Shown here one piece after another: positions 1 to 41,422 of a stretch of 41,422 nt of DNA (position 1 is the first letter of the stretch; every line of letters starts with the position of its first letter). Location of the stretch: assembly GCA_029056055.1 (NCBI GenBank), contig JAIDCC010000037.1, positions 1-41,422 on the forward strand. The letters run 5' to 3'. This DNA comes from Duncaniella sp. (GTDB lineage Bacteria; Bacteroidota; Bacteroidia; Bacteroidales; Muribaculaceae). The notes beneath the pieces were generated by a model. It was not told the origin of the DNA. It made no database searches and was given only the letters and a program-made list of their open reading frames with translations. A program made the translations under genes and the position numbers.

Positions 1-480
1 GCGCGGCGAGAGGGGGTAATTCGTAGTCGTGGGTCTGCGTGGACGCGCCATGGCGCGTCCCTACCTGCTAATCAGGCGATTACAGTGCAATACATTCCCT
101 CAGGGGATGTGGTCAATCCTCTATTTGAACCGCATTGCGCCATGGCGCGTCCCTACCTGCAAATCAAACGGTTGCCGGGCCACGCATCCCCGTAGGGGAT
201 GAATTACACAGCCCACGAATTCATTCGAGGCGGACACCACTCTCCTCGTGGAACATCCCTGAAGGGGATGAATATCCCAACTGCGTAGGGGGATTTCCCG
301 GTGTATCTCAAATCGAATCAGACTTTCCGGGTTGTCGCTCTCGGGGAAGGCGTCTTTCCGCTGTCGCTTAGCGAGTTGAGGGTGCGTGCGGAAAAAGTTA
401 TTAACACAAAATCGCAGTTATGAACACTTGAAATCGACAATTGTCAATTGTATGTTAATAACTTTCAGAAAATGTAAATA
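1..480. repeat. Composite palindromic repeat block upstream of tRNA-Arg
   Basis: No credible gene is seen here. The stretch holds a perfect 20-base palindrome, GGACGCGCCATGGCGCGTCC, at 41-60, and a partial copy at 137-152. It also has three short inverted repeats of the form CATCCC-N-GGGGATG (93-109, 185-201, 254-270) and an imperfect CCACGAATTCATTCG palindrome near 212-227. The same elements recur in the same order at 25.7-26.3 kb and 36.6-37.0 kb, so this is a dispersed composite repeat. It resembles REP/BIME-type intergenic DNA; no transposase is nearby. Short open frames across it are repeat artefacts. Confidence 0.7.
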
Positions 481-497
481 ACTTTTCCCTAGAAAAA

Positions 498-529
498 TTT
501 GGTGTTTTCGCAAAAAGTGACTAACTTTG
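498..529 (+). promoter_or_regulatory. Bacteroidales-type promoter of tRNA-Arg
   Basis: A -7 box TAACTTTG lies at 522-529 and a TTTG -33 element at 498-501, separated by 20 bases. This matches the TTTG/TAnnTTTG promoter of the Bacteroidetes primary sigma factor. It ends 11 bases before the tRNA. Confidence 0.75.
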
Positions 530-540
530 CAGCGCAATTC

Positions 541-614
541 GGCTCATTAGCTCAACTGAATAGAGCATCTGACTACGGATCAGAAGGTTACAGGTTTGAA
601 TCCTGTATGAGTCA
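541..614 (+). tRNA. tRNA-Arg (anticodon ACG)
   Basis: A 74-base cloverleaf is readable by eye. The acceptor arms GGCTCAT and ATGAGTC pair with one G-U, followed by discriminator A. The anticodon stem TCTGA/TCAGA encloses the loop CTACGGA, giving ACG at positions 34-36. The T arm contains GGTTTGAATCC. The 3' CCA is not encoded. The anticodon A34 is expected to be converted to inosine to read CGN codons. It is a stand-alone transcription unit with its own promoter and terminator. Confidence 0.95.
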
Positions 615-624
615 CCTGCTACGA

Positions 625-654
625 CGCCCGCTCTCCGCGGGCGTTTTTGTTTTT
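625..654 (+). terminator. Rho-independent terminator of tRNA-Arg
   Basis: A perfect 7-bp stem, CGCCCGC (625-631) with GCGGGCG (637-643), has a 5-base loop and is followed by TTTTTGTTTTT. It sits 10 bases after the tRNA. Confidence 0.85.
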
Positions 655-729
655 ACCCCTTTCGACAACACGACGCTCCCCGCCTGCGATGACCATCGCG
701 GGCGGGGAGTGTGCGTTCGACGTGTCGAC

Positions 730-3153
730 TCATTCGCCGGGGGAGAGCAGGTGAAGATGATAGATGTTGCCCGTGGAGGTGCGACCTTGCGGAGCAATGG
801 TAAGCGTGACATTCGTTTTACCCTGCAGGAGCTCGGCCGGGATGGAAATTTCACTTTCCTCAAATTCGCTAATCGGTGACGCCTCCGCAGCCAAATTCTC
901 ATCGGGTAACGATGCCCCCGCGTCTGCCTTGCCTTCGGGCGAGAGCGTTGCCACGAGGATGTCGTCGAGGGTGACGTCGATTTTGCGCGTGTCGCCGGGG
1001 CTGAACGCCGAGTGACGCAGCAGCAGTGAGAGGTCGGTGCGGCCGCCTGTGTTGAGGCTCACCGTGATGTGTCCGCCCGACGATGCGTCGCGCCACGCCT
1101 GACCCGTGTAGTTGCCCGTGCGCGAGTTTTTCGCCTTCATGAAGTGGTCGGCCTCGGGCTGTTGCTCGCCGAAATTCACGGCGTCGACCGTGCGGCGGTC
1201 GAGCGCGAGGCGGCGCGCCTCCTCAGCAGCGGCATTGTCGCGGTAGGCAGCAAACTCGTCAGGCGTCATCGAGAGGAAATAGACCACGTAGCGCGAATCG
1301 TGGATGGTTGAGAACGGACTAAGCACAATGTCGGCAAACTTTCCGCCAAACACCCCTGAGGCCTTGTAGTCGGTCGTGCTCCCCTCCACGCGCTGCATCG
1401 CGGAGAGCGCGCTCACCAGACTGTCGCGCTCGCCTATGAGCAGCGGAGTGTCAAACACCGACACGAGCGGTCCGTGGGCAATGTGAGCCCAGCGGCTGTC
1501 GTCGGCCACGAGCCCCGGCATATCGCTCCCGTCGTCGAAACGCGCCGCCATCACTATCGGCCCGCGCATCACCGAGACATATTGCGGCAGGTCGGGGAGC
1601 GGCGAGAGACTCACTTTCATCGGCATCGAGAGCTCTACGACGTCGCCGTCACGCCATTCGCGGTCGAGCGTCAGGTAGGAAGCCGGTGTCGAGGTGCCGG
1701 TTTCGAGCAACTCGCCGTTGACCTTCACCCTCACCGAATCGGCCCAGCCGGGATGACGCAGCGAGAGGGCAAACCTCACCGGGCGGGGGGCCGACACACT
1801 CAGGCGCGTCTCCCCCTCGTCGGGGAAAGAGGTGGTCTGGGTGAGCTTCACCCCCTTTTCTTTCCAGTCGAGCCGCGAGGGGATGAAGAGGTTCACCCAT
1901 AGCGAGTCGGCGCCGCGCGTATAGATGAATTGTCCATACTTTCCATGGTTTTCCATGCCCGTGCCGACGCAGCACCACATGGCCGCGTTGGGGCTCGAAT
2001 AGACACGGTAGTGGCCGGGACGAGCGGGCGTGAAGTAGACGTAGCCCCCGTGCCCGGGGTGTTGTGTAGAAAGAATATGGTTGAAGAGCGCGCGCTCATA
2101 GAAGTCGGCATAGCGCGCGTCGGGCTTCATGCGAAACAGTCCTTCGGTGAGTTTCAGCATATTGTTGGTGTTACACGATTCGGGGCCTTCGCGGTCGTCT
2201 ACATACGTCCACGCCTGGTCGGCCGGGGCGAAGTGCTCGCGGCGGCTGTTGCCTCCGAACGAGAGCGTCCTGCGCCCCACGACGGTGTCCCAGAAAAACC
2301 TCGCAGCCTCGGCATAGGCCGAGTCGGCCGCGAGTTCGGCCACGCGCTGATAGCCCACCACCTTCGGCACCTGCGTGTTGGCGTGCAGATTGTCCAACCG
2401 GTCCTCGCCTCGGAGCAAAGGGTCGAAAAGAGCGTGGTGCGTAAACCTCCGGGCCGCATCGAGATACTTCTTCTCGCCCGTCATGGCGTAGGCATCGGCA
2501 TAGACCTCGTTCATACCGCCAAACTCCACGGCGAGCATCTTCTCCATAGCCTCGTCGGAGAGCGCCGAGATGGTCTCTATGCCCCAGTCGCACATTCCCA
2601 GAAACAGCGTGCGGGCCTTCTCCGACCCTCCGTAGAGCCACGCGTCGCGCAATCCGGCATACGCCTTGTGGACGTTATACCAGGGCACCCACCACGAGCC
2701 CACTGCCCCGGCATCGCCCTCGCGCAGACGCTGCCAGAGAGGGTCGCCGTCGGGCACTCCGCCCACATATCCGTCGCCGCGCGCGTCGGCACAGCGTTGC
2801 AACTCGTCTACCATGTAGTCCATCCTCGCCTTCAGCCTCTCGTCGCCCGTGGCGGCGTAGTGGATGGCGAGCGCCGTCAGGTAGTGGCCGCCGACGTGGC
2901 CGTCAAGGCCGTCCCAGCAGCTGAAACTCTCCCCCTTGGGCGGAAGTCCCGCGGCTTTGAGGTAGGGCGCGAGCAGGCGGTCGGTGTCATAGGCAAGCAG
3001 CGTGGCCACGTTGAGGTCGCGCGCGTGGCTGAACCTGCTTTCTGTCAGCTCCACGTCGGAGAGTGGAAATTCGTTGGGATAGAGCGCCGTCTGCGCCCCG
3101 GCCGACATCGCTATGCCGGCTGCAGCCGCTACGGCCGCAAATAGTTTTCTCAT
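730..3153 (-). CDS. GH127 family beta-L-arabinofuranosidase (exported)
   Basis: An 807-residue exported glycoside hydrolase of the DUF1680/GH127 group, which releases terminal beta-L-arabinofuranose from plant glycoproteins and pectic side chains. The N-terminus is a signal peptide (MRKLFAAVAAAAGIAMSAGA, cut near AGA-QT). An (alpha/alpha)6 barrel follows, with motifs such as WWVPWYNVHK. The family's zinc/thiolate catalytic centre is visible: Glu-Ser-Cys near residues 322-326 and the Cys-Cys pair in MWCCVGTGMENHG near 391-400. Known enzymes use one of these Cys-Cys residues as nucleophile, with zinc held by the Glu and three Cys. A beta-rich C-terminal region resembles DUF4986-type accessory domains. 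GH146 shares the same signature and cannot be excluded. It is second in an operon, 37 bases after the DUF362 gene. No susC/susD pair is in the window, so this is not a classical polysaccharide utilisation locus. Confidence 0.87.
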   Translation of the reverse strand: MRKLFAAVAAAAGIAMSAGAQTALYPNEFPLSDVELTESRFSHARDLNVATLLAYDTDRLLAPYLKAAGLPPKGESFSCWDGLDGHVGGHYLTALAIHYAATGDERLKARMDYMVDELQRCADARGDGYVGGVPDGDPLWQRLREGDAGAVGSWWVPWYNVHKAYAGLRDAWLYGGSEKARTLFLGMCDWGIETISALSDEAMEKMLAVEFGGMNEVYADAYAMTGEKKYLDAARRFTHHALFDPLLRGEDRLDNLHANTQVPKVVGYQRVAELAADSAYAEAARFFWDTVVGRRTLSFGGNSRREHFAPADQAWTYVDDREGPESCNTNNMLKLTEGLFRMKPDARYADFYERALFNHILSTQHPGHGGYVYFTPARPGHYRVYSSPNAAMWCCVGTGMENHGKYGQFIYTRGADSLWVNLFIPSRLDWKEKGVKLTQTTSFPDEGETRLSVSAPRPVRFALSLRHPGWADSVRVKVNGELLETGTSTPASYLTLDREWRDGDVVELSMPMKVSLSPLPDLPQYVSVMRGPIVMAARFDDGSDMPGLVADDSRWAHIAHGPLVSVFDTPLLIGERDSLVSALSAMQRVEGSTTDYKASGVFGGKFADIVLSPFSTIHDSRYVVYFLSMTPDEFAAYRDNAAAEEARRLALDRRTVDAVNFGEQQPEADHFMKAKNSRTGNYTGQAWRDASSGGHITVSLNTGGRTDLSLLLRHSAFSPGDTRKIDVTLDDILVATLSPEGKADAGASLPDENLAAEASPISEFEESEISIPAELLQGKTNVTLTIAPQGRTSTGNIYHLHLLSPGE

Positions 3154-3190
3154 GGTAGCAGGGTAGAGGTGTTAGATGGGTTTCCGGAAA

Positions 3191-5398
3191 TCAGTCGATT
3201 TTTTCATAGACGAGGTCAATAGCCTCGTAGTGGCGCTCGGTCGGGTTGTTGCAATGCTCCATCAGTCCGAGCGGACGTGTGAGAGGCTTGCCGTCTACCT
3301 TGTAGACCGTGCCGCTCGGAGTGTCGGGGATTGTGGCCGCCTCGCGCAGGTATTCGTCGCAATAGTTGAGGCTTCCGAACTCGGGCCATTCGCCGATGAT
3401 GAGGTCCATGGCCACGGCGTCGGCCGCCAAGGGGTCTTGCGAGGCAATGAGCGAGCAGGCCCACCCGCCGTCAAACGGAGCCGTCTGCCATTTCGGATAG
3501 GGCGCGCCGTTGACGTCGCGCGACCCGTAGCTGCCGTCTATCAGAAAGAGCAGACACTTCCCTCCGAGGTGCGGATGTGCTATGAAGTCGACAAACGTCT
3601 TGTAGCCCGGCTTGCCGTGGCGCTTGTCGGGGCTCACATTGTTGTGGGCGTTCTTGCGCCATTCGAGAGCTATGTCGGTGGCGCCATACCAGTTTTTGCC
3701 GGTCAGCGTCACCCCCGGGCCCGAATGGGTCTTGAGCAGCGCGCTGTTGATGACGTAGTCGGCGTCGACTATGCATTGCGCCAGCCCGCGGGCCATCTTG
3801 CCGTTGTCGACCGAATAGGTTATCGCGTCTGACACGTAGGTGCATTTCTCACGGCCGTCGCCCCCGATGTTGTCGACGAACACAACGCCGGGAAACTCAC
3901 GGTGGATTTTGTCATAGATGCTGTCGGTGATGGCGCGGCTCGGTTCGCACACCGTGATGTCGGCCTCGGCCACACCCGCATCCTTCACGAGCGAACGCAC
4001 CAAGGCGAGTGTCACAAACGGCGACGAATTAAGCTCTATCGTGTCGCGATGCGTTATGGCATTGTTGAGATTGAGTTTCACGGCTATCTTCTCGCCCTTG
4101 CGATAGCCGCGTGCCCCCTTGCCGTGGCGTTCGTTGAACGAGCGGAACATGGCATCCCACCCAGAGGCGGCGTCATCCTTCCCGCCCGTGACGGCCGCCA
4201 TGCGGCGCACCATCGCGTCGGCCTTAGCCTGATTGTTCCAACGGTCTTCCACCCAAAGGCCCGTTCTTCCGTCCCAATCGGCCACTCCCGGCGCATGAAT
4301 CCACGCCACACGCCCAGGCACGGCTCCGGCACCCTCGCCAAGCGGCTCGTTGGGACCTACGAACAGCTTGGGACGCACGCCGTTCCACTCGCCGAAAAAC
4401 AATCTCCTGCGGTCAACGGCCATGTCGAGAGGCTGAATCGTGGTAGACGGCCCGAGGTCAGGGTCGCTCCACGCCCGCAGCTCCTTCACAAGCTCTCCGT
4501 CGGGCGTAATCACTATGGCCTGAAGCGGCGGATTGAGCGTATCCACCTCGTTGCGCCACTCATTATGCCAATTGTTTATCAACGTATTGCCGTCGCGCAG
4601 GCGCACGGCCTTCTGCGGCGACGTCACGCCGTAGGGCGCCAGATGCCGCTCCCACACTGTCGTCCCACGGCGGTCGATTTCGCGCACCATCGCCCCCTTG
4701 CCCACCACTAACAGATTTTTCGCCTTACCGACCTCGCACACCGACCACGGCGCGGCCACCTCCCAACGGTCAATCTCACGCCCCGCGCTATTGTATTCAC
4801 CCACATAGCCCAGCCCCATGTTGGCCACTAACAGCGTGCCGCGCTGCGTCAGTCGCGCGTTGCGAAACTGCCCGTGCACCGACCCCTTCTCCGACACAGG
4901 AATTTCAAACTCGCTCAACACCCTCAGCAACGGCACCTCCATCACCACCACCTTGGCCGGATGCCCGTTCTGCACAAACACCACCTTATCATCGCCCACA
5001 GGCTGCACCGTATGGATTTCCGTCCCCTCGGGCGCGTCATAGCCCCAGAGCGTCTTCCCCTCCGGCGAAATCTCGGCCACCCCATACTGATGAGCTATCA
5101 GCACATTACCATCGGTCATAAGGACGGCATCGCTGATTTCCCCCCGGCGGTCGGAAGCCACATGCTCCCACGCCACCTTGCCATCCTTGACCACATACAT
5201 CCGCGGCAACTTCCCCTCGCCCGCATAAAAGAAATCCAGCCCCTCCAACATCGCCCCCGCGTCAGCCACAACCATCTCTGTCGGCGTCTCAGGCGGCACC
5301 CCCGCAGAAGCCATCCCCGCAGCCGACAACGACAATATCGAAACACATCCGAGAGCGGCCTTGAAAGCCATCCCAAAAGCACATGCAAAATTCCTCAT
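3191..5398 (-). CDS. Exported beta-propeller / DUF362 fusion protein
   Basis: A 735-residue protein with a signal peptide (to about residue 32, ASA-G). Residues about 40-370 carry repeated strand motifs such as DGNVLIAHQYGVAEISPEGK and DGNTLINNWHNEW, typical of PQQ/arylsulfotransferase-like beta-propeller blades. Residues about 420-720 match DUF362: VKLNLNN, a DITVCEPSRAITDSIYDK stretch, INSALLKTHSGPGVTLTGKNWYG, and the C-terminal SQDPLAADAVAMDLI. DUF362 proteins have no settled biochemical activity; many are redox or Fe-S associated, but I see no 4Fe-4S cysteine cluster here. It is the first gene of the operon with GH127, behind a good promoter at 5492-5522, so a role in extracytoplasmic glycan metabolism is a reasonable inference. 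The domain calls are firmer than any function. Confidence 0.72.
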   Translation of the reverse strand: MRNFACAFGMAFKAALGCVSILSLSAAGMASAGVPPETPTEMVVADAGAMLEGLDFFYAGEGKLPRMYVVKDGKVAWEHVASDRRGEISDAVLMTDGNVLIAHQYGVAEISPEGKTLWGYDAPEGTEIHTVQPVGDDKVVFVQNGHPAKVVVMEVPLLRVLSEFEIPVSEKGSVHGQFRNARLTQRGTLLVANMGLGYVGEYNSAGREIDRWEVAAPWSVCEVGKAKNLLVVGKGAMVREIDRRGTTVWERHLAPYGVTSPQKAVRLRDGNTLINNWHNEWRNEVDTLNPPLQAIVITPDGELVKELRAWSDPDLGPSTTIQPLDMAVDRRRLFFGEWNGVRPKLFVGPNEPLGEGAGAVPGRVAWIHAPGVADWDGRTGLWVEDRWNNQAKADAMVRRMAAVTGGKDDAASGWDAMFRSFNERHGKGARGYRKGEKIAVKLNLNNAITHRDTIELNSSPFVTLALVRSLVKDAGVAEADITVCEPSRAITDSIYDKIHREFPGVVFVDNIGGDGREKCTYVSDAITYSVDNGKMARGLAQCIVDADYVINSALLKTHSGPGVTLTGKNWYGATDIALEWRKNAHNNVSPDKRHGKPGYKTFVDFIAHPHLGGKCLLFLIDGSYGSRDVNGAPYPKWQTAPFDGGWACSLIASQDPLAADAVAMDLIIGEWPEFGSLNYCDEYLREAATIPDTPSGTVYKVDGKPLTRPLGLMEHCNNPTERHYEAIDLVYEKID

Positions 5399-5491
5399 GG
5401 TAAAAGTAACGCATTAATATTAAGGTTAACCAAACCGGTAGCCGTGCCTTCGCCCGTCTCGCAGGCTGCAGACACCGCCCCGATTTCCCTG

Positions 5492-5522
5492 CAAAATTAA
5501 CACATTCCCCTCGCATTTCCAA
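5492..5522 (-). promoter_or_regulatory. Promoter of the DUF362-GH127 operon
   Basis: On the minus strand TAATTTTG (5499 to 5492) fits the TAnnTTTG -7 box. A TTG -33 element lies at 5522-5520, 20 bases upstream. It would start transcription about 5485, giving a leader of roughly 90 bases before the start at 5398. Confidence 0.6.
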
Positions 5523-5559
5523 CCCCTCCCCCAAGAAAGTCAGGAGTATTATGCAAGCG

Positions 5560-5595
5560 AAAAACCGCCGGTCAAGATTTGACAGGCGGTTTTTC
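5560..5595 (-). terminator. Terminator of the TerD/tubulin/Hsp70-like operon
   Basis: A long hairpin pairs AAAACCGCC with GGCGGTTTT and, after one mismatch, GTCAA with TTGAC. It has T runs on both strands, so it can work in either direction. It lies 17 bases past the last gene of the seven-gene operon (stop at 5613) and isolates it from the DUF362 operon. Confidence 0.8.
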
Positions 5596-5612
5596 ATACT
5601 AAGATAAGATGC

Positions 5613-6206
5613 TTAAAAGAGTCCTTGACGCTTCATCGCATTGACGCGCCTCTGGATTGCCTCGTAGTTGGCACCTAAATTATTGCGGCGCACAGCTCCA
5701 TTGCCGTATTCACCGCGAATCACCTTGAGGGCTTCTTCTTCCACATCACCAGTTGCGGCAGACGTTGCGGCTACGTTGCTTGCAGTCTGTTTGACGGGTT
5801 CAGGCTTGGCAGAAGTCGACTCAGACATTTCTGACTGGTTTTCTATGTCGCCCTCCGGCTCCTCTTGCGCTACAATCGAATCGGCACTTGCGGTGATATC
5901 GATTACGCCTTCATCGATTGAAGTCTCTTCTGCACCCGAAATTACTTCGGTATGGACTTCTTCAGCGATAGCGTCCTCTTTGTCGCTCCCTTTCGGCACT
6001 ATCCACCACACCAGAGCTGCAATCAGCACTACGCCTACGATAAGCAAAAGCCAATTGCTACCTTTGCCGTCAGGTTCGGGTTCCGGAGTTGGTTCCGGAG
6101 CAGGGGGCGTCACCTGTTCATCTTTCGTCAGGTCGAAATGGCGTTTGCCACCCTTCGAAAGATTGAAATCTCGGTTTGACGACTTGTTAAGATCGAATTG
6201 TTTCAT
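5613..6206 (-). CDS. Single-pass membrane anchor: TerD-like N-terminal strands, TM helix, CW_7 domain
   Basis: A 197-residue protein with three visible parts. (1) Residues 1-30 repeat the motif F-[DN]-L-x-K three times with an exact 10-residue period (F4, F14, F24). FNLSKGG-FDLTK closely resembles the first two strands of TerD proteins (in classical TerD: SLSKGG-SLTK), and the TerD next door has SFNLKKG-RFNLGKG. (2) A Pro/Glu-rich stretch and a transmembrane helix at 51-70. (3) A long acidic Ser/Thr/Glu linker, then residues 156-197, EALKVIRGEYGNG..RRNNLG..YEAIQRRVN, which fits the CW_7 (Cpl-7) peptidoglycan-binding repeat. No cleavable signal is seen, so N-in/C-out is expected, with the CW_7 domain in the periplasm. 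It is the last gene of the operon, 12 bases after TerD. Inference: it tethers a TerD-containing complex to the cell wall. Confidence 0.72.
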   Translation of the reverse strand: MKQFDLNKSSNRDFNLSKGGKRHFDLTKDEQVTPPAPEPTPEPEPDGKGSNWLLLIVGVVLIAALVWWIVPKGSDKEDAIAEEVHTEVISGAEETSIDEGVIDITASADSIVAQEEPEGDIENQSEMSESTSAKPEPVKQTASNVAATSAATGDVEEEALKVIRGEYGNGAVRRNNLGANYEAIQRRVNAMKRQGLF

Positions 6207-6218
6207 GTTCGACTGAGA

Positions 6219-6827
6219 TTAGGCATACATGTCGACGAGAGTCTGAAGGCCTCCGTCAAACCCTTTGCCAATAGCTTCGAAAGTCCAGTCGCCCTCGCTA
6301 TTGAGGACGAGAGCTCCCGCAACCACGGCTGTCTCGGTCGAGAAATTCTCGTCAAGAGCATACGAGCAAAGTTCTTCGCCGCTTTCTTCGTCAGTGATGA
6401 CGATGCGAGGATCGTTGACGTCCTTGAACGTCACACCGGGTGTATGGATAGTTACGCAGAAGACGATTTCTGTTACTTCAGAACGAATCTTATCAATCAC
6501 CACGTGCATCGTTTCGCCGTCGTCGCCGGTAAGGTCATCAGGCGCGCCGGTTACGGCACCGTCAAAGCTGACGGGAATAGTTTCGTTTCGCCAATTCGCT
6601 TTGCTACCGAACTTTTGGCGATCGTAGGCTTCGGAACGATTGTCGGAATTATAGAAAACGAAGTCTGCGTCTTCTGAGATTGTGCCTTCATCGTTAAGAA
6701 GGAAAGCAGATGCGTCAAGATCTGCTTCTGACTCCCAGGTCAGATCTACCTGAAGCTTGGAGAGGCCGTCCCCCTTGCCAAGGTTGAAACGCTCTCCCTT
6801 TTTGAGGTTAAAACTTTTTTTTGCCAT
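6219..6827 (-). CDS. TerD family calcium-binding stress protein
   Basis: A 202-residue TerD-domain protein (PF02342), the usual family length of about 190-200. The N-terminus shows the twin strand motif SFNLKKG (5-11) and RFNLGKG (13-19), then LQVDLTWE. Acidic calcium-binding segments follow: the DLDASAFLL motif (37-45), DFVFYN (55-60) and a GDDGETMHV stretch. It ends with the typical GGLQTLVDMYA. TerD folds are beta-sandwiches that bind calcium; the name comes from tellurite-resistance plasmids, but chromosomal members act in wider stress or envelope systems. No terC or other ter genes are present, so tellurite resistance should not be assumed. It is cytoplasmic and sits 8 bases downstream of an Hsp70/actin-like gene. 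Confidence 0.9.
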   Translation of the reverse strand: MAKKSFNLKKGERFNLGKGDGLSKLQVDLTWESEADLDASAFLLNDEGTISEDADFVFYNSDNRSEAYDRQKFGSKANWRNETIPVSFDGAVTGAPDDLTGDDGETMHVVIDKIRSEVTEIVFCVTIHTPGVTFKDVNDPRIVITDEESGEELCSYALDENFSTETAVVAGALVLNSEGDWTFEAIGKGFDGGLQTLVDMYA

Positions 6828-6835
6828 AAGAGAAT

Positions 6836-8779
6836 TTAATGTATTGAAGTTTTGATAGTTTTATACTTTTTAAGTAGCTCCTGATAGTCGGTGACGTCCA
6901 GATTGACCTCTTTGCATAGCTTTATGAACGCGGAGATATCATCTATTCTTCTTGTGATATCGGTGGCCGACTTTCCCTGTCTGCTCGCTTCGAAAGTCAC
7001 TTGATATGCTTTGATAAAGCCCTCGGTAGTAACAATCCTTTGAAGTACCTCTGCTTTATGGTTGTCGCCTTTGAGGCGATACCACTTGAGTGCCTCTTTC
7101 AGCTTTCTCTCCTTTATCAAACGTTCACCCTCTGCCTCATTAGAAGAGGGCGACTGTGTTCTGCCGCTACCTGTCGTGACTGTCTTTGACTGTTGTTCCG
7201 CGGCTTGGTATTTAGCAAGAAATTTGTCGATATCAGCCACTATTTCGGTCAAGCCAAGCTTTCCCATCTCTCCGCGTGCGTTCAGAGCGCGAGAACGAGC
7301 ATTGGCATATCTGCCGTTGTTAAATTCGGCTCGAAGTTCTGCTTTGAGTTGGCGCCAATCGCGACGATACTTTTCTAATTCCTTAGCATCTACAGGAGGT
7401 GCTGGTGGCTCGGGTGTTGGAGTCGGCTTCGGAGTCGGTTCAGTAACCCCCGGTAAATCGTGCTTCTTAATGAAATTGTTAATCAACGTCACTACTTCCG
7501 ACACCAGGGCATCCTCACAGATGGTGCGCAACTCTACGGCGCGGTCAAAGGCCTCTTGCCGACGTCCGTTGGTAATAGCAGCCCGCAGTTCAGGTTTCAG
7601 CAGTCGCCACATGCGCTGGAGCTTTTCTACTTCTTCCGGAGAAGGACTCGGTGGCGCCGGAGGTGTTTCTATCTTCGGCGGCTCTGGCTCAACTGTCGGA
7701 GGAGTAGGTTGACTAACCACATCCGGGGTTGAGATAATCAGTTTCATCACTCCTTCGCGCAATGTAGGAGAAGTAGGTAAAACCATGCCGAATCCGGGTG
7801 AGAGAGCACGTTCGAAATATCGCGAATGAGCCAGATTCCCTCGCAGTATCAGCAGAGCCTTACTCCGGTCGCTGATACCATGAGTCAGGAGAAAATCACT
7901 TACTTTCCGGCGTAGCTGCGGGAGTTCGGCCGGAGCGGCTGATTCGATTTCAGCGCGATTGAGGTCGTAATGATATGTCTGACCGTCGCGCAACGTCACC
8001 GAGCCCGACTTGATAGGCTCCGTACTTCTCAGAAATTCAGCCGTGATGCTTTTGATTTGAGCTTCGGCATCATCGTGTGTCAGCCATGTGTTCTGACCGC
8101 TGAAACGACGCCAGAGCACCTCGCCTACCGTTTTTTCCGTCGGGTCTGTTCCCAGCCCGACCAGACACGACGAGACACTCTCGTCAGGGCTGTTCTGCGA
8201 AACCAGCGAGAGATAGAGGTCATTGCCGTTGCTCCAACCCACGACGGTGTGACTATACGTAAAACGTTCGGCCAAATCCTTGACAACGAAATGTCTTACG
8301 AACGGCCCGTATTCTATCACTTTCGCCTTCTCATATCCGGCCTCTGTAAGAAGTCTTTTGAGGAGTGCGCGTTCGTTTGGTTGCACATCGGCCTCGCAGA
8401 CTACTATCAGGGGCATCTCCGCACGATAGTCGGAGATAGGGTTGTACTCGAAGAGCGTCTGCTTCAGAAAACGTTCCAACACCTGCTCGATGGCATCGAT
8501 GAGGATATATCGAAAATCTTTTTCCGTCCCACCCATAGGATAGGAAAAGCCTTTGGGCAGATTCTCAAAATAGCCGCGAAATGCCCCGGGAGTATGACTT
8601 TGGGCAGCGTGCTGAGCATCGGCACCAAGGGCGATTCTATCAGTTCTGGCATAGAAGGCCAGTGGCGCAGGCCAATTGCCTCCAGGCATAGCCGCAAGGC
8701 AGTTGGCACCATCGGGTTGCACATATTCAAATGCAATCCGACGGTGTGAGATGGTGATTATTGCGTGATAGATTGACAA
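6836..8779 (-). CDS. Divergent Hsp70/actin-fold protein with duplicated helical C-terminal modules
   Basis: A 647-residue cytoplasmic protein. Residues 1-350 look like a degraded actin/Hsp70 nucleotide-binding fold: an N-terminal strand pair IYHAIITISHRRIAFEYV, a phosphate-2-like VVGWSNGNDLYLSLV near 186, and an adenosine-loop-like ILRGNLAHSRYF near 310. The acidic and glycine residues needed for ATP hydrolysis are largely missing, so it may be a non-catalytic partner of the 1282-residue neighbour. Two Pro-rich linkers each precede a related helical module of about 65 residues (about 380-445 and 465-530), both containing W-R-x-L-K-x-E-L-R-A and N-G-R-x-x-x-A. A third helical region, with GERLIKERKLKEALKWY, ends the protein. 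The gene is 3 bases after the 1282-residue gene, implying translational coupling. The fold call is by eye and should be tested by profile or structure comparison. Confidence 0.55.
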   Translation of the reverse strand: MSIYHAIITISHRRIAFEYVQPDGANCLAAMPGGNWPAPLAFYARTDRIALGADAQHAAQSHTPGAFRGYFENLPKGFSYPMGGTEKDFRYILIDAIEQVLERFLKQTLFEYNPISDYRAEMPLIVVCEADVQPNERALLKRLLTEAGYEKAKVIEYGPFVRHFVVKDLAERFTYSHTVVGWSNGNDLYLSLVSQNSPDESVSSCLVGLGTDPTEKTVGEVLWRRFSGQNTWLTHDDAEAQIKSITAEFLRSTEPIKSGSVTLRDGQTYHYDLNRAEIESAAPAELPQLRRKVSDFLLTHGISDRSKALLILRGNLAHSRYFERALSPGFGMVLPTSPTLREGVMKLIISTPDVVSQPTPPTVEPEPPKIETPPAPPSPSPEEVEKLQRMWRLLKPELRAAITNGRRQEAFDRAVELRTICEDALVSEVVTLINNFIKKHDLPGVTEPTPKPTPTPEPPAPPVDAKELEKYRRDWRQLKAELRAEFNNGRYANARSRALNARGEMGKLGLTEIVADIDKFLAKYQAAEQQSKTVTTGSGRTQSPSSNEAEGERLIKERKLKEALKWYRLKGDNHKAEVLQRIVTTEGFIKAYQVTFEASRQGKSATDITRRIDDISAFIKLCKEVNLDVTDYQELLKKYKTIKTSIH

Positions 8780-8782
8780 AAC

Positions 8783-11700
8783 TTATTGTTCTAACAGTTT
8801 GAGAAGAGTCTTCTCGAAGAATGCCATGCCTTCGAGGATGATTATCGGCGCAGCGAAATTAAATGGTTGTCCGCTCTGGTGTGCTTCCCTCCTCGCCTCT
8901 CTAAACTCTTGAGTGTTTTGGGTAAAACCGGTAATGTTGATTTCTCGGCATGCGTTTTCGAGAAGTTTCGGATTGACATTCCAACCACACAGATGATGAG
9001 CGGCACTATAGAAGAACTCGCAGAAAGTAGTGAATTTCTCTGCTTTCACCTCTCCCGTCATATTGAAGCGGATGCCGATGTTCTCCATCATTGCCGGAGT
9101 AAGTGTGTTAAGGTAATTCACCTCTCTGACCTGATGATCGTTTCCGACAAGCGAGAAGCCGTTTTCGCCGATAATCTCCGATTTCTGTGGCTCGCTCGGA
9201 CGGTGAAGCTCGGTTTCACCTTTGGCGAGACCTTTCGAAACTTCATATTTGATGTCCGTCTCATGGAGGTGTGGCAATTCTATGCGACATGCCCCGGTAT
9301 TAACAAGCTTGCCGAAGTCGCTTCCGAAGCCTCGTAAGAACATGCCCTCATAGTAGGTCTTGGCATTGGTCTGGCTGATGGTCTGCAACCATTGATAGAG
9401 GCGTGAGCCTTTGCCTGCAAACGAAATAAACACGCCCGGTTTTCCGGTCTTGGCCCATTCCTCAGAGTTTGTGCGGTTGAGGTCGTCAATCAGTTTGTGA
9501 GCCAACTGTCCGGCGTAGAACATCAGCAGTCCGGTCACGTAGAGGTTGACACACATCATCTGCGGACATGTAGCCATGATGGTGCGATAGAATTCACTCA
9601 GCTGGTCATCATCGAGTTTGTTGACCACCTGATCGAAGTAGTACGATGCCGTCTGTGGATTATAGGTGTCAGGACCAAAATTAAGCCCCACCATGCGTAT
9701 GTTATTGTTGGCGCATACATCTCTGAGCACTTTCTTGAACGAAGGAAAATGACCGACAGCCTGCGACACCCTCTGGGCTGCAAAACGCAGTGAGTTTTGC
9801 TTAATCATGGTGATTTTGTTTTTCAGCATGAACAGAGAGGAGATGTCGGTGGTCGTACCTCCTAAGTCAAAGCATAAGTAGAGAAGGTTAGCCGATGTCT
9901 GCTTGCTGGAGATAAAATTGGCCACAGCCTCTGCTTCCGATAAGCTCGGATTGTCTTGCGGAGTGGTCAGCTCGTAGATTTTGACCGGATTGTAGCTGAC
10001 CTTTCGCTCCGGATCGTCAGGAAGAAGGTCTCCGGCAACGTGGGTCTGCGGCTTCTGCTCAGCACCACCACCGTCTCCGAAGATTGTTTCTTCGCCGCCG
10101 AAACCTCCGCCGCCGAAGCCTCCGCCACCAAAACCGTCGGCGCTGTCGAAACCACCTCCAAAAGTAGCGCTACCTCCGAAGCCTCCGCCGCCTCCGAAGC
10201 CAGACTCGGGCTGCACATCATTCCCTGTAGTTCGGTCAAAGCCATCTCCTAAAGCTATGGAAGCCGGATTGTAGCGGCTTACGTTCAGCGGATAAGGTTG
10301 GCCCGAAGGATCCAAAACCGGTCTTACTTGCGACAAACCACTCCAAATGCCATCGTATGAAAAGAGTATCTGCCCCGACATGGCCGATGGATACGACCAT
10401 TTGATTGATACAGGCACCATCCCTTCAAGGAAGAGATGGGCATCAATCTGGAGCAGCAGAGTGCGAAGGAATGCTGATTTGTAGGCTTTGTCTTCGTCTG
10501 TGTCAACCCATTTCATGTTGTGTACCTGCGTGACATTTCCTACGCCGTTAGGAAAGTTGAGCGTAATCGATTTGTCGTCAGAACCAACGAAAGGCAGATT
10601 GTCGGCGAAGCAGGGAAATCCGCCTACCACTTCACGCGAGTTACGTTGAGAGAGCGATTCGGTGGGAGCAGGTGCCGACAGACGACGCTTGTCGTGGAGT
10701 GTGAGTACGCTTTTGATGGCGTTACTCTTCACTTCTACACCCGGGCCCGGGAAAAAGAACACCTGGTTTTCGTGGGGGGTGGGGCGATTGTCGTTGCCGA
10801 GCAGCGAGATTCGCTGGCTCTTAAACGTAAATCCCTTTTCGCTGAGACCATCAGAGTAGGCTACGGATGTGTTGGTGCTTCCGAAGTCGATGCCGAGGTT
10901 TACTTTGTTGAGCCCGGCATTAACGTTCGGATCCATCATGTCGCGGGGAAGCGTCGTGTTGAGGGCGGAGCTGTAATTGATGAGTAGAAAACCTCCCTCA
11001 TGTCCTGACGGCGACAGAAGGCGCACTCCCTTGAAAGGCCTCGTCGAGCGGAAAATTTCATACTTGTATGAATTGTCGTTGACGTTGGTATTATTTTCCA
11101 CCAGAATGGTCGCGCCATTCACAACCGAGTTGCCCGAGAGCAACACAGGATTGTTGTTGGCATCGACGATGATTCTGAACGAGCCGTTGCGCATTTCGCC
11201 CAAAAACGGGAACGCACGATAGGTCGACGAAGTGCCATTGTGAGGCAACTCACTGTAAAGAAAGTAAGCGTTCCACTGAGGTGATACGAAGTTTGGCCAG
11301 ATAAGAATGTCGTTATTGGCTATTTCGGCATCGCATGTGTAGACGCGTTTCAGCTCGCGCCGACCTCCGCTTGCCGTGTGAAGTGTCAATACCACCTCAA
11401 GATTATTGGCTGTCAGCGATGGGTCAAACTCCGCACGCAGAGTCGACGGGATGGCTGTCGAGGCATCAGAGGTATTGGTGAGAGCTCCCACATTTCTGCC
11501 GAATACGTTCAGACCGAGCGCACTGAGCGGAAGCGCAAAGGGCACTTTGGTTTGGACGCCCTTGACGTTGGCCATCAGAACAAGCACGGGGAGATTCTGA
11601 ATGTCATCCCGACTGACGTTGAGGCCAAGGCGTGCTATGTGGGCCGAATCGTCAAGCAGAAGGTCTTGGGGGTCGAACTTTATTGCTCCCGTACTTGGCG

Positions 11701-12631
11701 ATTCCGAGATAGCGCCCTCAAGTCCGTAAAGAATATCTTTATGGCATAGCAGAATCTTAAACGGACCGGCCAACTGCAGATTTACCGGAGGAGTAGACCC
11801 TATGGAAAGGTTAAAACCGTTATTCTCTGCGTATTTGGCTATTTTGTCACGCCAGCTGGTCAGAATAGTCTGAATTGTGTTGTAGTTGACTCCTGCATTG
11901 CCTGTCAGACCGGAGTAATATTGTGCCACTCCGCTGAGATTTTTGATAAGATGCTCGACGTAGGCATGTAGAGTGGCAGTCTGCTGCTCGGTCAATTCCG
12001 AGTTTAGCGGGTCGGTGAACTTTCCTGTGCCCGGTTTGACCCACGGCAATTGATTTGTCTCGTCAATTTTGTAGCCTGAAGAGGTGAACACGAGACATTC
12101 GGGCGCTGTCGCTCCCACAACCTTGCCGCGATACTTGATGACGTTGATGAAAGGTACTGCCACGGTGTTGGCGGGCAGATTCTGTTCACACCAGCGTTGG
12201 CGACGTTCAAGAAGCATATTGCCGAACGCACCTTTAGGCTCATACACGTTGGCGGTATTGGCCGGGGTCTTGCCGTCACTGTATTTGAGGTCGATGCGAC
12301 GCGCTGTCACATGGGCATAGTCAAGAGCAAGGCATGCAATAAGTCCTTTCCATTCGTCGACGAGCCGCCTGTAATAGGAGAGAAGTGAATTTGTGTCGGC
12401 GCTGCCGGTGCTGACCGCGAGGTGATCTATTGCATTCTTGAAAAGATCCACGCGCGCGAAAGCCGACGGTATACCCGAGACGAGTTGGGCGATATTGGTG
12501 TGCTCCGTTAGCTGAGGGGTGATGATGTTGTTGATGAAAACAGCGGTATTGGTCATCATGGACCAATTGTCTACAGACCCCGAAATCGCTGCGTTGGCAC
12601 TTACATCTATGGTGAGAGATTTATTTGGCAT
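8783..12631 (-). CDS. Large Hsp70/actin-like ATPase with N-terminal extension and FG-rich insert
   Basis: A 1282-residue protein, much longer than DnaK (about 640). The first ~570 residues match no family I recognise: helical at the start (about 20-290), then beta-rich. An intact actin/Hsp70-type ATPase follows: phosphate-1 LGIDFGSTNTSVAY (about 576-589), phosphate-2 CFDLGGTTTDIS (about 919-930), and an adenosine motif ISFAGKGSRLYQWL (about 1067-1081). Inside the ATPase, between phosphate-1 and phosphate-2 (about 810-860), is a glycine/phenylalanine-rich low-complexity insert with many FGGG and GFGG units. There is no signal peptide, so it is cytoplasmic. It is 9 bases after the tubulin-like gene and 3 before the second Hsp70-fold gene. 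A substrate-binding domain like that of DnaK is not evident, so chaperone activity is not implied; a switch or filament-forming role is possible. Confidence 0.75.
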   Translation of the reverse strand: MPNKSLTIDVSANAAISGSVDNWSMMTNTAVFINNIITPQLTEHTNIAQLVSGIPSAFARVDLFKNAIDHLAVSTGSADTNSLLSYYRRLVDEWKGLIACLALDYAHVTARRIDLKYSDGKTPANTANVYEPKGAFGNMLLERRQRWCEQNLPANTVAVPFINVIKYRGKVVGATAPECLVFTSSGYKIDETNQLPWVKPGTGKFTDPLNSELTEQQTATLHAYVEHLIKNLSGVAQYYSGLTGNAGVNYNTIQTILTSWRDKIAKYAENNGFNLSIGSTPPVNLQLAGPFKILLCHKDILYGLEGAISESPSTGAIKFDPQDLLLDDSAHIARLGLNVSRDDIQNLPVLVLMANVKGVQTKVPFALPLSALGLNVFGRNVGALTNTSDASTAIPSTLRAEFDPSLTANNLEVVLTLHTASGGRRELKRVYTCDAEIANNDILIWPNFVSPQWNAYFLYSELPHNGTSSTYRAFPFLGEMRNGSFRIIVDANNNPVLLSGNSVVNGATILVENNTNVNDNSYKYEIFRSTRPFKGVRLLSPSGHEGGFLLINYSSALNTTLPRDMMDPNVNAGLNKVNLGIDFGSTNTSVAYSDGLSEKGFTFKSQRISLLGNDNRPTPHENQVFFFPGPGVEVKSNAIKSVLTLHDKRRLSAPAPTESLSQRNSREVVGGFPCFADNLPFVGSDDKSITLNFPNGVGNVTQVHNMKWVDTDEDKAYKSAFLRTLLLQIDAHLFLEGMVPVSIKWSYPSAMSGQILFSYDGIWSGLSQVRPVLDPSGQPYPLNVSRYNPASIALGDGFDRTTGNDVQPESGFGGGGGFGGSATFGGGFDSADGFGGGGFGGGGFGGEETIFGDGGGAEQKPQTHVAGDLLPDDPERKVSYNPVKIYELTTPQDNPSLSEAEAVANFISSKQTSANLLYLCFDLGGTTTDISSLFMLKNKITMIKQNSLRFAAQRVSQAVGHFPSFKKVLRDVCANNNIRMVGLNFGPDTYNPQTASYYFDQVVNKLDDDQLSEFYRTIMATCPQMMCVNLYVTGLLMFYAGQLAHKLIDDLNRTNSEEWAKTGKPGVFISFAGKGSRLYQWLQTISQTNAKTYYEGMFLRGFGSDFGKLVNTGACRIELPHLHETDIKYEVSKGLAKGETELHRPSEPQKSEIIGENGFSLVGNDHQVREVNYLNTLTPAMMENIGIRFNMTGEVKAEKFTTFCEFFYSAAHHLCGWNVNPKLLENACREINITGFTQNTQEFREARREAHQSGQPFNFAAPIIILEGMAFFEKTLLKLLEQ

Positions 12632-12640
12632 AATGCTGGA

Positions 12641-14299
12641 TTATTCGGTGAAGTTTTGAGCGTCTGTGATGGCGTTGTAGAGATGAGCCAGAAAACGTTC
12701 CTTGAGAGTGACTCCCTGACTGTCGGCGGGTAGAGTATCGGGGTTTTTGACGATGGTGATGAACGTGTTGAAGCGTCTGTCGGCATCCGACGAAAAGATG
12801 GAACCCTTTTTCTGCCAGTGATAACGCGGGTCGGCTAAAACCATTCCCGGATCAATATTCTTAAGAGACTGGATATCGGTCTTGAAGGCCTCGCTCGTGA
12901 AAATAAATTTTCCGGGCTCAACAGATTTGTTTATCTGATAGATCCATCCGAATTCTACATTTCCGTTCAGAAATTTGTAGGCGAACTCCTTGAGATAGTT
13001 GTCAATTTCGTCGGCCTGCGCATCCTCCAGATCGTTATATTCTTGGAAGGCCGCATCATCAAGATAGTCGAGAAGCCGCTTTGTTCCGCGTTGTCCTTCC
13101 TCGGCTCCGTGGAATTTTGAGAGTATCACATGAGCAAGCGAAAGAAGAGCGCCGAGTTTGTTTTCAAACTTGACACCGTCTTTTTCGCCTACGAAACTTT
13201 TTCCCGATAGAATCAGGTTGCCGTGGTCGTCGGTCTCTACGGTGCGGAACACATATTGGGCGTTTGTGATGTTCTCAAGCACGTCTCGCGGGGTAGTGAA
13301 AAAGTCGTAGGCCGCACAGGCCGACATGAGTTCGGCTATGTGGCAAGCATTGCGCTGAAGCGCTCCGCCCGTTATCACATCGCCCTCGCGGCCGCTCGAA
13401 TAGTTGACTTTCGTAGGCCAACCGATATGATACATCCGCTTGTAGGTGTTGCGCACCGACGGGTCTTCTTCGTAGAAGCTTAAGGCTGCTTGCGAATTGA
13501 GAGCGAAATTCTTGGCATCAGCTACCACTCTGTCGTGGCCTATCTGCTCCTGTGTAGGAGTTCCGAATGTGAAATAGTCGGTCAGGAGAGTGGAGCCGAA
13601 GAGCACGGAGTTGAGGTTGAGTTGATGAGTCCCTCCCTTGATGATGGTCAGCGCCTCACTGATGGCAAGTGGAATGACGGGGATTGATGAGGCTCCGGTG
13701 CCTCCGAATACGCTTCCGAATACAAACACACGGGCATGTGCTGCATTCTGACTTAAGAGTTCAAGGAATTCGTAAAGTTCCTTTTCCTGCTGCTTTACAT
13801 TTTGGCCTCGTTTGACAGATGCAGCGGCTTCTATTATGCCATGATACATCAGCATAGACCCAAGGTGGGTCTGCGCGCGATATCCATGGTCGAGCTTGAA
13901 ATCCTGCACAGTCTCCGCATCATAGAAAAGGTCGGTCAAATCTTGATTGTCGGCGCTGTCTTTCTGGTTGAGATTGTTCGTGCGGCAGAGGGCGCTCAAT
14001 GTCATGCGTCCCGGTTTCGAATAGTCGGTGAAAAAACGGTAAAGATTGAGCTTCGCCGAGAAAAACGTATTGTTGCGCGGAGCACCTCCCTGGTTGGAGG
14101 CATCGTTGGTCTTAACCTTATTGTAGAGTTCGATGAGGTCTTCTACTCTGGTTTTGTTGCCATTGTTTTGGTCGGTATCGAGCGTGAGGATTTGTATCGT
14201 CCGGTTATCGAACATACCGGCTGCACAGAGGTGAACGAACGATTCGAGGCATCGCATTCCGGTGCCACCTATCGCTATCAGGAAAAGTTTGTCGTCCAT
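12641..14299 (-). CDS. Tubulin-like GTPase family protein (Tubulin_2-like)
   Basis: A 552-residue cytoplasmic protein. The N-terminus LFLIAIGGTGMRCLESFVH with the following ILTLDTDQNN is a Rossmann-type nucleotide-binding start like that of tubulin/FtsZ. Residues about 190-206, VFVFGSVFGGTGASSIPVI, carry the GGTG[AS]S glycine loop that corresponds to the tubulin/FtsZ T4 signature. The rest, with NVEFGWIYQIN near residue 450, is not FtsZ-like. The best fit I know is the Tubulin_2 group (PF13809), bacterial tubulin-superfamily proteins found beside vWA, Hsp70-like and stress-system genes. It is distinct from the cell-division FtsZ. It is 33 bases after a small membrane protein gene and 9 before the Hsp70-like gene. 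GTP binding is likely; polymerisation is not known. Confidence 0.75.
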   Translation of the reverse strand: MDDKLFLIAIGGTGMRCLESFVHLCAAGMFDNRTIQILTLDTDQNNGNKTRVEDLIELYNKVKTNDASNQGGAPRNNTFFSAKLNLYRFFTDYSKPGRMTLSALCRTNNLNQKDSADNQDLTDLFYDAETVQDFKLDHGYRAQTHLGSMLMYHGIIEAAASVKRGQNVKQQEKELYEFLELLSQNAAHARVFVFGSVFGGTGASSIPVIPLAISEALTIIKGGTHQLNLNSVLFGSTLLTDYFTFGTPTQEQIGHDRVVADAKNFALNSQAALSFYEEDPSVRNTYKRMYHIGWPTKVNYSSGREGDVITGGALQRNACHIAELMSACAAYDFFTTPRDVLENITNAQYVFRTVETDDHGNLILSGKSFVGEKDGVKFENKLGALLSLAHVILSKFHGAEEGQRGTKRLLDYLDDAAFQEYNDLEDAQADEIDNYLKEFAYKFLNGNVEFGWIYQINKSVEPGKFIFTSEAFKTDIQSLKNIDPGMVLADPRYHWQKKGSIFSSDADRRFNTFITIVKNPDTLPADSQGVTLKERFLAHLYNAITDAQNFTE

Positions 14300-14332
14300 T
14301 GCGAATGATTGAGTTGGATTGGTGTTCCGGGG

Positions 14333-14677
14333 TTAGTTAAACCAAGTCCCGACTTTCGAGTTGGGCGATGATTTGGAGATTATGAATCCCAAAACAATGT
14401 AGAGTATGCAGCTGCAAGCACAGCTTATACCGGAATGAAAGATGTAGGTGTCTTTAATGTTGGGCACAGAGATATTACCTGCATACAATGCGTTGATGAG
14501 AAACGCTACCACAGGAGTGACGGCAGCGAGAAGCCAAAACCAAAGGCGGCGTTTGGTTGTGCCGGTGTCGTCGGGACGGAAGGGGATTGCGCCTGCGATG
14601 ATATAGGCGGCGAGGAATGCGACAATCATTACCACTAAGGCGATGATGTAGGCGGTAGACATTGAAACTTGTGTCAT
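14333..14677 (-). CDS. Small three-helix membrane protein of the TerD/tubulin-like operon
   Basis: A 114-residue integral membrane protein with hydrophobic segments at about 8-30, 45-66 and 80-101. A charged loop (RPDDTGTTKRR, about 34-44) is likely on the cytoplasmic side by the positive-inside rule. The third segment contains two Cys (CACSC). I recognise no family. It sits 16 bases after the vWA-like gene and 33 before the tubulin-like gene, so it is almost surely co-transcribed and may be the membrane partner of one of them. Confidence 0.7.
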   Translation of the reverse strand: MTQVSMSTAYIIALVVMIVAFLAAYIIAGAIPFRPDDTGTTKRRLWFWLLAAVTPVVAFLINALYAGNISVPNIKDTYIFHSGISCACSCILYIVLGFIISKSSPNSKVGTWFN

Positions 14678-14693
14678 GACGAGAGTATGTTTT

Positions 14694-16151
14694 TTAGATT
14701 ACCTTTATATAATAAGTATAGATTACGCGACCTTTTGGGCTTGAGCTGTCAACCTGAAGCGCCAGTTTGACAGATGCCGCCAGAGAGGGATTGTCGGTCC
14801 ACGTGAAGAACTCTTCAATCCGACTTCTGTTAACATTGGCCTCGGCTATCACCACTTGAGCCCGAATGAGGGCATTGGGATTGGCCGGCACCGCGAAATT
14901 TTTATCGAAATCGATAACGATTTCATCCCACCCTTTCAGATTCGGTCTTTTGGCCGCTTCGAGCGATACGTCTAAGAGCATCTTGACTTCAGGGGTTGAG
15001 ACACCGTCGGCAGCGCCGTTGAGAGCCCAATTCTGCATCACGCTATCCATGTCGGTGGTGTGGAGGGCAACATTTTCGATATCGTAGCCGTCCTGTGCCG
15101 AGAAGTCTACAAACAAGCCGCTGAGGAAATGGCTGTAGCGCAGGCTATCGGGAACGTTCGAATCAGAAAAAGTTATCGCATTTTGCGAAGCATTCTGCCA
15201 ATCTACGCCGAGAGGGTAGTATTCCGTCCTAAGAGACTCAAACCGGGCGTAGGCCTCGGAAGAGCCGTCTTCAAGAACATTGCTTACATTGTCGATATTT
15301 TTATCACCGTGGTAATTTCCGCCTTTCACGGGAGTGAGGTAGACTTTGCGTCCCGGTGTATCGTCGGGAGTCACTGGATAGTCAAATTCACGGCCGGCAA
15401 CCACAAACTTCGATATAGAAGGATCTACATCGCTGAGTGCTTGCTCCACCTGCTTGTTGAGCTGCGCCGTTGCATCGTCAAAAACCGTGACAAAAAGATA
15501 CTTTTGCTTGCCATATTCTTCAAACCCCCATTTGTAAAAGTAAATGTCGAAACCTTTGGCGAGCCATTCAGTGAACATCTTTTTGGCATAAGCACCCTTT
15601 TCTATCCTCTCACCTTTATATTCTTCGTAATCGGTGATGAGAACTGCCGGTTTACCGGATGTGTTTATCGCATCAAGAGTTTTCTCGATAGGTGCCATTT
15701 GATTTGAATAATTTTTTTTATCGAGAAGGTAGTTGTAGACCTCTGTGAATGGCATTTCGAGTGGTGTGATTTTGAGCTGAGCCAAACGGTAGAAGGTATT
15801 CTTGTCACTCGCCAACTTATTGATAAGACTCTTCAGTATCTGCTGGCATGTGGGGGTAGCGGTAGCGGGAGAGAAAGCGCAGTTCATCCCATCGGACATA
15901 TCGAAGTAGACATCCGCACCCTCTGAAGAAAGAAGAGCGGGCTGCTCGGCGGTTTGTTCAAGGTAGGTTTCGAGATGCGAGCGCTGAAACGTGTAGTTGT
16001 CACTGCGTGTCAAAAAATACACCACTGCTCCCACCAAAGCAAGAGCCGCGACGGCTACCACGGCAATCAGGATGCCGGAAGAGTTCTTTTTGCCGTTACC
16101 ACCCCTTCCACGAGTGCGAGAAGACTGGTTTGACTGATTTCGACGAGCCAT
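14694..16151 (-). CDS. Single-pass membrane protein with vWA-like periplasmic domain
   Basis: A 485-residue protein, first in the seven-gene operon. A basic, Arg/Gly/Asn-rich N-terminal tail (1-24) is followed by one transmembrane helix (about 26-48), so the bulk should be periplasmic. Residues 81-89, VYFDMSDGM, end a hydrophobic strand with D-x-S-x-G-M, close to the metal-ion-dependent adhesion site (DxSxS) of von Willebrand A domains. A later strand, AVLITDYEEYKGERIEKG (about 169-186), resembles the acidic strand-end of that fold. The C-terminal third is beta-rich and not recognised. The vWA assignment is by motif only; a degenerate MIDAS or another Rossmann-like fold is possible. Context suggests it is the extracytoplasmic sensor or adhesion part of the system. 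Confidence 0.6.
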   Translation of the reverse strand: MARRNQSNQSSRTRGRGGNGKKNSSGILIAVVAVAALALVGAVVYFLTRSDNYTFQRSHLETYLEQTAEQPALLSSEGADVYFDMSDGMNCAFSPATATPTCQQILKSLINKLASDKNTFYRLAQLKITPLEMPFTEVYNYLLDKKNYSNQMAPIEKTLDAINTSGKPAVLITDYEEYKGERIEKGAYAKKMFTEWLAKGFDIYFYKWGFEEYGKQKYLFVTVFDDATAQLNKQVEQALSDVDPSISKFVVAGREFDYPVTPDDTPGRKVYLTPVKGGNYHGDKNIDNVSNVLEDGSSEAYARFESLRTEYYPLGVDWQNASQNAITFSDSNVPDSLRYSHFLSGLFVDFSAQDGYDIENVALHTTDMDSVMQNWALNGAADGVSTPEVKMLLDVSLEAAKRPNLKGWDEIVIDFDKNFAVPANPNALIRAQVVIAEANVNRSRIEEFFTWTDNPSLAASVKLALQVDSSSPKGRVIYTYYIKVI

Positions 16152-16422
16152 ATTAATCGGTTAAGAAAGTGATATAACTATTTTTAGATTTCAACTATGA
16201 TATATATGCAATGCTTGTGATTGTTATTTCAATAATATTTCTTTGCGGGATTAGATTTTTAGACTGCTAAATTACAAAAATTAATTTTAGATAACAAGAT
16301 TTTTATCAAATTTCTTTAAAAATAAATTGTGGTTGCTTGTAGGGTGGTGCACAATTTATGATAAAAAGTACTAGTGTTTGCATTTTTGCGACCAAAATGT
16401 TTGTGGTTACGGAAAAAATGTG
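16152..16422. other. AT-rich divergent intergenic region
   Basis: No gene is seen. The DNA is strongly AT-rich and separates the minus-strand seven-gene operon from gdhA. A near-consensus -7 for the operon is TAATTTTTG on the minus strand (16283 to 16275), one base longer than TAnnTTTG, with TTTG at 16310-16307. The spacing of 23 bases is long, so the operon promoter is not settled. Confidence 0.35.
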
Positions 16423-16430
16423 TAACTTTG
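16400..16430 (+). promoter_or_regulatory. Promoter of gdhA
   Basis: TTTG at 16400-16403 and TAACTTTG at 16423-16430 are spaced by 19 bases, an excellent match to the Bacteroidetes housekeeping promoter. Transcription would start near 16437, giving a leader of about 200 bases before the ATG at 16641. Confidence 0.75.
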
Positions 16431-16436
16431 TCGCGG

Positions 16437-16610
16437 TTTTGGGCTTGGCGGTTGCATTTTGCCGCACTTCGGTGCGGCGATTGAGACCGAGGGACGCAGG
16501 GGGACGAGGCTCGAAGCTGTAGCGCAAGAGGCCAAACGCAAGCCGAAGCGCAAGAGGCCAAGCCGAACCCCAATCCCGGCCCAAGCAGGGCGGGGATGAC
16601 ATATGTAAAT
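16437..16610 (+). repeat. gdhA leader with UUCG hairpin and short direct repeats
   Basis: GCCGCAC (16461-16467) pairs perfectly with GTGCGGC (16472-16478) around a TTCG tetraloop, a very stable hairpin. It lacks a T tract, so it is not a standard terminator. GCGCAAGAGGCCAA occurs at 16522-16535 and again at 16548-16561. The text looks like dispersed intergenic repeat DNA inserted in the leader rather than a known riboswitch. Confidence 0.45.
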
Positions 16611-16640
16611 ATTCATTATCAAATTTCATATCCACTGAGC

Positions 16641-17978
16641 ATGAATGCAGTAGCAGTGATCGACGATTTGAAGCGTCGTTTTCCCAATGAGCCGGAGTAT
16701 ATCCAGGCTGTCGAAGAGGTGCTTACCACCATCGAGGATGTCTATAACGAAAATCCCGAGTTTGAGCGTTACAATCTGATTGAGCGTCTCTGCATACCCG
16801 ACAGAATCTTTTCGTTCCGCGTGTCGTGGGTGGACGACAAGGGCAAGGTGCACAACAACATGGGCTACCGTGTGCAGCACAACAATGCCATCGGTCCCTA
16901 CAAGGGCGGCATCCGTTTCCACTCGTCGGTGAATCTGTCGATTCTGAAGTTTCTCGCGTTCGAGCAGACGTTTAAGAACTCGCTGACCACGCTGGCTATG
17001 GGCGGCGCGAAGGGCGGTTCTGATTTCTCGCCGCGCGGCAAGAGCGACATGGAGGTGATGCGTTTCTGCCAGGCGTTCATCACCGAGCTTTGGCGCCAGA
17101 TTGGCCCTGACACCGATGTGCCTGCGGGCGACATTGGCGTGGGTGGCCGCGAGGTTGGCTACATGTTCGGCCAGTACAAGAAGATGGCCCGCGAGTTTAC
17201 GGGCACCTTCACGGGCAAGGGCCTGGAGTTCGGCGGTTCGAAGATTCGTCCCGAGGCCACCGGCTATGGCAACGTCTACTTCCTGCTCGAAATGCTCAAG
17301 ACGCGTGGCATCGACATTGCCGGCAAGCGTGTGGCAATCTCGGGCTCGGGCAACGTGGCCACCTACACCGCCGAGAAACTCCTCTCGCTGGGCGCCAAGG
17401 TGGTGTCGATGTCAGACTCAAACGGTTCGATTTACGTGCCCGACGGTCTGACCCAGGAGCAGCTCGACTACATTTTCAAGCTGAAAAACATCTACCGCGG
17501 CCGTATCCGCGAGTTTGCCGAGGAATATGAGTGTCAGTACTTCGAGGGCGAGCGTCCCTGGCAGCATGTGGCCTGCGACATCGCCATGCCTTCGGCTACG
17601 CAGAACGAAATTGACGGCGACGACGCACGCGCGCTGATTGCCAACGGCTGCATCGCCGTGAGCGAGGGCGCCAACATGCCCTCTACGCCCGAGGCTATCC
17701 GTGAGTTCCAGAAAGCCAAGATTCTCTACGCTCCGGGCAAAGCCGCCAATGCCGGCGGTGTGTCGGTGTCGGGTCTGGAAATGGCTCAGAACTCTCAGAA
17801 GCTGTCGTGGACCGAGGAAGAGGTTGATGCCAAGCTCCGTCAGATTATGAGCGATATCCACGAGCAGTGCGTCAAGTATGGCACTGAAGAGGATGGCTAC
17901 ATCAACTACGTGAAGGGTGCCAACGTGGCCGGCTTCATGAAGGTGGCCCGTGCCATGATGGCTCAGGGCGTGCTCTAA
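16641..17978 (+). CDS. gdhA: NADP-type glutamate dehydrogenase
   Basis: A 445-residue hexameric-type glutamate dehydrogenase that makes glutamate from 2-oxoglutarate and ammonium, the main ammonium-assimilation route in many Bacteroidales. The substrate site is clear: PYKGGIRFH, then MGGAKGGSDFSPRGKSD with the catalytic lysine, and VPAGDIGVGGREVGYM. The Rossmann coenzyme loop is GSGNVATYTAEKL, followed by VSMSDSNGSIY. The frame is open to an ATG at 16596, but I chose 16641 because the protein then starts MNAVAVIDDLKRRF and has the normal family length. No Shine-Dalgarno is seen, as usual here. It is monocistronic, with a promoter at 16400-16430 and a strong terminator at 18006. Confidence 0.95.
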   Translation: MNAVAVIDDLKRRFPNEPEYIQAVEEVLTTIEDVYNENPEFERYNLIERLCIPDRIFSFRVSWVDDKGKVHNNMGYRVQHNNAIGPYKGGIRFHSSVNLSILKFLAFEQTFKNSLTTLAMGGAKGGSDFSPRGKSDMEVMRFCQAFITELWRQIGPDTDVPAGDIGVGGREVGYMFGQYKKMAREFTGTFTGKGLEFGGSKIRPEATGYGNVYFLLEMLKTRGIDIAGKRVAISGSGNVATYTAEKLLSLGAKVVSMSDSNGSIYVPDGLTQEQLDYIFKLKNIYRGRIREFAEEYECQYFEGERPWQHVACDIAMPSATQNEIDGDDARALIANGCIAVSEGANMPSTPEAIREFQKAKILYAPGKAANAGGVSVSGLEMAQNSQKLSWTEEEVDAKLRQIMSDIHEQCVKYGTEEDGYINYVKGANVAGFMKVARAMMAQGVL

Positions 17979-18005
17979 GAAAGGAGCCTGATAGAAATAC
18001 ATTGA

Positions 18006-18055
18006 CGCGGCCGGAGGGGAGGGCTTTCTCCCCCTTCCGGCCGCGCTTTCGTTTC
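18006..18055 (+). terminator. Terminator after gdhA
   Basis: CGCGGCCGGA (18006-18015) pairs perfectly with TCCGGCCGCG (18036-18045), with further G/C pairing inside. It is followed by CTTTCGTTTCC. It begins 28 bases after the gdhA stop. Confidence 0.75.
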
Positions 18056-18081
18056 CGGCCGAAAAAAAGTTTGCGCGGGTG

Positions 18082-18110
18082 TGTCACAAATCCCCGGCCT
18101 CGGCGTATTA
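18082..18110 (+). promoter_or_regulatory. Candidate ECF sigma autoregulatory promoter
   Basis: TGTCACA at 18082-18088 and CGTATTA at 18104-18110 are spaced by 15 bases and end 7 bases before the sigma-factor ATG. TGTCACA with a CGTC-like -10 at this spacing resembles promoters of some ECF sigma factors. Autoregulation is inferred from position and motif only. Confidence 0.4.
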
Positions 18111-18117
18111 GGAGTGT

Positions 18118-18594
18118 ATGGCAAACAAGGTGCTCATAGAAACATACGTTGCGCTGCGCGAGCGGCTTCACGCGGTGGCGCTCAGGATGCTCGGCGACGA
18201 GCCTGACGCCGACGACGCGGTGCAGGATGCTTTCGAGCATCTCTGGACGGCGCGCGAGGCCGCCGATTCCGACGAGGCGCGGTTTCGTCTGTTTGCCGTG
18301 CTTCGCAACGTCTGCGTGAGCCGCCTGCGTCAGCGGGGACGGTGGAGCGCCGACGAGGTGCCCGACCGCGGGGTGGCTCCGGCCATGCCCGACGAGGCCG
18401 AAGCGCTCAAGGAGCGGCTGATGAGGGTGCTCACTCCGCTGCAAAGGCGTGTCTTTGAGTTGGCCACGTTTGAGGAACTCGAGTATGACGAGATAGCCAG
18501 ACGGCTTGAGCTGACACAGGAGGCGGTGAGGGCCCACGTGAGCCGCGCGCGCCGCAAGGTGAGGGAGGCCTACGCAAAATGGGAAAACGAATAG
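18118..18594 (+). CDS. ECF-type RNA polymerase sigma factor
   Basis: A 158-residue sigma-70 family protein of extracytoplasmic-function type, with region 2 and region 4 only. Region 2 shows VALRMLGDEPDADDAVQDAFEHLW and FRLFAVLRNVCVSRLR. Region 4 shows LTPLQRRVFELATFEELEYDEIARRL-ELTQEAVRAHVSRARRKVREAY, the helix-turn-helix for the -35 element. The next gene, 24 bases downstream, encodes a likely anti-sigma membrane protein, the usual arrangement. No FecR or SusC homologue follows, so this is not a glycan-uptake sigma pair; an envelope or stress signal is more likely. Confidence 0.92.
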   Translation: MANKVLIETYVALRERLHAVALRMLGDEPDADDAVQDAFEHLWTAREAADSDEARFRLFAVLRNVCVSRLRQRGRWSADEVPDRGVAPAMPDEAEALKERLMRVLTPLQRRVFELATFEELEYDEIARRLELTQEAVRAHVSRARRKVREAYAKWENE

Positions 18595-18618
18595 CTTGAA
18601 AAAACATCTGAATGAGAT

Positions 18619-19149
18619 ATGAACGAGACACTTGACCTTAAGCAACTTGAGACGCTTGCGCGACTCTATCTCGACGGGCGGCTGACGCGGCTTGAAGAGA
18701 AGGAGCTGGAGTATGTGTTGATGCGCAGCGATGTCAGTTCGCCGCTTCTCGACGAGGTGCGCGAAGAGATGGCTGTGCTGACTATGCTGGGCGCCGGAGT
18801 GGCGGGTCGGCGCAAGCCCGTCGCGGGGCGCAAGCGTTTCGCTCGGGTGTGGCGTGTGTGGGTCGGGGTGGCTGCTGCCGCTTGTGCGGCGATAGTCTTC
18901 ACGGTCGGAGCCACGCGCGGGGTAAAGTCTGCCGACACCGACGACGCGATGGTCTATGTGTGTGTCGATGGCCGCGAACTTTCGTCTGCTGAGGCCGCGC
19001 GGGTGGCCGCCGAGGCTGAGGCTCGCGATTTGGCAATGGTGGCACAACTCATGGCCGAGGCGCGCCGGGAAAGTGAACTCGTGACGCAGACACTGGTCGA
19101 TGCTGAACGCATGCGCTCGCTCGACGAGGCTATGATAAGTATGCAATGA
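18619..19149 (+). CDS. Probable anti-sigma factor (single-pass membrane protein)
   Basis: A 176-residue protein. Residues 1-65 form a helical cytoplasmic region (LKQLETLARLYLDGRLTRLEEKELEYVL) of the kind that binds sigma factors; it lacks a zinc-binding HxxxCxxC motif. One transmembrane helix spans about 76-97 (VWVGVAAAACAAIVFTVGA), after a basic GRKRFARVWR stretch that sets N-in topology. The C-terminal part is predicted periplasmic and is a long Ala/Glu-rich helix (about 128-170). It follows the ECF sigma gene by 24 bases. The function is inferred from position and topology. Confidence 0.65.
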   Translation: MNETLDLKQLETLARLYLDGRLTRLEEKELEYVLMRSDVSSPLLDEVREEMAVLTMLGAGVAGRRKPVAGRKRFARVWRVWVGVAAAACAAIVFTVGATRGVKSADTDDAMVYVCVDGRELSSAEAARVAAEAEARDLAMVAQLMAEARRESELVTQTLVDAERMRSLDEAMISMQ

Positions 19150-19247
19150 GCCGCAACCCTATTCCCAAACGTGCTCCACGCGCAACGAATGGCGCGGACG
19201 TTTTTCGTACAGACAATCCGGAACTTTTCTTAAATATCCGATAATAC

Positions 19248-19631
19248 ATGAAATCTTTCTTACTTACAATCCTTATGGCTGCAGGGGCGGTGACTGCGCT
19301 CGCCACTCCGCCCAATCTGGCGGTGGAGAGCGTGTTCACGCGCACCGAGCTTCGACGCACCGGTTACGATATCACCATCACGCGACAGCCAAACAATTAC
19401 TATCGTTCTATCAGTGCCGAACGCGACCCGAAACTTCTCAAGGAGGTCAGGGCTCTGTTTGAGAAAGACAGTAAGCGCGCCGACAATTACGTTGAACGTT
19501 ACGATGATGGCGACGAACGGCACGTGCTCAACATTCCCCACGAAGGACGCTATATCAACGTTGGGCTTTCGGTAGACAGCGACGGCTCGTTCCGACTTTT
19601 CGTGCAAGGCGAGCCCGAGGCGTTCAAATGA
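19248..19631 (+). CDS. Small exported protein, DUF6108-like
   Basis: A 127-residue protein with a signal peptide (MKSFLLTILMAAGAVTALA, cut before TPP). The mature part of about 108 residues includes YDITITRQPNNYYRSISAERD, a helix (PKLLKEVRALFEKDSKRADN), and paired strands ending SFRLFVQGE. It resembles small Bacteroidales proteins annotated DUF6108 that sit after an ECF sigma/anti-sigma pair; that family name is from memory. Being 98 bases after the anti-sigma gene, it may be an output or sensor of that pathway. Confidence 0.6.
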   Translation: MKSFLLTILMAAGAVTALATPPNLAVESVFTRTELRRTGYDITITRQPNNYYRSISAERDPKLLKEVRALFEKDSKRADNYVERYDDGDERHVLNIPHEGRYINVGLSVDSDGSFRLFVQGEPEAFK

Positions 19632-19676
19632 CGGCGGTCATCCGAATGAAAATCAGTAGTTTAATTTGATGGTAAG

Positions 19677-19711
19677 GCGGCGATGCGTGACACCTCACAC
19701 GCGTCGCCGTC
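19677..19711 (+). terminator. Hairpin after the sigma-factor cluster
   Basis: GGCGATGCGTG pairs with CACGCGTCGCC (one G-T) across a short loop. It has no clear T tract, so it is a weak terminator candidate. Confidence 0.35.
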
Positions 19712-19747
19712 TGTGTATGCGCGGGTCGGTATGTTATTTCTCGGTGA

Positions 19748-19860
19748 GCGTCAGCCTTTTTGGTGGTGGGGCAAGCTTTAGCGCAGCCCGCCCGCAGCCC
19801 GTGGGTTTGTCTTCGGGTGGTTGCCTCTTCCGGTGCGCGTCAGCCTTTTTGGCTTCTACA
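19748..19860. repeat. Dispersed repeat, 36 bases identical to the window's right end
   Basis: Positions 19754-19789 are identical to the reverse complement of 41387-41422, beginning GCCTTTTTGGTGGTGG. The 16-mer GCGTCAGCCTTTTTGG occurs twice here, at 19748 and 19837. The frames over it share the spurious peptide MVVGQALAQP with the far end of the window, a sign of a repeat and not of a protein. Confidence 0.7.
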
Positions 19861-19881
19861 CCCTCGCCGGCAGCGCTCGCT

Positions 19882-19998
19882 ATGGCGCTGCAAACCATAT
19901 GGCACAACATTACGCCGGAAGTTAAGAAGCAGGCACTTGACACACTCAGCGACTGGTTTGACGAAATTTCTCCCGACGACTTGAAGCTGTTTGATTGA
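19882..19998 (+). CDS. Possible 38-residue small protein
   Basis: An ATG at 19882 opens MALQTIWHNITPEVKKQALDTLSDWFDEISPDDLKLFD. The composition is that of a soluble helical protein, unlike the repeat-derived frames around it, and the frame ends 26 bases before a strong terminator. The open frame extends further upstream but runs through repeat DNA. It could be a real small gene or the tail of a decayed one; I do not recognise it. Confidence 0.25.
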   Translation: MALQTIWHNITPEVKKQALDTLSDWFDEISPDDLKLFD

Positions 19999-20024
19999 AC
20001 AGGTCGGTCGGCCTTAACAGAGTT

Positions 20025-20075
20025 ATAGTGGGACGTTCAGCGACAAGAATCGTGGAACGTCCCACTATTGTTTTG
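20025..20075 (+). terminator. Strong rho-independent terminator
   Basis: A 14-bp near-perfect stem, ATAGTGGGACGTTC (20025-20038) with GAACGTCCCACTAT (20055-20068), is followed by TGTTTTG. It closes the region that holds the small frame and the dispersed repeat, and insulates the next gene. Confidence 0.8.
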
Positions 20076-20125
20076 AGAGCGGGATATTTTTTGAGGGGGG
20101 TGGGGGATATGTCGGGAAAAATGCG

Positions 20126-20133
20126 TAATTTTG
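20126..20133 (+). promoter_or_regulatory. -7 box directly before the DUF3822 start
   Basis: TAATTTTG fits TAnnTTTG and ends 4 bases before the ATG at 20138, so transcription would begin at or next to the start codon. No -33 TTTG at the right distance is seen. This suggests a leaderless message. Confidence 0.5.
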
Positions 20134-20137
20134 CAGT

Positions 20138-20953
20138 ATGCTGACTCAGGACTTAATTTCAGATACTTCTCAATTCAAGCTTTTGCTGCGTGTGAGCGGC
20201 GAGGGGGCACACGCCGTGGTCTACTCGCCCGATGCCGACGGCTCGCTTATCAACGCGCCGCTGAGCTATGGAGCGTCGGCGTCGGATGACGCCGCCAAGG
20301 CCCTTCAAGAGGCGGTGTATGACAATCCGCTCCTGCTTTCCGATTTCAAAGATGTGACGGTGGTGATAGAGCCTCGTGTGGTGACTCCGATGCCCGAGGT
20401 GCTTTCGGCTGAGACCCGACGCGAGGCGTTGGGTTTTCTGACCGACCTGACGGCGTGCGACGTGCTTGAAGACCGCACGGGTCTCAACGGCTCGGTGTTT
20501 GTCGGGGCGGTGGGTCACGATGTCCTGACCTTCCTGCGCCGCACGTTCCCTACGGCCACGCTGACCACCCACCTCGGGGCGTTGAGCCGCTACTTTGCGT
20601 CGCGTCTCGGGCAGGGCAATCAGCCGCGAATGCTTGCCGCATTCCGCCCGGAAGCGGTAGACCTGATAGCCGTGAGGGGTCACAAGCTTCTGATGGCCAA
20701 CACGTTCAGATTTTCCGACACGGCCGACGCGGTCTATTACATTCTGGCCTCCCGCCGCGAATTGGGCCTCGATACCGAGGGGTGCGACCTGACGCTGACG
20801 GGCTACCGCCCTCACCGCGATGCCGTGACGCCCGAGCTTCGCCGTTTCATCGAGCGGGTGTTGCCGCTGATTTTTCCCCCCGAATTGTTTAAGGCGGGCA
20901 AGGATGCGCTCCTTGCTCCGTTCGACCTCATGATTTCTTCGCTATGCGTATAA
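20138..20953 (+). CDS. DUF3822 family protein
   Basis: A 271-residue protein of the Bacteroidetes-specific DUF3822 family, regularly encoded directly before rsmD. The visible pattern is an ASKHA-like duplicated alpha/beta protein: an N-terminal FKLLLRVSGEGAHAVVYSP strand pair, a middle VFVGAVGHDVLTFLRRTFPTATLTTHLGALSRYF, then VDLIAVRGHKLLMANTFRFSDTADAVYYIL. This resembles pilus-assembly-type actin folds, without a clear ATP site. The function is unknown. The end overlaps rsmD by 10 bases, so the two genes are translationally coupled. Confidence 0.8.
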   Translation: MLTQDLISDTSQFKLLLRVSGEGAHAVVYSPDADGSLINAPLSYGASASDDAAKALQEAVYDNPLLLSDFKDVTVVIEPRVVTPMPEVLSAETRREALGFLTDLTACDVLEDRTGLNGSVFVGAVGHDVLTFLRRTFPTATLTTHLGALSRYFASRLGQGNQPRMLAAFRPEAVDLIAVRGHKLLMANTFRFSDTADAVYYILASRRELGLDTEGCDLTLTGYRPHRDAVTPELRRFIERVLPLIFPPELFKAGKDALLAPFDLMISSLCV

Positions 20954-21504
20954 TTTCCGGAAAGTACGGGCGGAGACGTTTCGACGTCCCCACCAACATC
21001 ACCGCGCGCCCTACGACTGACTTTGCGCGCGAGAACATATTCAACGTAATCGCCAACATGACCGACATCGAGGGCGCGACGGTGACCGACCTCTTCGCGG
21101 GGACGGGAGCCGTGTCGTTTGAATTTCTGTCGCGCGGCGCGGCCGAGGTGACCGCTGTTGAGAAGTCGCCCATCCAGAGCCGTTTCATCCGCAAGGTGGC
21201 CGACACGCTTGGCGACAAGAATCTTCATCTCGTGCGCGGCGACGTGTTTAAGTTTCTCGCCACGGCGCGCGGCCCCGTCGACATAGTTTTCGCCGACCCT
21301 CCCTACAATCTCGACCGTTTCGACGAAGTGGCTCCGGCGGTGATGGCGTCGGGGCTGGTAGGCCCGGGGACGCTCTTCATCCTCGAACACTCGCGCGAGC
21401 GGAGCTATCAGGAGCATCCGTGGTTTCACTCCCACAGGGCCTATGGCTCGGTAAATTTCTCGATTTTCGAAGTCGGGGGAGAAGCAGTGAGCAGTGAGGA
21501 GTAA
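20944..21504 (+). CDS. rsmD: 16S rRNA (guanine(966)-N2)-methyltransferase RsmD
   Basis: A 186-residue SAM-dependent methyltransferase that modifies G966 (E. coli numbering) of 16S rRNA in the small subunit. It shows the family start MRIISGKYGRRRFDVP, then RPTTDFARENIFNVI, the SAM-binding motif VTDLFAGTGAVSFEFLSRGA, the acidic strand end VTAVEKS, and the catalytic DPPY in VFADPPYN. The length fits the family (about 180-200). It starts inside the end of the DUF3822 gene (ATG at 20944). Confidence 0.93.
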   Translation: MRIISGKYGRRRFDVPTNITARPTTDFARENIFNVIANMTDIEGATVTDLFAGTGAVSFEFLSRGAAEVTAVEKSPIQSRFIRKVADTLGDKNLHLVRGDVFKFLATARGPVDIVFADPPYNLDRFDEVAPAVMASGLVGPGTLFILEHSRERSYQEHPWFHSHRAYGSVNFSIFEVGGEAVSSEE

Positions 21505-21508
21505 GCAG

Positions 21509-21589
21509 ATTCCTCTGATAACTCTGATTCCTCTGATAGCTCTGATAACTTTGATTCCTCTGATAACCCCGATTCCTCTGATAACCTCC
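21509..21589. repeat. 18-bp tandem repeat after rsmD
   Basis: The unit ATTCCTCTGATAACYCYG is repeated four times (starting at 21509, 21527, 21554 and 21572); the second copy carries an extra 9 bases. It lies between the converging ends of rsmD and the DUF695 gene. Confidence 0.8.
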
Positions 21590-22027
21590 TCAATCTAAAG
21601 CGATTTCCGCAGTGGCCATTTCATCATATGCTTCCCAATCGGGGTCGTTTTCGGCCGAAATTTCGAGGGGGAGCAGGGGGAAGGGTGCAAGCTGTTCGTT
21701 GAGTTTGCGGCCGAAGATGTGGGTCGATGTGGTGTAGAACACCCAGTCGCGTCGACCGTCGCCGGTGAAGATGCCTGTGAGCACAGCCACAGGGTCCTTG
21801 CGGAACTCAGCCTGAAGGGCGTCCTGCACCTGCTCCATCATTTCGGAGGTCTCCTTGTCGGGCATACCGTCGGCGAGCGGCGTGTAGGGCCACGACACTT
21901 CTACGCGGATGCTGAAGCGGGGGTTCGTGCGAAATTTCTCTATGTCTTTGCGACCGGTGACCATGATGAGGAGTCCGTTGTCGCTCTCGGCGGGTGCTGT
22001 CCACCAGGTGCCAAATTCGGGTGTCAT
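21590..22027 (-). CDS. DUF695 domain protein
   Basis: A 145-residue soluble protein. The frame is open to 22144, but the upstream codons cover the promoter region and read as Arg/Ser/Pro-rich noise, so I start at the Met of MTPEFGTWWTAPAESDNGLLIMV. The pattern W-x(n)-DNGLLIMVTGR, FRTNPRFSIRVEVSWPYTPLADGMPDKETSEMMEQVQDAL and the C-terminal WVFYTTSTHIFGRKLNEQL fits DUF695, a small domain of unknown function. It is transcribed away from lgt. Confidence 0.75.
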   Translation of the reverse strand: MTPEFGTWWTAPAESDNGLLIMVTGRKDIEKFRTNPRFSIRVEVSWPYTPLADGMPDKETSEMMEQVQDALQAEFRKDPVAVLTGIFTGDGRRDWVFYTTSTHIFGRKLNEQLAPFPLLPLEISAENDPDWEAYDEMATAEIALD

Positions 22028-22110
22028 ATTCGAAGAGATGTATTTTGATGTGAGAGCCGCGCCGCAGGGCAAAAGAGGCCGTCGGCACGGCGAAGTTGCA
22101 ATTTGTAGCG

Positions 22111-22159
22111 CAAATTTAGCTAACTTTCTTGATAAATCGGGCAAAATCCGCTAATTTTG
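22111..22159. promoter_or_regulatory. Divergent promoters for the DUF695 gene and lgt
   Basis: On the minus strand TAAATTTG (22118 to 22111) is a -7 box for the DUF695 gene. On the plus strand TAATTTTG (22152-22159) is a -7 box for lgt, with a CTTG 20 bases upstream (22128-22131). The two promoters lie face to back within 50 bases, so their polymerases may interfere. Confidence 0.55.
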
Positions 22160-22187
22160 TATTTTATTTAGAAAACCCTTGCAAGAA

Positions 22188-23039
22188 ATGCTTGACTATA
22201 TCGTTTGGAACGCCGACCCGGTGTGGTTTCACATAGGCCCGCTCGCCATACGCTGGTACTCGCTGGCGTTTATGGTGGGGTTTCTCGTGGGCTACAAAAT
22301 CGAAGAACGCATCTATCGCCACGAAGGCGCCCCCGAGAGATGGCTTTCGATTCTCCTGCTCTGGACCATGGCGGGCACCATCATCGGCGCGCGTCTGGGC
22401 CACGTGTTTTTCTACGAGTGGGACGTCTACAGCCAAAACCCCATCGAGATTCTCTACGTTTGGCATGGCGGTCTTGCCAGCCACGGAGGCACCATAGGCA
22501 TCATCATTGGCGTGCTGCTCTATTCGGTCATCACCACCAAGCGCTCGCCCCTCTGGACGTTCGACCGTCTTGTGATACCTATTGCCCTCGTCGGAGGACT
22601 AATCCGTCTCGGCAATCTGGCCAATTCTGAGATTTTCGGCCACGAGACCACGCTCCCCTGGGGCTTCATGTTCGTGCGCTCGCGCGAGTGGCATGAATAC
22701 TATCTCGGTCAGGCATGCCACCCGACCCAAATCTATGAGGCGCTATGCTACTTCGGCCTCTTCGCCCTGCTCATGTGGATGTATTGGAAGAAGAATGCCG
22801 AGGAACGCCCGGGGCTGATTTTCGGCGTGTTCTTCTTAGGCATCTTCGTGCCTCGCTTCTTCATAGAATTCATCAAGAACCCGCAGGTGGAATTCGAGCA
22901 GACCATGACCCTCAACATGGGCCAATGGCTCTCGATACCCTTCATCATAGCCGGCATCGCTCTGATTGTGTATGCCATGAAACGGCCGCGGCTGCATCTG
23001 ACTTTCCCCGACCGCTTCCCCCCGGAACCGAAAAAATAA
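22188..23039 (+). CDS. lgt: Prolipoprotein diacylglyceryl transferase
   Basis: A 283-residue inner-membrane enzyme that moves diacylglycerol from phosphatidylglycerol to the lipobox cysteine of prolipoproteins, the first step of lipoprotein maturation. There are seven hydrophobic segments. Key motifs are YVWHGGLASHGGTIG and LIRLGNLANSEIFG with the conserved Arg and Asn; the C-terminal QWLSIPFIIAGI is also typical. I start at ATG 22188 (MLDYIVWNADPVWFHIGPL); a TTG at 22179 would add only three residues. It is followed by pheS after 12 bases. The Cys lipoproteins encoded at 29790 and 38077 are expected clients. Confidence 0.95.
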   Translation: MLDYIVWNADPVWFHIGPLAIRWYSLAFMVGFLVGYKIEERIYRHEGAPERWLSILLLWTMAGTIIGARLGHVFFYEWDVYSQNPIEILYVWHGGLASHGGTIGIIIGVLLYSVITTKRSPLWTFDRLVIPIALVGGLIRLGNLANSEIFGHETTLPWGFMFVRSREWHEYYLGQACHPTQIYEALCYFGLFALLMWMYWKKNAEERPGLIFGVFFLGIFVPRFFIEFIKNPQVEFEQTMTLNMGQWLSIPFIIAGIALIVYAMKRPRLHLTFPDRFPPEPKK

Positions 23040-23051
23040 TTCACCATCGTC

Positions 23052-24074
23052 ATGATAGAAAAAATCAACAGCCTCATGGCTGAAATCGCAGCTCTCTCCG
23101 CCTCCGACCTCAAGGGCGTCGAAGAGCTCCGCATCAAATATCTGAGCAAGAAGGGCGCCATCCCCTCGCTCATGCAGGATTTCCGCAACGTCCCCGCCGA
23201 GCAGAAGCGCGAACTGGGTCAGAAGCTCAATCAGCTCAAGGAAGCGGCCACCGAGCGCATCAACGCCCTCCGCGAAGAGCTCGAAAACGCTCCCGCCGCC
23301 GGCGCCGACAATATCGACCTGATGCGCACGCCCGCTCCTATGCCCCTGGGCGCGCGCCATCCCCTCTCGCTCGTGCGCGAGGAAATCATCGGCATCTTCT
23401 CGCGCCTCGGATTCAACATTGCCGAAGGCCCCGAAATCGAAGACGACTGGCATGTCTTCTCGTCGCTCAACTTTGCCGAAGACCATCCCGCACGCGACAT
23501 GCAGGACACCTTCTTCATACAGCGCAACCCCGACATCCTGCTCCGCACCCACACCTCGTCGGTGCAGAGCCGCGTCATGGAGACCTCGCGTCCCCCCATC
23601 CGCATCATCTGCCCCGGCCGCGTCTATCGCAACGAGGCCATCTCGGCCCGCGCCCACTGCTTCTTCCATCAGGTCGAGGCGCTCTACGTAGATGAAAACG
23701 TCAGCTACGCCGACCTTCGCCAAACGCTCCTCTACTTCGCCCGCGAGATGTTCGGCCCCGAGACAAAGATACGTCTGCGCCCCTCCTACTTCCCCTTCAC
23801 CGAGCCTTCGGCCGAGATGGACATCTCGTGCAACATCTGCGGCGGCAAGGGCTGTGCGTTCTGCAAGCACACCGGCTGGGTGGAAATCCTCGGCTGCGGC
23901 ATGGTCGACCCCAACGTGCTCGAGGCCTGCGGCATCGACTCCAAGAAGTATAGCGGCTTCGCCCTCGGCATGGGCATAGAGCGCATCACCAATCTGAAGT
24001 ATCGCGTCAAAGACCTCCGAATGTTCTCTGAAAACGACCGACGCTTCCTCAACCAGTTCCAGGCAGCCCACTAA
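23052..24074 (+). CDS. pheS: Phenylalanine-tRNA ligase alpha subunit
   Basis: A 340-residue class II aminoacyl-tRNA synthetase subunit that charges tRNA-Phe together with PheT. An N-terminal coiled coil (1-90) is followed by HPLSLVREEIIGIFSRLGF. Motif 2 is RPPIRIICPGRVYRNEAISARAHCFFHQVE. Motif 3 is FALGMGIERITNLKY near the end. A CNICGGKGCAFCKHTGW segment with four Cys may bind zinc and occurs in several bacterial PheS. It lies between lgt and nth. pheT is not in the window, so the two subunits are encoded apart. Confidence 0.96.
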   Translation: MIEKINSLMAEIAALSASDLKGVEELRIKYLSKKGAIPSLMQDFRNVPAEQKRELGQKLNQLKEAATERINALREELENAPAAGADNIDLMRTPAPMPLGARHPLSLVREEIIGIFSRLGFNIAEGPEIEDDWHVFSSLNFAEDHPARDMQDTFFIQRNPDILLRTHTSSVQSRVMETSRPPIRIICPGRVYRNEAISARAHCFFHQVEALYVDENVSYADLRQTLLYFAREMFGPETKIRLRPSYFPFTEPSAEMDISCNICGGKGCAFCKHTGWVEILGCGMVDPNVLEACGIDSKKYSGFALGMGIERITNLKYRVKDLRMFSENDRRFLNQFQAAH

Positions 24075-24086
24075 GTCAGCCCGGCA

Positions 24087-24740
24087 GTGACCTTAGCCCA
24101 ACGTTACAAAGCTATCATCGAGCGGTTTGAAGCCGAGATGCCCGACGCGCAGACCGAACTGCGCTACGGCAATCCCTTCGAACTGCTCGTGGCCGTTATT
24201 CTCTCGGCCCAATGCACCGACAAGCGCGTCAACCTCGTGACGCCGCCTCTCTTCGCGGCCTTCCCGACTCCCGAGAAGCTGGCCGAGGCCGAGAGCGACG
24301 AAGTGTTTGAATACATCCGCTCAGTCAGCTATCCCAACAACAAGACTCGCTCGCTCATTGGAATGGCGCGCAAGCTCGTGGCCGACTTCGGCTCTGAAGT
24401 GCCCGCGACCATCGACGAACTGCTCACCATCCCCGGCGTGGGGCGCAAGACGGCCAACGTCATTCTGTCGGTGGTCTACGACCGCGCGGCTATGGCCGTC
24501 GACACCCATGTGTTCCGCGTCAGCCACCGGCTGGGGCTTGTGCCGGCGCGCGCTGCCACACCGCTCGCCGTCGAAAAGTGTCTGGTCAGACACATCCCCG
24601 AAGAAAAGATTGCGCGGGCGCATCACTGGCTCATCCTTCACGGGCGCTACATCTGCAAGGCGCGACGCCCGGAGTGTGAGACGTGCTACCTCACCGACCT
24701 GTGTGCGCACTATGCCAAAAACCATCGCGAAAAGCAATGA
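24087..24740 (+). CDS. nth: Endonuclease III (DNA glycosylase/AP lyase)
   Basis: A 217-residue base-excision repair enzyme that removes oxidised pyrimidines and nicks abasic sites. The helix-hairpin-helix with the catalytic Lys is LLTIPGVGRKTANVIL; the catalytic Asp is in MAVDTHVFRVSHRLGL. The 4Fe-4S cluster ligands follow the C-x6-C-x2-C-x5-C pattern at the C-terminus (CKARRPECETCYLTDLC). The start is GTG at 24087, 13 bases after pheS; no ATG gives a better N-terminus. Its stop overlaps the next gene in an ATGA junction. Confidence 0.95.
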   Translation: MTLAQRYKAIIERFEAEMPDAQTELRYGNPFELLVAVILSAQCTDKRVNLVTPPLFAAFPTPEKLAEAESDEVFEYIRSVSYPNNKTRSLIGMARKLVADFGSEVPATIDELLTIPGVGRKTANVILSVVYDRAAMAVDTHVFRVSHRLGLVPARAATPLAVEKCLVRHIPEEKIARAHHWLILHGRYICKARRPECETCYLTDLCAHYAKNHREKQ

Positions 24741-25360
24741 CATTTCCAACCACGACATTCATTTTCATCATCGAGGTGCTCGGCACGCTGGCGTTTGCCA
24801 TAAGCGGCATACGTCTGGCGGCCCGTAAGCATTTCGACTGGTTCGGCGCCTACACGATTGGTGTCGTCACGGCCATCGGGGGTGGTACGATTCGCGACCT
24901 CCTGCTCGGTGCGCCGGTGTTCTGGATGCAGACGTGGATGTATCTGGCGGTGACGGCCTTGGGGTTTGTCATCGTGGTGTGGCTCCGCAGGGTGCTCACC
25001 TCGTCGTCGCGGACGCTCTACATGTTCGACGCCATCGGGTTGGCGCTCTTCGTCATCACCGGCATTCAGAAGAGTCTGGTGTTTGACTACCCGATGTGGG
25101 TGGCCATCATCATGGGCATGGTGACGGGTTCTTTCGGCGGTGTGCTGCGCGACGTGCTCATCAACGAGGAGCCTCTCTTCTTCCGCACCGACATCTACGC
25201 CACCGCATGCATAGCCGGGGGACTTCTCTACTGGGGTGTGCTGTTGCTCGGAGGGTCGGCGGTGCTTGCGCAGGTGACGTGTGCCCTCACCATCCTGCTG
25301 CTCCGTTGGGGCACGCTGCGCTACGGCTGGCACCTGCCAATCATGAAGGTTGACAACTGA
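24737..25360 (+). CDS. TRIC/UPF0126 family membrane channel
   Basis: A 207-residue membrane protein with seven hydrophobic helices. It has the internal duplication of the UPF0126 group: AYTIGVVTAIGGGTIRDLLLG in the first half and IIMGMVTGSFGGVLRDVLINEEP in the second. Bacterial relatives are trimeric intracellular-cation (TRIC) channels conducting monovalent cations; others were proposed to carry glycine. The start ATG at 24737 overlaps the nth stop (ATGA), so translation is coupled. The physiological substrate is not shown by the sequence. Confidence 0.85.
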   Translation: MTFPTTTFIFIIEVLGTLAFAISGIRLAARKHFDWFGAYTIGVVTAIGGGTIRDLLLGAPVFWMQTWMYLAVTALGFVIVVWLRRVLTSSSRTLYMFDAIGLALFVITGIQKSLVFDYPMWVAIIMGMVTGSFGGVLRDVLINEEPLFFRTDIYATACIAGGLLYWGVLLLGGSAVLAQVTCALTILLLRWGTLRYGWHLPIMKVDN

Positions 25361-26278
25361 CAAATGCAAAATTACAACGAATTGCGGCTGAAAGCGGTGC
25401 GATAATCCCGGGACAACCAAATTCAGGCCTAAGCAGGTAGGGACGTGCCATTCAATAAGTCGGAATATGAAATCGGGCGAAAAAATACGCGACCATGTAC
25501 GGACCTGCCTTCGGCACGTTACTCATGCACAGCACGTTAGGTGATATTTTTACGTTGAGATTTATTGTTGCCCTGCCCGGGCTACGTGCCAAAGGTACGT
25601 CCGTACACTGAGGCGTAAACGGTTGATACACAGATGGTATTTAACCGATATCTTAGGTGCGCGTGGTAGAATTTCCCCCTCGCCGCGCCCCCGTCGCCGC
25701 GGACGCGCCATGGCACAATGCGGTTCAAATGGAGGATTGACCACATCCCCTTCGGTGATGCAATGCACTGTAATTGCCTGATTAGCAGGTAGGGACGCGC
25801 CATGGCACAATGCGGTTCAAATAGAGGATTGACCACATCTCCGATGGGGATATATTGCGCTGTAATCGTCTGATTAGCAGGTAGGGACGCGCCATGGCGC
25901 GTCCACGCAGGCCCACGACGACGAATTTTCTCCCCGGCGCGATGCCAATTCCCCATTTAACATTTTCGCATAAAAATTTCCGCCGATTTTTGCGTTCTTG
26001 TGTGCCGCGGTGCCTCTTCGCCGCGGACGCGCCATGGCGCGTCCCTACCTGCTAATCAGACGATTACAGCGCAATGCATCCCCGGAGGGGATGAAAATAC
26101 AAAGCCCCACGAATTCATTCGTGGGGTCAACTATTTCATTATCATAAACATCCCTGAAGGGGATGAATATCTCATGCGCGTAGCGGGTGATTTCCCGACT
26201 TTTCTCAAAAAATAGCTGTCAGCTTGTCCGGCTGAAGCAATATTCATCCCCTTCAGGGATGTGTGCTGTAGTTTCGTC
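25361..26278. repeat. Repeat-rich intergenic region
   Basis: No gene is seen in these 918 bases. Full GGACGCGCCATGGCGCGTCC palindromes lie at 25885-25904 and 26025-26044, and half copies at 25701-25716 and 25793-25808. CATCCC-N-GGGGATG inverted repeats lie at 25744-25760, 26077-26093, 26149-26165 and 26245-26261. A CCCACGAATTCATTCGTGGGG palindrome is near 26106-26126. A second family (GTACGGAC-TGCC) forms an inverted pair at 25495-25520 and 25584-25606. The halves before and after about 25950 are in opposite orientation, so the block is itself a large imperfect inverted arrangement. Confidence 0.75.
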
Positions 26279-26716
26279 CTACTTCTTGAGGTTGTCAGAG
26301 AGCGATGAGGCGGCGTCGGCGATGTGTTCGAGCACTGATGCTGCTCCGCCCTTGAGTTTGTCTACGAAAGGCTGGGCTTTCTCTTTGAGTTCGGCGGCCT
26401 TGTCGGCTATCACGTCTGAAGCTGCGGCTGCTTTCTCCTGAGCCTGCTCTGCAAACGCGGCGGCCTTGTCCTGAGCCTGCTCGGCGAATGAAGCGGCTTT
26501 GTCCTGAGCCTGCGCGGAAATTGCTGCGGCCTGGGCGCGCAGTTCGGCTGCTTTCTCCTGAGCTACGTCCGAAAGGCTTTCGGCCTTGTCGGCTATGTTT
26601 GCTTCGGCTGCTTTCACTTCTTCTGATGCGGCCACTTTGGCGGCCTGTGCTGATACCTGTGCGGCCTGTTCGGAAATGGCTGCTGCGTTGTTGGCTATAG
26701 TTTCGTTGATATTCAT
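26279..26716 (-). CDS. Ala-rich amphipathic coiled-coil protein (LEA/YtxH-like)
   Basis: A 145-residue protein made almost wholly of Ala, Glu, Gln, Lys and Ser. The 11-residue unit A-Q-[DE]-K-A-A-[SA]-F-A-E-Q repeats from about residue 60 to 95, flanked by looser copies. Such repeats form long amphipathic helices, as in LEA stress proteins, apolipoproteins and some phasins. There is no signal peptide or membrane helix, so it is probably cytoplasmic or loosely membrane-associated. It is a lone gene next to a repeat block. Similarity to named families would be mostly compositional, so I give no symbol. Confidence 0.7.
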   Translation of the reverse strand: MNINETIANNAAAISEQAAQVSAQAAKVAASEEVKAAEANIADKAESLSDVAQEKAAELRAQAAAISAQAQDKAASFAEQAQDKAAAFAEQAQEKAAAASDVIADKAAELKEKAQPFVDKLKGGAASVLEHIADAASSLSDNLKK

Positions 26717-26830
26717 AATTGAGAGAGTTTTTGAGTGGGGTTTTTATAAGGAGATTTGTCCTCCTGATTATAAAACGCTCAATAGGGTGAAAAAGATTAA
26801 GCGGAGACGAAAAAAGTCGCAAAAATTTAG

Positions 26831-26838
26831 TAATTTTG
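26831..26838 (+). promoter_or_regulatory. -7 box of the rhomboid gene pair
   Basis: TAATTTTG fits TAnnTTTG and lies 26 bases before the ATG at 26865. The -33 region is A-rich with no clear TTTG. Confidence 0.45.
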
Positions 26839-26864
26839 TGGGTTGAACCAAAGAAATTCATGCT

Positions 26865-27641
26865 ATGAACAATCGCGGGTCGATGTGGGGGATGATGCCC
26901 CCCGTAACCAAAAACCTGATAATCATCAACTTTATAGTCTGGCTGGCCATGTTTGTGCTGCCACGCCACCTCGGCGCGGAGCTGACCGATTTCGGCGGAC
27001 TCCATTACTTCCGGGCCTCCGACTTCAACCCGGTGCAGTTAGTGACCTACATGTTTATGCACTCCACTAACAATCTGGCCCACATATTTTTCAATATGTT
27101 TTCGCTGTGGATGTTCGGCATGACGCTCGAGCGCACCATGGGGTCGGCTCGATTTCTGTTCTACTATCTGTCATGTGGCATCGGCGCCGGACTTATTCAG
27201 GAACTGGCGTGGGCCTTGACGTGGGAGGATACATTTGTGCGCATTCTCGCCAATTCCAACGGACTCGACTTCCCGGAAGCCCGCGAGGCTCTCGGGCAGA
27301 TGATGCTTTCGCCGCAGGGCGAGGCCATGGTGACGCAATACCTCAACATGTTCGTGACCATCGGCGCATCGGGTGCCGTCTACGGCATTCTGCTCGCTTT
27401 CGGTATGCTCTTCCCCAACGCTCCGCTCTATCTCTTTTTCATCCCTGTCCCCATCAAGGCCAAGTGGATGGTGATAGGCATGGGCGCGATAGAGATTCTC
27501 ATCGGTCTGAGCGAGGCGCGCGGCCTGAGCGACGGTGTGGCCCACTTCGCCCACCTCGGAGGAATGATTTTCGGCTTCCTCATCCTTTTGTATTGGAAAA
27601 AACAAGGCACGTTCGGCAATGGAAGCTCGGGAATTTATTGA
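26865..27641 (+). CDS. Rhomboid family intramembrane serine protease
   Basis: A 258-residue polytopic membrane protein with six to seven helices. The catalytic dyad is visible: Ser169 in IGASGAVYG and His230 in AHFAHLGGMIFG. The TYMFMHSTNNLAHIFFNMFSLWMFG segment supplies the HxxxN helix that lines the rhomboid active site. Between helices is a long insert (about 100-160) with LDFPEAREALGQMMLSPQGEAM, typical of Bacteroidetes members. Substrates are unknown. The last 23 bases overlap the second rhomboid gene, so the two are translated as a coupled pair. Confidence 0.9.
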   Translation: MNNRGSMWGMMPPVTKNLIIINFIVWLAMFVLPRHLGAELTDFGGLHYFRASDFNPVQLVTYMFMHSTNNLAHIFFNMFSLWMFGMTLERTMGSARFLFYYLSCGIGAGLIQELAWALTWEDTFVRILANSNGLDFPEAREALGQMMLSPQGEAMVTQYLNMFVTIGASGAVYGILLAFGMLFPNAPLYLFFIPVPIKAKWMVIGMGAIEILIGLSEARGLSDGVAHFAHLGGMIFGFLILLYWKKQGTFGNGSSGIY

Positions 27642-28503
27642 CCGGGCGAAGGCTCTGATGAGCCAAGGCCCTATGCTGCTGCGGCTTGTGGCCATCAACG
27701 TGGCTGTCTTCGTGGCGCTGCGTCTCGTGGCGATTGGTGGGATGTTCGCCACCACCGACGTGGCGCAGATGCTTCTCGGCTGGCTCGAGCTTCCGAGCAG
27801 TCCCGCGGTGTTTCTCACCCGCCCGTGGACCATCCTGACCTACATGTTCACGCAGTACGACGTGATGCACATACTCTTCAACATGCTGTGGCTCTACTGG
27901 TTTGGCACCCTGTTTTGCATGGCGGCCACGCCGCGTCAGCTTGCCGCGCTCTACCTGCTCGGCGGCCTCGGCGGAGGCGTGCTCTTCATGTGCGCCTACG
28001 GGCTGCTCCCCGGCTTCGGCCACCGCGCCGGAGTGTTGCTGGGGTCGTCGGCCTCGGTGATGGCCATAGTGACCGCTACGGCCATGCTCATGCCCGACTT
28101 CAGGATGAACCTGCTCTTCATCGGGGCGGTGAAACTGAAATGGATAGCTGTGGCTACAATCGGGCTGGTGCTTCTCGGTTTCACCGGGACGAACGCCGGC
28201 GGCGAGGTGGCCCACCTGGGCGGAATCGGAGTGGGGGCGTTGTGGGCGATGCAGATGCGTCGCGGGCGCGACCTCACGGCTCCGCTTTGCCGCCTGCTCG
28301 ACAGGCTCTCCCCGAAACCTTCCGCCCCGCGGAGCCAGAGCCGCGTCTACGGCGGCGCTTCGGGCCGACGCTCGTCGGCAAGCGACGAGACCGACCGCGC
28401 CACCCTCGACCTGCTTCTCGAAAAGGTGCGCAAGTCGGGCTATGCCTCGCTCTCGCCCGAGGAGCGGCGTCTGCTCTTCGAAATCAGCCGAAACATAAAG
28501 TGA
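27619..28503 (+). CDS. Second rhomboid family protease with cytoplasmic C-terminal tail
   Basis: A 294-residue protein. The active-site loop is GSSAS (Gly142-Ser143-Ser144), a variant of the usual GASG; Ser144 and His199 (EVAHLGGIGVG) fit the dyad. The MHILFNMLWLYWFG helix supplies the H/N pair. After the last helix a soluble tail of about 80 residues has a Ser/Arg-rich linker and ends in a small helical domain, RATLDLLLEKVRKSGYASLSPEERRLLFEISRNIK, seen at the C-terminus of other Bacteroidetes rhomboids. It overlaps the first rhomboid by 23 bases. The pair may work as a heteromer or on successive substrates; this is inference. Confidence 0.85.
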   Translation: MEAREFIDRAKALMSQGPMLLRLVAINVAVFVALRLVAIGGMFATTDVAQMLLGWLELPSSPAVFLTRPWTILTYMFTQYDVMHILFNMLWLYWFGTLFCMAATPRQLAALYLLGGLGGGVLFMCAYGLLPGFGHRAGVLLGSSASVMAIVTATAMLMPDFRMNLLFIGAVKLKWIAVATIGLVLLGFTGTNAGGEVAHLGGIGVGALWAMQMRRGRDLTAPLCRLLDRLSPKPSAPRSQSRVYGGASGRRSSASDETDRATLDLLLEKVRKSGYASLSPEERRLLFEISRNIK

Positions 28504-28565
28504 CGCATCAGCCGTAAGCATCTCATTCCGTTACACTAAGTCAATTAAGAAAGCAAGCTCTGAAA

Positions 28566-29744
28566 ATGACATCCGCTCATTCGAAATACATCTTCCGCCC
28601 CCTGCGCCTCACGGCCAACGCGCTTGTGCTGACCATCAACATCGTGGCCGCGCTGCTGCTCATCGTGTCGGCCTACGGGGGTATCGTCAACCCCGACCGC
28701 ACGGTCATCCCGGCCATCATCGCGATGCTCTTCCCCTACCTTCTGGCAGGCTGCATGGCGCTGCTGGTGGTCGACACGTTCGTGTTCCGCAAGACGACGC
28801 TGGTGATGGTGGCCGCGTTGGTAATCACCACTCCCGCCATACTCAATCTCGCGCCCATCAACCTCCCCTCGGGCAAGCTGAGCGATGAGGAGAAAGAGAG
28901 GTCGTTCACGCTGCTCACCTACAACGTGCTCCACTTCTGGGACTGCCGCGGCGAGGAGCATCAGGACTCGGTCAACGCCACCATCGACTACATTCTCAAA
29001 GCCGACGCCGACATCGTCAACCTTCAGGAAGTGGAGTTTGTCAAGGCGTGGCCTCTCTGGCACGTGACGCCCGAGCAAATCAAGGAGCTTGGCGAGAAGT
29101 ATCCCTACCGCCTCATCGACGTGGCCAATCAGCTGACGCTGCTCTCGAAGTATCCCTTCGAGGAGGTGAAGCTCACCGGCGCCGACACCTATCTGCTGAG
29201 CCACTTCGCTCTGTTCAAGATGAACATCGAGGGCCGTCGCCTCTACATGTTCAACGTCCATCTGAAAAGCATCGGACTCACCCCCGAAGACAAGGAACTC
29301 TACACGTCGCTGACCAAGGAACGGCCCTCTAACACCGCCGAACTCAAGTCGGAAGTCAAGAAGGTGAAAAACCAGTTGCTCAGCAAGCTCGGCAATGCGT
29401 TCAGGATGCGCGCCGCCCAGGCGCGGTTCATTCGTCGCACCATCGAATCGCTCGGACCGAGCGCCAACGTCATCGTGGCGGGCGACTTCAACGACATCCC
29501 GGGTTGCTATGCCATCCGCACCATCAAAGACTCCGACATGCACGACGCCTACCGCCGCAACGCCCTCGGCCCGTGCATCACCTATCACCTCAACCGCTTC
29601 TACTTCCGCATTGACCACGTGCTCTACCGCGGCGACTTCGAGGCCGTCGACATCCACCGCGAACCGGTGCCCTCGTCCGACCACTACCCGCTGCTGACCA
29701 CGTTCGTGTGGGACAATCCCCCGGCAACCGACAAAAAAGACTAA
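28566..29744 (+). CDS. Membrane-anchored endonuclease/exonuclease/phosphatase (EEP) family protein
   Basis: A 392-residue protein. Three N-terminal transmembrane helices (about 17-38, 44-66, 75-95) precede a DNase I/EEP catalytic domain. Its motifs are LLTYNVLHFWD, IVNLQEVEF with the metal-binding Glu, VIVAGDFNDIPG, and the C-terminal IDHVLYRGDFE-SSDHYPLLTTF with the catalytic Asp-His. The family cleaves phosphodiesters in nucleic acids, inositol phosphates or sphingomyelin. The domain should lie on the periplasmic side if the N-terminus is cytoplasmic and the helix count is three. Substrate is unknown. It follows the rhomboid pair by 62 bases. Confidence 0.85.
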   Translation: MTSAHSKYIFRPLRLTANALVLTINIVAALLLIVSAYGGIVNPDRTVIPAIIAMLFPYLLAGCMALLVVDTFVFRKTTLVMVAALVITTPAILNLAPINLPSGKLSDEEKERSFTLLTYNVLHFWDCRGEEHQDSVNATIDYILKADADIVNLQEVEFVKAWPLWHVTPEQIKELGEKYPYRLIDVANQLTLLSKYPFEEVKLTGADTYLLSHFALFKMNIEGRRLYMFNVHLKSIGLTPEDKELYTSLTKERPSNTAELKSEVKKVKNQLLSKLGNAFRMRAAQARFIRRTIESLGPSANVIVAGDFNDIPGCYAIRTIKDSDMHDAYRRNALGPCITYHLNRFYFRIDHVLYRGDFEAVDIHREPVPSSDHYPLLTTFVWDNPPATDKKD

Positions 29745-29789
29745 TCTTCACATATTCACCTTTCAATCGAAACCCACTAAAGACTACAG

Positions 29790-31913
29790 ATGAACAAGAT
29801 TCTCACCGCAGCGGCATTGACGGCCGCCATCGGCCTGACTTCGTGTGCAGGCGCGGGTGGTGCTTCTCACACCAACCCCTTCCTCGAAGCCTACGACACG
29901 CCCTACGAAATCCCGCCTTTCGACAAAATCGAATACTCCGACTATCTGCCCGCCATCGAGCAGGGCATAGCCGAGCAGAAGGCTGAAATCGACGCCATCG
30001 TCAAGCAGCGTTCGACTCCCGACTTTGAAAACACCATCCTGGCCATGGAGAAGAGCGGCGAGTTGCTCAACCGCGTGATGCTCGTGTTTGCCTCGCTCGA
30101 CGAGACCGACAACAACGAGCAGATGCAGGAACTCTCGGAGAAAATCTATCCTATGGTGTCGGAGGCCTCTGACGAAATCTCGATGAACCCTCTGCTCTTC
30201 GACAAGGTGAAATACGTCTACGACCGCCGCGACAGCCTCGGTCTCGACGATGCTCAGCGCCGCGCTGTCGAGCAGACCTACAAGAGCTTCACCCGCTCGG
30301 GCGCGCTCCTTGACGACGCACAGAAAGAACAGCTCAAAGCTGTCAACAAGCGTCTCACCGACCTCTACCTCGCCTTCAACAAGAACCTCCTTGCTGCCAC
30401 CAACGAATTCGAACTCGTCATCGACAACGAGGCCGACCTCGCCGGCATCCCCGCCCCCATCGTGGCCACCGCTGCCGAAGAGGCCAAAGCACGCGGCAAA
30501 GAGGGCAAATGGGTGTTCACGCTCCACGCTCCCTCGCGTCTGCCCGTGCTCAAGTATGCCGACAGCCGCGACGTGCGCCGCAAGATGTATGAGGGCTACA
30601 TGAACCTCGCTTCGCAGGCTCCCTACGACAACCGTCCCGTCATCAACGACATCCTCCACGCCCGCGCCGAGAAGGCCAAGCTGCTCGGCTTCAAGGACTA
30701 TGCTTCCTACATGACCGACAACGTCATGGCCAAGACTCCCGACGCCGCCCGCGGCCTCCTCATGCAAATCTGGGGCCCGGCCAAGGCCAAGGTGGCTGAG
30801 GAAGTGGCCGAGATGAGCGCGCTGGCCGCCGAACAGGGTGGCGACGCCGACATCAAACCGTGGGACTACTATTACTATGCCGAGAAGGTGCGCGGCAAGA
30901 AGTTCAACCTCGACGAAAACGAGGTGAGCGCCTACTTCGCCCTCGACAACGTGCGCAAAGGCATCTTCACCCTGGCCGACAAGCTCTACGGCGTGAAGTT
31001 CACCGAAATGCCCGACGCTCCGAAATACAACCCCGAGGTCACCGTCTACGACGTGACCGACGGCAAGACCGGCGAGCACATCGCTGTCTTCATGACCGAC
31101 TACTTCCCCCGCGCCTCGAAGCGTCAGGGCGCATGGATGAGCGAATTCAAAGGCTCGTTTGTCGACCCCGACGGCACCGTAGGCCGCCCCATCATCTATA
31201 ACGTGGGCAACTTCACCCGTCCCACCGCCGACACCCCCGCACTTCTCACCATCGACGAAGTTCAGACCATGTTCCATGAGTTCGGCCACGGTCTCCACGG
31301 CATGCTCACCCGCGCCAAACTGCGCTCGCAGGCAGGCACCAACGTCGACCGCGACTTCGTGGAACTTCCCTCGCAAATCAACGAGCACTGGGCGCTCGAA
31401 CCCGAACTGCTCCGCGACTATGCGTTCCACTACAAGACCGGCGAGGTGATTCCCGACTCGCTCATCGCCAAGCTCCAAGCCGCCTCGACCCACAACCAGG
31501 GCTTCATGACCACCGAACTCGCCGGCGCCGCCCTGCTTGACCTCGAGTACGGCGCGCTCAATCCCGCCGCCTCCGACAGCATCGACGTCGATGCCTTCGA
31601 ACAGCAGGTGGCCGCCAAGCTCGGTATGCCCGCGCAGCTCACCTACCGCTACCGCTCGCCCTACTTCAAGCACATCTTCGGCAGCGACGGCTACGCCTCG
31701 GGCTACTACACCTATCTCTGGGCTGAGGTGCTCGACACCGACGGCTTCGAACTCTTCAAGGAGAAAGGCATCTTCGACCCCGCGACTGCTGCGTCGTTCA
31801 AGGCCAACATCCTCGAGATGGGCGGCAGCGAAGACCCGATGACGCTCTACGTGCGCTTCCGCGGCCACGAACCTTCGGTTGAGCCGCTGCTCCGCAACCG
31901 TGGTCTGAAGTAA
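29790..31913 (+). CDS. dcp: M3 family metallopeptidase lipoprotein (Dcp-like)
   Basis: A 707-residue zinc peptidase of the M3 family, closest in layout to peptidyl-dipeptidase Dcp, which releases dipeptides from oligopeptide C-termini. The zinc site is His496-Glu497-x-x-His500 in MFHEFGHGLHGML, with the third ligand in the downstream DFVELPSQINEHWA stretch. The N-terminus ends in a lipobox (ALTAAIGLTSC), so the protein is an envelope lipoprotein, processed by Lgt. A substrate-binding GYASGYYTYLWAEVLDTDGFELF segment is typical of Dcp. It is 45 bases after the EEP gene. Confidence 0.92.
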   Translation: MNKILTAAALTAAIGLTSCAGAGGASHTNPFLEAYDTPYEIPPFDKIEYSDYLPAIEQGIAEQKAEIDAIVKQRSTPDFENTILAMEKSGELLNRVMLVFASLDETDNNEQMQELSEKIYPMVSEASDEISMNPLLFDKVKYVYDRRDSLGLDDAQRRAVEQTYKSFTRSGALLDDAQKEQLKAVNKRLTDLYLAFNKNLLAATNEFELVIDNEADLAGIPAPIVATAAEEAKARGKEGKWVFTLHAPSRLPVLKYADSRDVRRKMYEGYMNLASQAPYDNRPVINDILHARAEKAKLLGFKDYASYMTDNVMAKTPDAARGLLMQIWGPAKAKVAEEVAEMSALAAEQGGDADIKPWDYYYYAEKVRGKKFNLDENEVSAYFALDNVRKGIFTLADKLYGVKFTEMPDAPKYNPEVTVYDVTDGKTGEHIAVFMTDYFPRASKRQGAWMSEFKGSFVDPDGTVGRPIIYNVGNFTRPTADTPALLTIDEVQTMFHEFGHGLHGMLTRAKLRSQAGTNVDRDFVELPSQINEHWALEPELLRDYAFHYKTGEVIPDSLIAKLQAASTHNQGFMTTELAGAALLDLEYGALNPAASDSIDVDAFEQQVAAKLGMPAQLTYRYRSPYFKHIFGSDGYASGYYTYLWAEVLDTDGFELFKEKGIFDPATAASFKANILEMGGSEDPMTLYVRFRGHEPSVEPLLRNRGLK

Positions 31914-31964
31914 CACTGCCTCCGGTAAGCCTACTTTCCCGAAAATCAACTCCAAAAGCCCTGC

Positions 31965-31993
31965 GGCGGAGCCGGCACTACGTCGGCTCCGCC
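31965..31993 (+). terminator. Hairpin after the M3 peptidase gene
   Basis: A perfect 10-bp stem, GGCGGAGCCG (31965-31974) with CGGCTCCGCC (31984-31993), has a 9-base loop. It lacks a T tract, so it is either a weak terminator or an mRNA-stabilising hairpin. A CT-rich stretch follows to 32060. Confidence 0.4.
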
Positions 31994-32064
31994 CCCGGGG
32001 CACTCTCCCTTCTCACTACTCCCTCCTTCACTCTCTCACTACTCACTTCTCACTGATAACCGCT

Positions 32065-32868
32065 ATGCTTGAACGTTTTAGATTCCGTCGCAAACCCTAT
32101 CGCGTAGGGCTCGCACTGAGCGGCGGGGGAGCGCGTGGCTTCGCACACGCCGGCGCGCTCGCCGCACTCGAAGAACTCGGCATCCGCCCCGACATCATTG
32201 CCGGCGTGAGCGCCGGGTCGGTGGTCACCGGCCTCTATGCCGGAGGCATGCGCCCGAAGGAAATTCTCGAAGCCTTCTCGGAAGAGTCGTTTACGTCGCT
32301 GGCTCAGATAGCCGTGCCGAAGGACGGATTTTTCCGCATCGACGGATTCAAACGTTTCCTGCGCGAGCACATCCCCTACGAGCGAATCGAGCAACTCCCC
32401 ATCCCGTCGCTCATCTGCGCCACCGACCTCGACAAATCGCGCGGCGTGGCCTTCCGCGAGGGCGACCTCGTGGAGTGCATCGCCGCGTCCTGCTCCATTC
32501 CCATCATCTTCAAACCGGTGCGCATCGACGGCGTCACCTACGTCGACGGCGGGGTTGTGGCCAACCTCCCGGCTTGGGCGCTCAGGGAGCATTGCAAGTA
32601 TGTCATCGGTATCAACTGCTCGCCCCTGCCGAAGCGCGGCACCCCGACGTCGATTATTGACATCGCGCAGCGCACCTACGACATCCTCGTGAAGACCAAT
32701 TCCGTGGCTCAGATGGAAATGTGCGACCTCGCCGTCTCGATTGACGACATCGCCAAATATCAGGTGTTCAATCTCAAAGAGATAGAACGCGTGTATCATT
32801 CGGGCTATCAGGCCACTATGAAAGCACTTCTCGAAGCGGGCTTCCCCGTGCCCCGCTCGCGAAAATGA
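32065..32868 (+). CDS. Patatin-like phospholipase (RssA-type)
   Basis: A 267-residue soluble protein with the patatin catalytic machinery: oxyanion loop SGGGARGFAHAG (19-30), nucleophile Ser49 in GVSAGS, and catalytic Asp161 in VDGGVVAN. These proteins are lipid acyl hydrolases; RssA/YchK-type members are cytoplasmic or membrane-associated and poorly characterised. The length fits the short single-domain subgroup. No signal peptide or beta-barrel part is present, which rules out the large outer-membrane patatins. Its stop overlaps the ATG of the next gene (ATGA at 32865), so the two are coupled. Confidence 0.9.
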   Translation: MLERFRFRRKPYRVGLALSGGGARGFAHAGALAALEELGIRPDIIAGVSAGSVVTGLYAGGMRPKEILEAFSEESFTSLAQIAVPKDGFFRIDGFKRFLREHIPYERIEQLPIPSLICATDLDKSRGVAFREGDLVECIAASCSIPIIFKPVRIDGVTYVDGGVVANLPAWALREHCKYVIGINCSPLPKRGTPTSIIDIAQRTYDILVKTNSVAQMEMCDLAVSIDDIAKYQVFNLKEIERVYHSGYQATMKALLEAGFPVPRSRK

Positions 32869-34619
32869 CCCTCACTCTCACATCCAAAATGGACAACAAA
32901 CTTATCATCTATCAGCTCCTGCCCCGTCTCTTCACCAACACGTGTGCCCATCCTGTACCCAACGGCACAATCGAACAGAACGGGTCGGGCAAACTCAACG
33001 ATATCACTCCCCGCGTGCTCGAAGCCATCAAGGAACTCGGCGTGACCCACGTCTGGTATACCGGACTCATCGAGCATGCCACCAAGACCGACTACACCGG
33101 GCAGGGCATCACCCCGGCCGACAATCCCCACGTGGTGAAGGGTCAGGCCGGCTCGCCGTATGCCATCAAAGACTACTATGACATCGACCCCGACCTGGCT
33201 GTCAACGTGCCCGACCGCATGAAGGAATTCGAGGCGCTCGTCGAGCGCACCCACGCGGCAGGGATGAAGGTGATAATCGACTTCGTGCCAAACCACACGG
33301 CGCGCTGCTATCATTCGGATGCAAAGCCCAAGGGCATCAAAGACTTCGGCGAAGACGACAACAAGGAAATGTTTTTCTCGCCTTCCAACAACTATTACTA
33401 CATCACCCGGCAGCTCTTCTCGCCCTCGTTCCCTCTCGGTCAGGGCAAGAAGGCTTACGTGGAATTTCCCGCGAAGGCCACCGGCGACGACTGCTTCTCG
33501 GCTTTCCCCGGCGTCAACAATTGGTATGAGACGGTGAAGCTCAACTATGGCCGCGACCCCTACGACGGGTCGGGACACTATTCGCCCATTCCCGATACAT
33601 GGTACAAGATGCTTCACATCCTGCGTTTCTGGGCCTCGAAGGGCATCGATGCGTTCAGATGCGACATGGTGTTCATGGTGCCGCTCGAATTCTGGCAGTG
33701 GGCCATCCCCAACGTCAAAGACCACTATCCCGACGTCAAATTCATCGCCGAGATTTATGACATAGGTCTCTACCGTCCGTTCATCTTCCAGGGCGGTTTC
33801 GACTACCTCTATGACAAGGTGAACCTCTATGACACGCTGCGCGCCATCCAGTGTTACAACCATTCGGCCGCGACGCTAACCAACTGCTGGCAGAGTCTGG
33901 AGGGCATCGGGCCGCACATGCTCAACTTCCTCGAAAACCATGACGAACAGCGCTTCGGGTCGCGCCAGTATGCCGGCGACCCCGCCAAGGTGATTCCCTC
34001 GCTCGTGGTCAGCTCGATGTTCTCTACAGGCCCCATGATGATTTACGCCGGGCAGGAACTCGGCGAACAGGCCACCGACGCCGAGGGTTTCTCGGGGCTG
34101 GACGGACGCACCACGATTTTCGACTACTGGAGCGTGCCGACACTGCGCCGCTGGTATAACGACGGCGAGCCTGACGGGTCGCAGCTCACTCCGCGCGAGC
34201 GCTGGCTCAGAAACAAATATGCTCGCGTGCTCCATCTCTGCCGCGAGGAGGAGGCTGTCCGCACGGGACGTTTCTTCGACCTGATGTATGTCAACTACGA
34301 CAATCCGTCGCTCAACCCCCACAGTCAGTATGTCTTCCTGCGCAGCTGTCACGGCGAGACGCTCGTGATAGCCGTCAACTTCTCGGCAAATTCGTGCGAC
34401 CTCGCCATCAACATCCCTCTCCATGCTTTCGAGACGCTCGACCTGCCCGAGGGGAAAGTCGTGGCGCGCGAACTCCTGTCGGGCGGGGAAGACCTCAAGG
34501 AGATTTCGCCCGACGTGCCTTTCCGCACTATGATTCCTCCCTACGATGCGGTGGTCTGGAAAATCCGCCATTCGGCAGTGCGTCCCGACAAGGCAGACAA
34601 CGGAAAATCAACCAAGTAA
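32865..34619 (+). CDS. Cytoplasmic GH13 family alpha-amylase-type enzyme
   Basis: A 584-residue glycoside hydrolase family 13 protein. The four conserved regions are visible: region I VIIDFVPNHTAR, region II DAFRCDMVF with nucleophile Asp267, region III FIAEIYD with acid/base Glu296, and region IV ENHDEQR with Asp360. A C-terminal beta domain follows (about 495-570). There is no signal peptide, so it acts on imported or stored alpha-glucans or maltooligosaccharides in the cytoplasm. The ATGA overlap with the patatin gene supports the 32865 start; the ATG at 32889 (MDNKLIIYQLLPRLF) looks more like relatives and may be the true start. Exact specificity is not decided by the sequence. Confidence 0.88.
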   Translation: MTLTLTSKMDNKLIIYQLLPRLFTNTCAHPVPNGTIEQNGSGKLNDITPRVLEAIKELGVTHVWYTGLIEHATKTDYTGQGITPADNPHVVKGQAGSPYAIKDYYDIDPDLAVNVPDRMKEFEALVERTHAAGMKVIIDFVPNHTARCYHSDAKPKGIKDFGEDDNKEMFFSPSNNYYYITRQLFSPSFPLGQGKKAYVEFPAKATGDDCFSAFPGVNNWYETVKLNYGRDPYDGSGHYSPIPDTWYKMLHILRFWASKGIDAFRCDMVFMVPLEFWQWAIPNVKDHYPDVKFIAEIYDIGLYRPFIFQGGFDYLYDKVNLYDTLRAIQCYNHSAATLTNCWQSLEGIGPHMLNFLENHDEQRFGSRQYAGDPAKVIPSLVVSSMFSTGPMMIYAGQELGEQATDAEGFSGLDGRTTIFDYWSVPTLRRWYNDGEPDGSQLTPRERWLRNKYARVLHLCREEEAVRTGRFFDLMYVNYDNPSLNPHSQYVFLRSCHGETLVIAVNFSANSCDLAINIPLHAFETLDLPEGKVVARELLSGGEDLKEISPDVPFRTMIPPYDAVVWKIRHSAVRPDKADNGKSTK

Positions 34620-34637
34620 GTTTTAAAAATATCAAAC

Positions 34638-36344
34638 ATGTGGTTTGTTGACGTATTGCGGCACACACCCTCTCTGGCCGTGTTTCTCACCATCGGTGTG
34701 GGTTTCTGGCTCGGAAAACTGAAATTCAAGGGAATCGCGCTCGGCACGGTGACCTCGGTGCTCATCGTGGGCGTACTCGTGGGACAACTCGACATCCCGA
34801 TGGGAGGCCCGCTGAAATCTGTTTCGTTTCTGCTTTTCCTCTTCTGCATCGGCTACAGTGTCGGGCCGCAGTTTTTCAAATCGCTGCGCGGCGACGGACT
34901 CAAGCAAGTGATGTTTGCCGTCGTGGTGTGCGTGCTCATCCTCGGCGTTTCCTACGTCGTGGCGCTGCTTTTCGGACTCAATCCGGGGCAGGCCGCGGGA
35001 ATGATGGCGGGGGCCGCCACGGCATCGCCTGTGGTCGGGGCGGCCGAGGACACCGTGGCCACACTCGCCACGTCGCCCGAAGCCATCAAGGACATGACGG
35101 CCGCAATCCCTGTGTGCTACGCCATGACCTACGTGTTTGGCACTCTGGGGGCTGTGTGGCTTCTGGGCTACGTCGGCCCCGCGATGATGGGTGGCATCGA
35201 GAAGGTGAAAGCCATGACCCACGAGCTTGAGAAGACTCTCGCACCGGCAGGGGGAAACTCCTCGCCGTCGAGCTTCAACGCCGCGCGCCCGATTGCGTTC
35301 AGGGCGTTCAAGGTCGAAGGGAGTTGGTTTGACGAGCCGCGCACCGCGGGCGACATCGAGGAGAAGTTTTCAGCCGATGGTCGTCGCATCACGGCCGAAC
35401 GCCTGCTGCGCGCCGCTACGGGCGAAGTGATTGACGTGGCCGACCGCTCGCTCGCCGTGGCGAAGGGCGACACCATAGTCCTCGCAGGGCGTCGCGAAAT
35501 GATTGTGGGCACGTTTGACTGGCTCGGTCCGGAAGTGCCCGGTGTCGACCTTCTCAACTTCCCCGTCGAGGATGTCGACGTGACCGTCTCGGGGAAATTC
35601 TCGCCCGTGAGCGTCCACGAACTCATGTCGCGCCCCTACATGGACGGCGTTGACATCAAGAAGGTCGTGCGCGACGACGTGGCGCTCAATCCGCTCGGGG
35701 GCACCGAGGTGCGTCCGGGCGACGTGGTGGAACTCGTGGGCGTCAAGAAGTATCTCAACCGCGCCGCGGCTGAAATAGGTTACCCCGACCCGCGCACGCT
35801 CACCACCGACTTCGTATTCATCGGTCTCGGCATCCTGCTCGGCGGCTTGCTCGGCGCACTCGCCTTCAAGGTGGGGGCTGTGTCGGTGAGCCTCGGGGCG
35901 AGTGGCGGCGCGCTCATCGCGGGTCTCATCCTCGGCTGGTTGCGCGGCAAGCGTCCCGTGTTCGGTGCCATTCCGAAAGCCTCGCTCTGGGTGTTCAACA
36001 ACCTCGGACTCAACATGTATATCGCCGTCATCGGCATTGAGTCGGGTCCGTCGTTTGTCAGCTCGTTCGCCGAAGTCGGGCCGAAGATTTTCGTGGCAGG
36101 TATCATTTCGACACTCGTTCCGCTCTTTCTCGCAATCCTGATTGGCCACAAGTTGTTCAAATTTCATCCTGCGGTGACGCTGGGATGCTGCGCCGGAGCG
36201 CGCAAAACCACCGCCGGCCTTGGCGCCGTGCAGGAACGCCTCGGAAGCACGGTGCCCGCCCTCGGCTACACCATTACCTACGCAGTCTCAAACACCCTTC
36301 TCATCATTTTCGGCATAGCCCTCGTGCTCCTCATGCCGCTTTGA
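34638..36344 (+). CDS. AspT/YidE family putative transporter with TrkA-C domains
   Basis: A 568-residue membrane protein of the aspartate-alanine exchanger (AAE) family. It is a duplicated unit of about five helices on each side of a soluble middle region (about 200-385). The first half has LLFLFCIGYSVGPQFF and GMMAGAATASPVVGAAED; the second has NMYIAVIGIESGPSFVSSF and GCCAGARKTTAGLGAVQERLGS. These paired P/G/A-rich motifs mark the family. The middle holds two TrkA-C-like regulatory domains (GEVIDVADRSLAVAKGDTIVLAG and LGGTEVRPGDVVELVG). AspT swaps aspartate for alanine; many homologues have other or unknown substrates. It follows the GH13 gene by 18 bases and is probably co-transcribed. Confidence 0.88.
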   Translation: MWFVDVLRHTPSLAVFLTIGVGFWLGKLKFKGIALGTVTSVLIVGVLVGQLDIPMGGPLKSVSFLLFLFCIGYSVGPQFFKSLRGDGLKQVMFAVVVCVLILGVSYVVALLFGLNPGQAAGMMAGAATASPVVGAAEDTVATLATSPEAIKDMTAAIPVCYAMTYVFGTLGAVWLLGYVGPAMMGGIEKVKAMTHELEKTLAPAGGNSSPSSFNAARPIAFRAFKVEGSWFDEPRTAGDIEEKFSADGRRITAERLLRAATGEVIDVADRSLAVAKGDTIVLAGRREMIVGTFDWLGPEVPGVDLLNFPVEDVDVTVSGKFSPVSVHELMSRPYMDGVDIKKVVRDDVALNPLGGTEVRPGDVVELVGVKKYLNRAAAEIGYPDPRTLTTDFVFIGLGILLGGLLGALAFKVGAVSVSLGASGGALIAGLILGWLRGKRPVFGAIPKASLWVFNNLGLNMYIAVIGIESGPSFVSSFAEVGPKIFVAGIISTLVPLFLAILIGHKLFKFHPAVTLGCCAGARKTTAGLGAVQERLGSTVPALGYTITYAVSNTLLIIFGIALVLLMPL

Positions 36345-36409
36345 TGATTCTCTCATGTTTGGCATATGCTCATGCCGATTTGAAAATCAGATTCTCTCAT
36401 CTCCCAAAG

Positions 36410-36461
36410 AGGGACATTCCCGGAGTCGAGGGCTTTGCGCCCCCTCACCGGGAATGTCCCT
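36410..36461 (+). terminator. Long hairpin after the AspT-type transporter gene
   Basis: A perfect 14-bp stem, AGGGACATTCCCGG (36410-36423) with CCGGGAATGTCCCT (36448-36461), encloses a 24-base G/C-rich loop. A short TT follows. It is likely the end of the 32-36 kb operon, though the T tract is weak. Confidence 0.5.
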
Positions 36462-36469
36462 TGCATTTA

Positions 36470-37351
36470 CCCCCTCCGCGGCGCCTTGTTATTGGGGTAC
36501 TTTATTGGGTACTTTTTGGGGCACTTTTTGGGGCACTTTTGACGTGACGACAGAATTCAATCAGTACGCGGAGAGGCGAGTGGGGCGATATTCATCCCCT
36601 TCAGGGATGTTTTTGAGAAAGAGACCGTTGTCCCCACGAATGAATTCGTGGGGCTTTGCAATTCATCCCCTCCGGGGATGCGTCGCCGTTGTTCTAATCG
36701 ATTGATTTTTGGTAGGGACGCGCCATGGCGCGTCCGCAGAGACGTTGGCGCGGCGAGAGAGGGTAATTCGTAGTCGTGGGTCTGCGTGGACGCGCCATGG
36801 CGCGTCCCTACCTGCAAATCAGGCGATTACACTGGGATAAATCCCCGGAGGGGATGTGGTCAATCCTCTATTTGAACCGTCATACGGCTATTATGAAGTT
36901 TGAGGGTCGGTTGAATTTTCCGCTGGTCTCCCCCAATCCACTATTTGAATCGCATTGCGCCATGGCGCGTCCGCGGCGAATTGGCACAGGGACATACGAA
37001 AACGCAAAAATGCGCGGAATTTTTTCGCGAAAATGTACGGACGTGCCTTCGGCACGTTTCCAGTGCACCTCGACAGGGGTAATTTACAATTCCGCAACGC
37101 ACGCCTCACCTGTGTGGACGCGAAGTTGCCGCGGTGAGGCGTCCGGCCTATTAAACGTGCCAAAGACACGTCCGTACATGGTCGCGTATGTAACATTCTG
37201 CAATTGTCTGATTTGCAGAATGGTCGACGTTGTCAAAAGCTACATTCGCCCAGTTTCAGGTTCTCGTCGCTTCCCGGGGATTGCTATGTATTACGCCCCT
37301 ACCGAGGCGTGGTTGCTACTCGGTAGGGGCGCTGTCAATCGGGGAGGGGGG
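36470..37351. repeat. Second repeat-rich intergenic region
   Basis: No gene is seen. A 12-13 bp tandem repeat (TTTTTGGGGCAC-like, four units) lies at 36491-36540. Full 20-base palindromes lie at 36716-36735 and 36788-36807, with a half copy at 36957-36972. CATCCC-N-GGGGATG inverted repeats lie at 36593-36609 and 36664-36680, and a CCCCACGAATGAATTCGTGGGG palindrome near 36634-36655. The GTACGGACGTGCC family forms an inverted pair at 37035-37057 and 37155-37177. A perfect 13-bp inverted repeat (37294-37306 with 37319-37331) sits just beyond the HD gene and could end its transcription. Confidence 0.75.
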
Positions 37352-37966
37352 TCAGTCTTTTTCGATGATTTGGGCGGAGATGGTATCGGCGGAGTGGATG
37401 AGGGGGATGAGGGCTGAGCGTTTGACGGCTTCGCGGTAGGAGCGTTCTTCTTCGTAGTTGTTGGTGTCGACGCCCCATGCGCCCATGTGCCAACGGATGG
37501 CGAGGAGTTCGTCGTCTTCGAGGTCGAGGCCCATACGGAGGAGCATGACGACGCTCTTTTCGCCGTGTCCGAAGGGGAGATTTGAGTAGTTGAGTTCGTA
37601 TTCTTCGACTTCTTCCCAGATGCCGACTTCGTTTTTGCGTTTGCGGGTGACGCGGCGGTAGATGTCGGCTTTGCAGGTGTCGTGGAGGAGAGCGGCGAGG
37701 ATTACGGAGTCTTCCGGGAGCTGCGGGGCGAGGTCGGGACGCATCTTGAGGATGCCTTCGCGGAGCATCATGGCGGAGTCGTAGACCGAGAGGGAGTGGG
37801 CCACGAGTCCGCCGGGGTAGTTGAAGTGGTTTTTGGCGGATGCGGGGGCGTCGAAGAAGCCGAGAGTGCCGAGGTCTTCGATGACGTATTCGATGTTTTC
37901 GCGTCCTGTCTTGCGGAGGAGCTGACAGAAGCGTTCTTTGTTTTCGTCGTATTTGGTGGTTGACAT
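37352..37966 (-). CDS. HD-domain hydrolase
   Basis: A 204-residue soluble protein. The metal-binding HD signature is visible: His in GGLVAHSLSVYDSAM, the His-Asp pair in ILAALLHDTCKADIY, a further His in IRWHMGAWG, and the Asp in IPLIHSADTISAQI. The family hydrolyses phosphate esters of nucleotides or nucleic acids; short Bacteroidales members of this type are annotated only as HD-domain or hydrolase. No second domain is present, so RelA/SpoT- or dGTPase-like activity is not supported. It is a single gene between a repeat block and an AT-rich tandem repeat. Confidence 0.85.
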   Translation of the reverse strand: MSTTKYDENKERFCQLLRKTGRENIEYVIEDLGTLGFFDAPASAKNHFNYPGGLVAHSLSVYDSAMMLREGILKMRPDLAPQLPEDSVILAALLHDTCKADIYRRVTRKRKNEVGIWEEVEEYELNYSNLPFGHGEKSVVMLLRMGLDLEDDELLAIRWHMGAWGVDTNNYEEERSYREAVKRSALIPLIHSADTISAQIIEKD

Positions 37967-38012
37967 GGGGGCTGTAGTTTTTGGGAGGGGATTTTTCCGG
38001 GGAGGGATTATC

Positions 38013-38066
38013 TAATTCTTATAATTCTTATAATTCCGATAATTATTATAATTCTTATAAGAATTT
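38013..38066. repeat. AT-rich 9-bp tandem repeat
   Basis: TTATAATTC-like units are repeated about five times and end in the palindrome AATTCTTATAAGAATT. It lies between the lipoprotein gene and the HD gene, both on the minus strand, and could serve as an imperfect hairpin end for the lipoprotein message. Confidence 0.65.
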
Positions 38067-38076
38067 CGAATTTTGA

Positions 38077-38670
38077 TTAGCGCATTGGGCGGCCGAAGGG
38101 GCGGGCGTAGGTGATGGGGCAGTCGTGGAGGCCTTCGGAGATGAGGGTGTTGGCGCGCGAGACGGCGTCGGGCTCGGAGGCTGCGAAGGGTAGACGGACT
38201 ATCTGTGTGGGCCAGCCTGCGTCGGCAAGGTGGGCGAGGAGGAAGGCGGGGGTAAGGGAGTCGGCCGGGAGGGCGCAGTACTCGGAGACGGTGAGAGTGA
38301 GGTAGCGCGTGTCGGGAGAGATGCCCCGGAGGTCGAGCCAGTAGCTGTCGTCGAGCGGGAGAGCCATGGGGCCGGTGAGGTCGGAGGGAGCGGGGAACGA
38401 GAGGACGCTTTTGCCGTCGGGACCGAGGGTGATGGGAACGTTTTCGGCGGGGTTGACGCGGTTGACGCGGAAGATTTGAGCCTTAGGGAGAGCGTCGGGA
38501 GTGGTGCCGTTGAGGCCTTGGTTGGCGGGTGCGACTGATACGACAGCCACCCCGTCGGCAGAGTCAGAGTCGATGACCGACGGAGAAACTGCGGCGGGGC
38601 GGCCGGATCGACACGCCGCCGGCAGCAGGGCCAGTGCCACTGCTGCAAGCTTGAGTGTCAGAGATTTCAT
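38077..38670 (-). CDS. Lipoprotein of unknown function, paired with the C10 protease
   Basis: A 197-residue protein with a lipoprotein signal ending LPAAC (Cys20), so it is lipid-anchored in the envelope. The mature part begins with a Ser/Pro/Asp-rich stretch, then strands such as AQIFRVNRVNPAENVPITLGPDGKSVLSF and a C-terminal half with YLTLTVSEYCALP and DAVSRANTLISEGLHDCPI. I recognise no family. It starts 36 bases after the C10 protease stop and is probably co-transcribed. A helper or inhibitor role is possible but rests on position alone. Confidence 0.7.
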   Translation of the reverse strand: MKSLTLKLAAVALALLPAACRSGRPAAVSPSVIDSDSADGVAVVSVAPANQGLNGTTPDALPKAQIFRVNRVNPAENVPITLGPDGKSVLSFPAPSDLTGPMALPLDDSYWLDLRGISPDTRYLTLTVSEYCALPADSLTPAFLLAHLADAGWPTQIVRLPFAASEPDAVSRANTLISEGLHDCPITYARPFGRPMR

Positions 38671-38673
38671 TTT

Positions 38674-38712
38674 AAGTAAGTTCTAAGAAAAAACGATGTA
38701 AATTACTTACTT
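38674..38712 (-). repeat. Short inverted repeat between C10 protease and lipoprotein genes
   Basis: AAGTAAGT and ACTTACTT flank a 20-odd base A-rich loop across the stop codon of the C10 gene. The arm resembles the arm of the larger inverted repeat upstream of the C10 gene (TAAGTAAGTCTTG). It may tune read-through or message stability. Confidence 0.45.
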
Positions 38713-41016
38713 GACGATTTTCGAAACTTTGCCCGAGAGGGTGCGGACGATGTAGAGCGCGCCGGGTGTGGGGTTTGCCACGCGCTGACCCTGGAGGTTG
38801 AAGTAGGTTGCGCCTTCGAGGTCGTCGGCGGTGATGGTGTCGATGGCCGTGGTGGCACCGGTGGTCATAGTCTTGGCTACGCTCGAGAGACGCTGGCCGC
38901 GCGAGTCGTAGATGTAGACGGAGTAGGTGGTGTTGGGCTCACCCTGGAGGAAGGGACCTGAGAAGGTGGTTTCAACCTTGTCGCCCTTTGTACCGAAGAC
39001 GAGGGGCGAAGAGATGGTGCCGATGGGGTTGCCTGTGCCGTCGGCGCTGTAGATGCGAGCCACGAGGGGCGATGCCATGTAGCCGTAGGTGACGTTGACG
39101 GTGACATCGAAAGAGATGTTGTTGATGTCGACGTTGTCGGCATTGGCGATGGACCATTCGGAGACGTTGGCCACGTAGGTGGCGGAGCCGCGGGTGAGTT
39201 CTACGTCGTAGGTGTCGGAGAGGTCGAAGCCGGTGGCGTCACGCAGGACGAACTTGTAAGAGCCGGCGGCGGGAGTTGACTGCCAGTCAGAAGTGTAGGT
39301 GAGGGTGTTGGCACCCGGCTCGAAGATGGTGTTCTGTATGCCGCCGCGCGATACTTCGGCGAGCGAGGTGGGGTCGAGGAGCACAGCCACAATCTGACGG
39401 GTGTAGTTGTCGGTGGCAGTCGAAGTGTAGGCGAGGTTGACCGAGAAAGTCTTGTTGGTGTAGACGGGCGAAACGAAATCGAGTTTGCCGGGGGTGAAGA
39501 CACCGTTTTCGGGGACGGAGACGGTGTTGCCTTCATCGGTTGCGACGAGGTCGATGTAGCCGGCCTGGCAGAGCTGCATCTTGATGGGCCATACTTTCTG
39601 GTTGGTGCCTGAGCCTTCGGTGTAGACGGGGACGCCGCGCCAGTGGCCTTTACGCAGGAGCGAGACGCTGACCTGAATCTGGTTGAGGCCGGTGCCGGGA
39701 GTCATGCGAAGCTGAGAAGTGCGGAGGAGCTGACCCTCTTCGCCGGTCTCGGCGTCGTAGAGCTGAATGCCCATGCGGCCGGTGATTTCGCGCGGGGTGT
39801 AGCTGTAGAAGGGACCGGTGACGGTGAGGTAGCTGGCGTTGACCGAGGCAGAGATGGGAGAGTAGGACACGATGTTGGGGGCGGAGGGCTCGGAGCCTTC
39901 GACGGCGGGTTTGACACCGATGAGGATGCACTGGTCGACGTTGTAGCCGGCCGAAGAGCCGCCGGTGCCCTGGCTGTCGGGGTCGAGGGCGTTGATGCGG
40001 TAGTAACCGTTGGAGAGGCCGCTCCAACCCCAGTTCATGTGGAGGAAGCCCTTGTTGTAGCCGTCGGCGATGAAAGCGTGACCGCCTTCGTCGTTGCGGC
40101 CCGACATGTAGACGGGGCCGTTGGCAGCGAGTTCGTCATAGATGAGCTTTTCCCACTGCTTCGAGGTGTAGAAGGGGCGTCCGATGAACTCCATTGCGGG
40201 GTCGTAGCCGAAATTGTCGATGAGGGCGCGACCGACAGCGGGGCTTGCCGCGCCGGATGCGTTGGTGCCGTAGCCCATGTTGACGCCGATGCCGCACGCG
40301 AGCATGAGTTCTGCCACGGCGTTGCGCTGTGCAGCGGTAGCGTCAGCACCGTAGGTGTCGAGCATGAGGTCCCACTCGAAAGTGGTGCCGGCGTAGTCGT
40401 AGGAGAGGGCCTGGCCGTTCCAGGTGTATGAGTGGGTGCCGATGCCCTTAGTGGGGAACGAGCGAGCCTTGAGCATCTGAGCCATCGCGGTGGCGACGCA
40501 GCCTGTGTAGGTGCGACGGGTTCCGACGAGGGGGCAGAGGTCGTTGTAGGGGTAGCCCTGATCCCACTCGGTGGTCATTTTGGGCGCGATGGTGGGGTAG
40601 TAGTCAGACGAGGGAGCGTCGAACACATCGAGGCCGTTTTCTTCAGCCCATGCAATCTGGTCCTGAAGGGCTTCGAGCCAGTAACGGAGGCCGGGAGCCA
40701 TGTTGGCAGAGTCGAAGTCGCCTTTGTCGGCCCAACCGAGGATGGGAGCAGCGACATCGTCGGCAGCCACGACGAGGAAGCCGTCGGCGCCGGCGTTGTT
40801 GATGACGTAGAGAGCGGGAGAGCCGGAGGGAGTGGAGAGAGTAAGGGCGGGTGTCACTTTCCTCACAGCCTTAAGCCCGGTGAACGTGCTTGCGGGAGCG
40901 TCCGAGTCGGCCAGCGCGCGAGCAACGGCCTCGTTGGGGCTGAGCGTGCGGGCAGTAGCGACGCCGCTCGCCATCAAGGCGGCCACGAGCGAAAGAGTGA
41001 TTTTTGTCATTGTCAA
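38707..41016 (-). CDS. C10 family (streptopain-like) secreted cysteine protease
   Basis: A 769-residue exported protease of the SpeB/interpain/PrtT family. It has a signal peptide (ending VATA-RT) and a Spi-type inhibitory propeptide (about 23-140, with ALYVINNAGADGFLVVAADD). The catalytic domain has nucleophile Cys173 in TYTGCVATAMAQML and His313 in GGHAFIADGY, and HMNWGWSGLSNGYY as the conserved C-terminal part. About 370 further residues form beta-rich domains, ending ATYFNLQGQRVANPTPGALYIVR-GKVSKIVK. That tail resembles C-terminal sorting-type domains of Bacteroidetes surface proteins, so export to the surface or medium is likely. Streptopain relatives degrade host proteins and are made as zymogens. 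The lipoprotein gene follows after 36 bases. Confidence 0.93.
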   Translation of the reverse strand: MTMTKITLSLVAALMASGVATARTLSPNEAVARALADSDAPASTFTGLKAVRKVTPALTLSTPSGSPALYVINNAGADGFLVVAADDVAAPILGWADKGDFDSANMAPGLRYWLEALQDQIAWAEENGLDVFDAPSSDYYPTIAPKMTTEWDQGYPYNDLCPLVGTRRTYTGCVATAMAQMLKARSFPTKGIGTHSYTWNGQALSYDYAGTTFEWDLMLDTYGADATAAQRNAVAELMLACGIGVNMGYGTNASGAASPAVGRALIDNFGYDPAMEFIGRPFYTSKQWEKLIYDELAANGPVYMSGRNDEGGHAFIADGYNKGFLHMNWGWSGLSNGYYRINALDPDSQGTGGSSAGYNVDQCILIGVKPAVEGSEPSAPNIVSYSPISASVNASYLTVTGPFYSYTPREITGRMGIQLYDAETGEEGQLLRTSQLRMTPGTGLNQIQVSVSLLRKGHWRGVPVYTEGSGTNQKVWPIKMQLCQAGYIDLVATDEGNTVSVPENGVFTPGKLDFVSPVYTNKTFSVNLAYTSTATDNYTRQIVAVLLDPTSLAEVSRGGIQNTIFEPGANTLTYTSDWQSTPAAGSYKFVLRDATGFDLSDTYDVELTRGSATYVANVSEWSIANADNVDINNISFDVTVNVTYGYMASPLVARIYSADGTGNPIGTISSPLVFGTKGDKVETTFSGPFLQGEPNTTYSVYIYDSRGQRLSSVAKTMTTGATTAIDTITADDLEGATYFNLQGQRVANPTPGALYIVRTLSGKVSKIVK

Positions 41017-41046
41017 AATGTGTGTATGTGTGGAGTGATGGATTAT

Positions 41047-41209
41047 AAGTAAGTCTTGAAAATTAATTTATAGCAAATCTGAGTTTGCTGTGACGCATTT
41101 CCGATTTACTCCTCAGTTATAGAGCCACGGCTATACGCCTTCGTCGTAAGTCGAAACTTCGTTCACATCAAACACAGCTTTGATATAAATTAATTTACAA
41201 GACTTACTT
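41047..41209. mobile_element. MITE-like inverted-repeat element in the C10 protease leader
   Basis: The 26-base arm at 41047-41072 (AAGTAAGTCTTGAAAATTAA...) matches the reverse complement of 41184-41209 with one mismatch. The arms enclose about 110 bases without a convincing gene. Size and structure fit a small non-autonomous element, or alternatively a long hairpin in the 5' leader of the protease message. Confidence 0.55.
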
Positions 41210-41249
41210 TTTACTACAGGTATGCGTTCGAGTGGGCGCATAGTGTTTG

Positions 41250-41280
41250 CAAAGATAGCAAAAAAATATATACCATGCAA
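41250..41280 (-). promoter_or_regulatory. Candidate promoter of the C10 protease operon
   Basis: TATCTTTG on the minus strand (41257 to 41250) fits TAnnTTTG, with a TTG -33 at 41280-41278, 20 bases upstream. Transcription would start near 41243 and run through the inverted-repeat element before the ATG at 41016, a leader of over 200 bases. Confidence 0.55.
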
Positions 41281-41386
41281 TTTTTTGTGCAAAATGACAG
41301 GGAAAACTGATAAAGGCGGGGATTATCGCACTGTTTTCGGGCGCGGGGGTGTTATTTTTGCAGGAGTTGCGGGCGGGGGCGGCTGT

Positions 41387-41422
41387 GGGCTGCGCTAAAG
41401 CTTGCCCCACCACCAAAAAGGC
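41387..41422 (-). repeat. Dispersed repeat copy at the window end
   Basis: These 36 bases are the exact reverse complement of 19754-19789. The repeat probably continues beyond the window. Confidence 0.75.

Follow-up and report, generated by a model that had tools for sequence, protein, structure and literature searches.

The ter stress operons (TerZABCDEF), which carry the TerD domain, are one of the described systems that resemble the locus reported here. FtsZl1 operons are another. These combine a divergent tubulin-like protein with a vWA protein and, in several genomes, with OmpA-type wall binding, and Makarova and Koonin (2010) proposed membrane remodelling for them (PMC2875224); no Hsp70-like, TerD or CW_7 partner is mentioned in the accessible part of that paper. 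Kaur et al. (2020) predicted GTPase-centric conflict systems built on DO-GTPase and GAP1-N2, with tubulin, Hsp70 and vWA genes and with membrane and wall-type domains (PMC7159879). TerD is mentioned there once, listed with the effectors of vWA-MoxR systems as a domain that may bind nucleotides and not with this core, and no link to CW_7 or Zor was found in the accessible part. Finally, Zorya has a PG-binding membrane protein, and the words ‘tubulin’, ‘vWA’ and ‘Hsp70’ each occur 0 times in the accessible part of its description (PMC11890865).

Here we analyse a window of 41,422 nucleotides from Duncaniella sp. (GenBank assembly GCA_029056055.1, contig JAIDCC010000037.1), which holds a unit of seven genes, P1–P7 (Table 1). 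Like the Kaur systems, it has tubulin-like, Hsp70-like and vWA-like genes together with membrane and wall-type domains, and four Bacteroidota relatives (L012, L016-L018) pair its core genes with DO-GTPase and a GAP1-like protein, but Pfam found neither DO-GTPase nor GAP1 among the window's seven proteins. The unit shares with Zorya a membrane protein that binds peptidoglycan, and 14 related loci carry ZorA-like and ZorB-like genes beside the core; unlike Zorya, none of the window's seven proteins has a PADLOC Zor match. The P-loop GTPase of FtsZl1 operons, as given in the accessible part of PMC2875224, was not recognised in the window by Pfam. In contrast to the ter operons, no further ter gene was recognised in the window operon by Pfam, and the neighbours of the window TerD are an Hsp70/tubulin core and a wall anchor that bears tags. 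A literature search, largely outside subscription journals and bioRxiv, found no paper on this combination.

Results

The seven minus-strand open reading frames run from 16151 to 5613 with intergenic gaps of 16, 33, 9, 3, 8 and 12 bases, bearing out the original prediction, made from the sequence alone, of seven same-strand genes with gaps of 3-33 bases. Relatives show this gene order again, so chance clearly does not account for the seven-gene operon. The AT-rich region that had been placed upstream is also there (GC 0.41, against 0.50 in the operon and 0.59 in the rest of the window); a search of this stretch for the promoter consensus TTG-N16-24-TAnnTTTG gave no match. The strong terminator expected at the operon end is upheld in part: the hairpin is stable (-24.4 kcal/mol, z -6.0, 0 of 200 shuffles equally low), but a simple terminator scan does not list it and its U-run falls inside the stem. 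Scans of the seven proteins returned nothing relevant from NCBIfam, and in PADLOC nothing stronger than E 0.043.

Table 1. Features of the operon and its borders, listed in the direction of transcription
Feature	Coordinates	Strand	Basis
AT-rich upstream stretch, probable promoter region	16152..16595	-	GC 0.408
P1, vWA-like protein, one N-terminal TM	14694..16151	-	MIDAS-like motif and family profile match
P2, 114-aa three-TM protein	14333..14677	-	hydropathy count
P3, tubulin/FtsZ-like GTPase (Tubulin_2-like)	12641..14299	-	invariant motifs and family profile matches
P4, 1282 aa: unassigned ~560-aa N-terminal region and Hsp70/actin-type ATPase domain	8783..12631	-	conserved residues, profiles, AlphaFold2/Foldseek
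P5, pseudo-Hsp70: degenerate Hsp70-NBD fold and helical C-terminal region	6836..8779	-	AlphaFold2/Foldseek
P6, TerD	6219..6827	-	Pfam TerD, E 4.8e-41
P7, single-pass anchor: N-terminal tags, TM, low-complexity stretch, C-terminal CW_7	5613..6206	-	Pfam and alignment
TerD-mimicking tag repeats FDLNK, FNLSK, FDLTK in the P7 N-terminus	6120..6206 (approximate)	-	alignment, similarity to TerD N-termini
Hairpin at operon end, probable terminator	5560..5595	-	folding energy against shuffles

By its motifs, the P3 family carries the tubulin-type nucleotide-binding signature. IGGTG and FGGTGA are invariant in 31 aligned sequences, of which 23 are matched by Tubulin_2 at E <= 0.01 and 24 by Tubulin, and the prediction of a tubulin-like P3 was right at the level of sequence. 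P3 itself scores below the Pfam Tubulin_2 cut-off (E 6.2e-4; 19.6 against 27).

Structure models support an Hsp70-type nucleotide-binding fold in both P4 and P5, as had been proposed when the two were called Hsp70/actin-fold proteins. The ATPase domain of P4 is interrupted by a Gly-rich, low-confidence insert, and D582, G584, N587, D922, G924, D929, G1073 and G1075 are invariant in 27 sequences of its family. The family profile matches MreB and Hsp70 chains (best E 3e-4), and the AlphaFold2 model (residues 83-1282, pLDDT 78.8) has a Foldseek match to DnaK (E 9e-6). P5 begins with a TTG start 3 bases past P4, and just two residues are invariant among 18 aligned sequences; its model (pLDDT 85.1) matches Hsp70 nucleotide-binding domains (E 1.7e-12, target TM up to 0.70). 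For P4 and P5, the Pfam scan of the window proteins gave neither an Hsp70 match nor a recognisable substrate-binding domain of the Hsp70 type, and the top Pfam match of P4, MutL, fell below cut-off (E 4.7e-3).

The bulk of P1 is probably periplasmic, and among the N-termini listed for its relatives many read as lipoprotein signal sequences. Its MIDAS-like motif is DMSDGM, S86 and D174 are invariant in an alignment of 29 sequences, and the family profile weakly matches the BatB vWA structure 3ibs (E 0.0035). The original description of a vWA-like, single-pass P1 agrees with the TM, the motif and this weak match, but the Pfam scan of the window protein found no vWA domain.

TerD and CW_7, predicted for the last two genes, both exceed their Pfam cut-offs. 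P6 also matches the solved TerD structures 2kxt/2kxv (E 1.2e-21). As to calcium binding, a putative property of this TerD in the original prediction, the observation is that acidic residues are conserved. The CW_7 match of P7 (E 1.4e-11, 44.4 bits against a cut-off of 25) comes from a scan of the window protein alone, and the anchors of relatives were judged by an alignment of 10. In these alignments the cytosolic N-terminus of the anchor repeats the N-terminal tag of the adjoining TerD. Compared without trimming at the motif, anchor and TerD N-termini gave a mean z of 3.95 over 22 pairs, many of them from related loci, against 0.03-0.50 for five other proteins encoded in the operons. With whole P7 as query, no other credible tagged protein was found in the genome (best other match E 0.53).

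In relatives, the recurrent unit by gene content is a four-gene core of vWA-like protein, three-TM protein, tubulin-like GTPase and giant Hsp70-like ATPase, patchily distributed in Bacteroidota. Of the 56 loci whose tubulin gene is complete, 41 have all four genes and 54 have the Hsp70-like gene next after the tubulin gene. This set omits L029 (interrupted tubulin gene), L007 (which nearly duplicates L008), L019 and L020 (which share contigs with L006 and L008) and the short loci L001-L004 and L039-L095, and counts the near-identical L118 and L120 separately. Profiles A2, A3, A6, A9 and A10 include members picked by gene position, so detection there is by construction. The 25 loci L096-L120 took no part in building the core profiles, although the tubulin or Hsp70-like profile was what found them; 23 of these have the Hsp70-like gene after the tubulin gene, 13 have a three-TM gene and 16 a vWA gene. 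Eight of the 56 (L096–L098, L100–L103, L117) have a tubulin gene with neither a recognised vWA nor a recognised three-TM neighbour.

Beyond the core, the genes vary. A TerD module (P5, one to three copies of TerD and a membrane anchor) occurs in 10 of the 56 loci, namely the window and 9 relatives, and its anchor has a CW_7-like wall domain, or OmpA in one locus. The four loci with a DO-GTPase and GAP1-like module all have Pfam DO-GTPase above cut-off; GAP1-N2 is above cut-off in L017 and L018 and below it in L012, while L016 has GAP1-M alone, below cut-off. A ZorA-like and ZorB-like pair is found in 14 of 56. PADLOC ZorB models match all three ZorB-like proteins scanned (best 1.3e-14), and the ZorB-like profile matches solved MotB-type chains (E 2.3e-11 and 5.7e-8; we take 8qyd to be a Zorya structure). 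PADLOC ZorA models match four of five ZorA-like proteins scanned (best 1.7e-11, weak for most; L109 unmatched), and these proteins carry a GLxGT motif, which we take to be MotA-like. The ZorA assignment rests on these two results because a PDB profile search gave matches that we read as coiled-coil noise. P5 accompanies the TerD and DO-GTPase modules; in the ZorAB loci, which share the core, neither P5 nor TerD was recognised. L025 and L026 have P5 followed by unrelated genes, and 19 loci have no recognised module, several of them ended by contig or locus limits.

Relatives keep the gene order, as the original prediction anticipated, but what recurs is the core and not a fixed machine of seven genes, with TerD as one module among several. 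The predicted attachment to peptidoglycan gains indirect support, since each module type has a membrane protein that bears a wall-type domain (CW_7, OmpA, SH3 or MotB/ZorB). The modules appear to track the core's tree for the most part: with unclassified loci excluded, the four module labels need 4 changes on the tubulin tree against a minimum of 3, on a quick tree with long branches. The loci with DO-GTPase occupy two separate positions within the TerD loci, both on starred branches.

Relatives of the P3 tubulin occur in 4 of 27 genus genomes and, patchily, in 34 of 149 at the family level. With any tubulin relative in so few genomes of the genus, the genes are not a Bacteroidales-wide housekeeping set. 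The clearest module swap, judged by sequence comparison, is one mobile-element backbone that carries two divergent versions of the core: eight integrase/primase backbone proteins of L027 and L032 are 79.5-97.6% identical, against 21.5-27% for the adjoining cores, and the modules differ. The low GC of the operon also favours mobility. The L027 integrase has no relative within the window. At 1e-5 the tubulin matched neither phage records nor Bacteroidota plasmids; the plasmid search gave 5 weak matches, all cyanobacterial, and viral contigs yielded 5 relatives (L116-L120). Across 7 loci of the genus, glutamate dehydrogenase was the sole window gene that could be aligned, which left no empty insertion site to define.

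A link to defence islands, named at the outset as a point to check, failed to appear: 140 flank proteins gave 51 PADLOC families and 137 control proteins gave 60, a weak comparison that counts families rather than proteins, names 25 of those families and uses models that also match common helicases. The flank sample was drawn from 216 proteins after exclusion of the window, L008, L096, L101, L102 and L116-L120; the controls were 140 drawn of 184, minus three long proteins.

Discussion

We propose, with slightly less than even confidence, that this is a horizontally spread, envelope-anchored conflict system (probably anti-phage) or envelope-damage system, in which a conserved NTP-switch core works with an effector module that varies between lineages. 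In related units the place of TerD is taken by proteins akin to components of anti-virus systems, some predicted and some proven, which argues for a defence or envelope-alarm device as the probable function. In the best reading, held just as tentatively, TerD would be the effector of the window unit.

Two parts would sense a disturbed wall or membrane: the anchor, by binding the wall, and the vWA-like domain, which would lie outside the inner membrane. The three-TM protein would relay this signal into the cytosol, where the tubulin-like GTPase and the giant Hsp70-like ATPase would form an assembly, with the pseudo-Hsp70 P5 as a possible adaptor. TerD would be held, then freed or assembled at the anchor. 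Because the anchor tags copy the N-terminal strand of TerD, the anchor and TerD may use a single binding site, either in competition or jointly. Once assembled, TerD could seal, reshape or poison the inner membrane where the attack occurs.

A machine for membrane remodelling or envelope maintenance is somewhat unlikely. In such a machine, tubulin- and actin-like assemblies would, during stress, shape the inner membrane or hold it against the wall; TerD would act as a scaffold that responds to stress, and the system would have no role in conflict. FtsZl1 operons with vWA and OmpA-type proteins have already been described, in the accessible part of PMC2875224, and wall-type domains common to the module types, flanks without defence-gene enrichment and modules that largely follow the core's tree would all suit such a role. 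Conflict fits better than maintenance because the distribution is very patchy and that of an accessory system, the modules include ZorAB-like and DO-GTPase/GAP1-like genes, and one mobile-element backbone carries the system.

The two Hsp70-fold proteins adjoin a tag that is repeated on the anchor and TerD, which would suit chaperone-like assembly or quality control: the giant Hsp70 and the pseudo-Hsp70 would take the basic-hydrophobic FxLxK tags as clients and load TerD on the anchor under metal or oxidative stress. We consider this improbable, as Pfam found no substrate-binding domain in P4 or P5, the ZorAB loci share the core without a recognised TerD, and a search of the genome with whole P7 gave no other credible protein with the tag. 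A contact-dependent, secretion or surface-assembly apparatus would match the envelope-spanning layout and the vWA-like domain presumed to lie outside the inner membrane, but among the operon's genes we recognised neither a secretin or other outer-membrane channel nor one resembling a secreted toxin, and we regard such an apparatus as very improbable.

Returning to a conflict system, a more specific version is that one tubulin–Hsp70 core drives lineage-specific, peptidoglycan-anchored effectors (Zorya-type ion-driven motors, DO-GTPase/GAP1 and TerD), with TerD an anti-phage effector recruited to the anchor by the duplicated N-terminal strand; in that full form we find it rather unlikely. If true, it would be a new design of immunity, with a pair of bacterial cytoskeletal switches controlling one effector out of several. 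TerD is tied here to a tubulin/Hsp70 core that in other loci adjoins ZorAB-like motors and DO-GTPase/GAP1 genes, which makes roles in immunity for TerD, bacterial tubulin-like GTPases and Hsp70-like proteins directly testable. With one core and different modules, these effectors could be compared in a single laboratory host.

The operon and its proteins

The window is contig 61 of a 2.88-Mb genome, and its seven-gene operon (P1 to P7 in order of transcription; Table) has an AT-rich upstream region and a strong hairpin at its terminal end. Among the seven proteins Pfam was confident for TerD and CW_7 only, and the others were assigned from family alignments. Judged by its sequence, the GTPase-type protein is tubulin-like: the loops IGGTG and FGGTGA are invariant in the family alignment, and Tubulin_2 was matched by 23 of 31 family members. 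The 1282-residue Hsp70-like protein P4 retains three actin/Hsp70 superfamily motifs, phosphate-1, phosphate-2 and adenosine; an AlphaFold model of residues 83–1282 (pLDDT 78.8) matched DnaK in Foldseek (E 9e-6). The pseudo-Hsp70 P5 was modeled (pLDDT 85.1) with an Hsp70 nucleotide-binding domain fold plus a helical tail (fold match E 1.7e-12), and just two residues are invariant across 18 aligned sequences of its family. For P1 the evidence for a vWA-like protein is weaker.

Coordinates of the operon and of other features discussed in the text
Feature	Source	Position	Strand	Remarks
Seven-gene operon	window	16151–5613	minus	intergenic gaps of 3–33 bases
ORF with repeated peptide	window	135-371		HGASLPANQT...
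ORF with repeated peptide	window	25582-26215		HGASLPANQT...
Another common stretch	window	36776-37417		MARPYL..., in common with one of the two ORFs
Integrase/primase backbone	L027	12144-18699		
Integrase/primase backbone	L032	349-7048		
ZorA-like protein with LysM match	L109	13703-15445		residues 142-172, E 3.4e-7
Aspartyl-protease-like and WG-repeat proteins	L113	10503-14327		after the core; protease-like match E 3.4e-17

Recurrence of the core

The closest records recovered are titled Muribaculaceae, Porphyromonadaceae, Barnesiella, Bacteroides and Bacteroidales, along with one Saccharibacteria bin that is a near copy of another locus. A protein search gave 14 relatives in which gene order is conserved within reach of each locus; the seven of these relatives that carry TerD genes have two apiece, and L021 and L023 have a single one. 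Tubulin relatives, close and remote pooled, occur in 34 of 149 family genomes, and tubulin relatives occur in 23 of 393 order genomes. The Hsp70-like protein had matches in 101 of 395 phylum genomes, mostly short open frames resembling MreB/FtsA-type proteins, and the match table holds 12 with E < 1e-15, one of them incomplete. Within the genus any relative was found in 4 of 27 genomes, the window's own being top by far (771 bits vs 483 for the next).

Fifty-seven loci were examined, and a full tubulin gene is present in 56. An Hsp70-like gene follows it in 54 of these, the three-TM gene was recognized in 43 and the vWA gene in 46, and all four core genes are found in 41. Seven loci (L096–L098, L100–L103) have tubulin without recognized vWA or three-TM neighbors, five of them with the Hsp70-like gene, and are perhaps a divergent branch. 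L029, with an interrupted tubulin frame, and L035, where the Hsp70-like and vWA matches are short fragments, seem to be decayed copies.

Modules after the core

Ten loci, the window included, carry P5, one to three TerD genes and an anchor. CW_7 was scanned for in the window anchor only, which aligns with nine other anchors. L111, from a different class of the same phylum, has three TerD genes and an anchor with OmpA (E 3.1e-19). L027, L112 and L116 have a variant module with a 192-residue TerD-like protein, which hhalign aligned to TerD with E 8.6e-5 and a probability of 60%; in L112 the anchor carries OmpA (E 6e-17). Three more TerD genes lie outside the operon in the window's own genome, on contigs 17, 36 and 76.

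The cytosolic N-terminus of the anchor contains repeats of the TerD N-terminal peptide. The window anchor has FDLNK, FNLSK and FDLTK, and its TerD FNLKK and FNLGK. FNLSK recurs in the L111 anchor, next to TerD copies with FNLKK/FDLAK, FNLSK and INLSK. Both anchor and TerD-like protein approximate V-x-L-K-x-K-[IV]-[TQ]-L in L027 and L116. Against a baseline of shuffled anchor N-termini, anchors and neighboring TerD N-termini gave a mean z of 3.95 (10 of 22 pairs above 3, related loci being non-independent). Mean z for the other N-termini was 0.29 (P5), 0.21 (Hsp70), 0.03 (tubulin), 0.13 (three-TM) and 0.50 (vWA), with 3 of 60 non-TerD pairs above 3. We infer either a common binding site for anchor and TerD or insertion of the tag in the manner of TerD's first strand.

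P5 without TerD is found in seven loci, four of which (L012, L016, L017, L018) pair it with a DO-GTPase and a GAP1-like protein. The next gene in L012 and L016, whose fetched stretches are one gene longer, encodes an SH3_3 membrane protein (E 1.9e-6 and 4.9e-5, the latter below its cut-off). Fourteen loci carry a ZorA-like three-TM protein and a ZorB-like MotB/OmpA protein, and two further loci have a ZorA-like match alone. The ZorA-like profile was built with 11 of the 14 (L028, L032, L033, L037, L038, L104, L106–L110), leaving L114, L118 and L120 outside it. PADLOC ZorA models matched in L032, L038, L106 and L110 and did not match the L109 ZorA-like protein, which carries a LysM match; ZorB models matched in L032, L038 and L106. 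An Asp in the TM helix is invariant across the ZorB-like family, which also matches solved MotB-type chains. L113 has an anchor-profile match only, among other genes; its protease-like and WG-repeat genes are possibly another module. No recognized module follows the core in 19 of the 56 full-tubulin loci.

Mobility

An integrase/primase backbone is common to L027 and L032, with eight proteins 79.5–97.6% identical, whereas the adjacent cores have just 21.5–27% identity and the modules differ. This pair is a natural cargo swap. Related integrases matched in 6 of 57 system loci, adjoining the vWA gene in four, vs 0 of 13 control loci. L116 adjoins one on an IMG/VR contig classed as viral, which may be a misclassified island. 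GC of the window operon is about 0.505, vs 0.575 (sd 0.042) for its genome in 53 five-kb segments; four segments have a lower GC than the operon. On a quick tubulin tree with long branches, modules mostly track the core, with four changes among four module labels (minimum three); the one beyond the minimum comes from the DO-GTPase module, whose loci fall at two points among the TerD loci. Elsewhere in the window, the similar peptides of two ORFs suggest a dispersed non-coding repeat, and a third place has a different stretch in common with one of the two.

Possible function

The literature searches made found no paper describing TerD combined with the tubulin–Hsp70 core, and a text search for 'tubulin' in the available portions of PMC12204202 and PMC12505986 gave none. 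Envelope remodelling instead of defence is a serious rival: in PMC2875224, Makarova and Koonin (2010) describe vWA and OmpA-type proteins as partners of FtsZl1. Two results count against a defence role: known defence genes show no enrichment beside the system loci, and the seven operon proteins had no PADLOC match better than E 0.043. Zorya requires ion flow and peptidoglycan binding by ZorB, according to PMC11890865. A role in defence is suggested by the system's accessory, mobile distribution and by the kinship of its alternative modules with Zorya and with the conflict systems predicted by Kaur et al. (2020; PMC7159879).
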